A stretch of DNA of 64,000 nucleotides from Synechococcus sp. PROS-U-1 (GTDB lineage: Bacteria; Cyanobacteriota; Cyanobacteriia; PCC-6307; Cyanobiaceae), in contig NZ_CP047951.1 in NCBI RefSeq assembly GCF_014279755.1, positions 1,302,001 to 1,366,000 of the forward strand. Reading direction: 5' to 3'. Under the pieces are notes generated by a model. It saw only the letters and a list, made by a program, of their open reading frames with translations. It searched no databases and was not told the DNA's origin. Shown piece after piece: positions 1-64,000 of this stretch. Numbering within the stretch: the first letter of the stretch is position 1; each line of letters begins with the position of its first letter. A program made the position numbers and the translations under genes.

Positions 1-2082
1 AGGGGGGTAGCTCTGCAGCGCCTCATCCAGTGAGGGCTCAAGGCCGATGCGTTCCCCATCAATGATGTGTTGCTTTAGCCGTTCCTCGATTGGGAGATCC
101 GCCAGAGATGGGCCTGACGCCCGGGCTTCTTTGGTGCTGACGCCCTCGAACAGCGTGGTGAGCTCAGTGAGCGGGTCGTAAACGCAGATGCCGTCTTCAA
201 AGCGGCGGTTGTCGTTGATCAGATCTCGACAGACGTTCTGGTGGTCTTCGCTGATCTTGATCAGCGGAAGAATCTTGGCGGGGCTGACAATGGCCGCATC
301 CATGCCGGCTTCACAGCAGTCGTGCAGGAACACCGAGTTGAGGGTGATCCGTGCCGCTGGTGAAAGGCCGAAACTCACATTGCTGACACCCAGCACCACG
401 TGAACGCCGGGGAGGTTCTCCCGGATCATCCGGATGGAATCCACGGTGGCACGCCCATTCAGGCGATCTTCCTCAATGCCGGTGGAGATGGGCAGCGCCA
501 GAGGGTCGTAGAAAATCTCGTGGGCCGGAATGCCGAACTCAAGGGCGTCGCGATAGGCCCGCTGGGCGATGGCGAACTTCTTCTCCGCTGTTCTGGCCAT
601 CCCCTCTTCATCGATCGTGCCGACGACCACGGCGGCGCCATAGCGACGAGCGAGTTCGAGCACCTTGAAAAAGCGTTCGTCGCCGTCTTCGTAATTGGTG
701 GAATTGAGGATGCATTTGCCCCCAGCCACCTTCAGACCCGCCTCCATCTTCTGCCACTCGGTGGAGTCGAGCATCAGGGGCAGGTTGACGTTCGTGACCA
801 AACGACTCACCAGCGCGTGCATGTCTTGTTCGCCATCGCGACCGACGTAGTCAACGTTGACGTCGAGCACATGGGCGTTTTCCTTCACCTGGCCGCGGGC
901 CACCGACACCAGACCGTCCCAGTCCTCCTCCGCCAGCAGTTCACGCACCTTGCGGCTGCCACTTGCATTGAGCCGTTCACCGATGATCAAGAAGGAGTTG
1001 TCTTGGTAATACGGCGTCACGCCGTAGATCGATGACGCGGCCGGTTCATAGTTGAGGCTGGGCCGAACATCTTCGGCCGTGACGCGATCCCAGCGAGAGG
1101 GCCGTTCCGCCGGCTTCAGCTCCTGAGCGAGTTCCGCCAGGCTGCCGATGTGGGCGGGAGTGGTGCCGCAACAGCCACCGATCACCTGCACCCCGAGATC
1201 TTCAACGAAGTGCATCAGCTGCATCTTCAACTCCACCGGGGTCAGGCGGTAATGGGCCACTCCGCCAATATTTTCCGGAAGACCGGCATTGGGAATGCAG
1301 CTGACCGTGAAGGGGGAATGCTCGGAGAGATAGCGGATGTGCTCCTTCATCTGCTCCGGCCCGGTGGCGCAGTTCAGGCCGAGGATGTCAATCGGGAAGG
1401 GCTCCAAAATCGACACCACCGCTGCGATGTCGGTACCGACGAGCATCGTTCCCGTGGTCTCCATCGTCACCGACACCATCAGCGCGCGTCGCTCACCGGT
1501 GGACTCAAATGCCTCTTCAATGCCCTGCAGAGCTGCCTTGATTTGCAGCACGTCCTGACACGTCTCCACGATGAACAGGTCGACGTTGCCGGCAATCAGG
1601 CCCTCGGCCTGCTCCCGGAACGAGGCCCGCATCGTGTCGAAGTCGATGTGGCCCAGGGTGGGCAGCTTGGTGGTGGGTCCCATGGACCCCGCCACAAAAC
1701 GAGGTTTGTCTGGAGTGCTGAATTCGTCGGCCATCTCCCGGGCCAGCTCCGCAGCCCGTTTGTTCAGTTCAAAGGCTTTGTCTTCAAGGCCATACTCCGC
1801 CAGCACGATGGATGCAGCCCCGAAGGTGTCGGTCTCGATGACATCGCAACCCACCTCAAGAAACTTGCGATGCACCGCCTTAACCGCGTCAGGCTTGGTG
1901 ACGGCGAGGTTTTCGTTGCAACCCTCCAGGTCTGGACCACCGAAATCGTCCGCCGTGAGACCAAGATCCTGAAGACTGGTGCCGGTAGCACCGTCAAACA
2001 CCAGAACAGGCCTGTCGGGACCGTGCAGATGGTCCAGGAAGCGAGAGGTGGTGAGTTGCCGGATTGCCTGCGCCACCACCAT
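1..2082 (-). CDS. metH: Cobalamin-dependent methionine synthase (partial, C-terminus beyond window)
   Basis: The 694 visible codons hold the N-terminal half of MetH, which transfers a methyl group from methyltetrahydrofolate through cobalamin to homocysteine. The homocysteine-binding domain comes first and ends with the zinc-binding [12 protein letters not shown] motif near residue 303; an earlier zinc ligand lies in [11 protein letters not shown]. The pterin-binding domain follows with [11 protein letters not shown] near residue 366. The reading frame runs off the left edge in the linker before the B12-binding module. The ATG at 2082 is chosen because AAGGAG (2091-2096) lies 8 bases upstream; an upstream GTG overlaps that site. 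ilvE ends 51 bases upstream on the same strand, so the two are probably cotranscribed. Confidence 0.96.
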
Positions 2083-2133
2083 TCCGTTCACTCCTTGGAA
2101 TAAGCCGATCCTAGGAAAAGCTCAGGACGAACT

Positions 2134-3048
2134 TCAGGCGATCGGAATTCGAGTCACCCAGTGTTCGTAGGCAGGCTCTCGGCCTTCAGTGATGGCCACC
2201 AGCTTGGTCTTCAGGGCATTCATCACGGGACGCTCGGCGTTGAGAACCGTGGATTCGATCTGGCGGATCGGCGTCACCTTGGCGGCTGTGCCGGACAGAA
2301 ACACCTCATCAGCGATGAACAACTCGGTCTTGTCCACCGGACGTTCGACCACAGGGATGTCCATCGCTTTCGCCAGTTCAATCACGCTGGCGCGGGTGAT
2401 CCCCTCGAGGATGTCCTGATCGACCCCAGGCGTGATCAGCTGACCATCGCGGACCAGGAAAAGGTTCATGCCGCTGGCTTCGCTGATTTTGCCGCGACTG
2501 TTGAGCAGCAGAGCCTCGTCGAATCCGCTCTGCACGGCTTCCGTTTTGGCCAGGGAACTGGTGATGTATGCGCCGGAGATTTTGCCGCGCAGGGGCAGCG
2601 AGCGGTCCTCCTGGCGGGTCCAGCTGCTGATCCTGCAGCTCACACCCTCCGGAGACAAGTAATCCCCCAGGGGAAGTCCGTAGATCAGGAAGTCGGTCTC
2701 GATGTTGTGCAGACGCGGGGCGATGCCCAGATCACTGGTGTAGACGAAGGGCCGTAGATAGATCGGCTGGTCTGGCTTGTTCGCCTTCAGCATCGCGGTG
2801 AGTGCCGAGAGAATCGTCTCCTCACTCAGATCTGTCAGCAGCAACCTGGCGCTTTGGCTCAGACGACGTGCGTGCCGATCAGCGCGGAACAACAGCATCG
2901 TGTCGCTGTTCTGCGGATCGGGAATGGCCCGCATTCCGCCGAAAGCACCGGTGCCGTAGTGAAGGGCGTGGGTGGCAATGGAGATCCTGGCCTCCTCAAA
3001 GGGAACGCACTGGCCCTGGAACCAGGCATAGGGCAGGAACTGATGCAT
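2134..3048 (-). CDS. ilvE: Branched-chain amino acid aminotransferase
   Basis: A fold-type IV PLP aminotransferase of 304 residues that catalyses the last step of leucine, isoleucine and valine synthesis. Family landmarks are HALHYGTGAFGGMRA near the N-terminus, the PLP-lysine region LRGKISGAY, GKISEASGMNLF, and SGTAAKVTPI near the C-terminus. A GTG (3051) and an ATG (3048) stand side by side; the ATG is preferred. The gene is upstream of metH on the same strand and diverges from cobN, with about 65 bases between the two starts. Confidence 0.95.
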   Translation of the reverse strand: MHQFLPYAWFQGQCVPFEEARISIATHALHYGTGAFGGMRAIPDPQNSDTMLLFRADRHARRLSQSARLLLTDLSEETILSALTAMLKANKPDQPIYLRPFVYTSDLGIAPRLHNIETDFLIYGLPLGDYLSPEGVSCRISSWTRQEDRSLPLRGKISGAYITSSLAKTEAVQSGFDEALLLNSRGKISEASGMNLFLVRDGQLITPGVDQDILEGITRASVIELAKAMDIPVVERPVDKTELFIADEVFLSGTAAKVTPIRQIESTVLNAERPVMNALKTKLVAITEGREPAYEHWVTRIPIA

Positions 3049-3113
3049 CACCGTGATGGATCCGATCGCTGAATCTTCTCACCACCGGTCACCGCAACAC
3101 GGAGAATGGTTTC

Positions 3114-6100
3114 ATGCACCGTCTTGCCAGCTGTCCGGGTCTGGACCCACCCGAAGACGTGGTGCTCGTCGAGCAGCCAAGCGCAGATGTGCTGTTTCTG
3201 ACCAGCGCAGGCACAGACATCAGCTGCCTCGATGCCTGCCTGCCGCTCGCCCCAGCCTGGAACGAGCGGATCCGCGCCTTGCCCCTGAGCTGTCTCGAAC
3301 ACCCAGCTCAGCTGGACCACTACCTCAACTCCACAGCCCAGGCGGCACAGTTGATCGTGGTGCGCCTGCTCGGCAGCCGTGGGCACTGGAGCTACGGGTT
3401 CGAGCAGCTGCAACGCTGGTGCAACGATGCGCCGCACCGCCAACTCGTTGTGCTGGCCGGAACCGCCGACCAGACCAACGCACTGCACGGACTTGGCACC
3501 TGCAGCCCTGAACTGGCTGATCAGCTGTCGGCGCTGCTGCGGGAAGGCGGCATCGAGAACATGGGCCAGCTGCTGCGCTGCCTCGAGGCCCTGCTTGACG
3601 GCAGCCCGCCGCCGCCCGAGAGCGTCGCGGTGATGCCATGCCCAGACCCCATGCCCTGGGACTGGCGGGATGAATCTGGCGCCACGGTGGGGTTGGTGCT
3701 CTACCGCGCCCAATATCAGGCGGGTGATCTGGCCCTGGCGGATGCCTTGATGGACGCTCTGCGCAAGCAGGGACTACGGCCCTGTCTGCTCTGGGTCAGC
3801 AGCTTGCGGGATCCTGCGGTGCAGGCCGGAGTGCATGACCTGCTGCTGCAGCAAGGGGCTGAGCTCGTCATCGCGGGCACATCATTTGCCTCGGTCCAGA
3901 CGGAGCAGGCCGGCTTGGGCAGTCCACTCTGGGATCGACTGGATCGACCAGTGTTGCAACTGCTCAGCAGTAGCCGCAGCCGAGCCCAGTGGTTGGAGAG
4001 CAGCCAGGGCCTCAATCCGATGGATCTTTCGTTGCAGGTGGTGATGCCTGAACTGGATGCCCGGATCACCACACGCCCCTGCGCTTTTCGTGACCATCGG
4101 CAAACCACCGGACCTCTGGCCACCGCCATTCCTTGCCTGGAGCCAGATTCACGCGGAATTGGTTGGTTGGCAGAGCACAGCCGCCGCTGGATCGAGCTGC
4201 GCCAGACCCCATGCGCAGACCGTCGCATCGCCATGGTTCTCGCCAACTACCCCGTCCGCGATGGCCGTGTTGCCAACGGCGTCGGTCTCGACACACCCGA
4301 CAGCACAGCGCGGATGCTCACCTGGCTGGCGGAAGCGGGCTATGGGCTTGGAACGGAGCCCTTGCCGGGCAGGGGCGATGCCTTGATGCAACAGTTGCTG
4401 GCCGGACGAACCAATGCACCGGAAGGCCAGCACCAGCCCCCGCTGGATCATCTTCCCCTTTCCGTCTATTTGGACTGGTGGAACACCGTTCCTGAGCCGG
4501 CACGACGCTTCATCGCGTCCCGCTGGGGGGCTCCGGAGACCGCATGTGATTTGGACAAAACCCAAGGGTTCGCGATTCATGGCCTGCGCTTTGGTCATGT
4601 GGTGGTGCTGATCCAGCCGGATCGCGGTTACGACGCCGATCAAATCGCCGATCTCCACTCACCGGATCTGCCGCCACCGCACCGTTATCTGGCCCAATAC
4701 CTCTGGCTGCGCCGCGTGCATCGAACCCAGGTCATGCTGCATGTGGGCAAACACGGGAGTGCCGAATGGTTGCCCGGCAAATCGGTTGGGTTGAGCGAGA
4801 GCTGCGGCCCCGACCTGGCCCTTGCCCCGATTCCCCATCTTTACCCGTTCATCGTGAACGACCCCGGGGAAGGATCTCAGGCCAAGCGGCGTGGCCACGC
4901 TGTGATCCTGGATCACCTCACACCGCCCCTGGGGCGGGCGGGACTGCATGGCCCACTGCAACGGTTGGAGGGGCTTCTCGATGAACTGGTGGAGGTGCGT
5001 CAGTTGGGGGGTGAACGAGCCCGGGTGCTTGAACAGTCAGTTCATGCCAGCTTGCTATCCCTCAACTGGCCTGGAATTCCAACCGAAGAGGACCTTCGAC
5101 TTCAACCGGAGCTCCTGGAGACCTGCCTGGATCAGGCCGAGACCTATCTGTGCGAACTGAAGGAATCGCAAATCCGCACTGGGCTGCATCGGTTCGGCGT
5201 CGCCCCTTCTGACGTCGCCGCCGATGAACTGTTGATCGCACTCGCCCGTCCCCCGCGTCAAGGGCAACCTGGATTGCTGCAGGCCATGGCCCTGGAGGCG
5301 GGTCTGGAATTCGACCCCTGGCAGCAGGACGAAGGCGATCGGCTGTCGGAAACAGACCAGAAACGCCTGGTGATGCTGAGCGGCTCAAATTGCCGCCGGG
5401 TCGGGGATGGTTGTGACTGGATAGAGCAGCAGGCCCTTCTGTTGATTCGGCAGGTCATCCACGGTGAGCAGAGCGACGGTCTGGCCGACTGCTTCCGCGA
5501 CTGGGACCCACAGGATCCCTGCCTGCTGAACCTGCGCAACGACCTCTGGCCTCGATTAGATGGCTGTGCTGCCAGCGAAAAAGCGGCGTTCTTGCGAGGT
5601 ATTCAGGGCCAGCGGATTGCCGCTGGACCGTCAGGTGCGCCCAGCCGTGGTCGCCCCGATGTACTTCCCACGGGCCGGAATTTTTATTCGGTCGATTTGC
5701 GGGGATTACCCACGGAGGCAGCCTGGGATCTCGGGCGGCGGTCAGCGGAACAGCTGTTGGATCTTCACCTGCTGGAGCAAGGGGAACCGCTTCGCCATCT
5801 CGCTTTATCGGTCTGGGGTACGGCCACCATGCGGAACGGCGGAGAAGACATTGCGCAGCTGCTGGCCCTGATTGGTGTTCGTCCGGTCTGGGATGGCCCC
5901 ACCCGTCGGTTGGTGGATCTGGAGGTCATTCCGGCACGATTGCTTGGTCGCCCGCGGGTTGATGTGGTGTTGCGCATCTCCGGACTGTTTCGCGATGCCT
6001 TCCCTCAGCTGGTGGGCTGGGTCCATCAGGCCCAGTCGATGGTCGCTGCGCTGGATGAACCGAAGACGGTCAATCCTCTGGCAGAACTGACCCGTCAAGG

Positions 6101-6842
6101 GGGACCCCAGGGACGCATCTATGGATCAGCCCCAGGAGCCTATGGAGCCGGCCTCCAAGCCCTGATTGACAGTGGAGCGTGGGAGTCGCGCGCTGACCTG
6201 GGGCAGGCTTTTCTCAGCTGGAGCCAGTGGTCCTATGACGGATCCGACACTCCCAGTCTCAATCGCTCCGGTCTCGAAGAGGCACTGGGCAGGGTGCAGG
6301 TGGTTCTCCACAACCAGGACAACCGCGAGCATGATCTGCTCGACTCAGATGACTATTACCAGTTCCAAGGAGGACTGAGTGCGGCCGTGGAAGAGGTGTC
6401 TGGGGCGCGCCCACAGCTGTGGTTCGGTGACCATTCGCGCCATGAACGGCCTCGGGTGCACCGACTTGAGAAGGAGCTCGACAAGGTGATGCGCAGCAGA
6501 ATGCTGAATCCACGCTGGATCGAGGGAATGATGCAGCACGGCTACAAGGGAGCCTTCGAAATGGGGGCCAGTCTTGATTACCTCTTTGCCTATGACGCTT
6601 CCACCGACCGAGTTCCCGACTGGTGTTACGGAGAGCTCTGTGACCAGTGGCTGAGCCGGTCCAGGATCCTGGAGTTTTTAAGCACCAGCAATCCCTGGGT
6701 GCTTAGGGACATGGCGGAAAGGTTGCTTGAAGCCGCAAATCGGGGCCTCTGGTCTTCAGCAAAAGAAGAGCAGCTCCTGCACCTGCAAGAGCTGGTGAAC
6801 AGCAGCGAAGCCCAGATTGAGCGGGGAAGCCCTATTTGTTGA
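3114..6842 (+). CDS. cobN: Cobaltochelatase subunit CobN
   Basis: A 1242-residue CobN/Mg-chelatase large-subunit protein, the porphyrinoid-binding part of the ATP-dependent chelatase that inserts cobalt in cobalamin synthesis. It carries the family core, including HVGKHGSAEWLPGKSVGLSE, PHLYPFIVNDPGEGSQAKRR, RIYGSAPGAYGAGLQ and the C-terminal GYKGAFEMGASLDYLFAYD segment. Its length and motifs fit CobN better than the related chlorophyll enzyme ChlH, which is usually longer. A GGAG (3101-3104) sits 9 bases before the ATG. It diverges from ilvE-metH, so genes for making and for using B12 lie side by side. Its last 11 bases overlap the end of the convergent gene at 6832. Confidence 0.93.
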   Translation: MHRLASCPGLDPPEDVVLVEQPSADVLFLTSAGTDISCLDACLPLAPAWNERIRALPLSCLEHPAQLDHYLNSTAQAAQLIVVRLLGSRGHWSYGFEQLQRWCNDAPHRQLVVLAGTADQTNALHGLGTCSPELADQLSALLREGGIENMGQLLRCLEALLDGSPPPPESVAVMPCPDPMPWDWRDESGATVGLVLYRAQYQAGDLALADALMDALRKQGLRPCLLWVSSLRDPAVQAGVHDLLLQQGAELVIAGTSFASVQTEQAGLGSPLWDRLDRPVLQLLSSSRSRAQWLESSQGLNPMDLSLQVVMPELDARITTRPCAFRDHRQTTGPLATAIPCLEPDSRGIGWLAEHSRRWIELRQTPCADRRIAMVLANYPVRDGRVANGVGLDTPDSTARMLTWLAEAGYGLGTEPLPGRGDALMQQLLAGRTNAPEGQHQPPLDHLPLSVYLDWWNTVPEPARRFIASRWGAPETACDLDKTQGFAIHGLRFGHVVVLIQPDRGYDADQIADLHSPDLPPPHRYLAQYLWLRRVHRTQVMLHVGKHGSAEWLPGKSVGLSESCGPDLALAPIPHLYPFIVNDPGEGSQAKRRGHAVILDHLTPPLGRAGLHGPLQRLEGLLDELVEVRQLGGERARVLEQSVHASLLSLNWPGIPTEEDLRLQPELLETCLDQAETYLCELKESQIRTGLHRFGVAPSDVAADELLIALARPPRQGQPGLLQAMALEAGLEFDPWQQDEGDRLSETDQKRLVMLSGSNCRRVGDGCDWIEQQALLLIRQVIHGEQSDGLADCFRDWDPQDPCLLNLRNDLWPRLDGCAASEKAAFLRGIQGQRIAAGPSGAPSRGRPDVLPTGRNFYSVDLRGLPTEAAWDLGRRSAEQLLDLHLLEQGEPLRHLALSVWGTATMRNGGEDIAQLLALIGVRPVWDGPTRRLVDLEVIPARLLGRPRVDVVLRISGLFRDAFPQLVGWVHQAQSMVAALDEPKTVNPLAELTRQGGPQGRIYGSAPGAYGAGLQALIDSGAWESRADLGQAFLSWSQWSYDGSDTPSLNRSGLEEALGRVQVVLHNQDNREHDLLDSDDYYQFQGGLSAAVEEVSGARPQLWFGDHSRHERPRVHRLEKELDKVMRSRMLNPRWIEGMMQHGYKGAFEMGASLDYLFAYDASTDRVPDWCYGELCDQWLSRSRILEFLSTSNPWVLRDMAERLLEAANRGLWSSAKEEQLLHLQELVNSSEAQIERGSPIC

Positions 6843-7386
6843 GGTCGCGGACCATCTGACGGAACGGATCGATCGATCCAGGTTTGGAGGATGGTGCAGC
6901 TGATCCCACCTTCACCGCCGGTTCCTGCGTCGCCTTCAGCTCTTCCTTCCGACCGACTGGGGCTGCATCGGCCGGAGCAGGAGCGTTCACCCCGGTTATC
7001 GCGGTGCCCTTGAGGCGCTTGCTCATCTCCTCCGTGCTCACCTGTTCAGCGAAGGTTTTCTTCACCGGTTTGGGGACGCCCGCGTTGAGGGTGACGGATT
7101 CGTCCCTCTTGACCACACCACCGAGGCCTTCGCTGCGCTTCTCAAGAGTCCCCGTTTCAGCGGCCACCTCCATGACCTGCTCCTTCGTGCCAGGGCTGTC
7201 GACCGTGCCGGGGAAGGTGCGCCGAATCGTTTTCGACTCCCGCATGTAGTTCACATCCCCCAGTGAGGATGAGGAATCTGCATCGAGGAAGAACTCCGCA
7301 GGCTTCTCCTTCGCTGGCTTGCGAGCCTCAATCGTGGAGTCGGACTCTGCGGAATCCTTTTTCAGCAGGCGATCCAAGAAGCCCAT
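6832..7386 (-). CDS. Conserved hypothetical protein, polar and probably disordered
   Basis: A 184-residue protein with no domain I recognise. It starts with a short basic amphipathic segment (MGFLDRLLKK), then a polar region rich in Lys, Glu, Ser, Ala and Pro, and ends in FRQMVRDLNK. There is no signal peptide or membrane helix. A start like this can act as a membrane-targeting helix or peptide tag, but that is speculative. The gene is tail-to-tail with cobN, overlapping by 11 bases, and lies 27 bases downstream of the PHP-domain gene on the same strand. Codon use is like that of its neighbours, so it is likely a real gene. Confidence 0.75.
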   Translation of the reverse strand: MGFLDRLLKKDSAESDSTIEARKPAKEKPAEFFLDADSSSSLGDVNYMRESKTIRRTFPGTVDSPGTKEQVMEVAAETGTLEKRSEGLGGVVKRDESVTLNAGVPKPVKKTFAEQVSTEEMSKRLKGTAITGVNAPAPADAAPVGRKEELKATQEPAVKVGSAAPSSKPGSIDPFRQMVRDLNK

Positions 7387-7413
7387 GTCGACCGGAACTG
7401 AGATGGACCGAAC

Positions 7414-8061
7414 TTAGCGGCCACGAAGGTCAATTCCATGGGTATCAGTGCCACACGTACGCAAAAGGCCAAGGTTGCCGAGCTGACGATCGATGGACTC
7501 GCAGATCAACGGGCTGGCAGACCAGGTCGTTTGCATGTCGTAGTCGTACCAGGCCTCACCCCCATCGAAACCCAGCCGAGCCGCCTCGTTGATCAGAACG
7601 TCATGGTCAAGGCGATACCGGGCGGGATGAGCAAGGATCGCCAATCCGCCGGCGGCATGAATGGCCTTGACCACCGCCTCGGCACGCAACGGTTCTCCAA
7701 CGACGGCATCACCGCGGTTGTAAGGCTGAAGCGCAGGGTGGTTCAACTCGAAGCCGAGAGCCAGCACATGCACCAGGCACCCCTTCAGCAGCGCACTGAT
7801 TTCCATCCCGGTCCAGACCATGGGACACACAGCACCGGCGCCGCGTTGCTGACCTAACCAGGCACGGATCTCCCTGTGGGCCTGGGAGCTGTGGTGATCC
7901 GTCACTGCCAGGTGCTGGAGCCCCAGCTCGGTGGCCTGTTGGATGAGCTCGAGAGGTTCGAGACTTCCGTCACTGCAGATGGTGTGGCAGTGAAAGTTGT
8001 GCGTGGTGGGGCAGCTCGACGGTCCCACCTGCTCGAGGACGGCCTTGAGGGGGTGGGTCAT
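7414..8061 (-). CDS. PHP-domain metal-dependent phosphoesterase
   Basis: A 215-residue stand-alone PHP (polymerase and histidinol phosphatase) domain protein. The first metal motif is HNFHCHTICSDGS (His21, His24 and His26), the second AVTDHHS, then LAILAHPARY and a C-terminal GTDTHG, the usual metal-ligand series. Such proteins hydrolyse phosphoesters, for instance nucleoside 3',5'-bisphosphates or 5' ends of RNA in characterised relatives; the substrate here is unknown. The ATG at 8061 is one base after the hemJ stop, so translation is probably coupled to hemJ. An in-frame upstream extension would only read through hemJ coding sequence. Confidence 0.85.
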   Translation of the reverse strand: MTHPLKAVLEQVGPSSCPTTHNFHCHTICSDGSLEPLELIQQATELGLQHLAVTDHHSSQAHREIRAWLGQQRGAGAVCPMVWTGMEISALLKGCLVHVLALGFELNHPALQPYNRGDAVVGEPLRAEAVVKAIHAAGGLAILAHPARYRLDHDVLINEAARLGFDGGEAWYDYDMQTTWSASPLICESIDRQLGNLGLLRTCGTDTHGIDLRGR

Positions 8062-8062
8062 A

Positions 8063-8635
8063 TCAGGCTTTAGCAGAAGCTTCAGACCGCAGACGCCGCC
8101 AGCGGGCATAGAACTGGATCGACGCCGCCATGAACACCACCAGGGCAACGATGAACCAGGTCGCCGCGCTGGTGGGGAATTGGGTTTTAAACACCACCAG
8201 CATCACCACGATCACCAGCAGCAGGGTGGGCAGCTCATTCAGAGCCCGCAGCTGTTTTCCCGACCAGCCACAGGTGCCCGCATGAAGTTGGCCCATCAGC
8301 CGGTAACAGAACACGTGATAGGCCAGCAGGGCCGCCACAAAGGCAAGTTTCGCGTGCATCCAACCCTGCTGAAGCCAGGATGGCTGAGCCAACAGCAGGC
8401 CGATGGCCATCGACACAGCCACAACCATTCCGGGCGTGGTGATGATGTTGGCGAGACGTTTTTCCATCAAGGTGTATTGATCGCGGAACGGCTCCTGCAG
8501 TTCCGGCGCCAATTCCGCGGTTTCAACGTGATAGATGAAGAGACGCACCAGATAGAAGAGGCCCGCAAACCACACCACAACCCCAACGATGTGCAGGGTC
8601 TTGAACCAGAGGTAGGCCTCGGGCGAAAACGTCAT
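8063..8635 (-). CDS. hemJ: HemJ protoporphyrinogen IX oxidase
   Basis: A 190-residue four-helix membrane protein of the HemJ (UPF0093) family, the usual cyanobacterial enzyme oxidising protoporphyrinogen IX to protoporphyrin IX for haem and chlorophyll. The N-terminal helix has the conserved His of LHIVGVVVWFAGLFYLVRL, and the conserved lysine is in GWMHAKLAF. The start triplets read GTG-TTG-ATG; the ATG at 8635 is chosen because it sits closest to the conserved helix. It lies between a photolyase-family gene upstream and a PHP-domain gene one base downstream, all on the minus strand. Confidence 0.9.
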   Translation of the reverse strand: MTFSPEAYLWFKTLHIVGVVVWFAGLFYLVRLFIYHVETAELAPELQEPFRDQYTLMEKRLANIITTPGMVVAVSMAIGLLLAQPSWLQQGWMHAKLAFVAALLAYHVFCYRLMGQLHAGTCGWSGKQLRALNELPTLLLVIVVMLVVFKTQFPTSAATWFIVALVVFMAASIQFYARWRRLRSEASAKA

Positions 8636-8670
8636 CAACACATCTGATCTGAAGCGACCTTACGCAGGGT

Positions 8671-10158
8671 TCAGGTGAGCCCGTCAAGAAAATCGCTGGC
8701 CCGTCGCTGATGAGCCACGAGGACATCAGCACCCATGCGATCCAGGTTGCGGGCCATCATTGCCAGCCGGTACTGGCGGCGGAAGAAGTCCTGATGGCGG
8801 TGGATGAAGGTCCAAAACAATCCGTCCCAGGTGTCACACCACTCCCCCTTGCGGTAATCCGACATCTTGCGCACATAATTCGAGCCCGACAAATAGGGCT
8901 TGGTCGTGAAAAGCCCTCCATCGGCGAACTGACTCATGCCGTACACATTGGGCACCATCACCCAGTCGTAGGCATCCACAAACAGCTCCATGAACCAGGT
9001 GTAGATCCGGGTTGGATGGAATCCGCAGAGGAGCATCACATTGCCCAGGAGCATCAAGCGCTCGATGTGGTGGCAGTAGCCGGTTTCGAGGGCATGACGG
9101 ATGGCGTCATCAATGGGTGGCAGACCAGTGGATGCTGTGTAGAAAGCCGAAGGGATCGGCCGGTCATCGAAGCCCCAGAAATTGCCGTTGCGCATCTCCA
9201 CCCCATGGCGCCGGTACATCGCGGCCATGAATTCTCTCCAGCCCACGATCTGACGCAGAAACCCCTCGAGTGAATTCAAGGGAACATCGCCGCTCGCCGC
9301 TCGCTCCAGCGTGCGATCCAGCACCTGTTGTGGCGTCAGCAGCCCGATGTTCAGCATCGGTGTGAGCACGCTGTGCCACATCACCCGGTGCTGAGTGCTG
9401 ATCGCATCTTCATAGGCCCCGAACTCTCGCAGCCGTTGGTCGAGAAACGCATCCAGCCAGCGGGCAGCATCGGCATGGGTCACGGGGTAATGAAAAGAAT
9501 CCCAGCTGCCGATGCCAGCCACACCCTCACCGATGAGCTGCTGCCGAGCTTGATCAACGGCTGGCTTCGAGGGCTCCACTGGTGGATCAGGAACAACGAT
9601 GCCCTTTGGCAACTTCTTGCGGTTATCGGCATCAAAACTCCATCGACCACCCACGGGGCCACCGTCAGGCTCGATCAACAAATCCAGCCGCTTGCGCTGC
9701 ATCTCGTAAAAGCGACCCATCAAGGGCTTCTTGCCAGCAGCGAAGTGGTCATCAATCACCGCAGCTGGGGTGAGCAACATTGGGGTGGGGACGATCTCCA
9801 GGCCGCATTGATGCCGCGATGCGAAGGCTGAGATCCGTTTGGAGAGGATGTCGTCCACCGGATCCGCCAGATGAAAAGAGCGGTATCCCTGGGCGACGAA
9901 ATCAGCCAGGATTTCAAGCGTGTCCGCAGCCTGCCCCTGCAGAACGCGCAGAACGGTCAAGCCCTTGGCCTGGAGCATCTCGGCGTAGGCCGTCATCGAT
10001 GCTCGATGCAGGAGAAGACGCTGCCGATGCACCTGCATCGGCCAGGTGGAATCGGAACCGAAAAAGAGTGGATCCTCGATCAGGGCAACGGACCGTCCTG
10101 GACGAATCGCAGGATGGTGCTCAAACAGCTGATGGGGAAAAACGAGGCTGAGGTCCAC
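8671..10158 (-). CDS. Photolyase/cryptochrome-family protein (DPRP, FeS-BCP-related)
   Basis: A 495-residue deoxyribodipyrimidine photolyase-related protein, family of the bacterial (6-4) photolyase PhrB. The N-terminal antenna-type domain (FPHQLFEHHP) is followed by a helical FAD domain with GWREFMAAMY, the paired His at 363-364 (YCHHIERLMLLGN) and PNVYGMSQFADGG. In PhrB four cysteines hold a 4Fe-4S cluster; here the CxxC after the MSDY motif is replaced by RKGEWC, and only Cys441 seems to match one of the four. Cys362 is a separate cysteine. The protein therefore probably folds without the cluster. GTG start, 2 bases after the stop of the small gene at 10161, in one run with uvrC. Confidence 0.87.
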   Translation of the reverse strand: MDLSLVFPHQLFEHHPAIRPGRSVALIEDPLFFGSDSTWPMQVHRQRLLLHRASMTAYAEMLQAKGLTVLRVLQGQAADTLEILADFVAQGYRSFHLADPVDDILSKRISAFASRHQCGLEIVPTPMLLTPAAVIDDHFAAGKKPLMGRFYEMQRKRLDLLIEPDGGPVGGRWSFDADNRKKLPKGIVVPDPPVEPSKPAVDQARQQLIGEGVAGIGSWDSFHYPVTHADAARWLDAFLDQRLREFGAYEDAISTQHRVMWHSVLTPMLNIGLLTPQQVLDRTLERAASGDVPLNSLEGFLRQIVGWREFMAAMYRRHGVEMRNGNFWGFDDRPIPSAFYTASTGLPPIDDAIRHALETGYCHHIERLMLLGNVMLLCGFHPTRIYTWFMELFVDAYDWVMVPNVYGMSQFADGGLFTTKPYLSGSNYVRKMSDYRKGEWCDTWDGLFWTFIHRHQDFFRRQYRLAMMARNLDRMGADVLVAHQRRASDFLDGLT

Positions 10159-10160
10159 CG

Positions 10161-10448
10161 TCAGCTGTCCTCACCCGCAAGACGGCAGGCACGACGACCC
10201 AGAGCGGTGGCATAGGCCCGGTCCACGGGACCGGCCATGGGGCTCAGCTGGCCGGCCCGGCAATTCATCACCACCTTTTCGCGATGGCCCTGCTGGTCGT
10301 TGAGACGAAGCACCAACTGCCAATGATTCTTGGCACTTCGGGTGATGCCGTCGGCACACACAGGCCCTGTGCAGAGGCCAGGAGACGCCCAAACCGGGGT
10401 AGCGAATAGAAGCACTCCTGCCAGGGCCATGCAGAGATGACGGATCAT
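10161..10448 (-). CDS. Small exported protein with four cysteines, unknown function
   Basis: A 95-residue protein with a clear signal peptide: a basic start, a hydrophobic stretch to about residue 18 and a cleavage-like VWASP. The mature part has four cysteines (26, 31, 63 and 88), suggesting two disulfides outside the cytoplasm. I do not recognise the family. Its ATG overlaps the uvrC stop as ATGA, and its own stop is 2 bases before the photolyase-family GTG. It is therefore translated between two DNA-repair-type proteins although it is probably periplasmic or lumenal. Confidence 0.8.
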
Positions 10449-12430
10449 GCGGAGAGTTCCTGAGGCTGTTCTTCTAAAGCAGCCCCGTCAACACCGTCGT
10501 CCCCGTCCTCTGAAGGGTGGAAGAAGTCATGGATATCGCGGGCCAGCGAGGGGCCCACGCCAGGCGCTTTAGACAGGGTCTCGATCGATGCCAACTGGAT
10601 GGCATCAATCGAATGGAAATGGGCCAGAAGATCCTTCACCCGCTTCGGCCCAACCCCGGGGATGTCAGACAGGCGAGAGCGCTTCATTCGTTCTCCACGC
10701 TGCTGGCGGTGAAAAGTCACAGCAAAACGGTGGGCTTCATCCCGCAACCGGCGCAACAACACAACACCCAGCTGATCCGGTTCAGTCTCGAGCGGCTGGC
10801 TTTCCCCGGGGAGAAACACCTCTTCCCGCTGCTTGGCGAGGGAACAGACGTTCAAATCCTCATGCAGATCCAGCTCGCGAAGAGCCTCCATCACCGCGGA
10901 AAGCTGGCCTTTGCCGCCATCGATCATCACCACATCAGGCCAGTCGTTAAGACCGTCGGTCTGCAGCGCGCTGCCCCCTTTGTGTCGCAGTGCACCCACA
11001 TCCACCCCCTCAGCTTTCGCCCGAGCCCAACGTCGAAAACGGCGACGCATGATTTCCGCCATCGCCATGAAATCGTCGCTGTGGCCAGCTCGAATACTGC
11101 TGCTGCGGATTTTGTATTTGCGGTAGTGCTGCTTGGCGGGCAGTCCATCAATGAACACCACCTGAGATGCGACGGCATCGCTGCCCTGGATGTGGCTGAT
11201 GTCATACCCCTCGATCCGGCGCGGCGGGGTCGGTAACTCCAGCAGCTGCGCCAGATCCTCCGTCGCCAACGACTGCTTCTCCTGACCCTGCTTTGCACGG
11301 AGCAACTCAAACTCAGCATTGCGCTGAACCAGTTCGATCAGGTCAGCCTTTTGCTGGCGCTGCGGGCAGTGGATCTGCACACGACGCTCCCGTTGTTCCG
11401 ACAACCAGTCCTCCATCAGCGTCTGCTGGGGCAAAGCGTGTTGAACCAACAGCTCGGGGGGAATCTCAACGGAATCAACCTGGCTGTAGTGCTCTTCAAT
11501 CACGCGCTGCAGGATCAGGCCCGGCTCCAAACCGGACGCATCGGCGGTGTAGCCGAGACGTCCCACCAGCTTCCCGGCCCGCATCTGAAACAACTGGACG
11601 GCCGCCAGCCGCTCATCAAACGCAAGGGCCAGAACATCACGGCTCACGGAGGAGTCGGGCAGGCTCATCTTCTGGTCTGCGGTGAGCTGATCCAGACCCT
11701 GAAGTTGATCGCGAACCCGGGCTGCGGATTCGTAATCCATCCGCTCGGCATAACGCCCCATCTGCTCCTGAAGCAGCTGCTGCAACTCATCGCTGCGGCC
11801 CTGAAACACCATCGCCACCTTGCGGATGGTGCGGTGGTAGTCCTCAGAGCTGATTTTTTCCTGACAAACCCCCGGACAGCGGCCGATGTTGTAGTTGAGG
11901 CAGGTGCGATCGGGATACATCGGTCGTGGCCGCTGCCGCAGCGGGAACACGCGTTTCACCAGAAACAGCGTGCGGCGGAGAAGCCCAACATCCACATAGG
12001 GGCCGTAGAAGCGGTCCAGGGGACTGCGGAAACGACGGCGGCGGGTGATGAAAATCCGTGGGTAGGCCTCACTCCAAGTGATGCAGAGATAGGGATATTT
12101 CTTGTCGTCTTTGAGCAGCACATTGAAGTGCGGCTGATGGTTCTTGATCAGGTTGGATTCGAGGACGAGGGCTTCTGCCTCGCTGTCGGTCACGATGAAC
12201 TCGATCTCGCAGACCTGGCGCGTCATCAATCGGATCCGCGGCGACAGATCGTGGCGGCTGCGGAAATAGCTGCGCACCCGACTGCGCAACGACTTCGACT
12301 TGCCGACGTAGAGGATCCGGTCGTCACCGTCCCGCATCAAGTAACAACCCGGTTCAGCGGGAATGTCTTTCAGACGGCGTTCAAGACGATCGGGCTGCGT
12401 CAGCAGCGGTGCACCGGAGGCAGCATCCAC
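10445..12430 (-). CDS. uvrC: Excinuclease ABC subunit C
   Basis: UvrC makes the two incisions in nucleotide excision repair with UvrA and UvrB. The 661-residue protein is complete: a GIY-YIG nuclease domain at about residues 26-105 ([20 protein letters not shown]), a UVR motif ([12 protein letters not shown]), the C-terminal RNase H-like nuclease domain ([28 protein letters not shown]), and two helix-hairpin-helix motifs ([18 protein letters not shown]). The start is a GTG 9 bases after the flavin reductase stop. Downstream, the 4-base overlap links it to the exported Cys protein and the photolyase-family gene. Confidence 0.97.
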
Positions 12431-12439
12431 CAGGCCAGC

Positions 12440-12922
12440 TCAGCCGCCGTAGTTCCAGCCGGTGCTGGCCAGATTCAGTGCATCACCATCAGCAATCAGC
12501 CGGGCTGTTTTCACTTCCCCGACAAAAACCGTGTGGTCACCATGCTTGATCGATCCAACAAGTTCACACTCGACTCCACCGATGGCGTCAGTGAGGAGAG
12601 GTAGCCCGAGCTCTCCCTCTTCAAATGGTGCCGCTTCAAAGCGACCACCTAGGGCCTTCTGGGGCTTGAAGAACACAGCAGCCAGATCTTTCTGGTCGGC
12701 CCGCAGCACATTCAGGGAAAACTTGCCAGTGGCTTCGATGATGGCGTGACTGCTGCTGTCAGCACGAACGCCCATGACCACCAGCGGTGGTTCGAAGGAT
12801 CCCTGTGTCACCCAACTGGCGGTAAAACCATTGACCTCATCACCGTCCCGCACGCCGCAAATGAAGAGTCCATGGGGGATCTTGCGGAGCAATACCTTCT
12901 TTGCGTCAGCGTCGAGGCTCAT
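12440..12922 (-). CDS. Flavin reductase-like domain protein
   Basis: A 160-residue flavin reductase-like (FMN-binding split barrel) protein. Typical features are the N-terminal KIPHGLFICGV, GFTASWVTQGSFEPPLVVMGV, KFSLNVLR and HTVFVGEV segments. It resembles the flavin reductase domain at the C-terminus of cyanobacterial flavodiiron proteins, but here it stands alone. It probably reduces FMN or FAD with NAD(P)H; the partner is unknown. It is the first gene of a minus-strand run into uvrC (9-base gap) and diverges from coaD, with 69 bases between starts that must hold both promoters. Confidence 0.85.
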   Translation of the reverse strand: MSLDADAKKVLLRKIPHGLFICGVRDGDEVNGFTASWVTQGSFEPPLVVMGVRADSSSHAIIEATGKFSLNVLRADQKDLAAVFFKPQKALGGRFEAAPFEEGELGLPLLTDAIGGVECELVGSIKHGDHTVFVGEVKTARLIADGDALNLASTGWNYGG

Positions 12923-12991
12923 GGCATGGGTGCGTTAGACGAAATCTAAACAGCAATCCGCTGCATAGGATCCGCCCATCGCTGATTACCG

Positions 12992-13483
12992 ATGCGGGCG
13001 CTCTACCCCGGCAGCTTCGATCCCCTCACCAACGGTCATATGGACCTAATCGAGCGGGCATACAGCCTTTTCGGGGAGGTGGTCGTTGCCGTGCTCAGCA
13101 ATCCGAGCAAGCGGCCGGCCTTCAGTGTTGATGAACGGATCGAACAGATCCGCACAGCGACGGGCCACTTGTCCGGTGTTGAGGTGATCAGTTTCGATGG
13201 CCTAACGGTGAACTGTGCTGTCACCCACCGCGCCGACCTGATCCTGCGAGGCCTTCGAGCGATGAGTGACTTCGAATACGAACTTCAGATCGCCCACACC
13301 AACCGGTCGCTGGCGGAGGATCTGGAGACCGTGTTCATGGCCACCACGGCACGCCACAGTTTTCTCAGCAGTTCCGTGGTGAAGGAAGTGGCCCGCTTTG
13401 GCGGATCGATTGACCACATGGTTCCGCCAGAGGTGGCGAAGGACCTCAACAGGCTCTTTAATTCGGCTTTCCCTGCCAGCTGA
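12992..13483 (+). CDS. coaD: Phosphopantetheine adenylyltransferase
   Basis: CoaD joins 4'-phosphopantetheine and ATP to dephospho-CoA, the next-to-last step of coenzyme A synthesis. The 163-residue protein has the normal length. The nucleotidyltransferase signature [12 protein letters not shown] (residues 5-16) includes the TxGH motif, and the second ATP-site motif is [15 protein letters not shown]. The stop is followed after one base by the ATG of the coiled-coil gene, so the two are probably cotranscribed. Confidence 0.97.
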
Positions 13484-13484
13484 G

Positions 13485-14588
13485 ATGAACGACGTCCGGT
13501 TCACCGTTCTCGATCAACTCGATCAGTTGGAGGAAGTCGTTCTGGAAGGCAGTCGACTTCCTTTCACCGGCGGACGTCTGGTGAACGAAACCGATGCCGT
13601 TGAGCTCCTGGATTCCGTCCGGGAGGGACTGCCGAAGGAACTCGAACGGGCCGCAAAGCTGATTGATCGGCGGGATGAGTTCATCAACACCGCGCGCAAG
13701 AACGCGGAAGAGATTGTTGAGCAGGCCCAGCGCCAACGTGAACAGCTGGTCAACAACGCAGCCATCCGTCAGGAAGCGGAGCGGCAGGTGAATGAAATGC
13801 GAGATCAGACGCGCCAGCAGTGTGAGCAACTGCTCCAGACAACGCGCCAGCAGGGCGCAAAGTTGGAACAGGAGATGCAGAGCAAGCTGGCACAAATGGA
13901 GCAGCAGTTCGCCGCTCGGCGCCAGCAGCTGGAACAGGAAGCCTTGGAGCGTCGCCAGCAGCTGGATCAGGAGGCGATTGATCTGAAGCGCCAGCATGCG
14001 GAGCAACACGAAGCGAGCCGCCAACAGGCCCAGCAGCAAATCCAACAAATGGAGAAAAATGCTGTTGAACTGAAGAGGCAACATGCGGAGCAGCACGAAG
14101 CCAACCGCAAACAGGCCCAGCTTCAGCTTCAGTCGATGGAGCAGGAAATTGCCGAGCTGAAGCGTCAGCATCTTGAACAACACGAAAACGCCCGTCAGCA
14201 GGCATTGCAGAATCTTGAAACCGTCCGCCAGGAAGCCCTCCGCCTGCAACAGGAAGGCCGCAATGAGGCCGAGCGGATTCACAACGATGCGCTTCAGTTC
14301 CGTCAGCAGACCCAGCAGCAGTGCGAGTCGTTGATCCAGCGCAGTCGTCAAGAGGCTGCTGGTGTTCAGGACGGCGCCAACCGTTACGCCGAACAGACGC
14401 TGGGTGAACTGGAAGTGCGTTTGAAGGAAATGGCCCAGGTGGTGATGGCCGGCCGACAGGAGCTTTCCAAGATTCAGACGATCCGCTCAACCCCTATGGC
14501 CAACGGAACAGATGAATCAAAGACCGTGCCGATCAATCGCGCCCATCGCGCGGCATCACGTCTGCGTTCCATGCGGGGCAACGGCTGA
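13485..14588 (+). CDS. DivIVA-like long coiled-coil protein
   Basis: A 367-residue, very Gln/Glu/Arg-rich protein. The N-terminal 60 residues (VRFTVLDQLDQLEEVVLEG...) look like the conserved lead of cyanobacterial DivIVA-domain proteins. Residues 75-330 are an almost unbroken coiled coil, including three 29-residue tandem repeats at 167-253. The C-terminus is basic (HRAASRLRSMRGNG). No membrane segment. DivIVA-like proteins often organise division or cell-wall growth; that role is inferred. The ATG at 13485 is one base after the coaD stop; an in-frame start farther upstream would only re-read coaD. The last 56 coding bases overlap the convergent dacB gene. Confidence 0.82.
   Translation: MNDVRFTVLDQLDQLEEVVLEGSRLPFTGGRLVNETDAVELLDSVREGLPKELERAAKLIDRRDEFINTARKNAEEIVEQAQRQREQLVNNAAIRQEAERQVNEMRDQTRQQCEQLLQTTRQQGAKLEQEMQSKLAQMEQQFAARRQQLEQEALERRQQLDQEAIDLKRQHAEQHEASRQQAQQQIQQMEKNAVELKRQHAEQHEANRKQAQLQLQSMEQEIAELKRQHLEQHENARQQALQNLETVRQEALRLQQEGRNEAERIHNDALQFRQQTQQQCESLIQRSRQEAAGVQDGANRYAEQTLGELEVRLKEMAQVVMAGRQELSKIQTIRSTPMANGTDESKTVPINRAHRAASRLRSMRGNG
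13983..14243 (+). repeat. Three tandem 87-base (29-codon) repeats inside the coiled-coil gene
   Basis: Units at 13983-14069, 14070-14156 and 14157-14243 each begin LKRQH.EQHE and are exactly 29 codons. The first two are closest (LKRQHAEQHEA in both); the third has drifted (LKRQHLEQHEN). DNA identity is lower than protein identity at many third positions, so the repeats are old or under protein-level selection. A 29-residue unit is close to four heptads plus one residue, which would shift the coiled-coil stripe from unit to unit. Confidence 0.9.
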
Positions 14589-15840
14589 CCCGCTGGTTCG
14601 CCAGCAGGATCTGACCCATCACGCTGTTGGGTGCGTAGGCCCCGTTCGAAATCATGCTCACGTAACGGGGTCCATCAGCGGTTTCAAGGATTCCAGAAAT
14701 TGACCGAACCCCGGTCAGGGTTCCTGTTTTTCCCCAAAAACGACCTTGGAGTGAGGTTCCGCGATAGAAATTGCGCAATGTTCCCCTCTGACCGGCGATT
14801 GCCATGGACGCCTGGTAGTAAGCAGCAAGGGGATGTTGTGCCATCCGCCATAGCAGGACGGAGAGCGAACGACTGGTGAGACGGTTGCCCCGGGAGAGTC
14901 CGCTGCCATCACGCACCCGCAGTCCCGACATGGGGAGCCCCTGGGTCTGCATCCAACGGGTGGTGGCCAGGGCCGCCCGATTCACGTCCCAGGCATCGGC
15001 TGCCTCCCGCATCAGCACCTCAGCGGTGAAGTTGTGACTCTCCGTGTTGGCAAGGCTGAGCAGGGCATGCATTGGCGCGGAATCCTCGCTGTGCAGCACA
15101 ACACTCGCCTCGTCACTCCGCGCTGTTGCCGCTTCTCGGGCCTGCTGGTCCACCATCTGGAGGTGGATCTGCCCCCCCTGCTGAAGGATGGTGGAATTCA
15201 GAATCCGCTCCAACCGTGCCGCCGGATCCATCACCGCCATGTGCAGGGCATTGCTGGTGAGAGCAAGGCGGGTGATCGGTGCGCCATAGGCGTAGGAGCG
15301 ATCTGCCGGCTCCCAGTCAGCTGGCCACCAGCGCTGACGTGGTTCCTCCCGAACCATCAGCTGAACAGGTGCTGCTGAAACACTGGCCGGAGTGCGGGAG
15401 CCACCCTGGCCGAGAGCCACCATGGCGAACTTCTGGATCTCCGCAATGCTGAGATCGGGATCTCCTTCCCCCACGATCTCAAGCGTCCCATCGGCGTGGC
15501 GCAACAACTGTGTTTTCAGCCGAAAGTCGGGACCAAGGCGGTCCAGGGCAAAGGCCGTGCTGACCAGTTTCTGATTCGATGCCGGAACCCGTGGAACACC
15601 CCCGTTCAGATCAGCTAGCAGCTGACCGCGTTGATCCAGAACACTGACGCTCCACACCCTCTGTTCCGGACCCACAGCAGTTTCAAGGGCCGATTGCAGC
15701 GCAGGGCAAAGTGCACCACCGGTGAGCAGAGCCTGCCCCTGACGCTGAACCACCGGCGGTGGTGCCAGCAACGGAGGAGCTGCCCTGAGGGGCAACTGGG
15801 GCGCAAGAACGAGAAGGGAAAACAGAGCGGAACGAATCAC
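14533..15840 (-). CDS. dacB: D-alanyl-D-alanine carboxypeptidase/endopeptidase (PBP4 family)
   Basis: A 435-residue penicillin-binding protein of the S13 (DacB/PBP4) family, which trims or cleaves peptidoglycan peptides. A signal peptide (MIRSALFSLLVLAPQLPLRAA) leads to the three active-site motifs: SNQK (residues 88-91), SHN in NTESHNFTAEVLMR, and KTG in WGKTGTLTGVRS. The start is a GTG that overlaps the DUF4330 stop, indicating coupled translation. The C-terminal codons overlap the convergent coiled-coil gene by 56 bases. Periplasmic location is inferred from the signal peptide. Confidence 0.93.
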   Translation of the reverse strand: MIRSALFSLLVLAPQLPLRAAPPLLAPPPVVQRQGQALLTGGALCPALQSALETAVGPEQRVWSVSVLDQRGQLLADLNGGVPRVPASNQKLVSTAFALDRLGPDFRLKTQLLRHADGTLEIVGEGDPDLSIAEIQKFAMVALGQGGSRTPASVSAAPVQLMVREEPRQRWWPADWEPADRSYAYGAPITRLALTSNALHMAVMDPAARLERILNSTILQQGGQIHLQMVDQQAREAATARSDEASVVLHSEDSAPMHALLSLANTESHNFTAEVLMREAADAWDVNRAALATTRWMQTQGLPMSGLRVRDGSGLSRGNRLTSRSLSVLLWRMAQHPLAAYYQASMAIAGQRGTLRNFYRGTSLQGRFWGKTGTLTGVRSISGILETADGPRYVSMISNGAYAPNSVMGQILLANQRVSRCPAWNADVMPRDGRD

Positions 15841-16343
15841 AGCGGCGTCACTCCACTGACGACACCGTTCAAACGGTAAAGACGGCCTTCCAGCTCAACA
15901 GGCACGCCCACCTTGAGCTTGGTCCCGCCGATCACAACGCCCGAAGGTTTGATCTCTGCACTGGCCTCGATTACAAAACGGGCGTGTCGGGGCAGGGCGG
16001 TGCTGGGGGCATCCGCGACAACAATCGATCCATCGGGCTGCACAGCCACAAGAGGATTGGTGACATCATCGACAGCCACCAGGGTGACCCTGCCGGCCGG
16101 TTGGTTACGGATCACGATGTTGAGAGCCGCTTCCTCCCGCGCCGCATTCAACAGCTCTTCGGGATCAGCGCTGACCAGGTGACGCACATCAACGCTGACC
16201 TGCACAGGCTTCACAGCACCCGTGGCCTTCGCGACTGCGTTGGAAAGTTTGGGCGACCAAATCACCCCACCTAAGGCAGCCAGGGCGACGACAGCTGCCA
16301 CTGCATCGATGGGAGATGGGGATCGCAGCCTGTTGAGCACCAT
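15837..16343 (-). CDS. DUF4330-type membrane-anchored protein
   Basis: A 168-residue protein resembling the cyanobacterial DUF4330 family. One N-terminal transmembrane helix (AVAAVVALAALGGVIW) is followed by an extracytoplasmic beta-rich domain with repeated VQVSVDVR, LVAVDDV and GTKLKVGVPVELEGRLY segments. Function is unknown. Its stop overlaps the dacB GTG, so the pair is translated together and it may act at the cell wall; that link is inference. Confidence 0.75.
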   Translation of the reverse strand: MVLNRLRSPSPIDAVAAVVALAALGGVIWSPKLSNAVAKATGAVKPVQVSVDVRHLVSADPEELLNAAREEAALNIVIRNQPAGRVTLVAVDDVTNPLVAVQPDGSIVVADAPSTALPRHARFVIEASAEIKPSGVVIGGTKLKVGVPVELEGRLYRLNGVVSGVTPL

Positions 16344-16405
16344 CGAAAGGGAGCTTGGGCTCGAACCTTAAAGAGTGTCTGAATCTGGATCAAGCCAACG
16401 GCTGC

Positions 16406-17122
16406 TCAATTGCGCAGACCATCAAGGAAGCGATCCACACCGGAGAGCTGTTGCTTGATGCTGTCTGGATCTTCCCCGGCCAGCAGTGCTGCGGTGATAT
16501 CGGGATCCGGCCGTTCGGGAAGCACCTCCAGCTGCCTGTACCCATCAGGATCCAGGCGATAGAGATGCCAGTCATCGGGAAAGCAGCGCATCAGGGCGCC
16601 ACCCTCCAGAGGCTGGAGCCAATAGGCCTGCTGCCAACTGGCCACGAAACCTTTTCGGCGCTCCCGGGCCACGCTGCCGATTCCGACGGCGGCATCTTCA
16701 AGGCGGCCATTCAGCATCAGCACCGCTCCGGCATGGTTCTCGCACAGGGCTTGAAACTCCTCGTAATCAGCGGGTGATGGGTTCACCGCCAGAAACAGAC
16801 GGGTGTCTGGAGAGTCCCCCTCCGAACGTTTCAACTGGTTGAAATCAAGGATCACGTCTTTGAGATCTTCCGCATCACGCCGCGCCAGGGCGGCAGCACC
16901 GGCATCCGGCCAAACCATCAACAGATCCTGACCAGCATCGATCAGGCCGCGAGCCAGTCGTACCGCTACGGGAAGCAGCCTCAGCCCCTCAAACCGGAGG
17001 CTTGCAGCCCAACGTTGACCGTCTCCGGAACCAATGGCCGCCAAGGAAGATTGCAGCATGTTCTCTTCTGCTACGAGCAGATCCGCGGGGAGATCGAGGG
17101 AAGGAACGTCGGGGTGAGTCAT
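16406..17122 (-). CDS. DUF1995-family protein
   Basis: A 238-residue soluble protein resembling DUF1995, found in cyanobacteria and plastids; a plant relative (LPA3) is linked to photosystem II assembly. Typical segments are RLLPVAVRLARGLIDAG, LFLAVNPSPADYEEFQ, VLMLNGRLED and GFVASWQQAYWLQPL. The ATG at 17122 is used; the codon before it is TTG. It starts 12 bases after the cysteine desulfurase stop, on the same strand, so an operon with dapF and the desulfurase is likely. Confidence 0.75.
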   Translation of the reverse strand: MTHPDVPSLDLPADLLVAEENMLQSSLAAIGSGDGQRWAASLRFEGLRLLPVAVRLARGLIDAGQDLLMVWPDAGAAALARRDAEDLKDVILDFNQLKRSEGDSPDTRLFLAVNPSPADYEEFQALCENHAGAVLMLNGRLEDAAVGIGSVARERRKGFVASWQQAYWLQPLEGGALMRCFPDDWHLYRLDPDGYRQLEVLPERPDPDITAALLAGEDPDSIKQQLSGVDRFLDGLRN

Positions 17123-17134
17123 CAAAAGAGCATG

Positions 17135-18307
17135 TCAGGAAAATGACTCCAGCACGGAGGAAAAACGATCAGGAACGATGTCGAGATCCTGATCCGAAAG
17201 CCATGAACCAAGAGTCAGCCGCAGGCCCGACTGCCGTTCAGGCCGGGGAATCCCCATGGCCGTAAGCACGTCACTATCTGAGCTGCTGCCACTGCTGCAG
17301 GCACTGCCACTGCTGCAGGCCACCCCCGCGGCCGCAAGCCGTCGCACCAACTCGCGGCCTGGCAGGGGCCTGCCATCGGCTGCATTGGCCAGCAATGAGA
17401 TGTGATGAGGCAGGCGGTCGGTCACCGGAGGGCCGCAGAGCCTTAGCTGTGGAAGCTCCAGAAGACGCTCAAGCAGATGGTCACGTTGGCGGCGGATCTG
17501 CGCTGAGCTTCCAGGAGGGACGGGATGACTAACGGGGTCAAAGCTCGGCAGCGCCATCAGGGCTTCAGCCATCCCACTGACCAGGGCGACGGGTTCTGTA
17601 CCTGAACGGAGACCATGCTCCTGTCCACCACCGCCCTGGAGCGGTGAGAGGGCAACACCTGGGGCGCGAATCAGCAGGCCCACGCCCCGGGGACCACGGA
17701 ACTTGTGGGCGGAGAGGGTCAGCAAGTCGACCCCTAGCCGCTCGAACGGGAAACAGCCCTGCGGTACGAGTTGGGTGGCATCGCTGTGGATCACGATGCC
17801 GCGCTCGCGGGAGGCCTGGGCAACCTGGATCAGAGGTTGAAGCGCACCCACCTCACCCTGGGCAGCGGTCAGGGACACCAACCGCGTCGGAGAAGACAAC
17901 AGCTGATCGAGTTGGTCGAGCCGCACCACCCCTTGCCCATTGACAGGCCATTCAGCAACGCTCCACCCCTGGGCCTCGAGTTGGTAAGCCGCAGCGATCA
18001 CCGCTGGATGCTCCACTGCAGAGATCACCACACGACCTGGAGCAAGACCCGCGGCACTGCCGAGAAGGGCGAGATGGACGGATTCAGTCGCCCCAGAGGT
18101 GACGATCAACTGATCCGCGCCGACACCAAAACGCTCAGCCATACGCCAGCGGGCCCGCTCGAGGGCCTCCGCAGCTGCCAGCCCTGCTCCATGGAGACTG
18201 CTGGGGTTTGCCCAGGCCGATTGCTGGAGCTGCTGCATGGCCGCGATCACCGCCGGCAGCGGCGGTGTCGTGGCGGCAGCATCGAGATAAAGCTCAGGGC
18301 GTGTCAC
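17135..18307 (-). CDS. Cysteine desulfurase (NifS/IscS class)
   Basis: A PLP enzyme of 390 residues that takes sulfur from cysteine for Fe-S clusters and thio-cofactors. The start YLDAAATTPP is the usual beginning of the family fold. The PLP lysine is Lys202 in LSAHKFRGPRGVG. The active-site loop reads ACSSGSACSSGSSSDS, with cysteines at 331 and 337; the second aligns with the catalytic cysteine of IscS. The GTG at 18307 overlaps the end of dapF by 14 bases; a GTG 13 codons upstream is a less likely alternative. Several cysteine desulfurase paralogues occur in cyanobacteria, so no gene symbol is assigned. Confidence 0.9.
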   Translation of the reverse strand: MTRPELYLDAAATTPPLPAVIAAMQQLQQSAWANPSSLHGAGLAAAEALERARWRMAERFGVGADQLIVTSGATESVHLALLGSAAGLAPGRVVISAVEHPAVIAAAYQLEAQGWSVAEWPVNGQGVVRLDQLDQLLSSPTRLVSLTAAQGEVGALQPLIQVAQASRERGIVIHSDATQLVPQGCFPFERLGVDLLTLSAHKFRGPRGVGLLIRAPGVALSPLQGGGGQEHGLRSGTEPVALVSGMAEALMALPSFDPVSHPVPPGSSAQIRRQRDHLLERLLELPQLRLCGPPVTDRLPHHISLLANAADGRPLPGRELVRRLAAAGVACSSGSACSSGSSSDSDVLTAMGIPRPERQSGLRLTLGSWLSDQDLDIVPDRFSSVLESFS

Positions 18308-19376
18308 GCTCGAACCGCGCCTTGGTGCGTTGCTCCAGTGACTCACTGGCGAGATTGAGCATCGAATCGAGAGAGGTGGAGTTCAGAAAGTTCTGCACCT
18401 GCTCCAGGGCGGCCGCTTCGTCCTCTGGACTCGCAGCAGGCGTCGCCTCTTTGGCGGGTGAGGAATTGGTGTTGACCTGGTTAACGGGACTGACCTGGGG
18501 AGCCACGGCAGACGGACCAGGAACCAACTCTGGCGTCAGCACACCATCAAACACTGCCTCCGCCGGTCCAGTCATCAGCACCGAACCACTTCGATCGCGC
18601 CATTCGATCATCAGCGGACCGCCGGGAAGGAGAACCTCGGCACAGTCATCGGCGAGGCCCAGCAACACCGCCGCCACGAGGGTGGCGCAGGCTCCAGTGC
18701 CGCAGGCCAGGGTCGGACCTGCACCCCGCTCCCATACTCGGATCTCCAGACGCTCACGGCTGTGAACCTGGAGGAAATGAACATTGGTTTTGGCCGGGAA
18801 CGCTGGATGCACCTCCAGGGCAGCTCCCCAGGCATCAAAGGGAATACTGGCGAGATCCTCAACGGGAACCACCACGTGGGGGTTGCCCATACCAACAGCG
18901 GCCACCTTCAGTTGATCGTTCTCCAGCATCAGCACCCCCTGGGGCAGCCCGTCCTCCGGCATCAGGGTTGTGGGGATGCCTTCAGGCGTGAGGAATGGAG
19001 GTCCCATATCCACCCGCAACTGGCGGTCCGCCATGAGTTCAGGGCGAATCATTCCCGCGAGGGTTTCGATGTCCCAACTCCGGCCTGGCGCATCTCCATC
19101 GGTATCGGCCAGATAACGCGCCAGGCAACGAATGCCGTTGCCGCACATCTCGGCCTCACTTCCATCGGCATTGATAATCCGCATGCGCAGTTCCCCCTCC
19201 ACCTGAGGTGGAAGCGCCAGGATCAGGCCATCCGCGCCAACACCGAAACGCCGATCGCAGATATGGCGCACCCAGGCGGGATCTGGATCACTGATGGCAT
19301 CGGGCAGTTGTCCCTGCCGGCCCTCGACAATTAGGAAGTCGTTGCCAAGTCCCTGATATTTGCTGAACTGCAGCAT
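18294..19376 (-). CDS. dapF: Diaminopimelate epimerase with C-terminal extension
   Basis: DapF interconverts LL- and meso-diaminopimelate for lysine and peptidoglycan synthesis. The two catalytic cysteines are Cys78 (MCGNGIRCLARY) and Cys225 (LACGTGACATL), and the usual core (about 275-290 residues) ends near residue 279 (AEAVFDGVL). About 80 further residues follow: a Pro/Ser/Ala-rich linker, then a predicted helix (EAAALEQVQNFLNSTSLDSM and on). The start MLQFSKYQGLGNDF is the family start; a longer frame upstream is antisense to hfq. It diverges from hfq with 27 bases between, and its end overlaps the cysteine desulfurase start by 14 bases. Confidence 0.93.
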   Translation of the reverse strand: MLQFSKYQGLGNDFLIVEGRQGQLPDAISDPDPAWVRHICDRRFGVGADGLILALPPQVEGELRMRIINADGSEAEMCGNGIRCLARYLADTDGDAPGRSWDIETLAGMIRPELMADRQLRVDMGPPFLTPEGIPTTLMPEDGLPQGVLMLENDQLKVAAVGMGNPHVVVPVEDLASIPFDAWGAALEVHPAFPAKTNVHFLQVHSRERLEIRVWERGAGPTLACGTGACATLVAAVLLGLADDCAEVLLPGGPLMIEWRDRSGSVLMTGPAEAVFDGVLTPELVPGPSAVAPQVSPVNQVNTNSSPAKEATPAASPEDEAAALEQVQNFLNSTSLDSMLNLASESLEQRTKARFERDTP

Positions 19377-19403
19377 GCGTGGCCGGTATCGCCCCTGAAT
19401 CCT

Positions 19404-19625
19404 ATGGAGACAGCTCCACTTGATCCAAGCCTTCCAGGGGTTCGGCTGCTTCAGAGCTGGATCCGTGAACAGCTTCCCCTCAGCATCACGGTGGCGGGTC
19501 AGGAACCCATCGAGGGGCGTCTGATTTGGCAAGACCCTGAATTTCTGGCCATCGAACGCATGGGCATCAGCCGGCCCGTGCTGATCAACCGACGCCAGAT
19601 CAGCGTGATCCGCTCCCTCGGCTGA
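19404..19625 (+). CDS. hfq: Cyanobacterial Hfq-like RNA-associated protein
   Basis: A 73-residue Sm-like protein matching the diverged cyanobacterial Hfq type. The pattern [13 protein letters not shown], then [22 protein letters not shown] and RRQISVI corresponds to the Sm1 and Sm2 strands; GRL.WQDP is typical of this group. In Synechocystis the protein affects motility through the pilus motor rather than acting as a classic RNA chaperone, so the role here is uncertain. It lies beside divergent dapF and 46 bases upstream of leuS. Confidence 0.82.
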
Positions 19626-19671
19626 ACACCAGGCATGTGGCACGATCGCAGCCTTGCCGCGCGCTGGTTCC

Positions 19672-22281
19672 GTGAACGCTGCCAACCCTGCCGTCGACGC
19701 CAGTGCCCAGAACGGCCGTTATGACCCTGCTGCGCTGGAACAGCGCTGGCAGGACAGCTGGAAGGCAGATGGGGTGGATGCCACCGATGAGAGCGGTGAC
19801 AAGCCGGCATTTTTTGCCCTTTCGATGTTCCCGTACCCATCGGGAAGCCTGCACATGGGCCATGTGCGCAACTACGTCATCACCGACGTGATTGCCCGTG
19901 TTCAACGCATGCGCGGGCAAGAAGTGCTGCATCCGATGGGCTGGGATGCCTTCGGACTCCCCGCGGAAAATGCTGCGATCGAGCGGAATGTCGATCCCGG
20001 GGAATGGACCGACCGCAACATCGACCAGATGCGAGCGCAATTGGACCGGCTTGGCTTATCGATCGACTGGAGTCGCGAACAGGCGACATGCCACAGCGAC
20101 TACTACCGCTGGACCCAGTGGCTGTTCCTTGAACTCCTCGATGGCGGCCTGGCCTATCGCAAAAATGCAACCGTCAACTGGGATCCCGTCGATCAGACCG
20201 TGCTTGCCAATGAGCAGGTGGATGGCGACGGCCGCTCCTGGCGCTCCGGGGCCCTGGTGGAACAACGGCAGCTGAACCAGTGGTTCCTGCGCATCACCGA
20301 CTACGCCGAGCCACTGCTCAACGACCTGGATGCGCTCAAGGGTTGGCCGGAGCGGGTTCGCACCATGCAGGCCAACTGGATCGGACGCTCGGAAGGAGCG
20401 GAGATCAGCTTCTCCGTTGAAGGGGCAGAGGATCAGACGATCACCGTGTTCACCACGAGGCCCGATACCCTCGCCGGCGCGAGCTACGTGGTGCTGGCAC
20501 CAGAAAACGAGCTGGTCGACAGTCTCACAGGTGCTGAGCAAAAAGCGTCGGTCGAGGCCTTCAGGAAGGACGTGGCCCGGCTCAGCACGATTGAACGCAC
20601 CAGTGATGACCGGCCCAAGCGAGGTGTGCCGATCGGCAGTCACGTCATCAACCCCCTAACGGGAGCTGTCCTACCGGTCTGGATCGCCGACTACGTGCTC
20701 GCCGAGTACGGCACCGGTGCCGTGATGGGCGTGCCGGCCCACGACCAACGGGACATCGCCTTTGCCCAATCGAATGATCTACCGATTCAACAGGTGATCG
20801 ATGCTGTAGGGGCCGCCGAAGCAATTGCTGCGGGTCAGGCTTGGACCGATGCAGGAGCATTGGTCAATTCTGGTGAATTCAGTGGCACCGCCTCAGCCGA
20901 GGCCAAGAACGCCATCACCAGCCATGGAGCGGCGCAGGGTTGGGCGAGCAGCAAGGTCACCTATCGCCTACGCGACTGGTTGATCTCCCGCCAGCGCTAC
21001 TGGGGCTGCCCGATTCCTGTCATTCACTGCGATGACTGCGGCGCTGTTCCTGTGCCCAGAGAAGACCTGCCAGTGGAACTGCCCCGGGGCATTGATCTGT
21101 CCGGCAAAGGCGGATCGCCCCTGAGCCAGCAGAGCGACTGGGTCAATGTGCCTTGCCCGAGCTGTGGCAAGCCTGCCAAGCGGGAAACCGACACCATGGA
21201 CACGTTCATGTGTTCCTCCTGGTATTTCCTCCGTTTCGCGGATCCACACAACACCGACAAGCCCTTCAGCAAGGAGGCAGTCAATCGCTGGTTGCCTGTG
21301 AAGCAGTACGTGGGCGGCATTGAGCACGCCATCCTGCACTTGCTGTATGCGCGCTTCTTCACCAAGGCACTGAAGGATCGCGGGTTGATTGACGTCAACG
21401 AACCGTTTGAACGTCTCCTCACCCAGGGCATGGTTCAAGGCATCACCTACAGAAATGCGTCAACTGGCAAGTACATCGCTCCTGCGGATGTGTCTGATCC
21501 AGAGGATCCCAGGGATCCCAACACCGGCGACAAGCTGGAGGTGTTGTTCGAGAAGATGTCGAAGTCGAAGTACAACGGCGTCGACCCTGCGGCAGTGATT
21601 GACCGCTACGGCGCCGATACGGCCCGCATGTTCATCCTGTTCAAAGCGCCTCCCGAGAAGGATCTGGAGTGGGATGAAGCCGATGTGGAAGGCCAGTTCC
21701 GCTTTCTGCAACGGCTGTGGAGACTTGTTGATGCAGGAGCTGCGCGCATCGACTCGATGGAGCCGATGCAACGCCCGGATCCGCTAAGTGAGGCCGACAC
21801 TGCCGCTCGTCGCGCCCTGCATCTCGCCATCGAAGCCGTCAGCGAGGATTTGAATGACGAGATTCAGCTGAACACAGCAATCTCCGAGTTGATGAAGCTC
21901 TCCAATGCCATCAGCGCAACAGGTATCGATGCTCTCAGTGCACCTGTATTGCAAGAGGTCCTCTCCGGCCTGGTGCGCCTTTTAGCCCCGTTTGCACCAC
22001 ATCTTGCGGAGGAATTTTGGAGCCGTCTCGGTGGAAGCAGCAGTGTTCATCGCCAAGATTGGCCGGCGATCGATCCAACGGCCTTGGTGCAAGACAGCGT
22101 TGAAGTGGTGATCCAGGTAAAGGGCAAGGTGCGGGGCAAACTGCAGGTACCCGCCTCCGCAGATAAGGAGGAGTTGGAAAAGCTCGCCCTGGCGAGTGAT
22201 GTAGCCGAGAAATGGCTTGAAGGTGCCGCGCCCAGAAGGGTGATTGTTGTTCCCGGGAAACTAGTGAATCTGGTGCCCTGA
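19672..22281 (+). CDS. leuS: Leucyl-tRNA synthetase
   Basis: A class I aminoacyl-tRNA synthetase of about 869 residues. The HIGH-type motif is HMGH at residues 61-64 ([15 protein letters not shown]) and the KMSKS loop is at 628-632. An editing domain lies between them ([20 protein letters not shown]) and the C-terminal tRNA-binding region ends [13 protein letters not shown]. The start is ambiguous: GTG at 19672 is preferred, with a TTG at 19654 that would add six residues; neither has an obvious ribosome site. Confidence 0.97.
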
Positions 22282-22282
22282 T

Positions 22283-22639
22283 TTAGTTTCCCAGGGCGGC
22301 GAATTCCCGAAAGATTGTCTTGGCCCGTTGCGGACAATTATCAATGGCTGTATCCAAAAGTCCTTCGATCAGAGCCATGCCTGCCTGATCGGAGGACAGA
22401 TCCATCGAGTCGAGCTGCGACATCGGCAGATCCATCGCCAGCGCTGCTCCCATCGTTCCCTTCTCGATGGCTGATTCAAGGGAAATGCCCCTGCAGTAAA
22501 AGGTTCCTGATTGACGCCCTAGCTCAAATGCGAAAGATTGGGTGTCAGGTTTGGACTGTGCTGGAAAGACCAGAGCGCCCATCGCAATGCTGATGGCTAT
22601 TAGCGATTGCTTCACCTTCAAACCGTTGAATTGCATCAT
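22283..22639 (-). CDS. Small exported protein, unknown function
   Basis: A 118-residue protein with a signal peptide (QSLIAISIAMGALVFPAQS) and a mostly helical mature part with two cysteines (TFYCRGI and DNCPQRA), probably one disulfide. The mature region carries alternating Met/Leu/Asp-rich helices (MDLPMSQLDSMDLSSDQ). No family recognised. Its ATG overlaps the pgi stop in TGATG, so it depends on pgi translation. The end abuts leuS tail-to-tail with one base between. Confidence 0.72.
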   Translation of the reverse strand: MMQFNGLKVKQSLIAISIAMGALVFPAQSKPDTQSFAFELGRQSGTFYCRGISLESAIEKGTMGAALAMDLPMSQLDSMDLSSDQAGMALIEGLLDTAIDNCPQRAKTIFREFAALGN

Positions 22640-24237
22640 CAGGCCTTGCTGAACCGCATCGATGCGGGTTTGCTCCAATCTCCCTGAGCACTAAATCCGC
22701 GCTTGTTAGTGCTGAGGTGCCGCAGAATCCAGAAGATGGATTCGTCGGTGCCATCACCCAGAGCCAGGCGGATCTCATCGGCAGAACGTGCAACACCGTC
22801 GGCAAGGATCGCCTCCACACGGCCCTGCAACCCAAGAATTGCCGCTGCCGCTTTTTTACCCGCCTCAACGCCAGGCTGGTGGTACGCATTGATATTGACG
22901 AGTTCGCCATACAAACCAACGGCGCGCTCGAACAACGCAATCAAGGCACCGAGACGACGAGCATCAAAGCAGCGCATGCTGATCGTCATGCTTTGACGAC
23001 CACCCTCGGTAAGAGCTGATCGTGTTCCCTGAAGAAATCCGTCGAGGAAGTCGCCGGGACATTCTCCGTCGATGACAGGGATATCGCTCACATCCTTCAG
23101 CACTTCAATGAACGTGGCGAAGAAGTTGTCGACACCATCACGCAATTGCTGCACGTAGGCGTGCTGGTCGGTGGAGCCCTTGTTGCCGTAGACGGCAATG
23201 CCCTGGTGAACAACATCACCGTTGCGATCGAGGCGTTTGCCCAGGGATTCCATCACCAGCTGCTGGAGGTAGCGGCTGAACACCTCAAGGCGATCGCGGT
23301 AAGGCAAAACAACCATGTCGCGCTGACCGCGACCGGCTCCAGCTACATACCAGGACGCTGCCATCAAGGCCGCAGGATTCCGACGCAGGTCCGCCTCGCG
23401 GGTTGCGGCATCCATCTGAGAAGCGCCAGCGAGGAAATCGCGAATATCGCAACCGATCAAAGCCCCAGGCAGAAGGCCGACGGCACTGGTGATGCTGGTG
23501 CGGCCACCCACCCAATCGAACATGTCAAAGCGTTTGAGCCAACCCTCGGCCTGGGCCTGCTGATCCAACTTGCTGTCCAGCATCGTCACAGCCACAGCCT
23601 GTCCAGCCCACTGACCACCAGCAGCTTCAAGGCGATGACGAGCCTGCTCCATGCCGAGGTGCGGTTCGGGGGTGCCCCCCGACTTGCTCACCGTCACCAC
23701 CAGCGTGCGGTCGAGACGACCTTCAAGCCCTGCCAGGACGTTGCTCATCCCATTGGGGTCGACATTGTCGAAGAAATGAAACGGGAGCCCTTGGCCGGGA
23801 TTCTGCAGAGCTCGGATCATCAAGGCGGGCCCCAAACCGCTGCCGCCGATGCCAATCCAGAGCACATCGGTGAAGGCTTCACCGTTGGGGGCCTTGATTG
23901 TTCCGTTGACAACGTCGCGCCCAAAGGCAGCGATCAGATCGATTTCCCTGGAGATGTGCTGCTGCAGCTCTGACGATGGGGCGAGTTCGGGAGTGCGCAA
24001 CCAATAGTGACCAACCTGACGCTGCTCATCCGGATTGGCGATCGCACCGGCTTCCAGCTCCTGCATCGCGGTGAAGGCTTTGTCCATCCGCGGCTGAAGC
24101 TGCTGCAGGTCTGCCGCATTGACATGCATCCGGCTGATGTCCAGCCAAACGCCAAGATCATCGTGATACCAGCCGAGTTCACAGAAACGCTGCCATTGAA
24201 TCTGAGCGTCGGAGGCGCTGAAATCCGGGAAGCTCAT
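22639..24237 (-). CDS. pgi: Glucose-6-phosphate isomerase
   Basis: Pgi interconverts glucose-6-phosphate and fructose-6-phosphate, linking glycogen, glycolysis and the pentose phosphate path. The 532-residue protein has the sugar-isomerase folds typical of cyanobacterial Pgi, with IGIGGSGLGPALMIRAL, FFDNVDPNGMSN, TVSKSGGTPEP and DQHAYVQQLRDG. The ATG at 24237 gives the start MSFPDFSASDAQ. It is translationally coupled to the small exported protein at 22283. Confidence 0.96.
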   Translation of the reverse strand: MSFPDFSASDAQIQWQRFCELGWYHDDLGVWLDISRMHVNAADLQQLQPRMDKAFTAMQELEAGAIANPDEQRQVGHYWLRTPELAPSSELQQHISREIDLIAAFGRDVVNGTIKAPNGEAFTDVLWIGIGGSGLGPALMIRALQNPGQGLPFHFFDNVDPNGMSNVLAGLEGRLDRTLVVTVSKSGGTPEPHLGMEQARHRLEAAGGQWAGQAVAVTMLDSKLDQQAQAEGWLKRFDMFDWVGGRTSITSAVGLLPGALIGCDIRDFLAGASQMDAATREADLRRNPAALMAASWYVAGAGRGQRDMVVLPYRDRLEVFSRYLQQLVMESLGKRLDRNGDVVHQGIAVYGNKGSTDQHAYVQQLRDGVDNFFATFIEVLKDVSDIPVIDGECPGDFLDGFLQGTRSALTEGGRQSMTISMRCFDARRLGALIALFERAVGLYGELVNINAYHQPGVEAGKKAAAAILGLQGRVEAILADGVARSADEIRLALGDGTDESIFWILRHLSTNKRGFSAQGDWSKPASMRFSKA

Positions 24238-24352
24238 GCCGGGTGGGCGATGCAGACATGTCGAACGTATCCAGGATCTGACTGGATGCCCACGCAAAAG
24301 GACACCCCAGCTAGTTTCATGTCACCTTCCTCTGACTGCTATTCCAGCCCCC

Positions 24353-25123
24353 ATGGCTGAGCAACTGCGATGGACGACTGCGCTGCTGATGACGGCAGCA
24401 AGCTTTTGCCTGCTTGGTCACTGGGCACGACCGGTCGCCGATCAAGAGGACCAAGCCCCTGTTGTTGTCGAACACAGACTCGAACCCACAGACTTTTCAG
24501 CAGAAGAACTCAAACTGCTGCAGCGTCGCTTTGGGGTGCATGGACCCCAGACGCAGCTGGCCCAGCTGTTCACGAACAGCGTCGATCAGTTCAAACCGCT
24601 GCGTTCACAGACCTTGGATCGCCTGCGCAGATTGAAGCCAGTGATCCTGCGCGAAGCGGCTGCACATCAGGTCAACCCGATGCTGATCACCGCCGTTCTG
24701 TTCGACGAGATCCAGCATTCCAAACCGGGGGAGAACCTTCCTTTCATTGCCCATTCCGGACTGGTGAAAACCCACGGTCCCGCCCAGATCGGTGTGGCCG
24801 AACTCATCCATCAGAAACGATTGCCTGCAAACCCAACGCAGGAAGAGATCACCTGGGCCCGCAAGCAGCTGCTGGATCCTGAGATGAACATCAGTTTGCT
24901 GGCGGGGAAGTTTCAACGGTTGAAGCTGGCCATCGGCCTGCCGGAGAGCTTGATGCTGCAGGCGAGTCGCTCGTATCTGGATGCCAAGGCCATCGCCACC
25001 CTCACCTACTTGCACAACGGCAAGCTGGATTACCCCGCTCGGGTGCTGGGCTACATGCAGGACCCTGAGCTGCACGGATTGATCTACGGCCGACAGCAAC
25101 CCAACCCAGACATCACGGTTTAA
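24353..25123 (+). CDS. Putative exported lysozyme-like (lytic transglycosylase-like) protein
   Basis: A 256-residue protein with an N-terminal hydrophobic segment (TTALLMTAASFCLLG), then a helical domain. The stretch VNPMLITAVLFDEIQHSKPG, followed by THGPAQIGVAELI, resembles the lysozyme-like fold: a Glu near the start of the domain and a G.AQIGV segment where lytic transglycosylases have GLMQI. The catalytic activity is inferred, not proven; the Glu of DEIQH is the candidate acid. It diverges from pgi across about 115 bases. Confidence 0.65.
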   Translation: MAEQLRWTTALLMTAASFCLLGHWARPVADQEDQAPVVVEHRLEPTDFSAEELKLLQRRFGVHGPQTQLAQLFTNSVDQFKPLRSQTLDRLRRLKPVILREAAAHQVNPMLITAVLFDEIQHSKPGENLPFIAHSGLVKTHGPAQIGVAELIHQKRLPANPTQEEITWARKQLLDPEMNISLLAGKFQRLKLAIGLPESLMLQASRSYLDAKAIATLTYLHNGKLDYPARVLGYMQDPELHGLIYGRQQPNPDITV

Positions 25124-25492
25124 GGCCTCGTCAAGGGAAATAGTGGGTCGGCTGAGCTCCATCGCAATCCCTCATTGGAGCGATGAAAACACCTTCCTCC
25201 CGCTGGCCTGAACACTGCATCTCCCAACAGCAGCAATCGCTCAGGAGGTTGCCTCGCCAGCTGATTGGTGCAAGGAAACGACCTCTTATGGATTTCTAGC
25301 TTTGCGTCAAGGCCTTCACCACACCTGCGCAATCAGGGCCTGACTTCGGCCCTTTTCTGAAGTGATAAAGGGATATGGCTGGAGGACTGATCTCAGGCTC
25401 GAGTTTCCGCAAAGCACCAACCAATCTCCCTCCATGGATTCATCCGGTCGGTTTAGTTAGAGGAATCCAGCGGTGAAGCGAAGCCGGATCAA
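25124..25492. other. Gene-poor 369-base interval, possible small RNA
   Basis: The longest stretch here with no clear gene. It contains one short open frame (25183-25299, 38 codons, starting MKTPSSRWPEH) with GGAG only two bases before its ATG, too weak to call. It also contains a terminator-like hairpin at 25335-25356, about 210 bases after the preceding stop. A TATGGA around 25288 could be a -10 element for a short RNA ending there. No repeats and no tRNA or rRNA. Confidence 0.4.
25335..25356 (+). terminator. Candidate intrinsic terminator
   Basis: AGGGCC (25335-25340) pairs with GGCCCT (25348-25353) around a 7-base loop and is followed by a short T run ending at 25356. The T run is on the plus strand, so it would end plus-strand transcripts: either a long 3' tail of the lysozyme-like gene or a separate short RNA. 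Confidence 0.5.
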
Positions 25493-25732
25493 TCACTTAT
25501 GACAGCTGGCCCGGAAACGCTCGGACCGGCTGGTTGCGGCATGTTTGGTTTTGCGGCCGCTCACCCGTCGGCGCCAGAGCTTGAACGACGACGATTTCAG
25601 GTGCTGACGCATCACAGCAATGACCTGCGGCTCGGAGAGTCCGAACTGAAATTCAATCGCCTCAAAGGGCGTGCGGTCCTCCCAGGCCATTTCAATGATC
25701 CGATCCAGATCGTCGATGGGGAGGGTTGTCAC
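25493..25732 (-). CDS. TIGR03643-like small basic protein
   Basis: A 79-residue protein with the pattern DDLDRIIEMAWEDRTPFEAI, QFGLSEPQVIAVMRQ and SFKLWRRRVSGRKTKH, matching the uncharacterised TIGR03643 family. The middle looks like a helix-turn-helix-type segment and the C-terminus is strongly basic, so nucleic-acid binding is plausible but unproven. GTG start, 62 bases downstream of the amidase on the same strand. Confidence 0.72.
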   Translation of the reverse strand: MTTLPIDDLDRIIEMAWEDRTPFEAIEFQFGLSEPQVIAVMRQHLKSSSFKLWRRRVSGRKTKHAATSRSERFRASCHK

Positions 25733-25794
25733 CGACGGGTTGAGCTGGAAGCAACAAACTAACGATGCTTCCAGCCTGAACGTCGTCGCTGGCC

Positions 25795-26721
25795 TCAGGA
25801 CACACAGAGGTCTCCTAGTGCAGCCAGCCGCACCTGCAACTTGGACCAGTCAAAACTGCGCGGATCACCCCGTTCACCGCCCAGATCGACATGACGATGG
25901 GTCGTGATCGCTGCGGGAGGCAGATTGAAGGAACGGATCCAACCCGACAGCACCAAGGCCAGCGCGTCGTATTGCTGGGTGGTGTAACCCGCATGGGATG
26001 CACTTGCATTCGCGCCTGAGGGTGGTGTTTCCAAGCTCAGATGCAGCGCGAAATTGTTCACGGATCCCTTGAGCTTCTTGTTCGTGATCGCCCACTCACC
26101 GAGAAAGGCAGAAAATCCAGCGCCGTAGGCGCGATTCAACGGGTCCACCAGATCAACGACGCGACCGTCCTGCCCCACAAGGGTGTGATAGCTCACCTGA
26201 TCCTCGTCCCGAGGATGGGGCGTCATAAAGGTGTTCAAGGCAGAACTGAGCGAGTAAACCGTCTCGTGCAGCACCACCACCCTGGGAGTGGCGTCAATCC
26301 GACGACCGAAGGCGTCTTCGCCGTAGCGATCACCAAAATTGGTGGGGTCGATCTTCACGAACGCCCGCCAGGAGCTCGACCGAGCATCGAGTTGGTTCAG
26401 ACGGGATCGCAGCGCGGTGTCGACATCAGAGCACTGACGGGCCAATGGAGAGCGCCACGAGCGGGACTTCGGAGGTAACGGCACCGAAGAGGAGGGGTTT
26501 TCTTCCAATTGGCGACCGCGTTCCCTCCCCACCTGGTCGAGCAGCTCCATCAAGGACGGACGAACCCCTGCATGGGACAGCCCACCCTGATCCACTAACA
26601 CCCAGCCCACCAGTCCGAGAGCCAAGGACCCTGCTGCTGCTGCAGTGATCGAGAGCCCCCGATGCTGCTGGACGCGGCACCGCAGACCGCTCCAACAACG
26701 ACTTAAACGATCTCGAACCAT
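25795..26721 (-). CDS. N-acetylmuramoyl-L-alanine amidase (amidase_2 type)
   Basis: A 308-residue protein with an N-terminal membrane or signal segment (AAAAGSLALGLVGWVLV) and an amidase domain. Zinc-ligand type motifs are VVVLHETVYS, VSYHTLVGQDGRVVDLV and TTHRHVDLGGERGDPRSFDW. It should cut between N-acetylmuramic acid and the stem peptide, acting outside the cytoplasm. The ATG at 26721 lies 19 bases inside the M61 peptidase gene in another frame. Confidence 0.82.
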   Translation of the reverse strand: MVRDRLSRCWSGLRCRVQQHRGLSITAAAAGSLALGLVGWVLVDQGGLSHAGVRPSLMELLDQVGRERGRQLEENPSSSVPLPPKSRSWRSPLARQCSDVDTALRSRLNQLDARSSSWRAFVKIDPTNFGDRYGEDAFGRRIDATPRVVVLHETVYSLSSALNTFMTPHPRDEDQVSYHTLVGQDGRVVDLVDPLNRAYGAGFSAFLGEWAITNKKLKGSVNNFALHLSLETPPSGANASASHAGYTTQQYDALALVLSGWIRSFNLPPAAITTHRHVDLGGERGDPRSFDWSKLQVRLAALGDLCVS

Positions 26722-28400
26722 CGATCCCGCAATTGCCGCTGTTCTGTTGTGCACCCAGGATCCCAATCCAACGACCAATGGTCCACACCTTTGTCAGGAA
26801 ACAACTGGGTCTCCTTGATTCGGCTGCGCCGTGCGTAGGTGACGATCACGCAGTTCTGCTGTTCCAACAGAGGCCCGAGATCGCTGCTGCGACGCACCCG
26901 ATAGCCATTGATCGCGAGCAGCTCATCGCCGACCACAAGCCCAGCCCGTTGGCCGGGGCTTTGCCGCCTCACCCGCTGTATCAAGGCGGCACCCTCTCCA
27001 TCCTTGAGGGTGAGGCCATGGTCTGGATGCTTGAGAGGAACCGGATCCATCCGAAGCCCGAGGGCCTCCACACAATCGATCAAAGGAAGGGCCTCGGGCT
27101 GATCCAGCCATTGATCCAGATCAGCCGGTAGGTCGGCATCCCATGGCGCCAAGGCGGCCTTGATGTCATGGCGGCTGTAGCCACGGGCCTGACGGCCATG
27201 GCCCAGCCATAGCTCCCGCAGAATGGCAGCCATGGAGTGGCCGCGCTGCCGCAACCGCACATCCAGGCAGAAGGCCACCGCAGCACCCAGGCGGTAGTAG
27301 CTGATCTGGCTGTCCCGCGATGCTGGCGTCGCCTTGTAGAGCTTGATCCACGCCTCACGGGCGCTGTCCGCCAGCGATTGAACGGAGCATCCAGGTGACA
27401 TCAACACGCTAGAGAGCTCCTCTCCCAGATCCTTGAGCAGGGTGGGGCGATCCGAACACCCCGCCAGCAGCGGCAGGCTGAGGTCGTAGTAACTGGTGAT
27501 CCCCTCGGCAAACCAAAGCCCCTCGGTGATCACCGCCTGCCCATAGTCGTAGGGACGGAGTTCGACGGGCCGCAGCCGACGCACATTCCACTGGTGCAGA
27601 TATTCATGGCCGATCAACTGCAGCAGCTGCCGGTAGCCCTTGGGCTTGGCAAGAGCTGACCAGCTGAACTGCAGCACTGCACTGTGATCGTGCTCAAGGC
27701 CGCCATAACCCTGATCGAGCAGTTGCAGAACCAGCTGATAACGATCTCCCGCTGGAGGAGCCGTTCCCATCAAGCGACAGGTCGCACTGCAAACCCGCTC
27801 GATGTCGGATAAAAAGTTTGGCGGCCAACCCATCGGTGGAGCGCCGATCAGCAGCAGCTCATGGCTGCAGCTTTCAACGATGAAGGGTTCGGCTTGAAAA
27901 GGCCCTGCATGGAGCGGACTGTCCACAAGGGCATCGAAATCCGCTGCAATCCACCCATCAGCAGTCGTATCGAGCGGCAGATGCACGCTCCAGTGATCCG
28001 GTGCAGCCACGTCAACGTGGTGCGATGACCAGCGGCAGCCATCGATATCCATCGCCACAGCGGCGAGGCAGAGCGAAGCGAAATCAGGATCGAGCAACCC
28101 GGTGCGAACGGTCAGGTCCCGTGCCTCAAGCTGATAGGTGAGGGTGAGCGGGCTCAGATCCGGCAGATCAGAGACCCACTGGTGGGGGGCCAAGCGGCGC
28201 AACGGAAGGGAGCGTCCGGCGGCCAGGAGCTGCAAGCTGTGAAGGTGCTGAGCGTGATCGCGAACCGTGTACGACCCCGGCGTCCAAACCGGAAGTTGGA
28301 AGGTCTGACGCCGGGTCTGGGGTGTCCAATACATGGACACACCGATGGTCTGCGTTTCGGGATGGCTCAGATCGAGCCTGATCTGAACCGGCTCTGACAC
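26703..28400 (-). CDS. M61-family peptidase with PDZ domain
   Basis: A 565-residue protein of the glycyl aminopeptidase (M61) family. The zinc site is HEYLHQW (His265, Glu266, His269), with the downstream glutamate in EGITSYYD. An N-terminal beta domain precedes it, and a C-terminal PDZ domain follows (SPGQRAGLVVGDELLAINGY). No signal peptide is evident. GTG start, one base after the stop of the Ycf35-like gene; its 3' end overlaps the amidase start by 19 bases. Substrate unknown. Confidence 0.87.
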   Translation of the reverse strand: MSEPVQIRLDLSHPETQTIGVSMYWTPQTRRQTFQLPVWTPGSYTVRDHAQHLHSLQLLAAGRSLPLRRLAPHQWVSDLPDLSPLTLTYQLEARDLTVRTGLLDPDFASLCLAAVAMDIDGCRWSSHHVDVAAPDHWSVHLPLDTTADGWIAADFDALVDSPLHAGPFQAEPFIVESCSHELLLIGAPPMGWPPNFLSDIERVCSATCRLMGTAPPAGDRYQLVLQLLDQGYGGLEHDHSAVLQFSWSALAKPKGYRQLLQLIGHEYLHQWNVRRLRPVELRPYDYGQAVITEGLWFAEGITSYYDLSLPLLAGCSDRPTLLKDLGEELSSVLMSPGCSVQSLADSAREAWIKLYKATPASRDSQISYYRLGAAVAFCLDVRLRQRGHSMAAILRELWLGHGRQARGYSRHDIKAALAPWDADLPADLDQWLDQPEALPLIDCVEALGLRMDPVPLKHPDHGLTLKDGEGAALIQRVRRQSPGQRAGLVVGDELLAINGYRVRRSSDLGPLLEQQNCVIVTYARRSRIKETQLFPDKGVDHWSLDWDPGCTTEQRQLRDRWFEIV

Positions 28401-28401
28401 G

Positions 28402-28752
28402 TCAGTTGGTCTGCAGGATCAGGTCGGCAGATCCCAGTGAACCAAGACGCACTTGGTCCATGGCGTGGAGTAGGGCGTAGCGGCGGGTCACCCGCTGCAA
28501 GCGCTGCTTAAAGCCGGGATGCCGACTGATCCGTTGGATATCGCCATGCATCACGATCGTGCCGTCCTCATGCTGGGTCCAACCCAGGGGCATGGCCCTG
28601 CCGTGCACGGCGAGCACGTCAACGGAGTGGGAGTCGTCGGCAAAACCGTTCAATTCGGTCCTTCTCTCAACACTGAAGCCCTCATCCCGCAGGGCATGCA
28701 CCAAGCGCTCGAGATCGGTGAAGACAGTCGGCAGGATGGAGAGATGGGACAT
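28402..28752 (-). CDS. Ycf35-like (DUF1257) protein
   Basis: A 116-residue protein matching the Ycf35/DUF1257 family found in cyanobacteria and plastids: the start MSHLSILPTVFTDLERL and the VTRRYALLHAM segment are characteristic. Function unknown. The ATG is at 28752; the purN start region on the opposite strand begins at 28744, so the two 5' ends overlap. First gene of a minus-strand run into the M61 peptidase, the amidase and the TIGR03643-like gene. Confidence 0.75.
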   Translation of the reverse strand: MSHLSILPTVFTDLERLVHALRDEGFSVERRTELNGFADDSHSVDVLAVHGRAMPLGWTQHEDGTIVMHGDIQRISRHPGFKQRLQRVTRRYALLHAMDQVRLGSLGSADLILQTN

Positions 28753-29385
28753 GAACCGGACCCCGCTTTGACTGACCCTAGCCACAACGATCGAGCTGAC
28801 CAGGACCCGTTGCAGCTGGGGGTCATGGCATCAGGAAACGGCAGCAATTTCGAGGCCATGGCCCAAGCGATCCAAGCGGGGGATCTCCGGGCGCGCATCC
28901 ATCGGCTGGTCGTCAACAATCCGGGCTGTGGAGCTCAACAACGCGCAGAACGTCTCGGGATCCCTGTGTCGGTCCTTGACCATCGCGTGCTCAAGGATCG
29001 ACGCGAGTTGGACACCGAGCTGGTGCGTCTGTTTCGTTCCGATCAGGTGGAGGTCGTGGTGATGGCTGGTTGGATGCGGATCGTCACCGATGTCCTAATC
29101 GGCGGCTATGCGGGGCGCTTGATCAACATCCACCCGTCGCTGCTGCCCAGCTTTCGCGGCATGGATGCCGTGGGTCAGGCTTTAAAAGCCGGTGTGAAAC
29201 TCACAGGCTGCACCGTGCACATCGTCACTGAGGAGCTGGATGCTGGCCCAATCTTGGCCCAGGCCGCCGTCCCCGTCCTCGATAGTGATGATCATGCAAC
29301 GCTCGCCAAACGGATCCAGGAGCAGGAGCATCAGCTGCTGCCCGCTGCCCTTGCTGGCTTAAGCCCGACCTGGCGTCAGGGATAG
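28744..29385 (+). CDS. purN: Phosphoribosylglycinamide formyltransferase
   Basis: The folate-dependent GAR transformylase of purine synthesis. Motifs are LGVMASGNGSNFEAM near the N-terminus, VVMAGWMRIV, the catalytic region INIHPSLLPSFRGMDAVGQA, and CTVHIVTEELDAGPILAQA. The ATG at 28744 has AGGA 7 bases upstream but lies inside the divergent Ycf35-like start; later codons, such as a TTG near 28771, would give a shorter protein. The 3' end overlaps argC tail-to-tail by 10 bases. Confidence 0.9.
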   Translation: MGHEPDPALTDPSHNDRADQDPLQLGVMASGNGSNFEAMAQAIQAGDLRARIHRLVVNNPGCGAQQRAERLGIPVSVLDHRVLKDRRELDTELVRLFRSDQVEVVVMAGWMRIVTDVLIGGYAGRLINIHPSLLPSFRGMDAVGQALKAGVKLTGCTVHIVTEELDAGPILAQAAVPVLDSDDHATLAKRIQEQEHQLLPAALAGLSPTWRQG

Positions 29386-30449
29386 AACGACTGCAGGGGC
29401 AGCCCCGTCTCCGGTGCGAGGCCAGCCATCAGATTGAGGCACTGCACACCCTGCCCCGCTTGGCCTTTGATTAGGTTGTCAATGGCACTCATCAACACGA
29501 GTTGTCCCGTGCGGATGTCCACCTGAACAGAGAGCAGGGCGCGGTTCGTGTGGCGGGCCCATTTGGTGGCGGGGTAGGTGCCCACAGGAAGCACCTCAAC
29601 ACAGGGGTGGTGGCGATAGATCGCGTCCAAAACGGTGGTGCAATCCTCTGCAGTGAGCCCGGGGTCACGCAATCGGGCATAGACCGTGGAAAGCAGACCA
29701 CGCACCATTGGCACCAGGTGCGGCGTGAACTGAAGCCGCACCTCCTGACCAGCCACCTCCGTCGCCATCTGTTCGATCTCTGAGGTGTGACGATGGCCAA
29801 TCACGCCGTAGGGCGCGATGGATTCCGAGGCTTCCGCAAGCAGCATCGCCTCCTTCGGCACCCGACCACCGCCGGACGTACCGGTCTTGGCATCAATGAC
29901 GATGCCGTTTGTCTCAATCAGACCCTGCTTGAGGAAGGGGAGCAGGGGCAGAAGGCTGGCTGTTGGGAAGCATCCTGGTGCCGCCACCAACGTCGCATCG
30001 CCGATCGCAGGGGCATTCCACTCCGGCAGGCCATACACAGCGCTGCTGCAAAGGTCAGCATCGTTTCGGTTGAGAGTTCCGGCCTCCTTGGCATACACCT
30101 GAAGCCACTGGTCGAGGGAGCGGTAGCGGAAGTCAGCGGAGAGGTCCACAACCCGTACACCACGCTCCAAGAGTTGCGGCGCCAACTGGCAGGCCAATCC
30201 GTTGGGAAGGCTGAGAACGGCAAAATCGGAACAAGCCGCAATCCGGTCCGGGTCCGCCGATTCCACCGTCGGGTCATCCGGCAGGGGAAGGAAAGAACAA
30301 ACGGAACTCCAGCGTTGACCTGCACTGCGTTCACCGCCAAGAAAACTGACGGAAAGTCCAGGGTGCCCCTGCAACAGGCGGATGGTCTGCAGACCTCCAT
30401 AGCCGGAGGCGCCGATCACAGCAACCCGCCCGCCCTTCACCGTTGCCAT
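29376..30449 (-). CDS. argC: N-acetyl-gamma-glutamyl-phosphate reductase
   Basis: ArgC reduces N-acetylglutamyl phosphate to the semialdehyde in arginine synthesis. A Rossmann start (VAVIGASGYGGLQTIRLL) leads to the active-site cysteine in AAPGCFPTASLLPL and the C-terminal SAIDNLIKGQAGQGVQ. The ATG at 30449 gives MATVKGGRVAVIG and about 357 residues; ATG at 30482 is an alternative. It converges on purN with a 10-base coding overlap. Confidence 0.94.
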   Translation of the reverse strand: MATVKGGRVAVIGASGYGGLQTIRLLQGHPGLSVSFLGGERSAGQRWSSVCSFLPLPDDPTVESADPDRIAACSDFAVLSLPNGLACQLAPQLLERGVRVVDLSADFRYRSLDQWLQVYAKEAGTLNRNDADLCSSAVYGLPEWNAPAIGDATLVAAPGCFPTASLLPLLPFLKQGLIETNGIVIDAKTGTSGGGRVPKEAMLLAEASESIAPYGVIGHRHTSEIEQMATEVAGQEVRLQFTPHLVPMVRGLLSTVYARLRDPGLTAEDCTTVLDAIYRHHPCVEVLPVGTYPATKWARHTNRALLSVQVDIRTGQLVLMSAIDNLIKGQAGQGVQCLNLMAGLAPETGLPLQSFYP

Positions 30450-30550
30450 GGCTTCAACCGCCGACGCTGTGTTGCCTGCCATTGAACCAACCAACCAACG
30501 GCTGATCGTACAGAGATCAATAATGAGGTCATTAACCGGCGACCAAGCTC

Positions 30551-32176
30551 CTGAACCCCAGTTCCCTTGAACCCGCGAACGATCCCATTGCGTTCGATGC
30601 CATCAGCGATGCCCTTGCGGCGATCCGAAATGGTGAGTGCGTTGTCGTGGTGGACGACGAACAACGGGAAAACGAAGGAGATCTGATCTGCGCAGCCCAG
30701 TTCGCGACCCCTGAAGCGATCAATTTCATGGCGACAGAGGCGCGGGGCCTCATCTGTCTCGCCATGGAGGGGAAACGTCTCGATGAGCTTGATCTGCCGC
30801 TCATGGTGGATCGCAATACCGATGCCAACGAAACAGCCTTCACGGTGAGCATCGATGCAGGCATTGAGCATGGGGTGACCACCGGAATCTCCGCTGAAGA
30901 CCGTGCCGCCACGATTCAAGTGGCACTCAATCCAGCCACCCGCCCAGCTGAACTGCGCCGACCGGGGCACATCTTCCCCCTGCGCGCTCGTCCTGGCGGC
31001 GTGCTGAAGCGCGCTGGCCACACTGAAGCGGCCGTCGACCTGTCTCAGCTTGCCGGGCTCAGCCCCTCTGGGGTGATCTGCGAAATCCAGAACAGCGACG
31101 GCTCAATGGCCCGCCTGCCGGAGCTCCGCAGCTACGCCGATCGCTGGGGTTTGAAGCTGATCAGCATCGCGGATCTGATCCGTTACCGGTTGGAGAACGA
31201 GCGATTTGTGCGCCGGCTGGCCCAGGCACAGATGCCGAGCCGCTTCGGCACCTTTCAGGCGGTGGGCTATCGCAACGAACTTGATGGGTCAGAACACGTT
31301 GCGCTGATCAAAGGCGAACCGAACGCTTTGCGTGAGCCGGTGCTGGTTCGCATGCATTCCGAATGCCTCACCGGTGATGCCTTCGGTTCACTGCGCTGTG
31401 ATTGCCGGCCCCAGCTGGAGGCAGCCCTGTGCCAGATCGAAGCGGAGGGCGAGGGTGTTGTTGTTTATCTACGTCAGGAAGGCCGTGGCATCGGTCTGAT
31501 CAACAAGTTGAAGGCCTACAGCCTCCAAGAAGCGGGTTTAGACACCGTTGAAGCCAATGAACGCCTTGGCTTTCCAGCAGACCTCCGCAACTACGGCGTC
31601 GGTGCTCAGATCCTCTCCGACCTCGGCATCCATCGGCTTCGCCTGCTCACGAACAACCCTCGCAAAATCGCCGGACTCGGAGGCTATGGCCTTCAGGTGG
31701 AGGAGCGCGTGCCGCTGGTGATGGACCCTGGCGCCCACAACGCTGACTATCTGGCTGCCAAGCGGGAAAAGCTCGGGCATCTGTTCGAATCCGAGAGCCC
31801 TTGTGTGGTTCTGGCTCTAGCGGTGAACGTCGGCCCGGAAAGCTGGCCCACCATTCGTCTTGAAGTGGAAAGGATCGCCCAGACCCATGGCTTCAGCCTC
31901 GAGGCCCTGCATGAACCGCGACTCTTAGCGCTCTGGGATCGGCCTCAGTTCGTCTGGAAACTGATCCCCGATGGTGGTGATGCAGGGCCCCTGCTGCAAA
32001 GCGTTGCCGCGCTGGCCGCCACAGAACGTGTGGGGCTGATGCGTGTTCCCACCGAACGGATGGCACTGCACCCACCCCAGACCCTGGAGCGGGTGGAGCA
32101 TCAGCTCAATGAGCTGATCGACATGAGCAGTGGTGGATTGATCGAAAACGGTCCATCACTGCTGCACTGGACCTGA
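30551..32176 (+). CDS. ribBA: Bifunctional riboflavin enzyme RibBA
   Basis: DHBP synthase followed by GTP cyclohydrolase II, the two entry steps to riboflavin. The DHBP part has [13 protein letters not shown] and [16 protein letters not shown]; the cyclohydrolase part has [19 protein letters not shown] with zinc cysteines and [13 protein letters not shown] further C-terminal stretch of about 130 residues follows, as in other cyanobacterial RibBA. The start is unclear: the frame is open only from 30536 and holds no ATG, GTG or TTG before 30644, well inside the conserved fold. A CTG at 30551 is listed as a working start, giving about 541 residues; ATT at 30587 is another option. Confidence 0.93.
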
Positions 32177-32189
32177 GGCTGATCAGCCT
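32176..32189. repeat. 14-base perfect palindrome at the ribBA/cyclophilin junction
   Basis: The palindrome AGGCTGATCAGCCT spans the six bases between the two convergent genes and includes parts of both stop codons. It may form a short hairpin at both 3' ends. No T run follows, so it is not a standard terminator. Confidence 0.5.
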
Positions 32190-32626
32190 TCCTGGATCGT
32201 CACCTTGTTGATCCGGGAGCCGTTGGAGAGCTTCAGCACCACGTCCATGTTGCCGGTGTGGCCGAAGACCGTGTGCACGCCATCGAGATGGGGCTGGGCC
32301 TCATGGCAGATGTAGAACTGAGAACCACCGGTGTTGCGGCCGGCGTGGGCCATGGCGAGGGTGCCGGACTGGTGCTTCTGCGGGTTGATCTCGCAATCGA
32401 TCTCATATCCAGGGCCACCGGTTCCAGCCATGCCACGGGCGCCCTCACGGCTGTTGGGGCAACCACCCTGGGCCATGAAGCCTGGGATCACCCGATGAAA
32501 GGCCAAGCCGTCGTAAAAGCCATCCTTCACCAGCTTCACGAAGTTGGCGACGGTGTTCGGGGCATCGGCCTCGAACAGCTCGAGCTCGATCAGGCCAGCA
32601 TCGGTGTCCATCAGGGCCTTGGTCAT
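32183..32626 (-). CDS. Peptidyl-prolyl cis-trans isomerase (cyclophilin)
   Basis: A 147-residue cytoplasmic-type cyclophilin. Active-site segments are [39 protein letters not shown] and MAHAGRN; the catalytic Arg is in FHRV. No signal peptide when the ATG at 32626 is used. It diverges from mtnP across 40 bases and ends 6 bases from ribBA. Confidence 0.93.
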
Positions 32627-32666
32627 GGTGGCGCGAGCAAAATTGGAGTGTAGAGAGAGGAGTGGC

Positions 32667-33575
32667 ATGGCCGATCTTCAGGGAGGGCGCGTCGGCGTCA
32701 TCGGAGGCAGCGGCCTGTATTCGATTCCAGGCTTGCGCCAGGTGGAGGAACGCACGATCAAAACCCCATTCGGAGCTCCATCCGATGAACTACGACTTGG
32801 AGAGCTGGAGGGAGTTCAGACCGTCTTCTTGGCTCGCCACGGCCGGCATCACCAGCTGCTTCCCAGTGAAGTTCCCTACCGGGCCAACATCTGGGCGATG
32901 CGTTCGCTGGGGGTGCGCTGGTTGATCTCCCTCTCCGCGGTTGGATCGCTCCAGGAACATCTGCATCCGCGGGACATGGTGGTGCCGGATCAGTTCATCG
33001 ACCGCACGCGGCAACGGCCCGCCAGTTTCTTCGGGAACGGCTGCGTCGCCCACGTCAGCCTCGCCGAACCGTTCTGTCCTCAGTTGAGTTCGCTTCTGGC
33101 CGATGCCGCCGAGCAAGGCTTGCCGGAGGGGCGACAACTGCACCGCGGTGGGATCTATCTGTGCATGGAGGGTCCCGCCTTTTCAACTCAGGCAGAGAGC
33201 AAGCTCTACCGGTCTTGGGGCTGTTCCGTCATCGGGATGACGAACCACACTGAGGCCCGCCTGGCACGGGAAGCCGAGTTGGCCTATGCCTCCCTGAGCA
33301 TGGTCACCGACTTCGACTGCTGGCATGACGGCCATGACGCCGTCTCGGTGGAGATGGTGATCGGCAACCTCCAGGCCAATGCCTCGGCCACCGAACCGAT
33401 CCTGAGTGGATTGATGAAGCGGCTCAAGCAGGAGCCTCCCGCTTCGCCTGCCCACAAAGCTCTTGCCAATGCCCTGATTACCCCCAAGGAGCAGGTTCCT
33501 GCCCAAACTCGCTCGAACCTCGATCTGTTCACAGCCCCTTACTGGGGATCGTTCGATCAGGCCTCCTTCAGCTGA
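32667..33575 (+). CDS. mtnP: S-methyl-5'-thioadenosine phosphorylase
   Basis: MtnP splits methylthioadenosine, a by-product of polyamine synthesis, to adenine and methylthioribose-1-phosphate. The 302-residue protein has [47 protein letters not shown] and the base-binding [24 protein letters not shown] at 32658-32662 precedes the ATG. It overlaps murQ tail-to-tail by 8 bases. Confidence 0.94.
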
Positions 33576-34521
33576 GGTCCGTCAGCTGAGCTCCGCAGGC
33601 GGCGAGTGCCGACCGCAGCTGCTGGTCATGCTTCTGAAGCAGGTCACTGGCCTGGTCAACAGACAGGTCAGCGGCCGCCATCAACAGAGCAAGCTTCACT
33701 GAACCGCCGGCGTCCTCCAACAGCATCAGCCCCCGCCCTCGCTCAACACCTGCCAGATCTCGAAGGATCCGCAGCGATCGGTCGACCAGCTTGCTGTTGC
33801 TTGCGGCCACATCCACCATCCGATTCCCAAAGACCTTGCCGAGTTTCACCATCACGGCGGTCGACAGGGTGTTCAAAGCCAGTTTTGTGGCCGTTCCGGC
33901 CTTCATCCGAGTGGATCCCGTCAGCAGCTCTGGGCCGGTGAGCAGACGAATGTCGATATCACAGGGGAGGGGAGCCTGCTCAGTCGGAACGCAGGCCATA
34001 GCAATCGCCAGAGCACCCACGCTTTTTGCAAAAGCCAGGCCGCCGCGCACGTAAGGCGTGGTGCCCCCCGCGGCGATCCCCACGAGGCAATCCTTGGCAC
34101 AAAATCCCCGCTCCTCCAGGTCGGCGCGGCCGGCATCCTCCACGTCCTCGAGCCCTTCGGAACTGCGCAACAGAGCTGCGGAACCACCAGCAAGCACGCC
34201 CTGCACCTGCTCAGGATCACTGCAGAAGGTGGGTGGGCACTCCGCGGCATCCAACACCCCTAACCGTCCTGAGGTGCCAGCACCGAGGTAAAAAAGACGA
34301 CCGCCAAGACGAAGACGCTCAGAGATGGCATCGACAGCCTCGGCAAGGGCAGGAGTCGCCTCAGCGACAGCCTGCTGGGGGCGTCGATCCTCATCCGCAA
34401 AAAGAGCGACCAGCGCGAGGGTGTCCAATTGATCCAACCGTGAACTGCGCTGGTTGCTCTGCTCGGTGAGCAGGTGGCCACGGTCGCTGGAGGGCTGCAG
34501 ATCGGGGTCAAACACGGCCAT
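33568..34521 (-). CDS. murQ: N-acetylmuramic acid 6-phosphate etherase
   Basis: MurQ opens the lactyl ether of MurNAc-6-phosphate in cell-wall sugar recycling. The SIS-domain protein (317 residues) has the diagnostic LGAGTSGRLGVLDAAECPPTF, IAAGGTTPYVRGG and LLTGSTRMKAGTATKLALN. The start MAVFDPDLQPSSDRGHLLTE is typical. It lies 3 bases downstream of the DUF3110 gene and overlaps mtnP convergently. Confidence 0.94.
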   Translation of the reverse strand: MAVFDPDLQPSSDRGHLLTEQSNQRSSRLDQLDTLALVALFADEDRRPQQAVAEATPALAEAVDAISERLRLGGRLFYLGAGTSGRLGVLDAAECPPTFCSDPEQVQGVLAGGSAALLRSSEGLEDVEDAGRADLEERGFCAKDCLVGIAAGGTTPYVRGGLAFAKSVGALAIAMACVPTEQAPLPCDIDIRLLTGPELLTGSTRMKAGTATKLALNTLSTAVMVKLGKVFGNRMVDVAASNSKLVDRSLRILRDLAGVERGRGLMLLEDAGGSVKLALLMAAADLSVDQASDLLQKHDQQLRSALAACGAQLTDLS

Positions 34522-34524
34522 CGT

Positions 34525-34953
34525 TCAGAGCAGACCCTCCAGCCGCCGACGCAGTTCATCGAGTTCAGGATTCGACTCCGGCTCGGTTTCCAATCCCTGT
34601 CGCGCTGGCTCAGGGGCCTGTTCATCAGGACTGGCATCGTCCTGCCAGTTGCTCACATCGCGGTTGCTCTGCGGCGGCGCCATGAACAGTCGTTCCTCGT
34701 CATTGCTCGGCACAAAGCCCGACTCGATCAGGCGGGCCTCGTAACCGGCCTCACGGCAGAACAGATCAACGTCCTCACGGTCCAGGGCTTCCACGGTGGG
34801 AACCGGAAAGTCCTGAGCCTCCAGAAGGCCGGCATAACGCTCGGCATCATCTGGATTCTCAAACAAAAGAACCACAGTCCGTCCAGCGATTTCAAGCGAG
34901 TGGATGCCTTCGCTATCCGTACCGGCATCAAAGAGCAGGACGTGGACGCGCAT
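34525..34953 (-). CDS. DUF3110-domain protein
   Basis: A 142-residue protein with an N-terminal DUF3110-like domain (MRVHVLLFDAGTDSEGIHSL, VVLLFENPDDAERYAGLLEAQDF), known mainly from cyanobacteria and plants and of unknown function. The C-terminal third is acidic and Pro/Glu-rich, with a short coiled-coil end (LDELRRRLEGLL). Its stop lies 3 bases before the murQ ATG, so an operon with murQ is likely. Confidence 0.78.
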   Translation of the reverse strand: MRVHVLLFDAGTDSEGIHSLEIAGRTVVLLFENPDDAERYAGLLEAQDFPVPTVEALDREDVDLFCREAGYEARLIESGFVPSNDEERLFMAPPQSNRDVSNWQDDASPDEQAPEPARQGLETEPESNPELDELRRRLEGLL

Positions 34954-34996
34954 CGAGAAAACTGTCAGATCAACCGGTCCGGAGTCTCACCCATCG

Positions 34997-35917
34997 TCAT
35001 CCAACCTGCTCGGATTCACTGGCCAGTTCCTGGAGACGGCGATAAAGGGCCCGTTCCGCATCGCCCAGATCCGAGGGAATCACGACAACGATCTCCACAA
35101 GTTGATCCCCCCGCTCATCTTCCACCTGTAGACCACGCCCCCGCAGCCGCAGCAAGCGTCCACTCGATGACCCTGGAGGGACTTGGAGCGTCACGGGACC
35201 GTCCAGGGTGGGTACATCCACAGCGCAGCCCAAAGCGGCATCGGGAGGAAACAACAGCAGCTTGTAAAGCACGCGCAGACCATCAATCCGCAGCCCGTCC
35301 TCGGTCACAACCCGGAGCTGCAGAAAATGATCACGGCCACCGGGGGCGACGCCTTCCAGCCGAAGACGCCAGCCGTCACCCGCAAAGGGGGGAGTGTTCA
35401 ACTCGATCATCGTGCCGTCGCCGAGCGTCAGCTCCACCAGGGTTCCCTGGAGGGCCTGATCAGGGGAGAGATGAACCACCGATTCGAGATCCTCAACAGC
35501 ACGCACCGGCGGCGGCGGCGGCGGTGCCGACACCGGTGGGTCACTGCTTCTGGAGTCATCACTCCGGGAGGGTGGATCCGGCTCCATGTCGGAATCAGCC
35601 GCCGATCGCGCTGAGCCCCCACCAAAAATCACATCGAGATACGTCTCGAAATCGGGGAACCCTTGCGCAAAGGGATCAGCAACATCCGTGGCTGCACCAC
35701 CGCCCCGTTGCCAGACATCGCGGCGGCGGGGATCGCTGAGCACCGCATAGGCCTCATTGACCAGTTTGAAGCGCTCCTCAGCAACGGGATCGTTGCTGTT
35801 CAGATCCGGATGCCAACGGCGTGCTTCGCGGCGAAACGCCCGTTTCAGCTGCTGGTCTGTGCAGTCGGGATCAACCCCCAGCAAAGACCAGTAATCAGGC
35901 TCAGCGGTAGATGTCAT
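34997..35917 (-). CDS. DnaJ-like co-chaperone without zinc-finger domain
   Basis: A 306-residue J-domain protein. The J domain (WSLLGVDPDCTDQQLKRAFR, with HPD in RRWHPDLN) is followed by a polar linker with a run of prolines (PPPPPPV) and two beta-rich substrate-binding domains (LEGVAPGGRDHFLQLRV, VTLQVPPGSSSGRLLRLRG). There is no CxxCxGxG zinc region, so it is a type II (DnaJB/CbpA-like) partner. The ATG at 35917 lies 17 bases inside dnaK, which suggests the pair is made together. Confidence 0.9.
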   Translation of the reverse strand: MTSTAEPDYWSLLGVDPDCTDQQLKRAFRREARRWHPDLNSNDPVAEERFKLVNEAYAVLSDPRRRDVWQRGGGAATDVADPFAQGFPDFETYLDVIFGGGSARSAADSDMEPDPPSRSDDSRSSDPPVSAPPPPPPVRAVEDLESVVHLSPDQALQGTLVELTLGDGTMIELNTPPFAGDGWRLRLEGVAPGGRDHFLQLRVVTEDGLRIDGLRVLYKLLLFPPDAALGCAVDVPTLDGPVTLQVPPGSSSGRLLRLRGRGLQVEDERGDQLVEIVVVIPSDLGDAERALYRRLQELASESEQVG

Positions 35918-37892
35918 CGTCCCAAGGTGCAGGGTCACGACGGCTCAAACCTCGGCCACGTTCTCCCGGACGACTGGGAGGACCCCAGGGGTCGTCATCC
36001 CAATCATCGGCAAACAACTCATCCTTGAGGGAACCGAGGGTGTTGCGAATCCCCTGCAGCGGACTGCCATCGGACTGACGTTCGGCCGAAAGACGACGGT
36101 TCAGTCCAAACAGTGCCTCCTCAAGGCCACTCACACAGAGATCCAGCTCCTGGAGGTCGTCATTGGCAAGGCAGTCCTGCACATCACGCATGGCCATTTC
36201 AACGGCCCGTTGCTGCCGTTCAGCGCCATAGGGTCCCAGCTCAAGCGATGCATCCCGCAGACGCCGTTCCGCCTGGGCGAGCAACGTTTGAGCACGGTTG
36301 CGACGCTCGATCTGATTGCGTTTGCGCCGGTCTTCATCGGCCCTTGCCTCGGCTTCCGCCAGAAGAGCGGTCACATCTTCCTCATTGAGATTCGAACCGC
36401 CCTGGATCGAAACCGATTGCTTGCGTCCCGTGGTGCGGTCGGTGGCGCTGACTTGAAGCAGACCATTGGCATCGATGTCGAACGCCACCTGCACCTGAGG
36501 GACTCCTCTGGGAGCGGGGGGAATACCGGAAAGGCGGAACCGACCGAGGGATTTGTTGTCCGATGCCATCTGGCGTTCCCCTTGCCAGACATGGATTTCA
36601 ACGGACGACTGGTTGGCTTCCGAGGTGCTGAACACATCGGACTGGCGCACCGGGATCGGCGTGTTGCGAGGGATCAGCACCTTCATCAATCCACCGATCG
36701 TCTCCAGTCCGAGCGAGAGAGGGGTGACGTCATTCAGCAGCAGGTCCCTCAGTTCACCCGTGAGGATCCCCGCCTGAACGGCAGCACCAATGGCCACCAC
36801 CTCATCGGGATTCACCGATTGGCAGGGATCGATCGGCACAAGGGTGCGGACCAGTTGTTGCACCATGGGCATTCGTGTGGCGCCACCCACCAAGACCACG
36901 TCATCAATCTCGTCTGCCGACCAACCGGAATCGCGCAGGGCTACCTGGACCGGATTCAGCAATCGGTCCAGCAGATCCGGGCAGAGACCCTCAAAGGTGG
37001 CGCGATCCAGGCGGGTTTCAATGTGCAGCGGACCATCGCTGCCGGTGGCGATGAAAGGAAGAGAGATCGGTGTGCTCAGCACACCGGAGAGTTCCTGCTT
37101 CGCTTTTTCAGCAGCCTCCGTCAACCGCTGAAGGGCCTGACGATCCCGACGCAGATCAACGCCATGTTCCTCCGAAAACGCATCGGCCAGCCAGTTGACG
37201 ATGCGTTGATCGAAATCGTTGCCGCCGAGCTGGGTGTCACCGTTCGTCGCCTTGACGTCAAAAACGCCATTGGCAATGCGCAGCAGCGATACATCAAACG
37301 TGCCCCCACCAAGGTCAAAAACCAGCACCCTTTTGACGGCGCTGCGGTCAAACCCGTAGGCCAGAGCAGCAGCGGTGGGCTCATTGAGGATGCGCTCCAC
37401 TGAAATGCCCGCCAACCGTCCGGCATCGCGAGTGGCCTGACGCTGGGCATCATTGAAATAGGCGGGAACGGTCACCACAGCCGCTTCCACCGGTTCGCCC
37501 AGGTAGGTGGAGGCATCGTCGACCAGTTTGCGGATGATGCTGGCGACTAACTCTTCTGGCGCATACTCCCGCTCCGTCACCGGGCAGGGGACGCGAACCT
37601 GACCCTGGTCGTTGGCACGAACTGTGTAAGGCACGGACAGGCTGCTGTCCTCCAACTCGTCCCAGTCACGACCAACAAACCGCTTCAGGTTGGAAAAGGT
37701 GTTCCGGGGGCTGAGCACGAGTTGGCGTCGGGCCAGCTGCCCCACCAGCAGCTCCTGGTCCTTGGTGTAGCCCACAACGGATGGGGTGGTTCGTCCGCCC
37801 TCGGCATTCGCAATCACATGGGGACGACCCGCCTCCAGTACAGCGACAACCGAATTGGTGGTCCCCAGATCGATTCCGACGATCCGCCCCAT
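35901..37892 (-). CDS. dnaK: Hsp70 chaperone DnaK (one paralogue)
   Basis: A 663-residue Hsp70. The ATPase domain begins GRIVGIDLGTTNSVVAVLE and includes VTVPAYFNDAQRQATRDAG and VLVFDLGGGTFDVSLL. The peptide-binding domain follows (DVTPLSLGLETIGGLM), then a helical lid and an acidic, Trp/Asp-rich C-terminus ending DDDIYR rather than EEVD-like. Cyanobacteria have several DnaK types; which one this is was not resolved. It overlaps its DnaJ partner by 17 bases and diverges from pstC. Confidence 0.95.
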   Translation of the reverse strand: MGRIVGIDLGTTNSVVAVLEAGRPHVIANAEGGRTTPSVVGYTKDQELLVGQLARRQLVLSPRNTFSNLKRFVGRDWDELEDSSLSVPYTVRANDQGQVRVPCPVTEREYAPEELVASIIRKLVDDASTYLGEPVEAAVVTVPAYFNDAQRQATRDAGRLAGISVERILNEPTAAALAYGFDRSAVKRVLVFDLGGGTFDVSLLRIANGVFDVKATNGDTQLGGNDFDQRIVNWLADAFSEEHGVDLRRDRQALQRLTEAAEKAKQELSGVLSTPISLPFIATGSDGPLHIETRLDRATFEGLCPDLLDRLLNPVQVALRDSGWSADEIDDVVLVGGATRMPMVQQLVRTLVPIDPCQSVNPDEVVAIGAAVQAGILTGELRDLLLNDVTPLSLGLETIGGLMKVLIPRNTPIPVRQSDVFSTSEANQSSVEIHVWQGERQMASDNKSLGRFRLSGIPPAPRGVPQVQVAFDIDANGLLQVSATDRTTGRKQSVSIQGGSNLNEEDVTALLAEAEARADEDRRKRNQIERRNRAQTLLAQAERRLRDASLELGPYGAERQQRAVEMAMRDVQDCLANDDLQELDLCVSGLEEALFGLNRRLSAERQSDGSPLQGIRNTLGSLKDELFADDWDDDPWGPPSRPGERGRGLSRRDPAPWDDDIYR

Positions 37893-37980
37893 ATCCCTTA
37901 AAACTTGATCTCCACGCTAACGGCAGGTTCCAATCTGCTCCAGCCCCAGTCGCGATAAACAGCCGGACAGGCTCCGCTTG

Positions 37981-38010
37981 CTTAAGCCGTTCTTAATCAT
38001 GTCAAGAGGA
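37981..38010 (+). promoter_or_regulatory. Candidate Pho box upstream of pstC
   Basis: CTTAAGCC (37981-37988) and CTTAATCA (37992-37999) are two 8-base direct repeats spaced 11 bases apart, the pattern bound by cyanobacterial PhoB (SphR). A third, degenerate copy may follow at 38003. CATACT at about 38017 could serve as a -10 element, leaving 25-30 bases to the pstC ATG. Inference from pattern only. Confidence 0.6.
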
Positions 38011-38046
38011 TCGGGACATACTTTGAGTTGGCCTGCCTTTGGGTAA

Positions 38047-38994
38047 ATGTCCGACCCGGACAACCGATACCTACTCCGAAGACGTCCACCGTTCGAAAAA
38101 TTGGTGGACATCAGTTTCAAGAATCTGGCCATCGCCATGGCCTCGGTGGTGGCGATCGTTCTTTTCTCCATCCTGATCGTCGTCTTCCAGGGAAGCTTCG
38201 AATCCATGGCCCGCTACGGCTGGCAATTTCTGATCACCTCGGATTGGAACCCAGTGGATGACCAGTACGGCGCCGGTGCAGCCATCTACGGCACCCTGAT
38301 CACATCGCTGCTGGCCTTGATGATCGCTGTGCCCTTGGGGGTTGGAACAGCCATCTTCATCACCGAAAACATCATCCCCAGCCGGGTTCGCAGTGTGATC
38401 GGCCTGATGGTGGAACTTCTCGCCGCCATCCCATCCGTGGTACTCGGCCTGTGGGCCATCTTTGTGTTGGAACCATTCATCCGGCCCGGGCTTGAGCTTC
38501 TTTATGAGCTCTTCAATTGGTTCCCCCTCTTCAGCACACCGCCGATGGGTCCAGGCACCATCCCAGCAGTGTTGATCTTGGTGGTGATGATCCTTCCCAT
38601 CATCACGGCTATTTCCCGTGATTGTTTGAATCAGGTACCGACACAACTCCGACAAGCGGCCTATGGCGTGGGGACAACACGTTGGGGAGCGATCATCAAT
38701 GTAATTCTCCCGGCAGCCATTTCTGGAATCATTGGTGGCGTGATGCTGGCACTGGGCCGAGCCATGGGCGAGACCATGGCCGTCACGATGATCATTGGCA
38801 ATTCCAACAATTTCAGCCTTTCGCTGTTGGCACCGGGTAACACCATCGCAGCGATGCTTGCCAACCAGTTTGGTGAAGCGGATGGGTCCCAGGTGTCATC
38901 ACTGATGTATGCAGCATTTGTGCTGATCATCCTGACCTTGTGCGTGAATATTTTTGCCCAGTGGATTGTGAAGCGGTTGAGCCTGAAGTACTGA
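38047..38994 (+). CDS. pstC: Phosphate ABC transporter permease PstC
   Basis: A 315-residue inner-membrane permease with about six helices; the binding-protein-dependent transport motif lies near the C-terminus (AYGVGTTRWGAIINVILPAA). With PstA it forms the phosphate channel fed by PstS. PstS itself is not in this window. First gene of pstC-pstA-pstB, behind the candidate Pho box, so likely induced by phosphate limitation. Confidence 0.95.
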   Translation: MSDPDNRYLLRRRPPFEKLVDISFKNLAIAMASVVAIVLFSILIVVFQGSFESMARYGWQFLITSDWNPVDDQYGAGAAIYGTLITSLLALMIAVPLGVGTAIFITENIIPSRVRSVIGLMVELLAAIPSVVLGLWAIFVLEPFIRPGLELLYELFNWFPLFSTPPMGPGTIPAVLILVVMILPIITAISRDCLNQVPTQLRQAAYGVGTTRWGAIINVILPAAISGIIGGVMLALGRAMGETMAVTMIIGNSNNFSLSLLAPGNTIAAMLANQFGEADGSQVSSLMYAAFVLIILTLCVNIFAQWIVKRLSLKY

Positions 38995-38995
38995 C

Positions 38996-39913
38996 ATGAC
39001 GCAAACGCTCACCAACACACGATCCGACTCAGCTCCTGATCTGAGCTACAAGCCGTTTCTGCGCAGAAACATCCGCAGCGGCCTGCTCTCCTTCTTGGCA
39101 GGATTATTTGCGGTTATCGCTGTTCTGCCACTGGTCCTGGTTTTGGGCTACGTGCTTGTACAAGGGGGCAGCAAGATCAGTCTGGCCCTGCTGACGGAAC
39201 TTCCACCACCACCGGGACTGGAGGAAGGCGGTATCGCTAACGCGATTGTTGGAACCCTCGTGGTAACAGGAATCGCTGGATTGATTGCCATTCCAGTGGG
39301 CGTCGGCGGCGGCATCTTCCTTGCCGAATACTCCCGTTCAGGATGGTTCGCTCAGTTCATTCGATTCGGCACCAATGTCCTGGCTGGAGTGCCATCGATC
39401 ATTGCTGGCGTGTTCATCTACGGAACCATCGTCACCAGCCGAATTCTCTTCGGGAACGCCTACAGCGCCGTTGCTGGGGGCATGGCCCTGGCTGTGTTGA
39501 TGCTCCCCACGGTTATTAAAACGACCGACGAAGGTCTGAAGCTGGTTCCTGATGACCTGCGTCGTGCTGCTTTGGGAGTGGGGGCATCCAGATTTGTCAC
39601 TGTTGTACGAATCACACTCCCTGCCGCCTTGACCCCCATCGCCACAGGGGTGGTTCTTGGGATCGCAAGAGCCGCAGGGGAAACGGCTCCTTTGATCTTC
39701 ACGGCACTGTTCTCACCATTCTGGTCAGATCTACTCACACCCGATGGAATCTTCGCTCCCATCGCGACTCTCTCCGTGATGATCTACAACTTTGCGATCA
39801 TGCCCTATGAGTTTCACAACGAATTGGCCTGGGCCGCATCTTTTGTACTCGTGATGATGATTCTAACACTCAACCTTTTATCTCGATGGCTGGCGCGATT
39901 TGCAGCCAAATAA
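38996..39913 (+). CDS. pstA: Phosphate ABC transporter permease PstA
   Basis: The second Pst permease, 305 residues, with about six membrane helices and the loop motif (ALGVGASRFVTVVRITLPAA) that meets PstB. The ATG is one base after the pstC stop, so translation is coupled. The N-terminal 35 residues are polar and cytoplasmic. Confidence 0.95.
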   Translation: MTQTLTNTRSDSAPDLSYKPFLRRNIRSGLLSFLAGLFAVIAVLPLVLVLGYVLVQGGSKISLALLTELPPPPGLEEGGIANAIVGTLVVTGIAGLIAIPVGVGGGIFLAEYSRSGWFAQFIRFGTNVLAGVPSIIAGVFIYGTIVTSRILFGNAYSAVAGGMALAVLMLPTVIKTTDEGLKLVPDDLRRAALGVGASRFVTVVRITLPAALTPIATGVVLGIARAAGETAPLIFTALFSPFWSDLLTPDGIFAPIATLSVMIYNFAIMPYEFHNELAWAASFVLVMMILTLNLLSRWLARFAAK

Positions 39914-39934
39914 ATTAATTTTCCACCTAAATCA

Positions 39935-40756
39935 ATGACCACCATCAGCCCACCCCAAGATTCCGACATCAAGAGCGCAGAGACAGCACTTTCGCTGCAG
40001 AACGTCACGGTCAGCTACGGCAATTTTGAAGCCGTAAAAAATGTTTTTTGCGACATACCTCGCGGCAAGGTCACGGCTTTCATCGGTCCATCCGGCTGCG
40101 GAAAATCAACGGTTCTTCGAGCCTTGAACCGCATGAACGACCTGATCGATTCATGCTCACTCAAAGGAAGCATTTTGTTTGGAGGGGTCGACTTGTACGG
40201 TTCCGACGTTGATCCTGTAGAGGTGCGACGTCGCATTGGGATGGTCTTCCAGCAACCCAATCCATTCCCAAAAAGCATCTACGAAAACATTGCATTTGGC
40301 GCTCGCATCAATGGATATACGGGGAATATGGATGAACTCGTTGAGCAATCCCTGCGCCAAGCTGCGGTATGGGATGAATGCAAAGACAAATTGAATGAAA
40401 GCGGCTATTCACTCTCTGGCGGACAGCAACAACGTCTTTGCATTGCCCGAACCATCGCCATCCAGCCAGAAATCATTTTGATGGATGAGCCCTGTTCAGC
40501 CCTCGATCCAATCTCCACCCTGAAGATCGAAGAAACGATGCATGAGCTCAAGAAGAGCTTCACCATTGTGATTGTGACCCACAACATGCAGCAGGCCGTT
40601 CGTGTGAGCGACATGACGGCTTTCTTCAACGCCGAGGCCGTCGAGGGCGGGACCGGAAAAGTGGGCTACCTCGTGGAATTCAACAACACCGACAAAATCT
40701 TCAACGCACCTCAACAGCAGGCCACCCAGGACTACGTCTCCGGTCGGTTCGGCTGA
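39935..40756 (+). CDS. pstB: Phosphate ABC transporter ATPase PstB
   Basis: The energising subunit, 273 residues. Walker A is GPSGCGKST, the signature is LSGGQQQR, Walker B is [12 protein letters not shown], and the switch His is in [10 protein letters not shown]. It starts 21 bases after pstA. The 5' part is noticeably richer in A and T than most of the window. Confidence 0.96.
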
Positions 40757-40859
40757 TCCCGACCCCTCAGCAACAAAGCAGCTGTCAGGAACACGCAAGC
40801 CACAACCTGACCAAAGGGTCTCGCTCAGCTCAACATCTGAAGCGTGGCCTCAGATGGAC

Positions 40860-40887
40860 AAAAAAAATCCGGTCCTGACGGACCGGA
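40860..40887 (-). terminator. Strong intrinsic terminator of tRNA-Ser
   Basis: A perfect 8-base-pair stem (TCCGGTCC / GGACCGGA, 40868-40887, 4-base loop) is followed on the minus strand by eight T residues. It begins five bases after the tRNA 3' end, so it closes the tRNA transcript; it may also block read-through from pstB. Confidence 0.88.
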
Positions 40888-40891
40888 GAAG

Positions 40892-40978
40892 CGGAGAGCG
40901 AGGGATTCGAACCCTCGATAGAGTTGCCCCTATACAGCATTTCCAGTGCTGCGCCTTCGACCACTCGGCCAGCTCTCC
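40892..40978 (-). tRNA. tRNA-Ser (anticodon GGA)
   Basis: The minus strand folds as an 87-base class II tRNA. The acceptor stem GGAGAGC pairs with GCTCTCC, the discriminator is G, the T arm contains GGTTCGAATCC, and the anticodon loop reads CTGGAAA with GGA. A long variable arm marks it as serine. The CCA end is not encoded. A candidate -10 (TACATT on the minus strand) lies about 25 bases upstream. Confidence 0.96.
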
Positions 40979-41032
40979 ACCGGCTAAATGGGGCAGGTGA
41001 GAATGTAGCAGGGCACTGCCAGCAGACCTTCT

Positions 41033-41401
41033 ATGCCTCCCAGCCACCGGATCACCATTCACTGGCGCCAGGAGGGTCGCACCATCACCCACGACGTCCA
41101 AGAGGGTGACTACATCCTGCACAGCTTCGAAGAGCAAGGAGATCCCCTGCCCTTCTCATGCAGGAATGGATGCTGCACCAGCTGTGCCGTTCGGGTGCAA
41201 AGCGGAACCCTCGACCAGCGCGAGGCCATGGGTCTATCGCGGGAGCTGAGGTCCCAGGGCTACGGCCTGCTTTGTGTGGCCAGGGCAGTCGGCCCTCTCG
41301 AAGCGGAAACACAAGATGAAGATGAGGTGTACGAGCTGCAATTCGGACGCCACTTCGGCAAAGGACGCGTCACCACCAGGATTCCCATCGAGGAGGAGTG
41401 A
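41033..41401 (+). CDS. 2Fe-2S plant-type ferredoxin
   Basis: A 122-residue ferredoxin with the cluster cysteines 43, 48, 51 and 81 (CRNGCCTSC and LLCVARA), matching the CX4CX2C...C arrangement. It is longer than the usual photosynthetic ferredoxin, with a polar C-terminal tail of about 30 residues, so it is probably one of the minor ferredoxins rather than the main electron carrier of photosystem I. It overlaps or touches the inositol-phosphatase gene that follows. Confidence 0.9.
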   Translation: MPPSHRITIHWRQEGRTITHDVQEGDYILHSFEEQGDPLPFSCRNGCCTSCAVRVQSGTLDQREAMGLSRELRSQGYGLLCVARAVGPLEAETQDEDEVYELQFGRHFGKGRVTTRIPIEEE

Positions 41402-41403
41402 CC

Positions 41404-42291
41404 ATGCGGGAGTCCATCTGCAGTCGAGCCGCCCGCAGCGGCGGGCTCAGCCCAAACGATCTTGAGCGTTATCTGACCGTGGCGCGCTCAGCAGCCGATG
41501 CCGGTGGCCAGGAGCTCATGCGCCATTACGGGCGCCTGTCGTCCATCGAAAGCAAAGGGCGCATCGGCGACCTGGTCACCAATGCCGACGTTGCAGCAGA
41601 ACGCATCGTCTTGGAGATGCTGGCGGACCAGACCCCTGACATCGCTGTGCTGGCGGAAGAAAGCGGGGCTACAGGCCAGCAGAACGGCCTGAGGTGGTGT
41701 GTTGACCCCCTGGATGGGACCACAAACTTCGCCCACGGTTATCCCTTTTTTGCCACCTCAATCGGGCTCACCCTGGGCCAGCAACCCATCCTGGGCGCCA
41801 TCGCCGTGCCCTTCCTCAATGAGATGTACTGGGGAGCACCGGGAGTCGGGGTGTTCTGCAATGACACGTCCCTTCAGGTGAGCAGCTGTGATCGGCTCGA
41901 AGCCGCTCTTCTCGTCACAGGATTTGCGTATGACAGGCACACCCGTCTCGACAACAACTACGCCGAGTTCTGCTGGTTCACCCATCGCACCCATGGGGTC
42001 CGTCGCGGCGGCGCCGCGGCGGTTGATTTGGCCTTCGTGGCTGCTGGCCGCCAGGACGGCTACTGGGAACGGGGCCTGTCTCCCTGGGACCTGGCCGCGG
42101 GCGTGGCCTTGGTGGACCTAGCGGGGGGAACCGTCACCGGGTATGGAAATCAACCGTTCGATCTGTCCAGCGGCCGTGTTGTGGCCGCTGGCCCTGGATT
42201 GCATCCCGCGATCACGGATGGGTTGTCCCAAGTGAAGCCGCTGCCAGGGGCTTCCTTCGGCGCTCCCGAGGTCACGGCCATGGGATCCTGA
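41404..42291 (+). CDS. Inositol monophosphatase-family protein
   Basis: A 295-residue Mg-dependent phosphatase of the IMPase family. The metal site has [20 protein letters not shown] and the second motif [18 protein letters not shown]. Substrates in the family include inositol phosphate, fructose bisphosphate and PAP, so the exact one is open. The ATG at 41404 has GAGGAG about 7 bases upstream; a GTG at 41398 is an alternative that would overlap the ferredoxin stop. Confidence 0.87.
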
Positions 42292-42313
42292 GGCGTGGTC
42301 GAGAGGACGTGAG

Positions 42314-43492
42314 ATGGCGCTGCAACCTGCAGCTGGCGCAAAGGATCTGAATCCACGTCAGGTGGAGACCAACCGACAGCTGACGGAACGTCTGGCATCG
42401 GTCTTCCGCCTGTGGGGCTACGAGGAGGTGTCGCCACCTCGGGTTGAACGCCTGGCCACGTTGATGGCTGGGGGTGCCATCGACAGTTCAGACATCGTTC
42501 GACTCGTTGCTGATGACCCCCTCGGGCTGAGGCCAGAGATGACTGCTTCCATCGCCAGAGCCGCCTGCACCCGATTTGCCGATCGCCAACGGCCGTTGCG
42601 TCTCTGGGCCTCCGGCACGGTGTTCCGGACCCGTTCCGCCGATGAGGGGGGGCAGTCCATCGAAGAAAACCTGCAGAGCGGCGTTGAACTGTTCGGCGTC
42701 AATGGCAGCGAAGCGGAGATGGAACTGCTCAGCCTGTTGATGGCCGCTGTTCAGACTCTGGGGCTGCAGGACAGCCAGAAACCAAGGCTGCTGCTGGGCC
42801 ACACCGCCCTGATGGATCTCATTCTCAGCCCGTTCACCGGTGTAAAGCGTGATCAGATCCGCACGGCCTTGATCGATTTTGACCGTCTGGCCCTTGAGTC
42901 ATTCGAACTGGGCAAAGACGACAAAAACAGGCTTCTTTCCCTCCTGGACTGCCGCGGAACCCCCGACCAGGTGCTGACACAGCTCACCGGCCTGCGCGGA
43001 GAGCAGCCGGTCTTCGACGAGCTGCGTCGACTCTGTGCCCATCTCGCCACAGCAGCTCAGGATCAGTCGGTGACGATTCAGCTCGACCCGACCTTCCAAC
43101 CCCATTTCGAGCTCTACACCGGCCTGGTGTTCCAACTGGTGTGTGATGGCCGCAGCTCTCCTGTTGTGATTGCCCGCGGCGGTCGCTACGACGATCTGGT
43201 GCAGCGTTGCGGAGCGACGGACGACCAGGCCTATGGCGCTGGGTTCAGCCTGGCGATCGACCCGATCCGAGAACTGATCTCGGAATTTGATAGAGCTGAG
43301 CAGCAGCAGGCCGATGTTTTCGTGGCCTTTTCAACGGCCTCGAGCCTGGAATCGGCCATGGATCGTCAGCGGGGCTGGCATCAGAAAGGCCGCACGGCCG
43401 TCATGGCCTTGGAACCGTTGGAGTCACGGGAGACGGCTGAACAGCTTGCGAAGGCACAGGGGGACATGCAGCTGGATTGGGTCGATCCTTAG
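42314..43492 (+). CDS. hisZ: ATP phosphoribosyltransferase regulatory subunit
   Basis: HisZ is a histidyl-tRNA synthetase-like protein without charging activity that supports short-form HisG in histidine synthesis. The 392 residues carry the class II synthetase core ([32 protein letters not shown]) but lack the anticodon-binding domain of a true HisRS, which fits HisZ. It follows the inositol-phosphatase gene by 22 bases. Confidence 0.9.
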
Positions 43493-43517
43493 GATCCGGC
43501 AGATCAGCAGATGCTCC

Positions 43518-43742
43518 ATGGCACATTCCATCGTCACTGATGTTTGCGAGGGGATCGCCGACTGTGTGGATGCCTGCCCCGTGGCCTGCATTGACCAAGG
43601 CAATGGAAAAAACAAGAAAGGGACAAACTTCTACTGGATCAATTTCGACACCTGCATCGATTGCGGCATCTGCTTGCAGGTCTGTCCAGTAGAGGGCGCC
43701 ATCGTTGCTGAAGAGCGTCCAGACCTTCAAAAGACGCCCTGA
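43518..43742 (+). CDS. Bacterial-type Fe-S ferredoxin
   Basis: A 74-residue ferredoxin with two cluster motifs: CEGIADCVDACPVACI and CIDCGICLQVCP. The second is a standard CX2CX2CX3C 4Fe-4S motif. The first is spaced more like the 3Fe-4S-binding half of seven-iron ferredoxins, so the cluster content is uncertain. It starts 25 bases after hisZ and may be cotranscribed. Confidence 0.88.
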   Translation: MAHSIVTDVCEGIADCVDACPVACIDQGNGKNKKGTNFYWINFDTCIDCGICLQVCPVEGAIVAEERPDLQKTP

Positions 43743-43843
43743 CCAGGCAGGCATGGGCGCAGTTAGGTACGGAGAACCCCCTGAAGAGGCCGTTGAGCCG
43801 GAGTGAAACCGGTCTCTAGTGTCTGGTTTTTAGCGGCAAAGGA

Positions 43844-45748
43844 ATGGCGGTGCTGGAGGAACAGGGTCAGATTCAGATCCACACCGAAAACATTTTCCCG
43901 ATCATCAAGAAGGCCGTGTACTCCGGCCACGAGGTGTTTCTCCGGGAACTGGTCAGCAATGGCGTGGATGCCATCAGCAAGCGCCGCATGGCGGCGATGG
44001 CAGGCGACTGCAGCGAAGGCGATGACGGCGCCATTCGCATCTCGGTGGATCGCGAGGCCAAGACCGTCACCATCAGCGACAACGGCATCGGCATGACAGC
44101 CGATGAGGTGAAGCGGTACATCAACCAGGTGGCTTTCTCCAGTGCCGAGGATTTCCTGGAGAAGTACAAGCAGGAAGACGACGCCATCATCGGCCACTTC
44201 GGCCTTGGCTTCTATTCCAGCTTCATGGTGGCCGAGCGGGTTGAGCTGCTGACCCGTTCAGCCCGACCCGATGTTGAAGCCGTGCGCTGGAGCTGTGATG
44301 GTTCCCCTAACTTCAGCCTCAGCGCCGCCGAGAAAGAGCAGCCGGGTACGGACGTGATCCTTCATCTGATGGAGGACGAGTTGGAATATCTCGAACCGGC
44401 ACGGATCCGAACTCTGATCAACACCTACTGCGACTTCATGGCAGTGCCGGTGCAGCTCGAGGGGGAAACGATCAACAAGATGGAGGCCCCCTGGCGCAAA
44501 AGCGCCAGAGATCTCAGTGATCAGGACTACATCGACCTCTACCACTATCTCTATCCCTTCCAAGGCGATCCCCTTCTCTGGGTTCACCTCAACACCGACT
44601 ACCCCTACAACCTGCAGGGAATTCTCTTTTTCCCCAAGCAGACGGGTCGTGCCGACTGGGAGAAGGGTGAAATCAAGCTGTACTGCAACCAGGTGTTCGT
44701 CAGCGATTCGATCAAGGAGGTCGTGCCGCGCTATCTGTTGCCCCTGCGGGGAGTGATCGATTCACCCGACATTCCCCTGAATGTGAGTCGAAGTGCCCTG
44801 CAGACCGACCGACGCGTTCGCTCGATCGGAAATTTTGTCGCCAAGAAGGTGTCAGATCGGCTGCGGGGATTGAAAAAAGAGGATCCCAAGGCCTATGCCG
44901 AGGCCTGGGATGCCCTGGCACCCTTCGTGAAGATCGGTGCCATGGAGGACGAGAAATTCGCAGAGCAGGTCTCCGAATTGATCCTGTTCGCCACCACCGC
45001 TGCAGCCGGGGAAGGCGACCATGCTGACCCGATCGCCTGCGATGGCCGTGCCTTCACCACCCTGGAGGGATACCGCAGCCGACTGGCCGAAGATCTGGAC
45101 AAACGAGTGCTTTACAGCACCGATGACGTTGCCCAAGCCGGTGCTCTCAATCTCTGGACATCCCAGGGCGCGGAAGTGCTGAAGCTGGAAACGGTGATCG
45201 ACACCCAGTTCATCCCTTGGCTCGAGCATCGCCACGAGGAGCTCACGTTCCAGCGCGTCGACTCGGAACTGGACGAGAGCTTGAAAGACAACGACGCCGA
45301 ACTCACCGATCAGGACGGAACCACAGAGTCCGACCGACTGCGAGACCTGATCAAGGAAGCTCTGGCCAACGACAAGGTGACCGTTCAGGTGCAGGCCCTG
45401 AAAGCGGAAGGGGCACCGCCGGCGTTGATCCTTCTGCCGGAACAGATGCGCCGGCTGAACGACATGGGCGCCTTGATGGAACAACGGCTGCCGGGCCTCC
45501 CTGAGCATCACGTTCTGCTGGTGAACCGACGTCATCCCCTGGTGGAAGGAATGCTGAAGTTGCGTGCTGGTGGCGTGCTTGTTGGAGCGGCGGAAGCCTC
45601 ACCCACCGCAAGCCTGGCCGGGGATGTGGCCCGCCATCTGTATGACATGGCGCGGCTGGGCGTCGGGGGACTGGAGCCCAATGAGCTGGCCGGATTCCAG
45701 ACCCGCAGTGCTGAATTGATGGGTGCTCTGATGCAGAGAGGTCTTTGA
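43844..45748 (+). CDS. htpG: Hsp90-family chaperone HtpG
   Basis: A 634-residue Hsp90. The N-terminal ATP-binding motifs are present with small changes: HEVFLRELVSNGVDAISK (usually ELISNASDA), ISDNGIGMTADE and GHFGLGFYSSFMVA. The middle domain has LNVSRSALQTDRRVR. An AAAGGA precedes the ATG. In cyanobacteria HtpG protects against heat and stabilises the phycobilisome and tetrapyrrole enzymes in studied strains. Confidence 0.96.
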   Translation: MAVLEEQGQIQIHTENIFPIIKKAVYSGHEVFLRELVSNGVDAISKRRMAAMAGDCSEGDDGAIRISVDREAKTVTISDNGIGMTADEVKRYINQVAFSSAEDFLEKYKQEDDAIIGHFGLGFYSSFMVAERVELLTRSARPDVEAVRWSCDGSPNFSLSAAEKEQPGTDVILHLMEDELEYLEPARIRTLINTYCDFMAVPVQLEGETINKMEAPWRKSARDLSDQDYIDLYHYLYPFQGDPLLWVHLNTDYPYNLQGILFFPKQTGRADWEKGEIKLYCNQVFVSDSIKEVVPRYLLPLRGVIDSPDIPLNVSRSALQTDRRVRSIGNFVAKKVSDRLRGLKKEDPKAYAEAWDALAPFVKIGAMEDEKFAEQVSELILFATTAAAGEGDHADPIACDGRAFTTLEGYRSRLAEDLDKRVLYSTDDVAQAGALNLWTSQGAEVLKLETVIDTQFIPWLEHRHEELTFQRVDSELDESLKDNDAELTDQDGTTESDRLRDLIKEALANDKVTVQVQALKAEGAPPALILLPEQMRRLNDMGALMEQRLPGLPEHHVLLVNRRHPLVEGMLKLRAGGVLVGAAEASPTASLAGDVARHLYDMARLGVGGLEPNELAGFQTRSAELMGALMQRGL

Positions 45749-45762
45749 AGCAGAGACCTTTT
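45739..45762 (+). terminator. Weak terminator at the htpG stop
   Basis: AGGTCT (45739-45744) pairs with AGACCT (45754-45759), with the htpG stop codon in the 9-base loop, followed by TTT. The stem is short, so this is a weak candidate that may only attenuate read-through into rpmB. Confidence 0.4.
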
Positions 45763-45770
45763 GCTAAATT

Positions 45771-45806
45771 GGTTGTTTGGAACTGTTGATTCAGCTCCAA
45801 ACAACC
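45771..45806 (+). promoter_or_regulatory. 11-bp inverted repeat in the rpmB 5' region
   Basis: GGTTGTTTGGA (45771-45781) and TCCAAACAACC (45796-45806) form a perfect 11-base-pair stem with a 14-base loop, ending 21 bases before the rpmB ATG. There is no T run after it, so it is unlikely to be a terminator. A leader hairpin, possibly an L28 feedback site, is suggested. A TAAATT just upstream could be a -10. Confidence 0.55.
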
Positions 45807-45827
45807 TCTCAGTAGAAGGACATCGTC

Positions 45828-46064
45828 ATGTCACGGGTGTGTCAGCTCACCGGTACTCGCGCCAACAACGGCATGGCCGTGAGCCATTCCCACATCCGCA
45901 CCAAGAAGCTGCAGCAAGCCAACTTGCAGCAGCGTCGCCTCTGGTGGGCGGAAGGCAACCGCTGGGTGAAGCTGCGTGTCACCACTCGCGCTCTGAAAAC
46001 CATCCAGAAGAAAGGCCTGGGCGCCTACGCCAAGTCTCTGGGCATTAACCTGGCCAAGATCTGA
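45828..46064 (+). CDS. rpmB: Ribosomal protein bL28
   Basis: A 78-residue large-subunit ribosomal protein. The start [14 protein letters not shown] and [20 protein letters not shown] are typical of bacterial and plastid L28; the cysteine here is not part of a zinc site. AAGGA precedes the ATG. The gene has its own candidate leader hairpin and ends 12 bases before the peroxiredoxin. Confidence 0.97.
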
Positions 46065-46076
46065 GATCTTGAACGG

Positions 46077-46637
46077 GTGAATCGCCGGGAATTATTAGTC
46101 AAGTCCGGCCTTTTCCTTGCAGCTCTGACGCTTTCACCCTCGCGGGCTTCAGCCCTCGGGGGTGTTGTTTTGGAAACGGGCACGACCGTGCCCGATTTCG
46201 ATCTGCCCGGATCCAGCCAGTCCGAACCCGATCGGAAGCAATGGAGCAGCCGTGATCTTCGCGGCCGCTGGCTGGCGGTTTATTTCTACCCAAGGGATTT
46301 CACCGGGGGATGCACGATCGAAGCCAGGGGCTTCGAAAGCCTCCACGCCGACTTCCTTCAGGCCGGGGCCGAGGTCATCGGTATCAGCGCCGATAGCGTT
46401 GACGACCATGAATCCTTCTGTGAAAGCGAGGGGTTGAGCTTCCCCCTGCTGTCCGATCCCGACGGAACCGTGAGCAAGGCCTACGGGTCCTGGATGGCGC
46501 CATACTCGCTACGCCACACCTTCCTGATCGATCCCGACGGGGTCTTGCGTGAGCGTTGGGTAGCGGTTCGACCTAACGGTCACGCCCGGGAGGTGCTGGA
46601 TTCGTTGACGTCTTTTCAGAACAAAGCCACCGTTTGA
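46077..46637 (+). CDS. Exported PrxQ/BCP-type peroxiredoxin
   Basis: A 186-residue peroxiredoxin with a signal peptide (LVKSGLFLAALTLSPSRASA), so it acts in the periplasm or thylakoid lumen. The peroxidatic Cys79 is in FTGGCTIEARGF. The resolving cysteine usual five residues later is Arg84 here. A second cysteine, Cys115 (HESFCESEG), lies 36 residues on, the spacing found in alpha3-type PrxQ enzymes such as that of Xanthomonas. GTG start. Its stop codon overlaps a TTGACA element upstream of ggpS. Confidence 0.85.
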   Translation: MNRRELLVKSGLFLAALTLSPSRASALGGVVLETGTTVPDFDLPGSSQSEPDRKQWSSRDLRGRWLAVYFYPRDFTGGCTIEARGFESLHADFLQAGAEVIGISADSVDDHESFCESEGLSFPLLSDPDGTVSKAYGSWMAPYSLRHTFLIDPDGVLRERWVAVRPNGHAREVLDSLTSFQNKATV

Positions 46638-46689
46638 CAAAAAAGGCCTTTTGCTGAATGGTGGAACAAACGAAGCGTTGTTCGAATAA

Positions 46690-48180
46690 ATGGGTGCTGG
46701 TCAGAGTTCGTTTGTAATCCTCTACCACCGCACGCCGTTCGACGAATCAAAAGACAAGAACGGAAAAAGAATATGGGTCGATCAGAAAAGCCCTAACGGA
46801 ATTATTCCGACACTTCGCAATCTCTTTCGCAGCTGCGAAAAGGGAACCTGGATTGCTTGGAGACGCGTCGACGATCAGTCGAATGAGGGCACAGAACGGT
46901 TTGAAATGGACAACCCTTCGCCGTTCACTCTGTGCAGGATTCCTCTGGAAGATGAACAGATTTCCAGTTTTTATCACATCACATCAAAGGAATGCTTCTG
47001 GCCGATTCTTCATACTTTCCCAACCTACTTCAATGTCAATAATGCGAACTGGAAGATCTTCGAAGAGGTCAACAAGCGCTTTGCCATGGCGGCCTGCGCG
47101 GAAGCTGCTGAAGGAGCAACAGTTTGGGTGCACGACTACAATCTTTGGTTGGCTCCGGGATACATCCGAGAGGAACGTCCCGACCTGAAGATTGCCTTCT
47201 TCCATCACACTCCGTTTCCAGGAAATGATGTTTTTGCCATCCTTCCCTGGCGTGAGCAGATTCTGGAAAGTCTGCTCTGTTGTGATGTCGTCGGCTTCCA
47301 CATTCCCCGCTACACAGAAAACTTTGCCCGTGCCGCCATCACCCTGGTGGGCGCCAAACGTGGACCCAAAGTCCCGGTGGACAAGAAATTCATTGAAGTA
47401 GGCACCGCCCTGTCGGAGGGCACGGTGACCAGTCACCTCGAGCACAACGGCCGCACCATTCAGCTCCTCAGCTCTCCGGTGGGCACCTCACCGGATCTGA
47501 TCCAGGAATTGTGCTGGAGCCCGTCGGTTGAAAGCCATGGCGAATTGATCGTTCAAGACACCAAAAAAGGCCGAAAGCTGATCCTCTCTGCGAGTCGGGT
47601 GGATTACACCAAGGGGAACGAAGAGTTGCTGCTGGCCTTTGAACGTCTCTTGGAACGACGCAAGGATCTGCATGGGCAGGTGGTGCTGATGCTGGCCTGT
47701 GTGGCCGCTGCCAGTGGAATGAAGATCTACGAAGACACCCAACGCTCGATCGAGGAAATGGCGGGGCGAATCAACGGCCGTTTCAGCCAGATCGATTGGG
47801 TCCCCATCCGCTTTTCCACCCGCCGGATCCCCTACGACGAAATGATCGCCTGGTTCTGTCATGCGGATGTCTGCTGGATCACACCCCTGCGGGATGGCCT
47901 GAATCTGGTGGCCAAGGAATATGCCGCTGCTCGACGCAACCGTGGCGGGGTTCTTGTGCTCTCCGAATTCACCGGAGCCTCGGTTGTGCTCGATGGCGCC
48001 GTGCTCACCAACCCGTATTCAAATCGCCGCATGGATGAGGCCATTGAATCGGCACTGGAAATGGATGAAGACGAACAACGCGACCGAATGAGCCGCATGA
48101 CCGATGCCGTGGAGAGCTACACGGTTAGCGACTGGGCGGATGAACAGATCTCTGGTCTGTCGGCCTCGCCCCCGCAATGA
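46690..48180 (+). CDS. ggpS: Glucosylglycerol-phosphate synthase
   Basis: A GT20-family retaining glycosyltransferase of 496 residues that joins ADP-glucose and glycerol-3-phosphate to glucosylglycerol-phosphate, the salt-acclimation solute of many cyanobacteria. Family segments include VWVHDYNLWLAPGYIREERP, FFHHTPFPGNDVFAILPW, LSASRVDYTKGNEELL and CWITPLRDGLNLVAKEY. It resembles trehalose-phosphate synthase but the N-terminus matches GgpS. A TTGACA (46634-46639) overlaps the upstream stop, with a poor -10 downstream. The first 500 bases are poorer in GC than the rest. The stop overlaps ggtB by 4 bases. Confidence 0.93.
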   Translation: MGAGQSSFVILYHRTPFDESKDKNGKRIWVDQKSPNGIIPTLRNLFRSCEKGTWIAWRRVDDQSNEGTERFEMDNPSPFTLCRIPLEDEQISSFYHITSKECFWPILHTFPTYFNVNNANWKIFEEVNKRFAMAACAEAAEGATVWVHDYNLWLAPGYIREERPDLKIAFFHHTPFPGNDVFAILPWREQILESLLCCDVVGFHIPRYTENFARAAITLVGAKRGPKVPVDKKFIEVGTALSEGTVTSHLEHNGRTIQLLSSPVGTSPDLIQELCWSPSVESHGELIVQDTKKGRKLILSASRVDYTKGNEELLLAFERLLERRKDLHGQVVLMLACVAAASGMKIYEDTQRSIEEMAGRINGRFSQIDWVPIRFSTRRIPYDEMIAWFCHADVCWITPLRDGLNLVAKEYAAARRNRGGVLVLSEFTGASVVLDGAVLTNPYSNRRMDEAIESALEMDEDEQRDRMSRMTDAVESYTVSDWADEQISGLSASPPQ

Positions 48181-49442
48181 AGCTGAGACGCTGGCTCGCA
48201 GGCGGCGCCTTGGCACTGGTGATAGCCCTGGGAGCGCTGGTTGGATCAGCCTCCTTTCGAGCGGAGGAGGTGAGCATCCTCATGCCCTCGTCCTTCACCG
48301 ATGCCAGTGCTGATCTGGTGAAGGCCTTCAACCGCGAGCATCGCGGCCGGATACATCTGAAGTTGATCCGAGGTCCGTTGAACACGGAATCGATTTCAGA
48401 TCTTGCAATCAGCAGCCTTCTGCTCGGTGATGCACCCTTCGACGCGCTGCTGATGGATGTCACCTGGTTGCCGAAATATGCGGCCGCGGGCTGGCTGGAA
48501 CCCCTGGATCCCTGGTTTGATCAAGCCGACCAAGAGCTGCTGGTACAGGGTGCTCGGCTGGGCAATGACTACGACGGTCACCTCTATCGCTGGCCGTTGG
48601 TCGCCGATGTGGGACTGCTCTATTGGCGAACGGATCTGATGGATCAACCACCGAAAACGCCGAATGAGTTGGTGTCCGTTGCAGCAAACCTTGTTCAGTC
48701 CAACGCCATTTCCAATGGTTTTGTCTGGCAGGGTCGTCAGTACGAAGGGCTGAGTTGCGACTTTCTTGAGGTCCTCCAGGGTTTCGGCGGCAGCTGGATG
48801 GACACCACCACCAATGCCATGGAGCTTGACACCCCTGCGGCAACGGCCGCGGCGACCTGGTTGAACGATTTGATCAGCGAAGGGGTCAGCCCCTATGCCG
48901 TTACCAATTACGCCGAATCGGAGTCGCTTCAGGCCTTTAAAGCCGGCGATGCAGCCCTGATGCGCAACTGGCCCTACGCCTGGGCTGAACTGCAGAAGGA
49001 CGACAGCAATGTGAAAGGCAATGTGGGCATCAGCCTAATGGTGGCGCAACCGGGTGAACGCCCCGGCGCGACCCTGGGCAGCTGGGGGTTGAGCCTGATG
49101 CATCAGTCGCCGCATCAGGAGGCGGCGGTGGAAGCGATTCGCTACCTCACCAGCGAAGCCTCCCAGCGGGCACGCTTTCTCAACAATGGCTACTCCCCCA
49201 CCCAGGAGAAGTTGTTCAGCGACCCGGAGATGCTGAAGAGTTCTCCTGTGCTGCCGGAGCTGTTGGTGGCGTTGAACCATGCGGTGGTTCGCCCGCCGAC
49301 ACCCCTCTATGCACAGCTCAGCGATGTGTTGCAGCGGGAACTCAACGGACTGTTCACCGATGCCGGATCCCCCGATGAGGCCATGGCGACCAGTCAGCAG
49401 CGAAGCCAGACCCTGCTTCGTGCCGCGGGGGCCACGCCATGA
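48177..49442 (+). CDS. ggtB: Glucosylglycerol ABC transporter, substrate-binding protein
   Basis: A 421-residue family 1 extracellular solute-binding protein. A signal peptide (LAGGALALVIALGALVGSAS) is followed by the mature lobe start VSILMPSSFTDASADLVKAF; ALMRNWPYAWAEL and GSWGLSLMHQSPHQEAAVEA are typical of sugar-binding members. No lipobox Cys is seen. By synteny with ggpS it is the glucosylglycerol (and possibly sucrose or trehalose) binding protein. Confidence 0.87.
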   Translation: MKLRRWLAGGALALVIALGALVGSASFRAEEVSILMPSSFTDASADLVKAFNREHRGRIHLKLIRGPLNTESISDLAISSLLLGDAPFDALLMDVTWLPKYAAAGWLEPLDPWFDQADQELLVQGARLGNDYDGHLYRWPLVADVGLLYWRTDLMDQPPKTPNELVSVAANLVQSNAISNGFVWQGRQYEGLSCDFLEVLQGFGGSWMDTTTNAMELDTPAATAAATWLNDLISEGVSPYAVTNYAESESLQAFKAGDAALMRNWPYAWAELQKDDSNVKGNVGISLMVAQPGERPGATLGSWGLSLMHQSPHQEAAVEAIRYLTSEASQRARFLNNGYSPTQEKLFSDPEMLKSSPVLPELLVALNHAVVRPPTPLYAQLSDVLQRELNGLFTDAGSPDEAMATSQQRSQTLLRAAGATP

Positions 49443-50305
49443 CGGTGTTTCTTGCAGTTCCAGCACTACTGCTGATCGCCGTTGTCTTCGGCTGGCCGAT
49501 GCTGCGATACTCGTGGCTGAGCTTTCACGCTGATTCCGTCCTCACTGGCCTTGAACCGGTGGCCAATGGCGGAGCTAACTGGATGCGGCTGGTGGTTGAT
49601 CAGCGGTTCTGGCTGGATGCCTTTCAGACCGCGCGATTCGCCCTGATCTCCGTGGGACTGGAGTTGCTGTTGGCCCTGGCTATTGCACTCCTGCTGCATC
49701 AGCGCTGGCGCGGCCGAGGCGCCGTTCGTGCCCTGACCCTGCTTCCTTGGGCTCTGCCCACAACGATGATGGCCTTGGGCTGGCGCTGGATCTTCAACAC
49801 TCCCTACGGACCCATCGAGGTGCTGGCGGGACGCCTTGGTCTCAACTCCCTGGATTTGTTGTCCACCCCATCGATCACCTGGCTGGTGACCGTCTTTGCG
49901 GATGTCTGGAAAACAACGCCCTTCATCACGTTGATCCTTCTGGCGGGGCTCCAGAGCATTCCCGACGACCTTTACAGCGCCTTTCGCCTGGAAGGTGGAA
50001 CCCCGCTCCAAGCCTTGCGCCGGGTCACTTTGCCGCTGCTGCTGCCCTACATCCTGCTCAGCCTTTTGTTCCGCTTGGCCCAGGCCTTCGGGGTGTTCGA
50101 CCTGGTGCAGGTACTGACCGGTGGTGGTCCAGCCGGGAGCACGGAAAGCATCGCCCTCTATGCCTATCTCAACGGCATGCGCTTCCTTGATTTCGGCTAC
50201 AGCGCCACGGTGATGCTGGCGGGCTTCCTGCTGCTCACCGTGCTCATCGTCGCGGGGGCCCTGGTGCTGAAGACCCTCGGTGTGTTGAGGCCCATGAATC
50301 AATGA
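49439..50305 (+). CDS. ggtC: Glucosylglycerol ABC transporter permease
   Basis: A 288-residue MalF-type permease with about six helices. The EAA loop (AFRLEGGTPLQALRRVTLPL) contacts the ATPase. It overlaps ggtB and ggtD by 4 bases each. It should form the channel with GgtD to recover leaked glucosylglycerol. Confidence 0.87.
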   Translation: MTVFLAVPALLLIAVVFGWPMLRYSWLSFHADSVLTGLEPVANGGANWMRLVVDQRFWLDAFQTARFALISVGLELLLALAIALLLHQRWRGRGAVRALTLLPWALPTTMMALGWRWIFNTPYGPIEVLAGRLGLNSLDLLSTPSITWLVTVFADVWKTTPFITLILLAGLQSIPDDLYSAFRLEGGTPLQALRRVTLPLLLPYILLSLLFRLAQAFGVFDLVQVLTGGGPAGSTESIALYAYLNGMRFLDFGYSATVMLAGFLLLTVLIVAGALVLKTLGVLRPMNQ

Positions 50306-51132
50306 AGCGTGGATCGATGTCGCGACGTCCCTTCTGGATTGCCCTGCTGCTGGTCTGGTCCCTCGGCCCGATGCTGTGGCAATTGGTGAGTTCATTCACC
50401 ACCGCTGATGCCCTGGTCAGTGACCAACTGAGTTTCTGGAACCGCTGGACCCTCAACAACTACAGAGATCTGCTGGGCACCGATCCGCCATTTTGGCGGT
50501 ACTTGTTCAACAGCAGCCTGGTGGCCTCCATCACCACTCTGCTCACCTTGGTGCTGGCTGTTCCAGCGGCCTATGGACTAGCCAAACTCCCCAATCGATG
50601 GAAGGGAAGTCTGCGGACCGCGGTGGTCGGAGCCGCCCTGTTCCCCTACGTGCTTCTGTTCCTAGCGCTGCTGGAACTGGCCCGCACGTTCTCACTGGGC
50701 AACAACCTCATCGCGATTTCCATTCCCTACAGCGCGCTCTCAATGCCCCTGGCCCTCTTGCTGCTCACTGCAGCTTTTGAAGCCCTACCCAACGATCTCG
50801 AAGACGCGGCGAAACTGGAGGGCCTATCGATGTGGCAGCGGCTGCGCTGGGTGCTGCTTCCCTTGATTGCACCGGCCTCCGCCAGCACAGCAATCCTGGT
50901 CTTCCTGTTCGCCTGGAACGAATATCCCGTTGCCCTGACCTGGCTGAGCCGCAGCGATCTGCTCACACTGCCCGTGGCGATGGCCCGTATTGCGGGATCA
51001 TCCACCTATTCGATTCCCTACGGCACCTACGCAGCAGCCACTGTGCTCGGCGCCATTCCGCTGTTGGTACTCGTGCTGTTGTTTCAGCGGCAAATCGTCA
51101 GTGGACTCACCAACGGAGCGATCAAAGGATGA
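50302..51132 (+). CDS. ggtD: Glucosylglycerol ABC transporter permease
   Basis: A 276-residue MalG-type permease with about six helices and the EAA loop DAAKLEGLSMWQRLRWVLLP. A 4-base overlap joins it to ggtC and ggtA. It is the second half of the membrane channel. Confidence 0.87.
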   Translation: MKRGSMSRRPFWIALLLVWSLGPMLWQLVSSFTTADALVSDQLSFWNRWTLNNYRDLLGTDPPFWRYLFNSSLVASITTLLTLVLAVPAAYGLAKLPNRWKGSLRTAVVGAALFPYVLLFLALLELARTFSLGNNLIAISIPYSALSMPLALLLLTAAFEALPNDLEDAAKLEGLSMWQRLRWVLLPLIAPASASTAILVFLFAWNEYPVALTWLSRSDLLTLPVAMARIAGSSTYSIPYGTYAAATVLGAIPLLVLVLLFQRQIVSGLTNGAIKG

Positions 51133-52106
51133 CTCTGGAACTGCAGGCCATCAGCAAGACCTTCGGCGAACGCCAAGTTCTCAACAAGCTCGACCTCAAT
51201 GTGGCGAAGGGCGAATGCGTCGCTCTGCTGGGGGCCAGTGGCTGTGGCAAAAGCACAGCCTTGCGTCTGATCGCCGGCCTCGACCATCCCGATCAAGGTT
51301 CCATTCGCATCAACGGTGCCGAGATGGTTGACGTGCCCGCCGAACGGCGCCGGGTGGGGATGGTGTTTCAAAGCTATGCCCTGTTCCCGCATCTGAATGT
51401 GTGGGACAACCTCGAACTGGGCCTGCGGATGCGTGGCGGCACCCCCAGCGCTCGCCAGGAGCGGATCCGCAACGTTCTGGAGGTGCTGCAGCTCAGTGAG
51501 CAGGCACAGCAAAAGCCCTCACATCTCTCCGGCGGCCAGCGCCAGCGTGTCGCCCTGGCGCGAGCTCTGCTGAGAGATCCCCTGGTGTATCTGCTGGATG
51601 AGCCGATGAGCAATCTGGATGCGCAATTGCGTGAAGACCTACGGCCTCAATTGCGTCGGCTGATCATCGGCGGTGATCAGCCCGTGGTCTACGTGACCCA
51701 TGACCAGCAGGAAGCGATGGCATTGGCTGATCGCATTGCTGTGATGCGCCAAGGAAGCATCGAACAGATCGGAACGCCCCGCGAGCTTTACTTGCAACCC
51801 GCCAGCACCTACGTCGCCCAGTTCATTGGCCGCCCGCAGATGAATCTTCTGCCACCCCAGAGCGGAGTGATCACGGGCATCCGACCGGACGACCTACGGC
51901 TCGATCCCGATGGCTCGCCTTGCACGATCCTCAGCCGTGAATGGTTCGGCGCCAATCAGATGTTGCTGGTGCGCTGCGATCGCGGCGACCTGCGGCTGGT
52001 CTGCTCCGGTGAAACGGCGATGGACGCTGAACCGCGGATCAGTTGGCCCGCCGCTTGCGAGCACCGCTTCGATGCGCTCACCGGACGTCGGCTTCCATCC
52101 GATTGA
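51129..52106 (+). CDS. ggtA: Glucosylglycerol ABC transporter ATPase
   Basis: A 325-residue MalK-type ATPase: Walker A GASGCGKST, signature LSGGQRQRVALARAL, Walker B VYLLDEPMSNLDAQLRE, and a C-terminal TOBE-like domain (ITGIRPDDLRLDPDG). The ATG at 51129 follows ggtD by a 4-base overlap. In Synechocystis ggtA is often located elsewhere, so having all four ggt genes with ggpS is typical of a compact locus. It overlaps csaB tail-to-tail by 29 bases. Confidence 0.9.
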   Translation: MTLELQAISKTFGERQVLNKLDLNVAKGECVALLGASGCGKSTALRLIAGLDHPDQGSIRINGAEMVDVPAERRRVGMVFQSYALFPHLNVWDNLELGLRMRGGTPSARQERIRNVLEVLQLSEQAQQKPSHLSGGQRQRVALARALLRDPLVYLLDEPMSNLDAQLREDLRPQLRRLIIGGDQPVVYVTHDQQEAMALADRIAVMRQGSIEQIGTPRELYLQPASTYVAQFIGRPQMNLLPPQSGVITGIRPDDLRLDPDGSPCTILSREWFGANQMLLVRCDRGDLRLVCSGETAMDAEPRISWPAACEHRFDALTGRRLPSD

Positions 52107-53172
52107 GCAGATCGGTGTGCGCTGATGCCTGGCGTCGCAATTGTTCGGTCTGATCGGGATCCGCTGGGCGATCGACTTCGGCCCGCCATAGGTTCAGCAA
52201 GCCATCCACAGACGGAAGAGCCGTCAAGTGGATGCATGGCACCGAGGCCATGGCTGCGGCGGCCTCCACCTTCGGGTCGTAGCTGAGAGCAGCCATCGGA
52301 CAGTTGGCCAGACGGGCCAGAATCAAAGCGTGCAATCGCATCGGCAGCACCAGGCGCGCCCGCTGCACCAGCTCGCAAACGGCCTCCAGAGAGTGCGGCA
52401 CCAGGGTTGAGCTACGCGCTTTCAACCGCTCCGGCAGCAGACCTTCTTCGCTCAGGTGCTGCAGCAATGGTGCGTCCTGATGTTCATGGAACGCCAGCCA
52501 GATCACCGGAGCCTCCAACTCGGCACTGAGCAGATCCAAAGCCGCCGTCAACCGACGCCAGCCCGAGCGATCCAGCAGTGGTGTCGGACGCCAGCTCAAC
52601 ACAATGGCGTCGCCACCGATCCAGGGGTGCGCCGGCATCTGCCAGACCGGATCTGCAGCCACCACCATCGACAGCTTTGGGGCCCAGTGCCGGGCCAGAT
52701 CAAAGGAGCGCTGATCCCTCCAACTCGCTGCCTTGCAGAAAGGCAAAACGGTGCGGACCAACACCCGACTGATCGGACGCTGCAAGGGTCCAAGGCCCTG
52801 ACCCCAGAGCACCACCTCAGCTCCACCAAAGCGGGCAACCGCCATCAGCAGGAGGTAATAGACAAGGCTGCTGAAGCTGGTGCTGTCCTGCAGCAGGCTC
52901 CCGCCACCAAGCACCAGCATATCCGCCCGCAAGGCCGCACGAAGACAGAGCAGCAAGGAACGTCGCTTCACCGTCTGCGCCGACGGAGCCAAAGCCAGAA
53001 CGGGTGCCGGATCGCGGGCGGTAATCAGCAGCTGCTGCGGCTGGGGAAGTGACGACACCAGCACCTGAAGCAGTGCGTCATCGCCAAGATTGTGCTCTCC
53101 GTAATAGCCGCAAAGCAGCAGGACAGGTGCAGCGGGGCGGACCACGGGCGGCAGCCTGTTCACTCCAGGCAT
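52078..53172 (-). CDS. csaB: Polysaccharide pyruvyl transferase CsaB
   Basis: A 364-residue pyruvyl transferase that adds pyruvate ketals to cell-wall polysaccharide, often the anchor for SLH-domain surface proteins. Landmarks are LLCGYYGEHNLGDDALLQ, LVLGGGSLLQD, VVLWGQGLGPLQ and the C-terminal LPMRLHALILARLANCPMAALSYDPKV. The ATG at 53172 is used. Its last 29 coding bases overlap ggtA. It diverges from the DUF2499 gene. Confidence 0.88.
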   Translation of the reverse strand: MPGVNRLPPVVRPAAPVLLLCGYYGEHNLGDDALLQVLVSSLPQPQQLLITARDPAPVLALAPSAQTVKRRSLLLCLRAALRADMLVLGGGSLLQDSTSFSSLVYYLLLMAVARFGGAEVVLWGQGLGPLQRPISRVLVRTVLPFCKAASWRDQRSFDLARHWAPKLSMVVAADPVWQMPAHPWIGGDAIVLSWRPTPLLDRSGWRRLTAALDLLSAELEAPVIWLAFHEHQDAPLLQHLSEEGLLPERLKARSSTLVPHSLEAVCELVQRARLVLPMRLHALILARLANCPMAALSYDPKVEAAAAMASVPCIHLTALPSVDGLLNLWRAEVDRPADPDQTEQLRRQASAHTDLLNRMEADVR

Positions 53173-53199
53173 TATCAACCGATTCCTAGGATTCACGGC

Positions 53200-53496
53200 A
53201 TGCACGCGTTGTCGCTCGGAACCTGGTGGATCCACGTCGCCTCCGTGATCGAGTGGTGTGTGGCGATCGTGTTGATGCATCGGCGCGGGCTGCCCGGCAT
53301 GGCTTGGGCCATGCTTCCGGCCCTCGTCAGCGCGATGGCCGCCTGCACCTGGCATCTCTTTGACAACAGCGAAGCGCTGCGTGGTCTGGTCACCCTTCAG
53401 GCCCTGTTCACCGTGATCGGGAACAGCACCCTGGCTTTTGCGGCGTGGCAGCTCCAACGACGCCGGGTGGAGGACGGAGTGGTCAATGAGCTTTGA
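53200..53496 (+). CDS. DUF2499-type small membrane protein
   Basis: A 98-residue membrane protein resembling DUF2499, found in cyanobacteria and plants. Two to three helices (ASVIEWCVAIVLMHR, GMAWAMLPALVSAMAACTW) and conserved His and Trp in the N-terminal TWWIHVASVIEW. Function unknown. It overlaps the next gene by 11 bases in a different frame. Confidence 0.78.
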   Translation: MHALSLGTWWIHVASVIEWCVAIVLMHRRGLPGMAWAMLPALVSAMAACTWHLFDNSEALRGLVTLQALFTVIGNSTLAFAAWQLQRRRVEDGVVNEL

Positions 53497-53773
53497 TCCC
53501 GCTCCCCTATTTGCGGTCTCGCTGATCCCTTATCTGTTTTTTCTCTTCTGGCTCCGCAGAAGTGAGGCCCTTCCGCTGCTGGCGGAACGCGGCTTTCAAC
53601 TCACACTGCTGTTCGTTGCCGTCACAATTGCAGCCGCCATCGCAGCTCTGCGTTGCTGCTCAGCGGAACTGGTAGAAATCGACTGGTTGCACGGGGGCGC
53701 AGAAGCCTTCTTAACGCTCGGCAACACCGTTCTTGTGATCGGACTGCTGCTGCCGACAACCAAGAAAGGGTGA
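53486..53773 (+). CDS. DUF3593-type small membrane protein
   Basis: A 95-residue protein with three predicted helices (FAVSLIPYLFFLFWLRR, LTLLFVAVTIAAAIAALR, TLGNTVLVIGLLLP) matching DUF3593 of cyanobacteria and plants. It starts 11 bases inside the DUF2499 gene and ends 68 bases before psaK. Together with its partner it is likely a thylakoid or inner-membrane pair; the function is unknown. Confidence 0.78.
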   Translation: MSFDPAPLFAVSLIPYLFFLFWLRRSEALPLLAERGFQLTLLFVAVTIAAAIAALRCCSAELVEIDWLHGGAEAFLTLGNTVLVIGLLLPTTKKG

Positions 53774-53841
53774 ACAACTCTTAAGAGACGCAGGCAAGAC
53801 GTCGGCAGGGCCGGAAAATGAGCTGTCGCTCATAGGCTCGA

Positions 53842-54099
53842 ATGCTGACCCACCTTTTCGCGATCGCTCCCGCCACAGTGTCCTGGTCTCCCAAGGTCGC
53901 CTTGGTGATGATCCTCTGCAATGTGGTTGCCATCATGGTCGGCAAGGCCACGATTAAGCACCCCAACGAAGGCGCTGCACTTCCCAACTCCACCTTCTTC
54001 GGTGGAATGGGACATGCAGCCATGCTCGGAACCACCAGCCTTGGCCACATCATCGGCATTGGTGCGATCCAGGGCCTGGCAGCCCGCGGTGTGCTCTGA
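53842..54099 (+). CDS. psaK: Photosystem I subunit PsaK
   Basis: An 85-residue two-helix photosystem I subunit that sits at the edge of the complex and affects antenna binding. Helix 1 is VALVMILCNVVAIMVGK; the stromal loop ATIKHPNEGAALPN and the second segment FFGGMGHAAMLGTTSLGHI are typical. The gene is followed by a strong hairpin. Confidence 0.95.
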   Translation: MLTHLFAIAPATVSWSPKVALVMILCNVVAIMVGKATIKHPNEGAALPNSTFFGGMGHAAMLGTTSLGHIIGIGAIQGLAARGVL

Positions 54100-54108
54100 A
54101 GCAACACC

Positions 54109-54142
54109 TTTCCGGGAAGGAGCCACGGCTCCTCCCCGGAAA
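54109..54142. terminator. Strong hairpin between convergent psaK and flavoprotein gene
   Basis: TTTCCGGG-A-AGGAGCC pairs with GGCTCCT-C-CCCGGAAA, 15 pairs with one mismatch around a tiny loop, centred at 54125. No long T run follows on either strand, but the stem sits exactly between two convergent stops (54099 and 54152), so it can end or stabilise both transcripts. Confidence 0.7.
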
Positions 54143-54151
54143 CAACTTCGC

Positions 54152-55339
54152 TCAAAGCAGATAGGGCAACAGGCGTAAGCCGTAACGCTCGAATCTGTAC
54201 TCAAACAGCAGCTCAGAGAGAGCACTTGCTTTTGCTGTGGAAGAAAGTCCATTGATCAGACGTTCGAGTCGTTGATCAGCCCGGCAATTGTTGAGCCCCC
54301 ACCAGGTGCGCCGCGCCAGACGGCCTGACACCGACCATCGCCAGCTCCGCTGCGCATCAAGTAACTGTCTGTAGCGATGGGGAATGGTTGCTGAGTCGCC
54401 GCTCATCCCATCAGCGATCAACAGATCGGCCAGTTGATCGGCATTGTCCATCGCATGGCGGATGCCCTCTCCACCGAGAAGATTGGCTGTACTGGCCGCA
54501 TCTCCAACCGCCAACAGCGCATCGACACCCAGCGCTTCAGATCGGGAGATCGAGCTGGAAACAGGCCCACCATGACGATCCAGAACGAGACAGTCGGACA
54601 AGCCGCAGCGGTGAATCAACCGCTGCAGGGGCTGCGCCAGGCTGCCGGGGGTCTGACGATGGGGCGGAGGAAGCTGACAGACACCCACCTTCAGCCGTTG
54701 TCCTTGCATAGGGAAGATCCAGCCGTATCCGTGGCTGATCCAGGGTGTCCCCAGAAAAAAACTGATCCGATCCCGCCAGGATGCGGCGTGGCGATCATCG
54801 GCTTGAAGCAGCCACTCGACACCGATCCCCTGCAGCAGCGGATCAGCTGGATTGGGCTTGACACCAGCCTGCTGAAGCAGATCGCGACGAGCACCCGTGG
54901 CGTCAATCAGCCACCGGACTGAGAGCAACGACTCCACACCATCGCGCGTCTGCAGCTGCACGGTGGCGTTCTCTGCGCTAAGGCTTTTCAGAACTGCCCG
55001 ACAGCCAGGAATCAACTCCACACCATGGCGACGCGCTTCCGACCAGAGAAAGGAACGGAGCCTGCCGAAGTCGAGCACCACCCCCAGATCGTCGTCAGAC
55101 CACCACTGATGCACAAGACCGGAAGGATCGTGCAGCTGCCAGCCCTGCCAGGTTGCGGCGATGATTTCATCCGGCAGGCCAAGCCGAAGAACAGCCTCCA
55201 GAGGAAGAGCTGCGCTGGAATAGGCATTGCGATCCGGATCCATCAAGCGATCCACCAGGGTGACCTCAGCACCCCTGCGCGCCAGTTGGATCGCCAGGCG
55301 AGCACCGGAAGGCCCCGCACCAACGATTAGAACCGACAC
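54152..55339 (-). CDS. Geranylgeranyl reductase-like FAD oxidoreductase
   Basis: A 395-residue flavoprotein of the NAD(P)/FAD-dependent (geranylgeranyl reductase) type. The Rossmann start is VSVLIVGAGPSGARLAIQLA; the catalytic-domain segment GYGWIFPMQGQRLKVGV and LAVGDAASTANLLGGEGIRHAM fit the GGR class. ChlP proper is a different, better conserved protein, so substrate is open; a prenyl or carotenoid substrate is suggested by dxs just upstream. GTG at 55339 with GGAAGGA upstream, 13 bases after the dxs stop. Confidence 0.82.
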   Translation of the reverse strand: MSVLIVGAGPSGARLAIQLARRGAEVTLVDRLMDPDRNAYSSAALPLEAVLRLGLPDEIIAATWQGWQLHDPSGLVHQWWSDDDLGVVLDFGRLRSFLWSEARRHGVELIPGCRAVLKSLSAENATVQLQTRDGVESLLSVRWLIDATGARRDLLQQAGVKPNPADPLLQGIGVEWLLQADDRHAASWRDRISFFLGTPWISHGYGWIFPMQGQRLKVGVCQLPPPHRQTPGSLAQPLQRLIHRCGLSDCLVLDRHGGPVSSSISRSEALGVDALLAVGDAASTANLLGGEGIRHAMDNADQLADLLIADGMSGDSATIPHRYRQLLDAQRSWRWSVSGRLARRTWWGLNNCRADQRLERLINGLSSTAKASALSELLFEYRFERYGLRLLPYLL

Positions 55340-55352
55340 AGATCCTTCCGCT

Positions 55353-57284
55353 TCAGGCTTGCAGAGCCTTGATCGAAGCGCTGGATGGCAGATCACCAGC
55401 GGCCTTGCTGAAGCGCTCAAGGATGCGTTCAGCCATCTGTGCAGGAGTTAGGCCAAGAGCTTCCTTGCTCTGTTGAGGAGTGGCGTGATCGACCAGCTGA
55501 TCGGGAATGCCGATCCGCAGCATTGAGACAGTGATGTCCTGATCGCTCAACGACTCGAGAACGGCGGCCCCAAATCCTCCGGGAAGGGCTCCCTCCTCCA
55601 TGGTGACCACACGGGGGATGCGTCGAGCCAGAGGATGAATGAGGGCCTGGTCCAGCGGCCGCAGGAACCGGGCATTGATCACCGTGGTCGAAAGACCTGC
55701 TTCCTCAAGAAGGGTCGCTGTGGCAAGAGCCGGCGCCACCATGGCGCCGTAGGCAACGATCATCAAGTCGTCACCTTCCCGCAGCAGTTCTCCACGGCCG
55801 ATCGGCAGGGATTCCCAACCCTCTTCCATCAAGGGCACTCCTTCACCCGATCCCCGGGGAATGCGCAGGGCTGTCGGTCCGTCGTGACTGAGGCAGGTCA
55901 CCAGCATTTGCTGCAGCTCAGCCTCATCCTTCGGAGCCATCACCGTGAAATTGGGAATGGCACGCATGTAGCTGATGTCGTATTGACCCTGGTGCGTCGG
56001 CCCATCGGCACCAACGATGCCAGCACGATCCAGAACGAAGGTGACCGGTAGTTTTTGGATTCCTACGTCATGGATCAACTGGTCGTAGGCCCGCTGCAGG
56101 AAGGTGCTGTAGATCGCGCAAACAGGACGCAACCCTTCGCAGGCCATGCCGGCTGCCAGGGTGACGGCATGCTGCTCGGCAATACCGACGTCCACGTACT
56201 GGTCGGGAATGGCCTTCTGCAGCAGGTCGAGGCCGGTGCCGGTGGCCATTGCCGCAGTGATTCCCACCACGCGACTGTTTTGCTCGCACAGCTTGACGAG
56301 GGTCTGACCAAAGACCTTGCTGTAGCTGGGAGGCTTGGGTTTGGACGAGGGGATCGCCTTACCCGTATTGAGATCGAAGGCTGATTGCGCGTGATAGCCG
56401 ACCTGATCGGCCTCGGCATAGGGATAGCCCTTGCCCTTTTTGGTGACCACATGCACCAGAACAGGACCACCCTCACGGTGAGCCGCCTGGAAGGTGCGCA
56501 CCATCTCACCCATGTCATGGCCGTCGATCGGACCCATGTAGGTGAAACCGAGTTCTTCGAACACGGCACCGACTTTGGGGACAGCGAGTCGTCGCATGCT
56601 CCCCTTCAGACGATTGAGCTCCGCCGGAAGCTCTCCACCCATGAACGGCAGGTGACGAACACTCTCTTCGACACTCCCCGAGATGAACTGCATCGGTGGG
56701 CTAAGCCGCGCACGGTTCAGAACACTCGATAGGGCTCCCACCGGTGGGGATATCGACATGTCGTTGTCGTTCAGCACCACCAGGAGCGGAGTATTGGGAA
56801 GGTGCCCCGCGTGATTGATGGCTTCCAGGGCCATGCCGCCTGTCAGGGCACCATCACCGATGACAGCAACGCATTTGTACGACTCACCCTTGTTGTCCCG
56901 CGCCATCGCCATCCCCAGCGCAGCGGATATCGAGGTGCTCGCGTGACCGGCTCCGAAGTGATCGAAGCCACTCTCCGAACGCTTGAGGTAGCCGGCCACC
57001 CCACGCTGTTGGCGCAGGGAGTCAAAGTCGTTGAACCGCCCCGTGATCAGTTTGTGCGGGTAGGCCTGATGACCGACATCCCAGATGACACGGTCGTGGT
57101 CAAGGTCAAGCGTTTGGTAAAGAGCAAGCGTGAGCTCCACAACTCCGAGGCCAGGGCCGAGGTGGCCACCACTGGTCGACACCACCTGCAAGTGCCGCTC
57201 ACGGATCTGCCGAGCCACATCCTCGAGTTGAGCCGGGCTGAGTCCGTGCAGTTCATTCGGATGCTTGAGATCTCCGAGATGCAT
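55353..57284 (-). CDS. dxs: 1-deoxy-D-xylulose-5-phosphate synthase
   Basis: The first enzyme of the MEP isoprenoid pathway, joining pyruvate and glyceraldehyde-3-phosphate with thiamine diphosphate. The 643-residue protein has the TPP region [17 protein letters not shown], the N-terminal [17 protein letters not shown], and the transketolase part [18 protein letters not shown]. The ATG at 57284 gives [15 protein letters not shown]. It is followed closely by the flavoprotein gene, so an isoprenoid-linked operon is likely. Confidence 0.96.
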
Positions 57285-57364
57285 GCACTGCCAACTCCAA
57301 TACAAGCAATCTACGGGAACCAACCCTGCGGGTGCCTGGATCGAACCCTTGGAAGAATGGTGGG

Positions 57365-58894
57365 ATGACCGACTACCTGCAGCGGATCCTGCGCGCCCGC
57401 GTTTATGACGTGGCGCGTGAAACTCCCCTGGATCACGCCCCCAATCTGAGCCGCCGGCTGAACAACACGGTCTGGCTGAAGCGAGAGGACCTCCAGCCGG
57501 TGTTCTCCTTCAAACTGCGTGGCGCTTACAACCGCATGGCGCAGCTCAGCTCAGACGAACTGAAACGCGGTGTCATTGCCTCCAGTGCGGGCAACCATGC
57601 CCAGGGCGTGGCGCTCAGTGCCCTACGACTTGGCTGTCGAGCGGTGATTGTGATGCCCAGCACCACCCCGGAGGTGAAGGTGCGCGCCGTACGCGCGTTG
57701 GGAGGGGACGTGGTGCTCCATGGCGAGACCTACGACGAATGTTCCGCGGAAGCCCAGCGACGCTGCAAGGCCGACGGCCTGACCTTCATCCACCCCTTTG
57801 ACGATCCGGAGGTGATCGCGGGTCAGGGGACGATCGGGATGGAGATCATGCGCCAAGCCGAGCAGACACCAAACGCCATCTACGTGGCTGTCGGAGGAGG
57901 CGGCCTGATCGCAGGGATTGCTGCCTACGTCAAACGGCTCTGGCCAGAGACCGAGGTGATTGGTGTGGAGCCGATCGATGCTGATGCCCTGACCCGCTCC
58001 CTGGAACAGGGACAGCGAGTGGAACTGGAACAGGTGGGGCTGTTTGCCGATGGCGTCGCCGTGAGAAAGGTGGGCGAACACACCTTTGAGCTGGCTCAGC
58101 AGTTCGTCGATCGGATGGTTCGGGTCGATACCGATGCCATCTGTGCCGCCATCAAGGACGTCTTTGAAGACACCCGCTCCATTCTTGAACCAGCTGGTGC
58201 ACTTGCGATTGCAGGGCTGAAGCAGGACGTGGCCGATCGCAACCTGGCAGGGCGCAATCTCGTGGCGGTGGCCTGCGGGGCCAACATGAATTTCGACCGC
58301 CTGCGCTTCATCGCCGAACGGGCTGAGCTCGGTGAAGAGAGAGAAGCGATGTTGGCCGTGGAGATTCCCGAATCACCCGGCAGCCTCAGGCGCCTCTGTG
58401 AACTTCTGCGGGAGCGCAGCCTCACCGAATTCAGCTACCGCATGACCGATGGCGCCACAGCGCAAATCTTCATCGGTGTGCAAGTCAAGGATGAGGCCGA
58501 CCGGTCATCACTGCTGAGCCAACTTGAGCAGGGAGGCTTTCCATCGCTCGATCTCAGCAACAACGAATTCGCCAAGGTGCACCTACGTCACATGGTGGGA
58601 GGCCGGCTGCCGTCTTCAGCGCGGACGGCCTGCGCCGGGGAATGCCGGGAACTGCTCTATCGCTTCGAATTCCCCGAACGCCCAGGTGCCTTGATGAGCT
58701 TTGTCGATGCACTCCATCCCGGATGGAGCATCAGCATCTTCCACTACAGAAACCACGGTGCCGACGTGGGACGAATCGTGGTGGGAGTTCTGGTGCCGGA
58801 ACAGGAGATGGAGGGGTGGACTGGATTCCTGAATGCCCTCGGGTATCGCCACTGGGATGAAACAAACAACCCGGCCTATGGCCTGTTCCTCTGA
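57365..58894 (+). CDS. ilvA: Threonine dehydratase (biosynthetic)
   Basis: A PLP enzyme making 2-oxobutyrate for isoleucine synthesis. The PLP lysine is in [13 protein letters not shown], and the phosphate-binding loop is [18 protein letters not shown]. After residue 330 come two ACT-like regulatory domains ([38 protein letters not shown]), so feedback control by isoleucine is expected. The 509-residue length fits the two-ACT form. It diverges from dxs. Confidence 0.95.
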
Positions 58895-58933
58895 GTTTCA
58901 GGGCGGTAACTTGAGTGCTCTTGAGGGGTTGTG

Positions 58934-59437
58934 ATGTCGTCTCCATCCCTGGCCACGCGGCTCGAGGCGATTCTTTACCTCAAGGGCAGACCCGTCAGCG
59001 TCGGGGAACTGGCTGAGCTGGCCGACTCCGATCGACGAGCGGTTGAGGAAGCTCTTGTGGCTCTCACCGCCTCCTACGCCCAGCGTGACAGTGCCCTGGA
59101 GATCGTTGAGCAGAGCGGTCGCTACGGACTGCAGCTAAGGCCAGGCATGGGTGATCTGGTGAAAGACCTGCTGCCAGTGAATCTCACTACAGCGACGTTG
59201 CGAACCCTCGCCACCATCGCTCTGAAGAAAAGGATCCTCCAATCGGATCTCGTTGATCTGCGCGGATCGGGTGCCTATGACCACATCAAGGAGCTGCTGG
59301 CCCAGGAGTTCATTGAACGCCGTCGACAGAGTGAAGGCCGTTCCTACTGGATCACCCTCACCGAAAAATTCCATCGCACCTTCTCCGTGCTTCCTGATAT
59401 CGGGGTAGGAGCGGATCAACCGGCCGAAGCTGCATAG
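58934..59437 (+). CDS. scpB: Segregation and condensation protein ScpB
   Basis: A 167-residue winged-helix kleisin partner of SMC and ScpA. Landmarks are LATRLEAILYLKGRPVSVGE, GRYGLQLRPGM and TLRTLATIALKKRILQSDL. A GTG (58931) and an ATG (58934) stand together; GAGGGG 5-6 bases before the ATG favours it. ScpA is not in this window. Confidence 0.92.
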   Translation: MSSPSLATRLEAILYLKGRPVSVGELAELADSDRRAVEEALVALTASYAQRDSALEIVEQSGRYGLQLRPGMGDLVKDLLPVNLTTATLRTLATIALKKRILQSDLVDLRGSGAYDHIKELLAQEFIERRRQSEGRSYWITLTEKFHRTFSVLPDIGVGADQPAEAA

Positions 59438-59463
59438 AATTTTCGAAAGTCAGCGTTTCTTCC

Positions 59464-59772
59464 GTGGACACAACAGCTCTCACAAGTGGCCTTGCAGTTC
59501 TGCTTGAAGTACTCGCCACGGCAGTGAACATTTACCTGTTGGTCCTGTTCGTTCGTGTTCTGCTCAGCTGGTTCCCCAACATGGCCGGCAACCCCGTCGT
59601 GGGTGGGGTTGCCTCGATAACCGATCCATACCTGAACATCTTTCGCGGTGTTATCCCCCCGCTCGGCGGCATCGACCTCTCTGCACTTCTTGCATTCATC
59701 ACCCTCAACCTTTTGCAAAGCCTGCTGATGGGCTCCAGCGCTAAATTCGCGGCGATGAGCCAGGTATTTTGA
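59464..59772 (+). CDS. YggT-family membrane protein
   Basis: A 102-residue protein with the YggT (Ycf19-like) pattern: two membrane helices (VNIYLLVLFVRVLLSWFP; LSALLAFITLNLLQSLL) around the conserved DPYLNIFRGVIPPLGGIDLS. Relatives in plastids and cyanobacteria affect nucleoid or thylakoid organisation. GTG start. Confidence 0.87.
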   Translation: MDTTALTSGLAVLLEVLATAVNIYLLVLFVRVLLSWFPNMAGNPVVGGVASITDPYLNIFRGVIPPLGGIDLSALLAFITLNLLQSLLMGSSAKFAAMSQVF

Positions 59773-59773
59773 G

Positions 59774-60241
59774 TCACTGAATAGCCCGTTCCAGCGGCAG
59801 CAGATCGTCGTCGTCGGCATCGACGCGGGTTCGAACTGGCGCCTTGAAACCACGCGCCCGGGCATTTTTAATCTCGAACGGTCCTGGCGTTCCGGCAGGA
59901 ACCGAAATACGCAACGCAAACTTGGATTGACCGGGGTTCACGTCGCCGATCGATCCCACCCGGGTTCTGTTTGGAAGCACAGGTTCACCACTGGCGTCCA
60001 GGATTCGTGCGTAAACGTCGGTGTCGACAACGCTGTTCCGGCTGCTGTTCTCAACGTCACCCGTGAGCACGTAGCAGCTGGCACCCATCGGGCGGCTCAG
60101 ATCTGGCTGATTGCCGGGGTCCTGTTCACCGCAAGGATCCAGGCGAATGCCACTGAGTTGCAACTCGGCGGCATCGCAAGGCAGTGCCAGTCCCAGCAGC
60201 AGAGGCAGGCTGATTACAAAGGAAAGAAAACGACGAAGCAT
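59774..60241 (-). CDS. Exported protein, FxLYD-like beta domain
   Basis: A 155-residue protein with a signal peptide (MLRRFLSFVISLPLLLGLALPCDA) and a beta-rich domain (CYVLTGDVENSSRNSVVDTDVYARI, in two segments) that resembles FxLYD-type extracellular folds. Function unknown. ATG 60241; TTG 60253 is an alternative that would overlap the MazG-like stop. Confidence 0.6.
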   Translation of the reverse strand: MLRRFLSFVISLPLLLGLALPCDAAELQLSGIRLDPCGEQDPGNQPDLSRPMGASCYVLTGDVENSSRNSVVDTDVYARILDASGEPVLPNRTRVGSIGDVNPGQSKFALRISVPAGTPGPFEIKNARARGFKAPVRTRVDADDDDLLPLERAIQ

Positions 60242-60249
60242 CGGGGAGG

Positions 60250-60579
60250 TCAACGTTGGTCACCGCTGCCGCCAATGCGCCCACGGGCGGCTCGGCTCGA
60301 CAGTTTCTGGAGGTTGGCTTCAGCCACCTGTTCCAGGTCATAACCCAGTTCGCTCGCCAGTTGGGCGACATACCAAAGCACATCACCCAGTTCGAGCTTG
60401 ATTGCTTCGCACGTCTCCTGATCAAAGACCCCCTGACGATCGCGAATCACCTTCTTGACCTTGTCGGCCACCTCGCCTGCTTCACCGGTCAAACCAAGGG
60501 TCGGATAGATCGGATTGCAGCCCACATCCGGGTAGGCAGCCGTCTTTCGAGCGGCGTACTGATAGGAATTCATCTCCAT
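60250..60579 (-). CDS. MazG-like nucleotide pyrophosphohydrolase
   Basis: A 109-residue all-alpha NTP pyrophosphohydrolase. The metal-binding pattern is LTGEAGEVADKVKKVIRD followed by KLELGDVLWYVAQLASELG (EExxE...ExxD style). The likely role is cleaning non-standard nucleotides. It is upstream of the exported FxLYD-like gene and diverges from pyk. Confidence 0.87.
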   Translation of the reverse strand: MEMNSYQYAARKTAAYPDVGCNPIYPTLGLTGEAGEVADKVKKVIRDRQGVFDQETCEAIKLELGDVLWYVAQLASELGYDLEQVAEANLQKLSSRAARGRIGGSGDQR

Positions 60580-60635
60580 TGGGCTGGTTAGGAAACGCCC
60601 GGATGGTAGTTTCCGCAAGGATTTTCAGCCGCGAT

Positions 60636-62087
60636 ATGGGCCAGTTCGACCTGAACAGACGGACCAAGATCGTGGCCACCATTGGACCAGCAACCGAGAG
60701 CCCGCAGAGAATTAAGGAGCTGGTACGGGCTGGCGCGACCACTTTCAGGCTGAACTTCTCCCACGGGGACCACAGCGAACACGCGGCACGTATCGCCACG
60801 ATTCGTCAGGTGTCTGAAGAACTAGGGCAGACCATCGGCATCCTTCAGGATCTTCAGGGTCCGAAAATTCGGTTAGGGCGATTCGCCGAGGGTCCGATCA
60901 CCCTGGCCAATGGAGATCCGTTCACGCTCACGTCAAGGCCAGTGAGCTGTGACAAGACAATCGCAACGGTGACCTACGACAAGCTGGCCGACGAGGTCAC
61001 AGCTGGAAGCCGGATCCTTCTCGATGACGGCCGTGTGGAGATGAAGGTTGATGCCGTCGACCAAGCGCAGCAGACCCTGCATTGCACCGTCACTGTGGGC
61101 GGTGTTCTCTCGAACAACAAGGGCGTCAACTTCCCGGATGTTCAGCTCTCCGTCCGTGCCTTAACGGACAAAGACAAGACCGACCTGGCCTTTGGGCTCA
61201 GTCAAGGAGTGGACTGGGTCGCCCTCAGCTTTGTTCGCAACCCCTCCGACATGGAGGAGATCCGCGGGTTGATCCGTGAACAAGGCCATGAAACCCCTGT
61301 GGTGGCCAAGATTGAAAAGTTTGAGGCCATCGATCAGATCGATTCCATCCTTCCGCTGTGTGACGGTGTGATGGTGGCTCGTGGCGATCTGGGCGTGGAG
61401 ATGCCGGCCGAGGAAGTGCCGTTGTTGCAGAAGGAGCTGATCCGCAAAGCGAACAGCCTGGGCATTCCCATCATCACTGCCACTCAGATGCTGGATTCGA
61501 TGGCCTCCAGCCCACGGCCGACCCGTGCCGAAGTCAGCGATGTGGCCAACGCCATTCTTGACGGGACCGACGCTGTGATGCTGTCCAACGAAACCGCGGT
61601 GGGTGATTTCCCCGTGGAGGCCGTCCAGACCATGGCGACCATCGCGCAACGGATTGAAAAGGACTATCCCCAACGATCCATCGACAGCCACCTGCCCAGC
61701 ACCATCCCCAACGCGCTGAGTGGTGCGGTCAGCACGATCGCAAGCCAGCTCAATGCTTCAGCCATCGTTCCACTCACCAAAAGTGGGGCGACAGCACGCA
61801 ACGTCAGCAAGTTTCGTCCGGCGGCACCAATCCTGGCCGTGACTCCTGATCGCACCGTTGCCTGTCGCCTTCAACTGGTCTGGGGAGTGACCCCTCTGGT
61901 GATTCCCCAGGGGGAACGCACCACGCAGACGTTCCATGCGGCCATGGTCAAGGCCAGAGAGCTGAATCTGCTCAAAGAGGGCGATCTCGTGGTTCAGTCA
62001 GCTGGGACCCATGCAGGCGTATCCGGATCCACGGATCTGGTCAAGGTGAGCATCGTCAGCAACGAAGCTGAAGCGACACTGCTCTAA
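60636..62087 (+). CDS. pyk: Pyruvate kinase
   Basis: A 483-residue pyruvate kinase converting phosphoenolpyruvate and ADP to pyruvate and ATP. Landmarks are RRTKIVATIGPATESPQRI, FRLNFSHGDHSEH, the catalytic-lysine region VVAKIEKFEAIDQID, VMVARGDLGVEMPAEEVPL and SNETAVGDFPVEAV. The ATG at 60636 gives the family start. It is shorter than forms with an extra C-terminal domain. Confidence 0.95.
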   Translation: MGQFDLNRRTKIVATIGPATESPQRIKELVRAGATTFRLNFSHGDHSEHAARIATIRQVSEELGQTIGILQDLQGPKIRLGRFAEGPITLANGDPFTLTSRPVSCDKTIATVTYDKLADEVTAGSRILLDDGRVEMKVDAVDQAQQTLHCTVTVGGVLSNNKGVNFPDVQLSVRALTDKDKTDLAFGLSQGVDWVALSFVRNPSDMEEIRGLIREQGHETPVVAKIEKFEAIDQIDSILPLCDGVMVARGDLGVEMPAEEVPLLQKELIRKANSLGIPIITATQMLDSMASSPRPTRAEVSDVANAILDGTDAVMLSNETAVGDFPVEAVQTMATIAQRIEKDYPQRSIDSHLPSTIPNALSGAVSTIASQLNASAIVPLTKSGATARNVSKFRPAAPILAVTPDRTVACRLQLVWGVTPLVIPQGERTTQTFHAAMVKARELNLLKEGDLVVQSAGTHAGVSGSTDLVKVSIVSNEAEATLL

Positions 62088-62100
62088 ACGACGGCAGACC

Positions 62101-63330
62101 ATGAATCGGCGCATGCCCGCCACGGAAACGGTGCGGATGGCCCTCACCACCCTGCGGAGCAATCGTCTTCGCAGCCTGCTCACGATGGTGGGCATCGTGA
62201 TCGGCAACGCTTCGGTGATCACCCTGGTTGGGGTGGGCCGAGGAGCACAGGGGCTTGCTGAGGAGCAGCTGACCAACCTTGGAGCCAATGTTCTGTTTGT
62301 GGTTCCGGGGAACAACAACACCCGTCGACAGGGAATAACCCGTCCGAAGACCCTTGTTATTGAAGACGCAAAAGCCATTGCGGAACAGGTCCCCAGCGTC
62401 AAGCGGGTGGCTCCCCAAATCAACAGCAACCAGGTGGTTCAGGCTGGGGCACGCAGTGCCACAAGTTCGATCTACGGCGTCACACCGGAATTCGTGCCGG
62501 TTCGCAGCTTTGAGGTGGCCAAGGGTCGTTTCATCAGCAACCAGGACGAATCGAGCGCAAGGGCCGTGGCCGTTCTCGGCTCGGATCTGCGCACAAAACT
62601 ATTTCCAACCGGTGCTGCCATCGGTCAGCAGGTTCGGATCGGCAATCAGGCCTTCAAGGTCATCGGTGTCATGGCCCCAAAAGGAGCCGTGTTCGGCAGC
62701 AACCAGGATGAGAATGCCTACATCCCGCTTTCAACGATGGTGAGCCGGATCACCGGTCGGGATCCGATTTACGGCGTCAGCCTCACCTTCATCAGTGTTG
62801 AAGCCAGAGATGAACAAAGCACCAGCGCAGCGAAATTTCAGATCACCAACCTGCTGCGGCAGCGTCACCGGATTCTTCGGGATGACGATTTCGCGGTGCG
62901 ATCCCAGAAGGATGCCCTCACCATCGTCGGCACCATCACCGGAGGACTCACCCTGATGCTCGCGGCCATCGGGGGAATCTCCCTGCTGGTGGGCGGCATC
63001 GGGATCATGAACATCATGCTGGTCTCCGTGAGCGAACGAACCGAAGAGATCGGCCTGCGCAAGGCTTTGGGGGCCCGCAGCAGCGATGTGCTCCAGCAGT
63101 TTCTGGTGGAGTCACTAGTCCTCGCCAGCCTGGGCGGTGCCATCGGCACCTTGGTTGGCCTGGGAACAGTGAGCCTCGTGGCTGCATTCACACCCCTCCC
63201 AGCAGCAATTGGTGCGACGACTGTGGTTGTCACCGTTGGGCTCTCAGGATCCATCGGACTGTTCTTCGGTGTCGTACCCGCCCGACGAGCCGCCAAGCTC
63301 GATCCGATTGTTGCCCTGAGAAGCCTTTGA
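62101..63330 (+). CDS. MacB-type ABC transporter permease
   Basis: A 409-residue permease of the FtsX/MacB class: one N-terminal helix (LRSLLTMVGIVIGNASVITL), a large periplasmic MacB_PCD-like domain, then three C-terminal helices with GIMNIMLVSVSERTEEIGLRKALGA. It has no ATPase domain; the partner ATPase is not in this window. It likely exports a lipid, peptide or small molecule. It starts 13 bases after pyk. Confidence 0.88.
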   Translation: MNRRMPATETVRMALTTLRSNRLRSLLTMVGIVIGNASVITLVGVGRGAQGLAEEQLTNLGANVLFVVPGNNNTRRQGITRPKTLVIEDAKAIAEQVPSVKRVAPQINSNQVVQAGARSATSSIYGVTPEFVPVRSFEVAKGRFISNQDESSARAVAVLGSDLRTKLFPTGAAIGQQVRIGNQAFKVIGVMAPKGAVFGSNQDENAYIPLSTMVSRITGRDPIYGVSLTFISVEARDEQSTSAAKFQITNLLRQRHRILRDDDFAVRSQKDALTIVGTITGGLTLMLAAIGGISLLVGGIGIMNIMLVSVSERTEEIGLRKALGARSSDVLQQFLVESLVLASLGGAIGTLVGLGTVSLVAAFTPLPAAIGATTVVVTVGLSGSIGLFFGVVPARRAAKLDPIVALRSL

Positions 63331-63388
63331 TCAAGGCCTCAGAAATCCGACTAACTCCTTTACACTAGTTAACGAATTTCCTCAGCTC

Positions 63389-64000
63389 ATGAATCAGCGC
63401 TGGCGCCTTCTTGCCCTCTGGCTGTTGCCAATCGGCGTCGTGTTGCTGATCGGCTGGCAGGTGGTAAGCAACGGAGGCATCAACAGCCTCAACCAAGACA
63501 GCAATGGCACCACCGTCGCTCCACGCAATGCTGCGGTAGCGCGCATGAGCTACGGCCGCTTCCTCGATTACGTCGAAGCCGGTCGCGTCACAGCCGTTGA
63601 TATTTACGACGGTGGCCGCAACGCTGTGGTTGAAGCCGTCGATCCTGATCTCGACAACCGCGTCCAGCGCCTGCGTGTTGATCTTCCCGGTCTCGCTCCG
63701 GAACTGATCAACACACTCAAAACTGAAGGCATTAGCTTTGATATTCATCCCCCACGTACAGCGCCTCCGGCCCTCGGCGTACTGGGCAATTTGGCATTCC
63801 CTCTGCTGCTGATCGGTGCCCTGATCTTCCTGGCGCGCCGCAATAGCAACATGCCTGGCGGCCCTGGCCAGGCCATGCAGTTCGGCAAAAGCAAAGCTCG
63901 CTTCATGATGGAAGCGGAGACCGGCGTCATGTTTGATGACGTGGCCGGCGTCACTGAAGCAAAGCAGGAACTGCAGGAAGTGGTCACCTTCCTCAAGCAG
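63389..64000 (+). CDS. ftsH: ATP-dependent zinc metalloprotease FtsH (partial, 5' end)
   Basis: The first 204 codons of a membrane AAA protease. Two membrane helices (LLALWLLPIGVVLLIGW; LAFPLLLIGALIFLARR) flank a lumenal domain (ARMSYGRFLDYVEAGRVTAVDIYDGGRN, in two parts), and the AAA domain begins FDDVAGVTEAKQELQEVV at the right edge. Cyanobacteria have several FtsH proteins, used for photosystem II repair; this one looks like the FtsH2-type sequence but the call is not firm. Confidence 0.9.
   Translation, partial: MNQRWRLLALWLLPIGVVLLIGWQVVSNGGINSLNQDSNGTTVAPRNAAVARMSYGRFLDYVEAGRVTAVDIYDGGRNAVVEAVDPDLDNRVQRLRVDLPGLAPELINTLKTEGISFDIHPPRTAPPALGVLGNLAFPLLLIGALIFLARRNSNMPGGPGQAMQFGKSKARFMMEAETGVMFDDVAGVTEAKQELQEVVTFLKQ

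Follow-up and report, generated by a model that had tools for sequence, protein, structure and literature searches.

Phr2 of Synechococcus sp. PROS-U-1, a probable (6-4)-type photolyase from a cluster-free subfamily with a Pro/Trp/Trp signature

The gene at positions 8671 to 10158 of the window (the whole stretch of 64,000 nucleotides of the Synechococcus sp. PROS-U-1 genome that was analysed) very probably encodes Phr2, a cluster-free (PromaPL/subgroup M) prokaryotic (6-4)-type photolyase that would work without iron and repair UV photoproducts. The protein would bind FAD and take up blue or UV-A light, either directly or via an antenna in its N-terminal domain, and the repair, most likely of (6-4) photoproducts, would employ the His-His pair and the tyrosines of PhrB. 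The [4Fe-4S] cluster, which PhrB needs for folding, would be replaced by a shorter loop together with the set Pro348, Trp440 and Trp444, so that the fold may stand without iron.

Cluster-free photolyases, including the marine Synechococcus counterpart, are already described, and their existence is not new. In the excerpts of the literature used here, 7% of 464 homologs have no Tyr460 and are without the cluster cysteines too (Graf 2015, PMC4619345). These cysteines are likewise absent from PromaPL and the subgroup M members (20 of 110 sequences; PMC9178010). Several such orthologs have led to the suggestion that the cluster is perhaps not required by all members, and what it does in PhrB-type enzymes is described as not yet known (PMC12082625). 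Phr2 is reported to correspond to PromaPL, and most Phr2 proteins to be without the cluster cysteines (Haney et al. 2022, PMC9426592). A literature search under the wording '6-4 photolyase' 'without iron-sulfur cluster' found no paper. The cluster-free family is a natural control for the function of [4Fe-4S] in PhrB-type enzymes, and its Pro/Trp/Trp set names the residues to swap. The question of substrate touches on how (6-4) lesions are removed in cyanobacteria that abound in the ocean, and by which enzyme.

The gene and its neighbourhood

The genes considered, all on the minus strand, are as follows.

8063..8641, minus strand: UPF0093 protein, directly downstream of phr2 (Pfam, synteny)
8671..10158, minus strand: Phr2, cluster-free PhrB-type photolyase of 495 aa with a GTG start (ORF translation, Pfam, PDB relatives, model)
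10161..10448, minus strand: small ORF of 95 aa between uvrC and phr2 (ORF; signal-peptide-like start by eye)
10445..12430, minus strand: uvrC, excinuclease subunit, upstream and in the same direction (Pfam)
12440..12922, minus strand: flavin reductase-like protein, upstream of uvrC (Pfam PF01613, 125 bits)

The photolyase ORF matches the DPRP domain of Pfam with 152 bits. Its score for FAD_binding_7 is 26.6 bits against a cut-off of 27, and 27.6 bits when the whole genome is searched. Eight PDB sequences match it at E ≤ 0.001, and these are PhrB-type photolyases or CryB. The DPRP N-terminal domain, the predicted PhrB-like fold of the whole chain, and the His-His pair and tyrosines for lesion binding and repair place Phr2 in the DPRP/PhrB family. 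The genome (2.58 Mb, a single contig) encodes four FAD_binding_7 proteins and one DPRP protein, and its photolyase complement agrees with the marine Synechococcus set phr1 to phr4, as far as that set is given in the excerpts of PMC9426592.

A broken gene was considered and ruled out, since the reading frame is uninterrupted and a match at E ≤ 0.001 exists in 32 of 34 genomes of the genus, the two without one being 77% and 98% complete. A phage or viral origin was also rejected, as no match to the gene was found in the viral_contigs set (six exact peptide patterns) or in phages.

The site of phr2 downstream of uvrC is that reported for marine Synechococcus, and the gene belongs to the same subfamily as the one amplified in that work (PMC9426592, in excerpt). 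Among 100 loci examined, uvrC adjoins phr2 in six, five of them of the window's family and one a Synechococcus MAG. The 95-aa ORF between the two genes starts within an overlap with the uvrC stop and ends 2 bases before phr2; it has several cysteines and no Pfam match, and an ORF like it is readable in two other loci (L107 and L106). The UPF0093 protein downstream is presumably HemJ-like. The flavin reductase-like gene could supply reduced flavin; a tblastn search found no such gene beside phr2 in L091, L093 or L110.

Cluster ligand positions in Phr2

The first-pass annotation had described a photolyase-family protein without Fe-S ligands, and this is borne out by the alignment with PhrB (Pro348, no CxxC, Asp442) and by an alignment of 181 relatives: the four ligand cysteines are absent from Phr2. 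The motifs that it had named (YCHHIERL with His363-His364, MSDYRKGEWC, Pro348 and Cys441) are read directly from the translation with the right coordinates, the gene being on the minus strand. The codons concerned are listed below.

9115..9117, minus strand: Pro348, where PhrB has its first cluster ligand (Cys350; PhrB alignment, column counts)
9067..9072, minus strand: His363-His364, His364 being PhrB His366 (translation, PhrB alignment; His in 181 of 181 rows)
8893..8895, minus strand: Tyr422 (PhrB Tyr424, lesion binding; Tyr in 181 of 181 rows; role from Graf 2015, PMC4619345)
8851..8856, minus strand: junction Tyr435/Arg436, where the ten-residue CxxC loop is absent (alignments)
8827..8841, minus strand: Trp440-Cys441-Asp442-Thr443-Trp444, with Asp442 at the fourth ligand column (alignment)

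The cluster ligands of PhrB include Cys350, Cys438 and Cys441, which are the ones that were mutated (Graf 2015, PMC4619345). In the HMMER alignment with PhrB (4dja), Pro348 stands opposite Cys350 and the CxxC stretch has no counterpart, the loop region of Phr2 being ten residues shorter than that of PhrB. When residues are counted back without gaps from the shared Trp449, the fourth PhrB ligand, which we take to be numbered Cys454, faces Asp442 of Phr2 and not Cys441. Phr2 is therefore without the four [4Fe-4S] cysteines by which the FeS-BCP subtype is defined, and it groups with other cluster-free proteins, as expected of the cluster-free subgroup M/PromaPL/Phr2; this placement is derived from the cluster-free relatives collected here. 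To judge from these residues, Phr2 would contain no iron.

The proposal that Cys441 is a plausible remaining ligand was rejected. This residue lies one column off and is not fully conserved among the cluster-free rows (Cys in only 105 of 123), which makes a ligand role improbable. That Phr2 binds a cluster or another metal via Cys362, Cys378 and Cys441 is accordingly considered very improbable. Cys441 does lie near the old site and is shared by most cluster-free rows, and Cys378 is nearly invariant in two alignments of relatives, but the Cys441 column holds other residues in 18 of the 123 rows (Gln 13, Thr 2, and Ser, Glu and Ala one each), the Cys362 column is Ala or Asn in four relatives (L058, L102, L103 and L057), and no conserved set of four cysteines is seen in the two alignments.

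Ligand state among the relatives

Column counts are based on a MAFFT alignment of 181 relatives. All four cysteines are present in 58 rows and none in 123. Partial sets are absent from these 181 rows, which are a part of the DPRP matches only and say nothing on partial sets elsewhere. The sampling favoured cluster-free proteins, in that 79 of the 181 rows come from a scan with patterns taken from such proteins, and the ratio of 123 to 58 is therefore no measure of abundance. The scan gave at least 591 matching stretches, 589 of these encoding relatives, and the best 80 were kept; twenty further regions, mostly low-scoring ones, were picked by hand. Three loci without a match to Phr2 (L001 to L003), one with fragments (L096) and one with an open frame of 340 aa (L168) were left out, as were the duplicates L004 and L005 (the same gene as L006) and L030 (the same gene as L106). 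Many rows are close kin: the 123 cluster-free rows fall to 73 at 80% identity, and the 58 cluster-type rows to 21 at 68%.

The two groups are cleanly separated at the ligand columns. In the cluster-type rows, Cys occupies the column of Pro348 (ligand 1) and that of residue 442 (ligand 4) in 58 of 58, and Ala the column of residue 441 in 56. In the cluster-free rows, Pro348 is present in 122 of 123, and Trp440 and Trp444 in every one. The stretch corresponding to residues 431 to 449 has exactly 19 residues in all 123 cluster-free rows, and 29 residues in 57 of the 58 cluster-type rows (24 in the remaining one). Four cluster-free rows read WCSI, the Cys of which sits at the 441 column and not at that of ligand 4; the ligand-4 flag raised on them by a loose pattern is thus an artefact. 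At the level of sequence, Pro348/Trp440/Trp444 is a clean replacement signature of the cluster-free subfamily and not a product of chance.

A second sample consisted of nine plasmid records from the 20 matches listed, of 89 matching. Eight of the nine loci have all four cysteines, and the lone cluster-free one (L192, Persicobacter) carries the Pro/Trp/Trp signature. On the Cupriavidus plasmid L199, a cluster-type photolyase gene shares four bases with an annotated gene for the excinuclease Cho, which we take to be a UvrC homologue.

Distribution and history of the subfamily

A tree was derived from 94 rows (73 cluster-free and 21 cluster-type), with the ligand columns left out, by an IQ-TREE quick search with SH-aLRT support only. 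The cluster-free rows form one side of a single branch (SH-aLRT 100), which corresponds to one state change; long branches are seen for L104 and L077. Phr2 is an ordinary member of this large cluster-free subfamily, and its absence of a cluster is no recent loss; the word 'lost' in the first-pass annotation, taken as an event in this genome, does not hold. The root was set by hand between the two groups, and therefore the tree gives no direction of change. Phr4, a more distant photolyase of the same genome, has cysteines at the matching columns, and this one outgroup protein favours an ancient presence of the cluster, which would later have been lost.

Cluster-free relatives occur in records, many of them metagenome bins, titled Verrucomicrobiota, Bacteroidota, Planctomycetota, Nitrospirota, Balneolota, Ignavibacteriota, Pseudomonadota, Actinomycetota and Cyanobacteriota. 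The 17 rows of marine Synechococcus and Prochlorococcus (support 89) fall together with six rows of Verrucomicrobiota (support 99). Apart from these, a second cluster-free group (support 100) is made up of five rows that belong to other genera of the window's family, and in four genera of that family (g8, g10, g14 and g17) some species have the cluster-type protein and others the cluster-free one. Gene transfer is the simplest reading of this mixed distribution; a literature search joining photolyase, iron-sulfur cluster, Verrucomicrobia and horizontal gene transfer found no paper. One contig titled as a Rhodobacteraceae MAG (L122) carries a gene 99.4% identical to that of a Prochlorococcus row, and it is probably mis-binned.

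Predicted structure and repair residues

The AlphaFold model of Phr2, based on 22 sequences, has a PhrB-type fold with a mean pLDDT of 90.4; confidence is lower in residues 411 to 420 (mean 64). The model fits ten PhrB-type entries (8ijy, 9hnk, 4dja and others) over 473 to 485 residues, with Z between 39.8 and 42.3 and rmsd between 2.2 and 2.6. The next row is the Thermus photolyase, with Z of 26.6. Among the PhrB-type structures in the PDB sequence matches and these fold matches, there is no entry whose title marks it as cluster-free. The top match, tied with the rows after it, is SePhrB of Synechococcus elongatus (8ijy, an FeS-BCP with 8-HDF; Z 42.3), which has a Met near FAD N5 as Phr2 does, but differs in having the four cysteines. 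PhrB of Agrobacterium (4dja) is matched over 482 residues (rmsd 2.3, Z 41.3), and Phr2 has equivalents of its His-His pair, Tyr424, Tyr430 and Trp390. In contrast, the ligands are absent from Phr2, the loop is ten residues shorter, Trp342 is replaced by Tyr, and Glu403 by Met.

Fourteen residues are invariant in all 181 rows: D176, N179, R180, D251, Q303, W307, R308, E309, H363, H364, W388, K420, Y422 and Y428. By the PhrB alignment, His366 maps to H364, Tyr424 to Y422 and Tyr430 to Y428. In PhrB, repair is abolished by H366A, lesion binding and repair are both lost in Y424F, and 30% of repair is kept in Y430F, as reported in the portions of Graf 2015 (PMC4619345) cited here. The same work reports that PhrB cysteine mutants, in which the cluster should be missing, either failed to be expressed or were insoluble. 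A cluster-free enzyme must therefore support its roof in another way. The shortened loop and the residues Pro348, Trp440 and Trp444 are the obvious candidates for such compensation, in which the two tryptophans would have a structural role.

Function and substrate

The counterpart of phr2 in Synechococcus RS9916 (RS9916_30014) has been studied in cells, and the window gene is known from its sequence. According to the excerpted results of PMC9426592, disruption of phr2 in RS9916 lowers survival about 1,000-fold under UV-B and 20- to 30-fold under UV-C, and phr2 expressed in E. coli raises UV-B survival nearly 10-fold in the light, but not in the dark. Two phr2 primers of that study, which when reverse-complemented read WDGLFWS and ASQFLDGLN-stop, match one locus of our set (L109) with 0 mismatches. 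The L109 protein is 65% identical to Phr2 of the window; both are cluster-free and bear the P/W/W signature, and both genes lie in the order flavin reductase - uvrC - phr2 - UPF0093 - PHP. The Prochlorococcus rows, 47 to 49% identical to Phr2, are likewise cluster-free with the signature; PromaPL of Prochlorococcus marinus is described as a cluster-free (6-4) photolyase.

Since the primer-matched cluster-free counterpart confers UV protection, light-dependent in E. coli, the new role that the first-pass annotation had offered as one outcome is not needed. The same results bear on whether Phr2 is a cryptochrome-like light sensor without repair, as CryB of R. sphaeroides, which we regard as highly unlikely. 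CryB is a close structural relative of the Phr2 model and regulates photosynthesis genes (PMC9178010, in excerpt), but the counterpart protects Synechococcus and, in the light, an E. coli without its own photolyase (PMC9426592), and phr2 sits behind uvrC.

The substrate deserves closer consideration. In the excerpts of PMC9426592, cluster-free Phr2 is proposed to act on CPDs, and Phr4 and Phr5, which have the cysteines, on (6-4) lesions. In line with this, Phr2 might be a CPD photolyase derived from a (6-4) enzyme at the loss of the cluster, since the cluster is present in those Phr2-like (6-4) enzymes that have been characterised and absent from the Phr2 form, and since the UV-B phenotype of the RS9916 phr2 mutant is strong. 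Such a change of substrate appears unlikely, however. None of the 123 cluster-free rows departs from His364, Tyr422 and Tyr428, the residues linked with (6-4) repair in PhrB. At the column of PhrB His366, Phr2 is the only one of the genome's four photolyase-family proteins with His; Asn stands there in Phr3 and in the cluster-cysteine-bearing Phr4, and Phe in Phr1 (Phr1, Phr3 and Phr4 are named here by gene location). The sequence evidence therefore runs against the printed inference. PromaPL, moreover, is named a (6-4) photolyase in two citing papers (PMC9426592 and PMC9178010, both in excerpt; the original is Ma et al. 2019). Short photolyase-like proteins are reported to combine CPD photolyase activity with the cluster (PMC9649867, in excerpt), and in our own reading Phr4 is one of them.

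A specificity of Phr2 for (6-4) lesions rather than CPDs would agree with these residues, and the printed step from cluster absence to CPD repair looks wrong, a judgement on residues and not on activity. The fuller scenario has, in our estimate, a slightly better than even chance of being right. The cluster would have given way, in a single event and as a whole, to a Pro/Trp/Trp plug and the deletion of ten residues, and the resulting cluster-free scaffold would have spread among phyla; the form in marine picocyanobacteria groups with that of Verrucomicrobiota. Phr2 would then be the real (6-4) photolyase of marine Synechococcus, and Phr4/Phr5 would be of CPD type, the reverse of what is printed.

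Flavin site, electron chain and antenna

Met401, at the FAD N5 position, is found in 123 of 123 cluster-free rows, and Met in 54 of 58 cluster-type rows; most members that fall outside groups A, B and G are reported to have this residue (PMC9178010, in excerpt). The electron chain of PhrB is altered in Phr2, where Trp342 corresponds to Tyr340, Tyr391 and Tyr395 are replaced by Phe, and Trp388 is kept, so that photoreduction may differ from that of PhrB. In the same source, the intact PhrB chain is said to be lacking throughout subgroups Chl, HC, Ac and M.

An 8-HDF antenna is assumed for picocyanobacterial photolyases in PMC9426592 (in excerpt). No CofG above the curated cut-off was found in the PROS-U-1 genome (best 35.6 bits versus 213), a further difference from SePhrB, and the strain may therefore not make 8-HDF. 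This antenna was not adopted for Phr2; DMRL synthase is present in the genome.

It may be added that PMC9426592, in the portions cited, treats the Phr2-like protein of V. cholerae in two ways, as being without the cysteines in the discussion and with them in the results and a figure legend. In our alignment, the solved V. cholerae protein (7ykn) has the CxxC.
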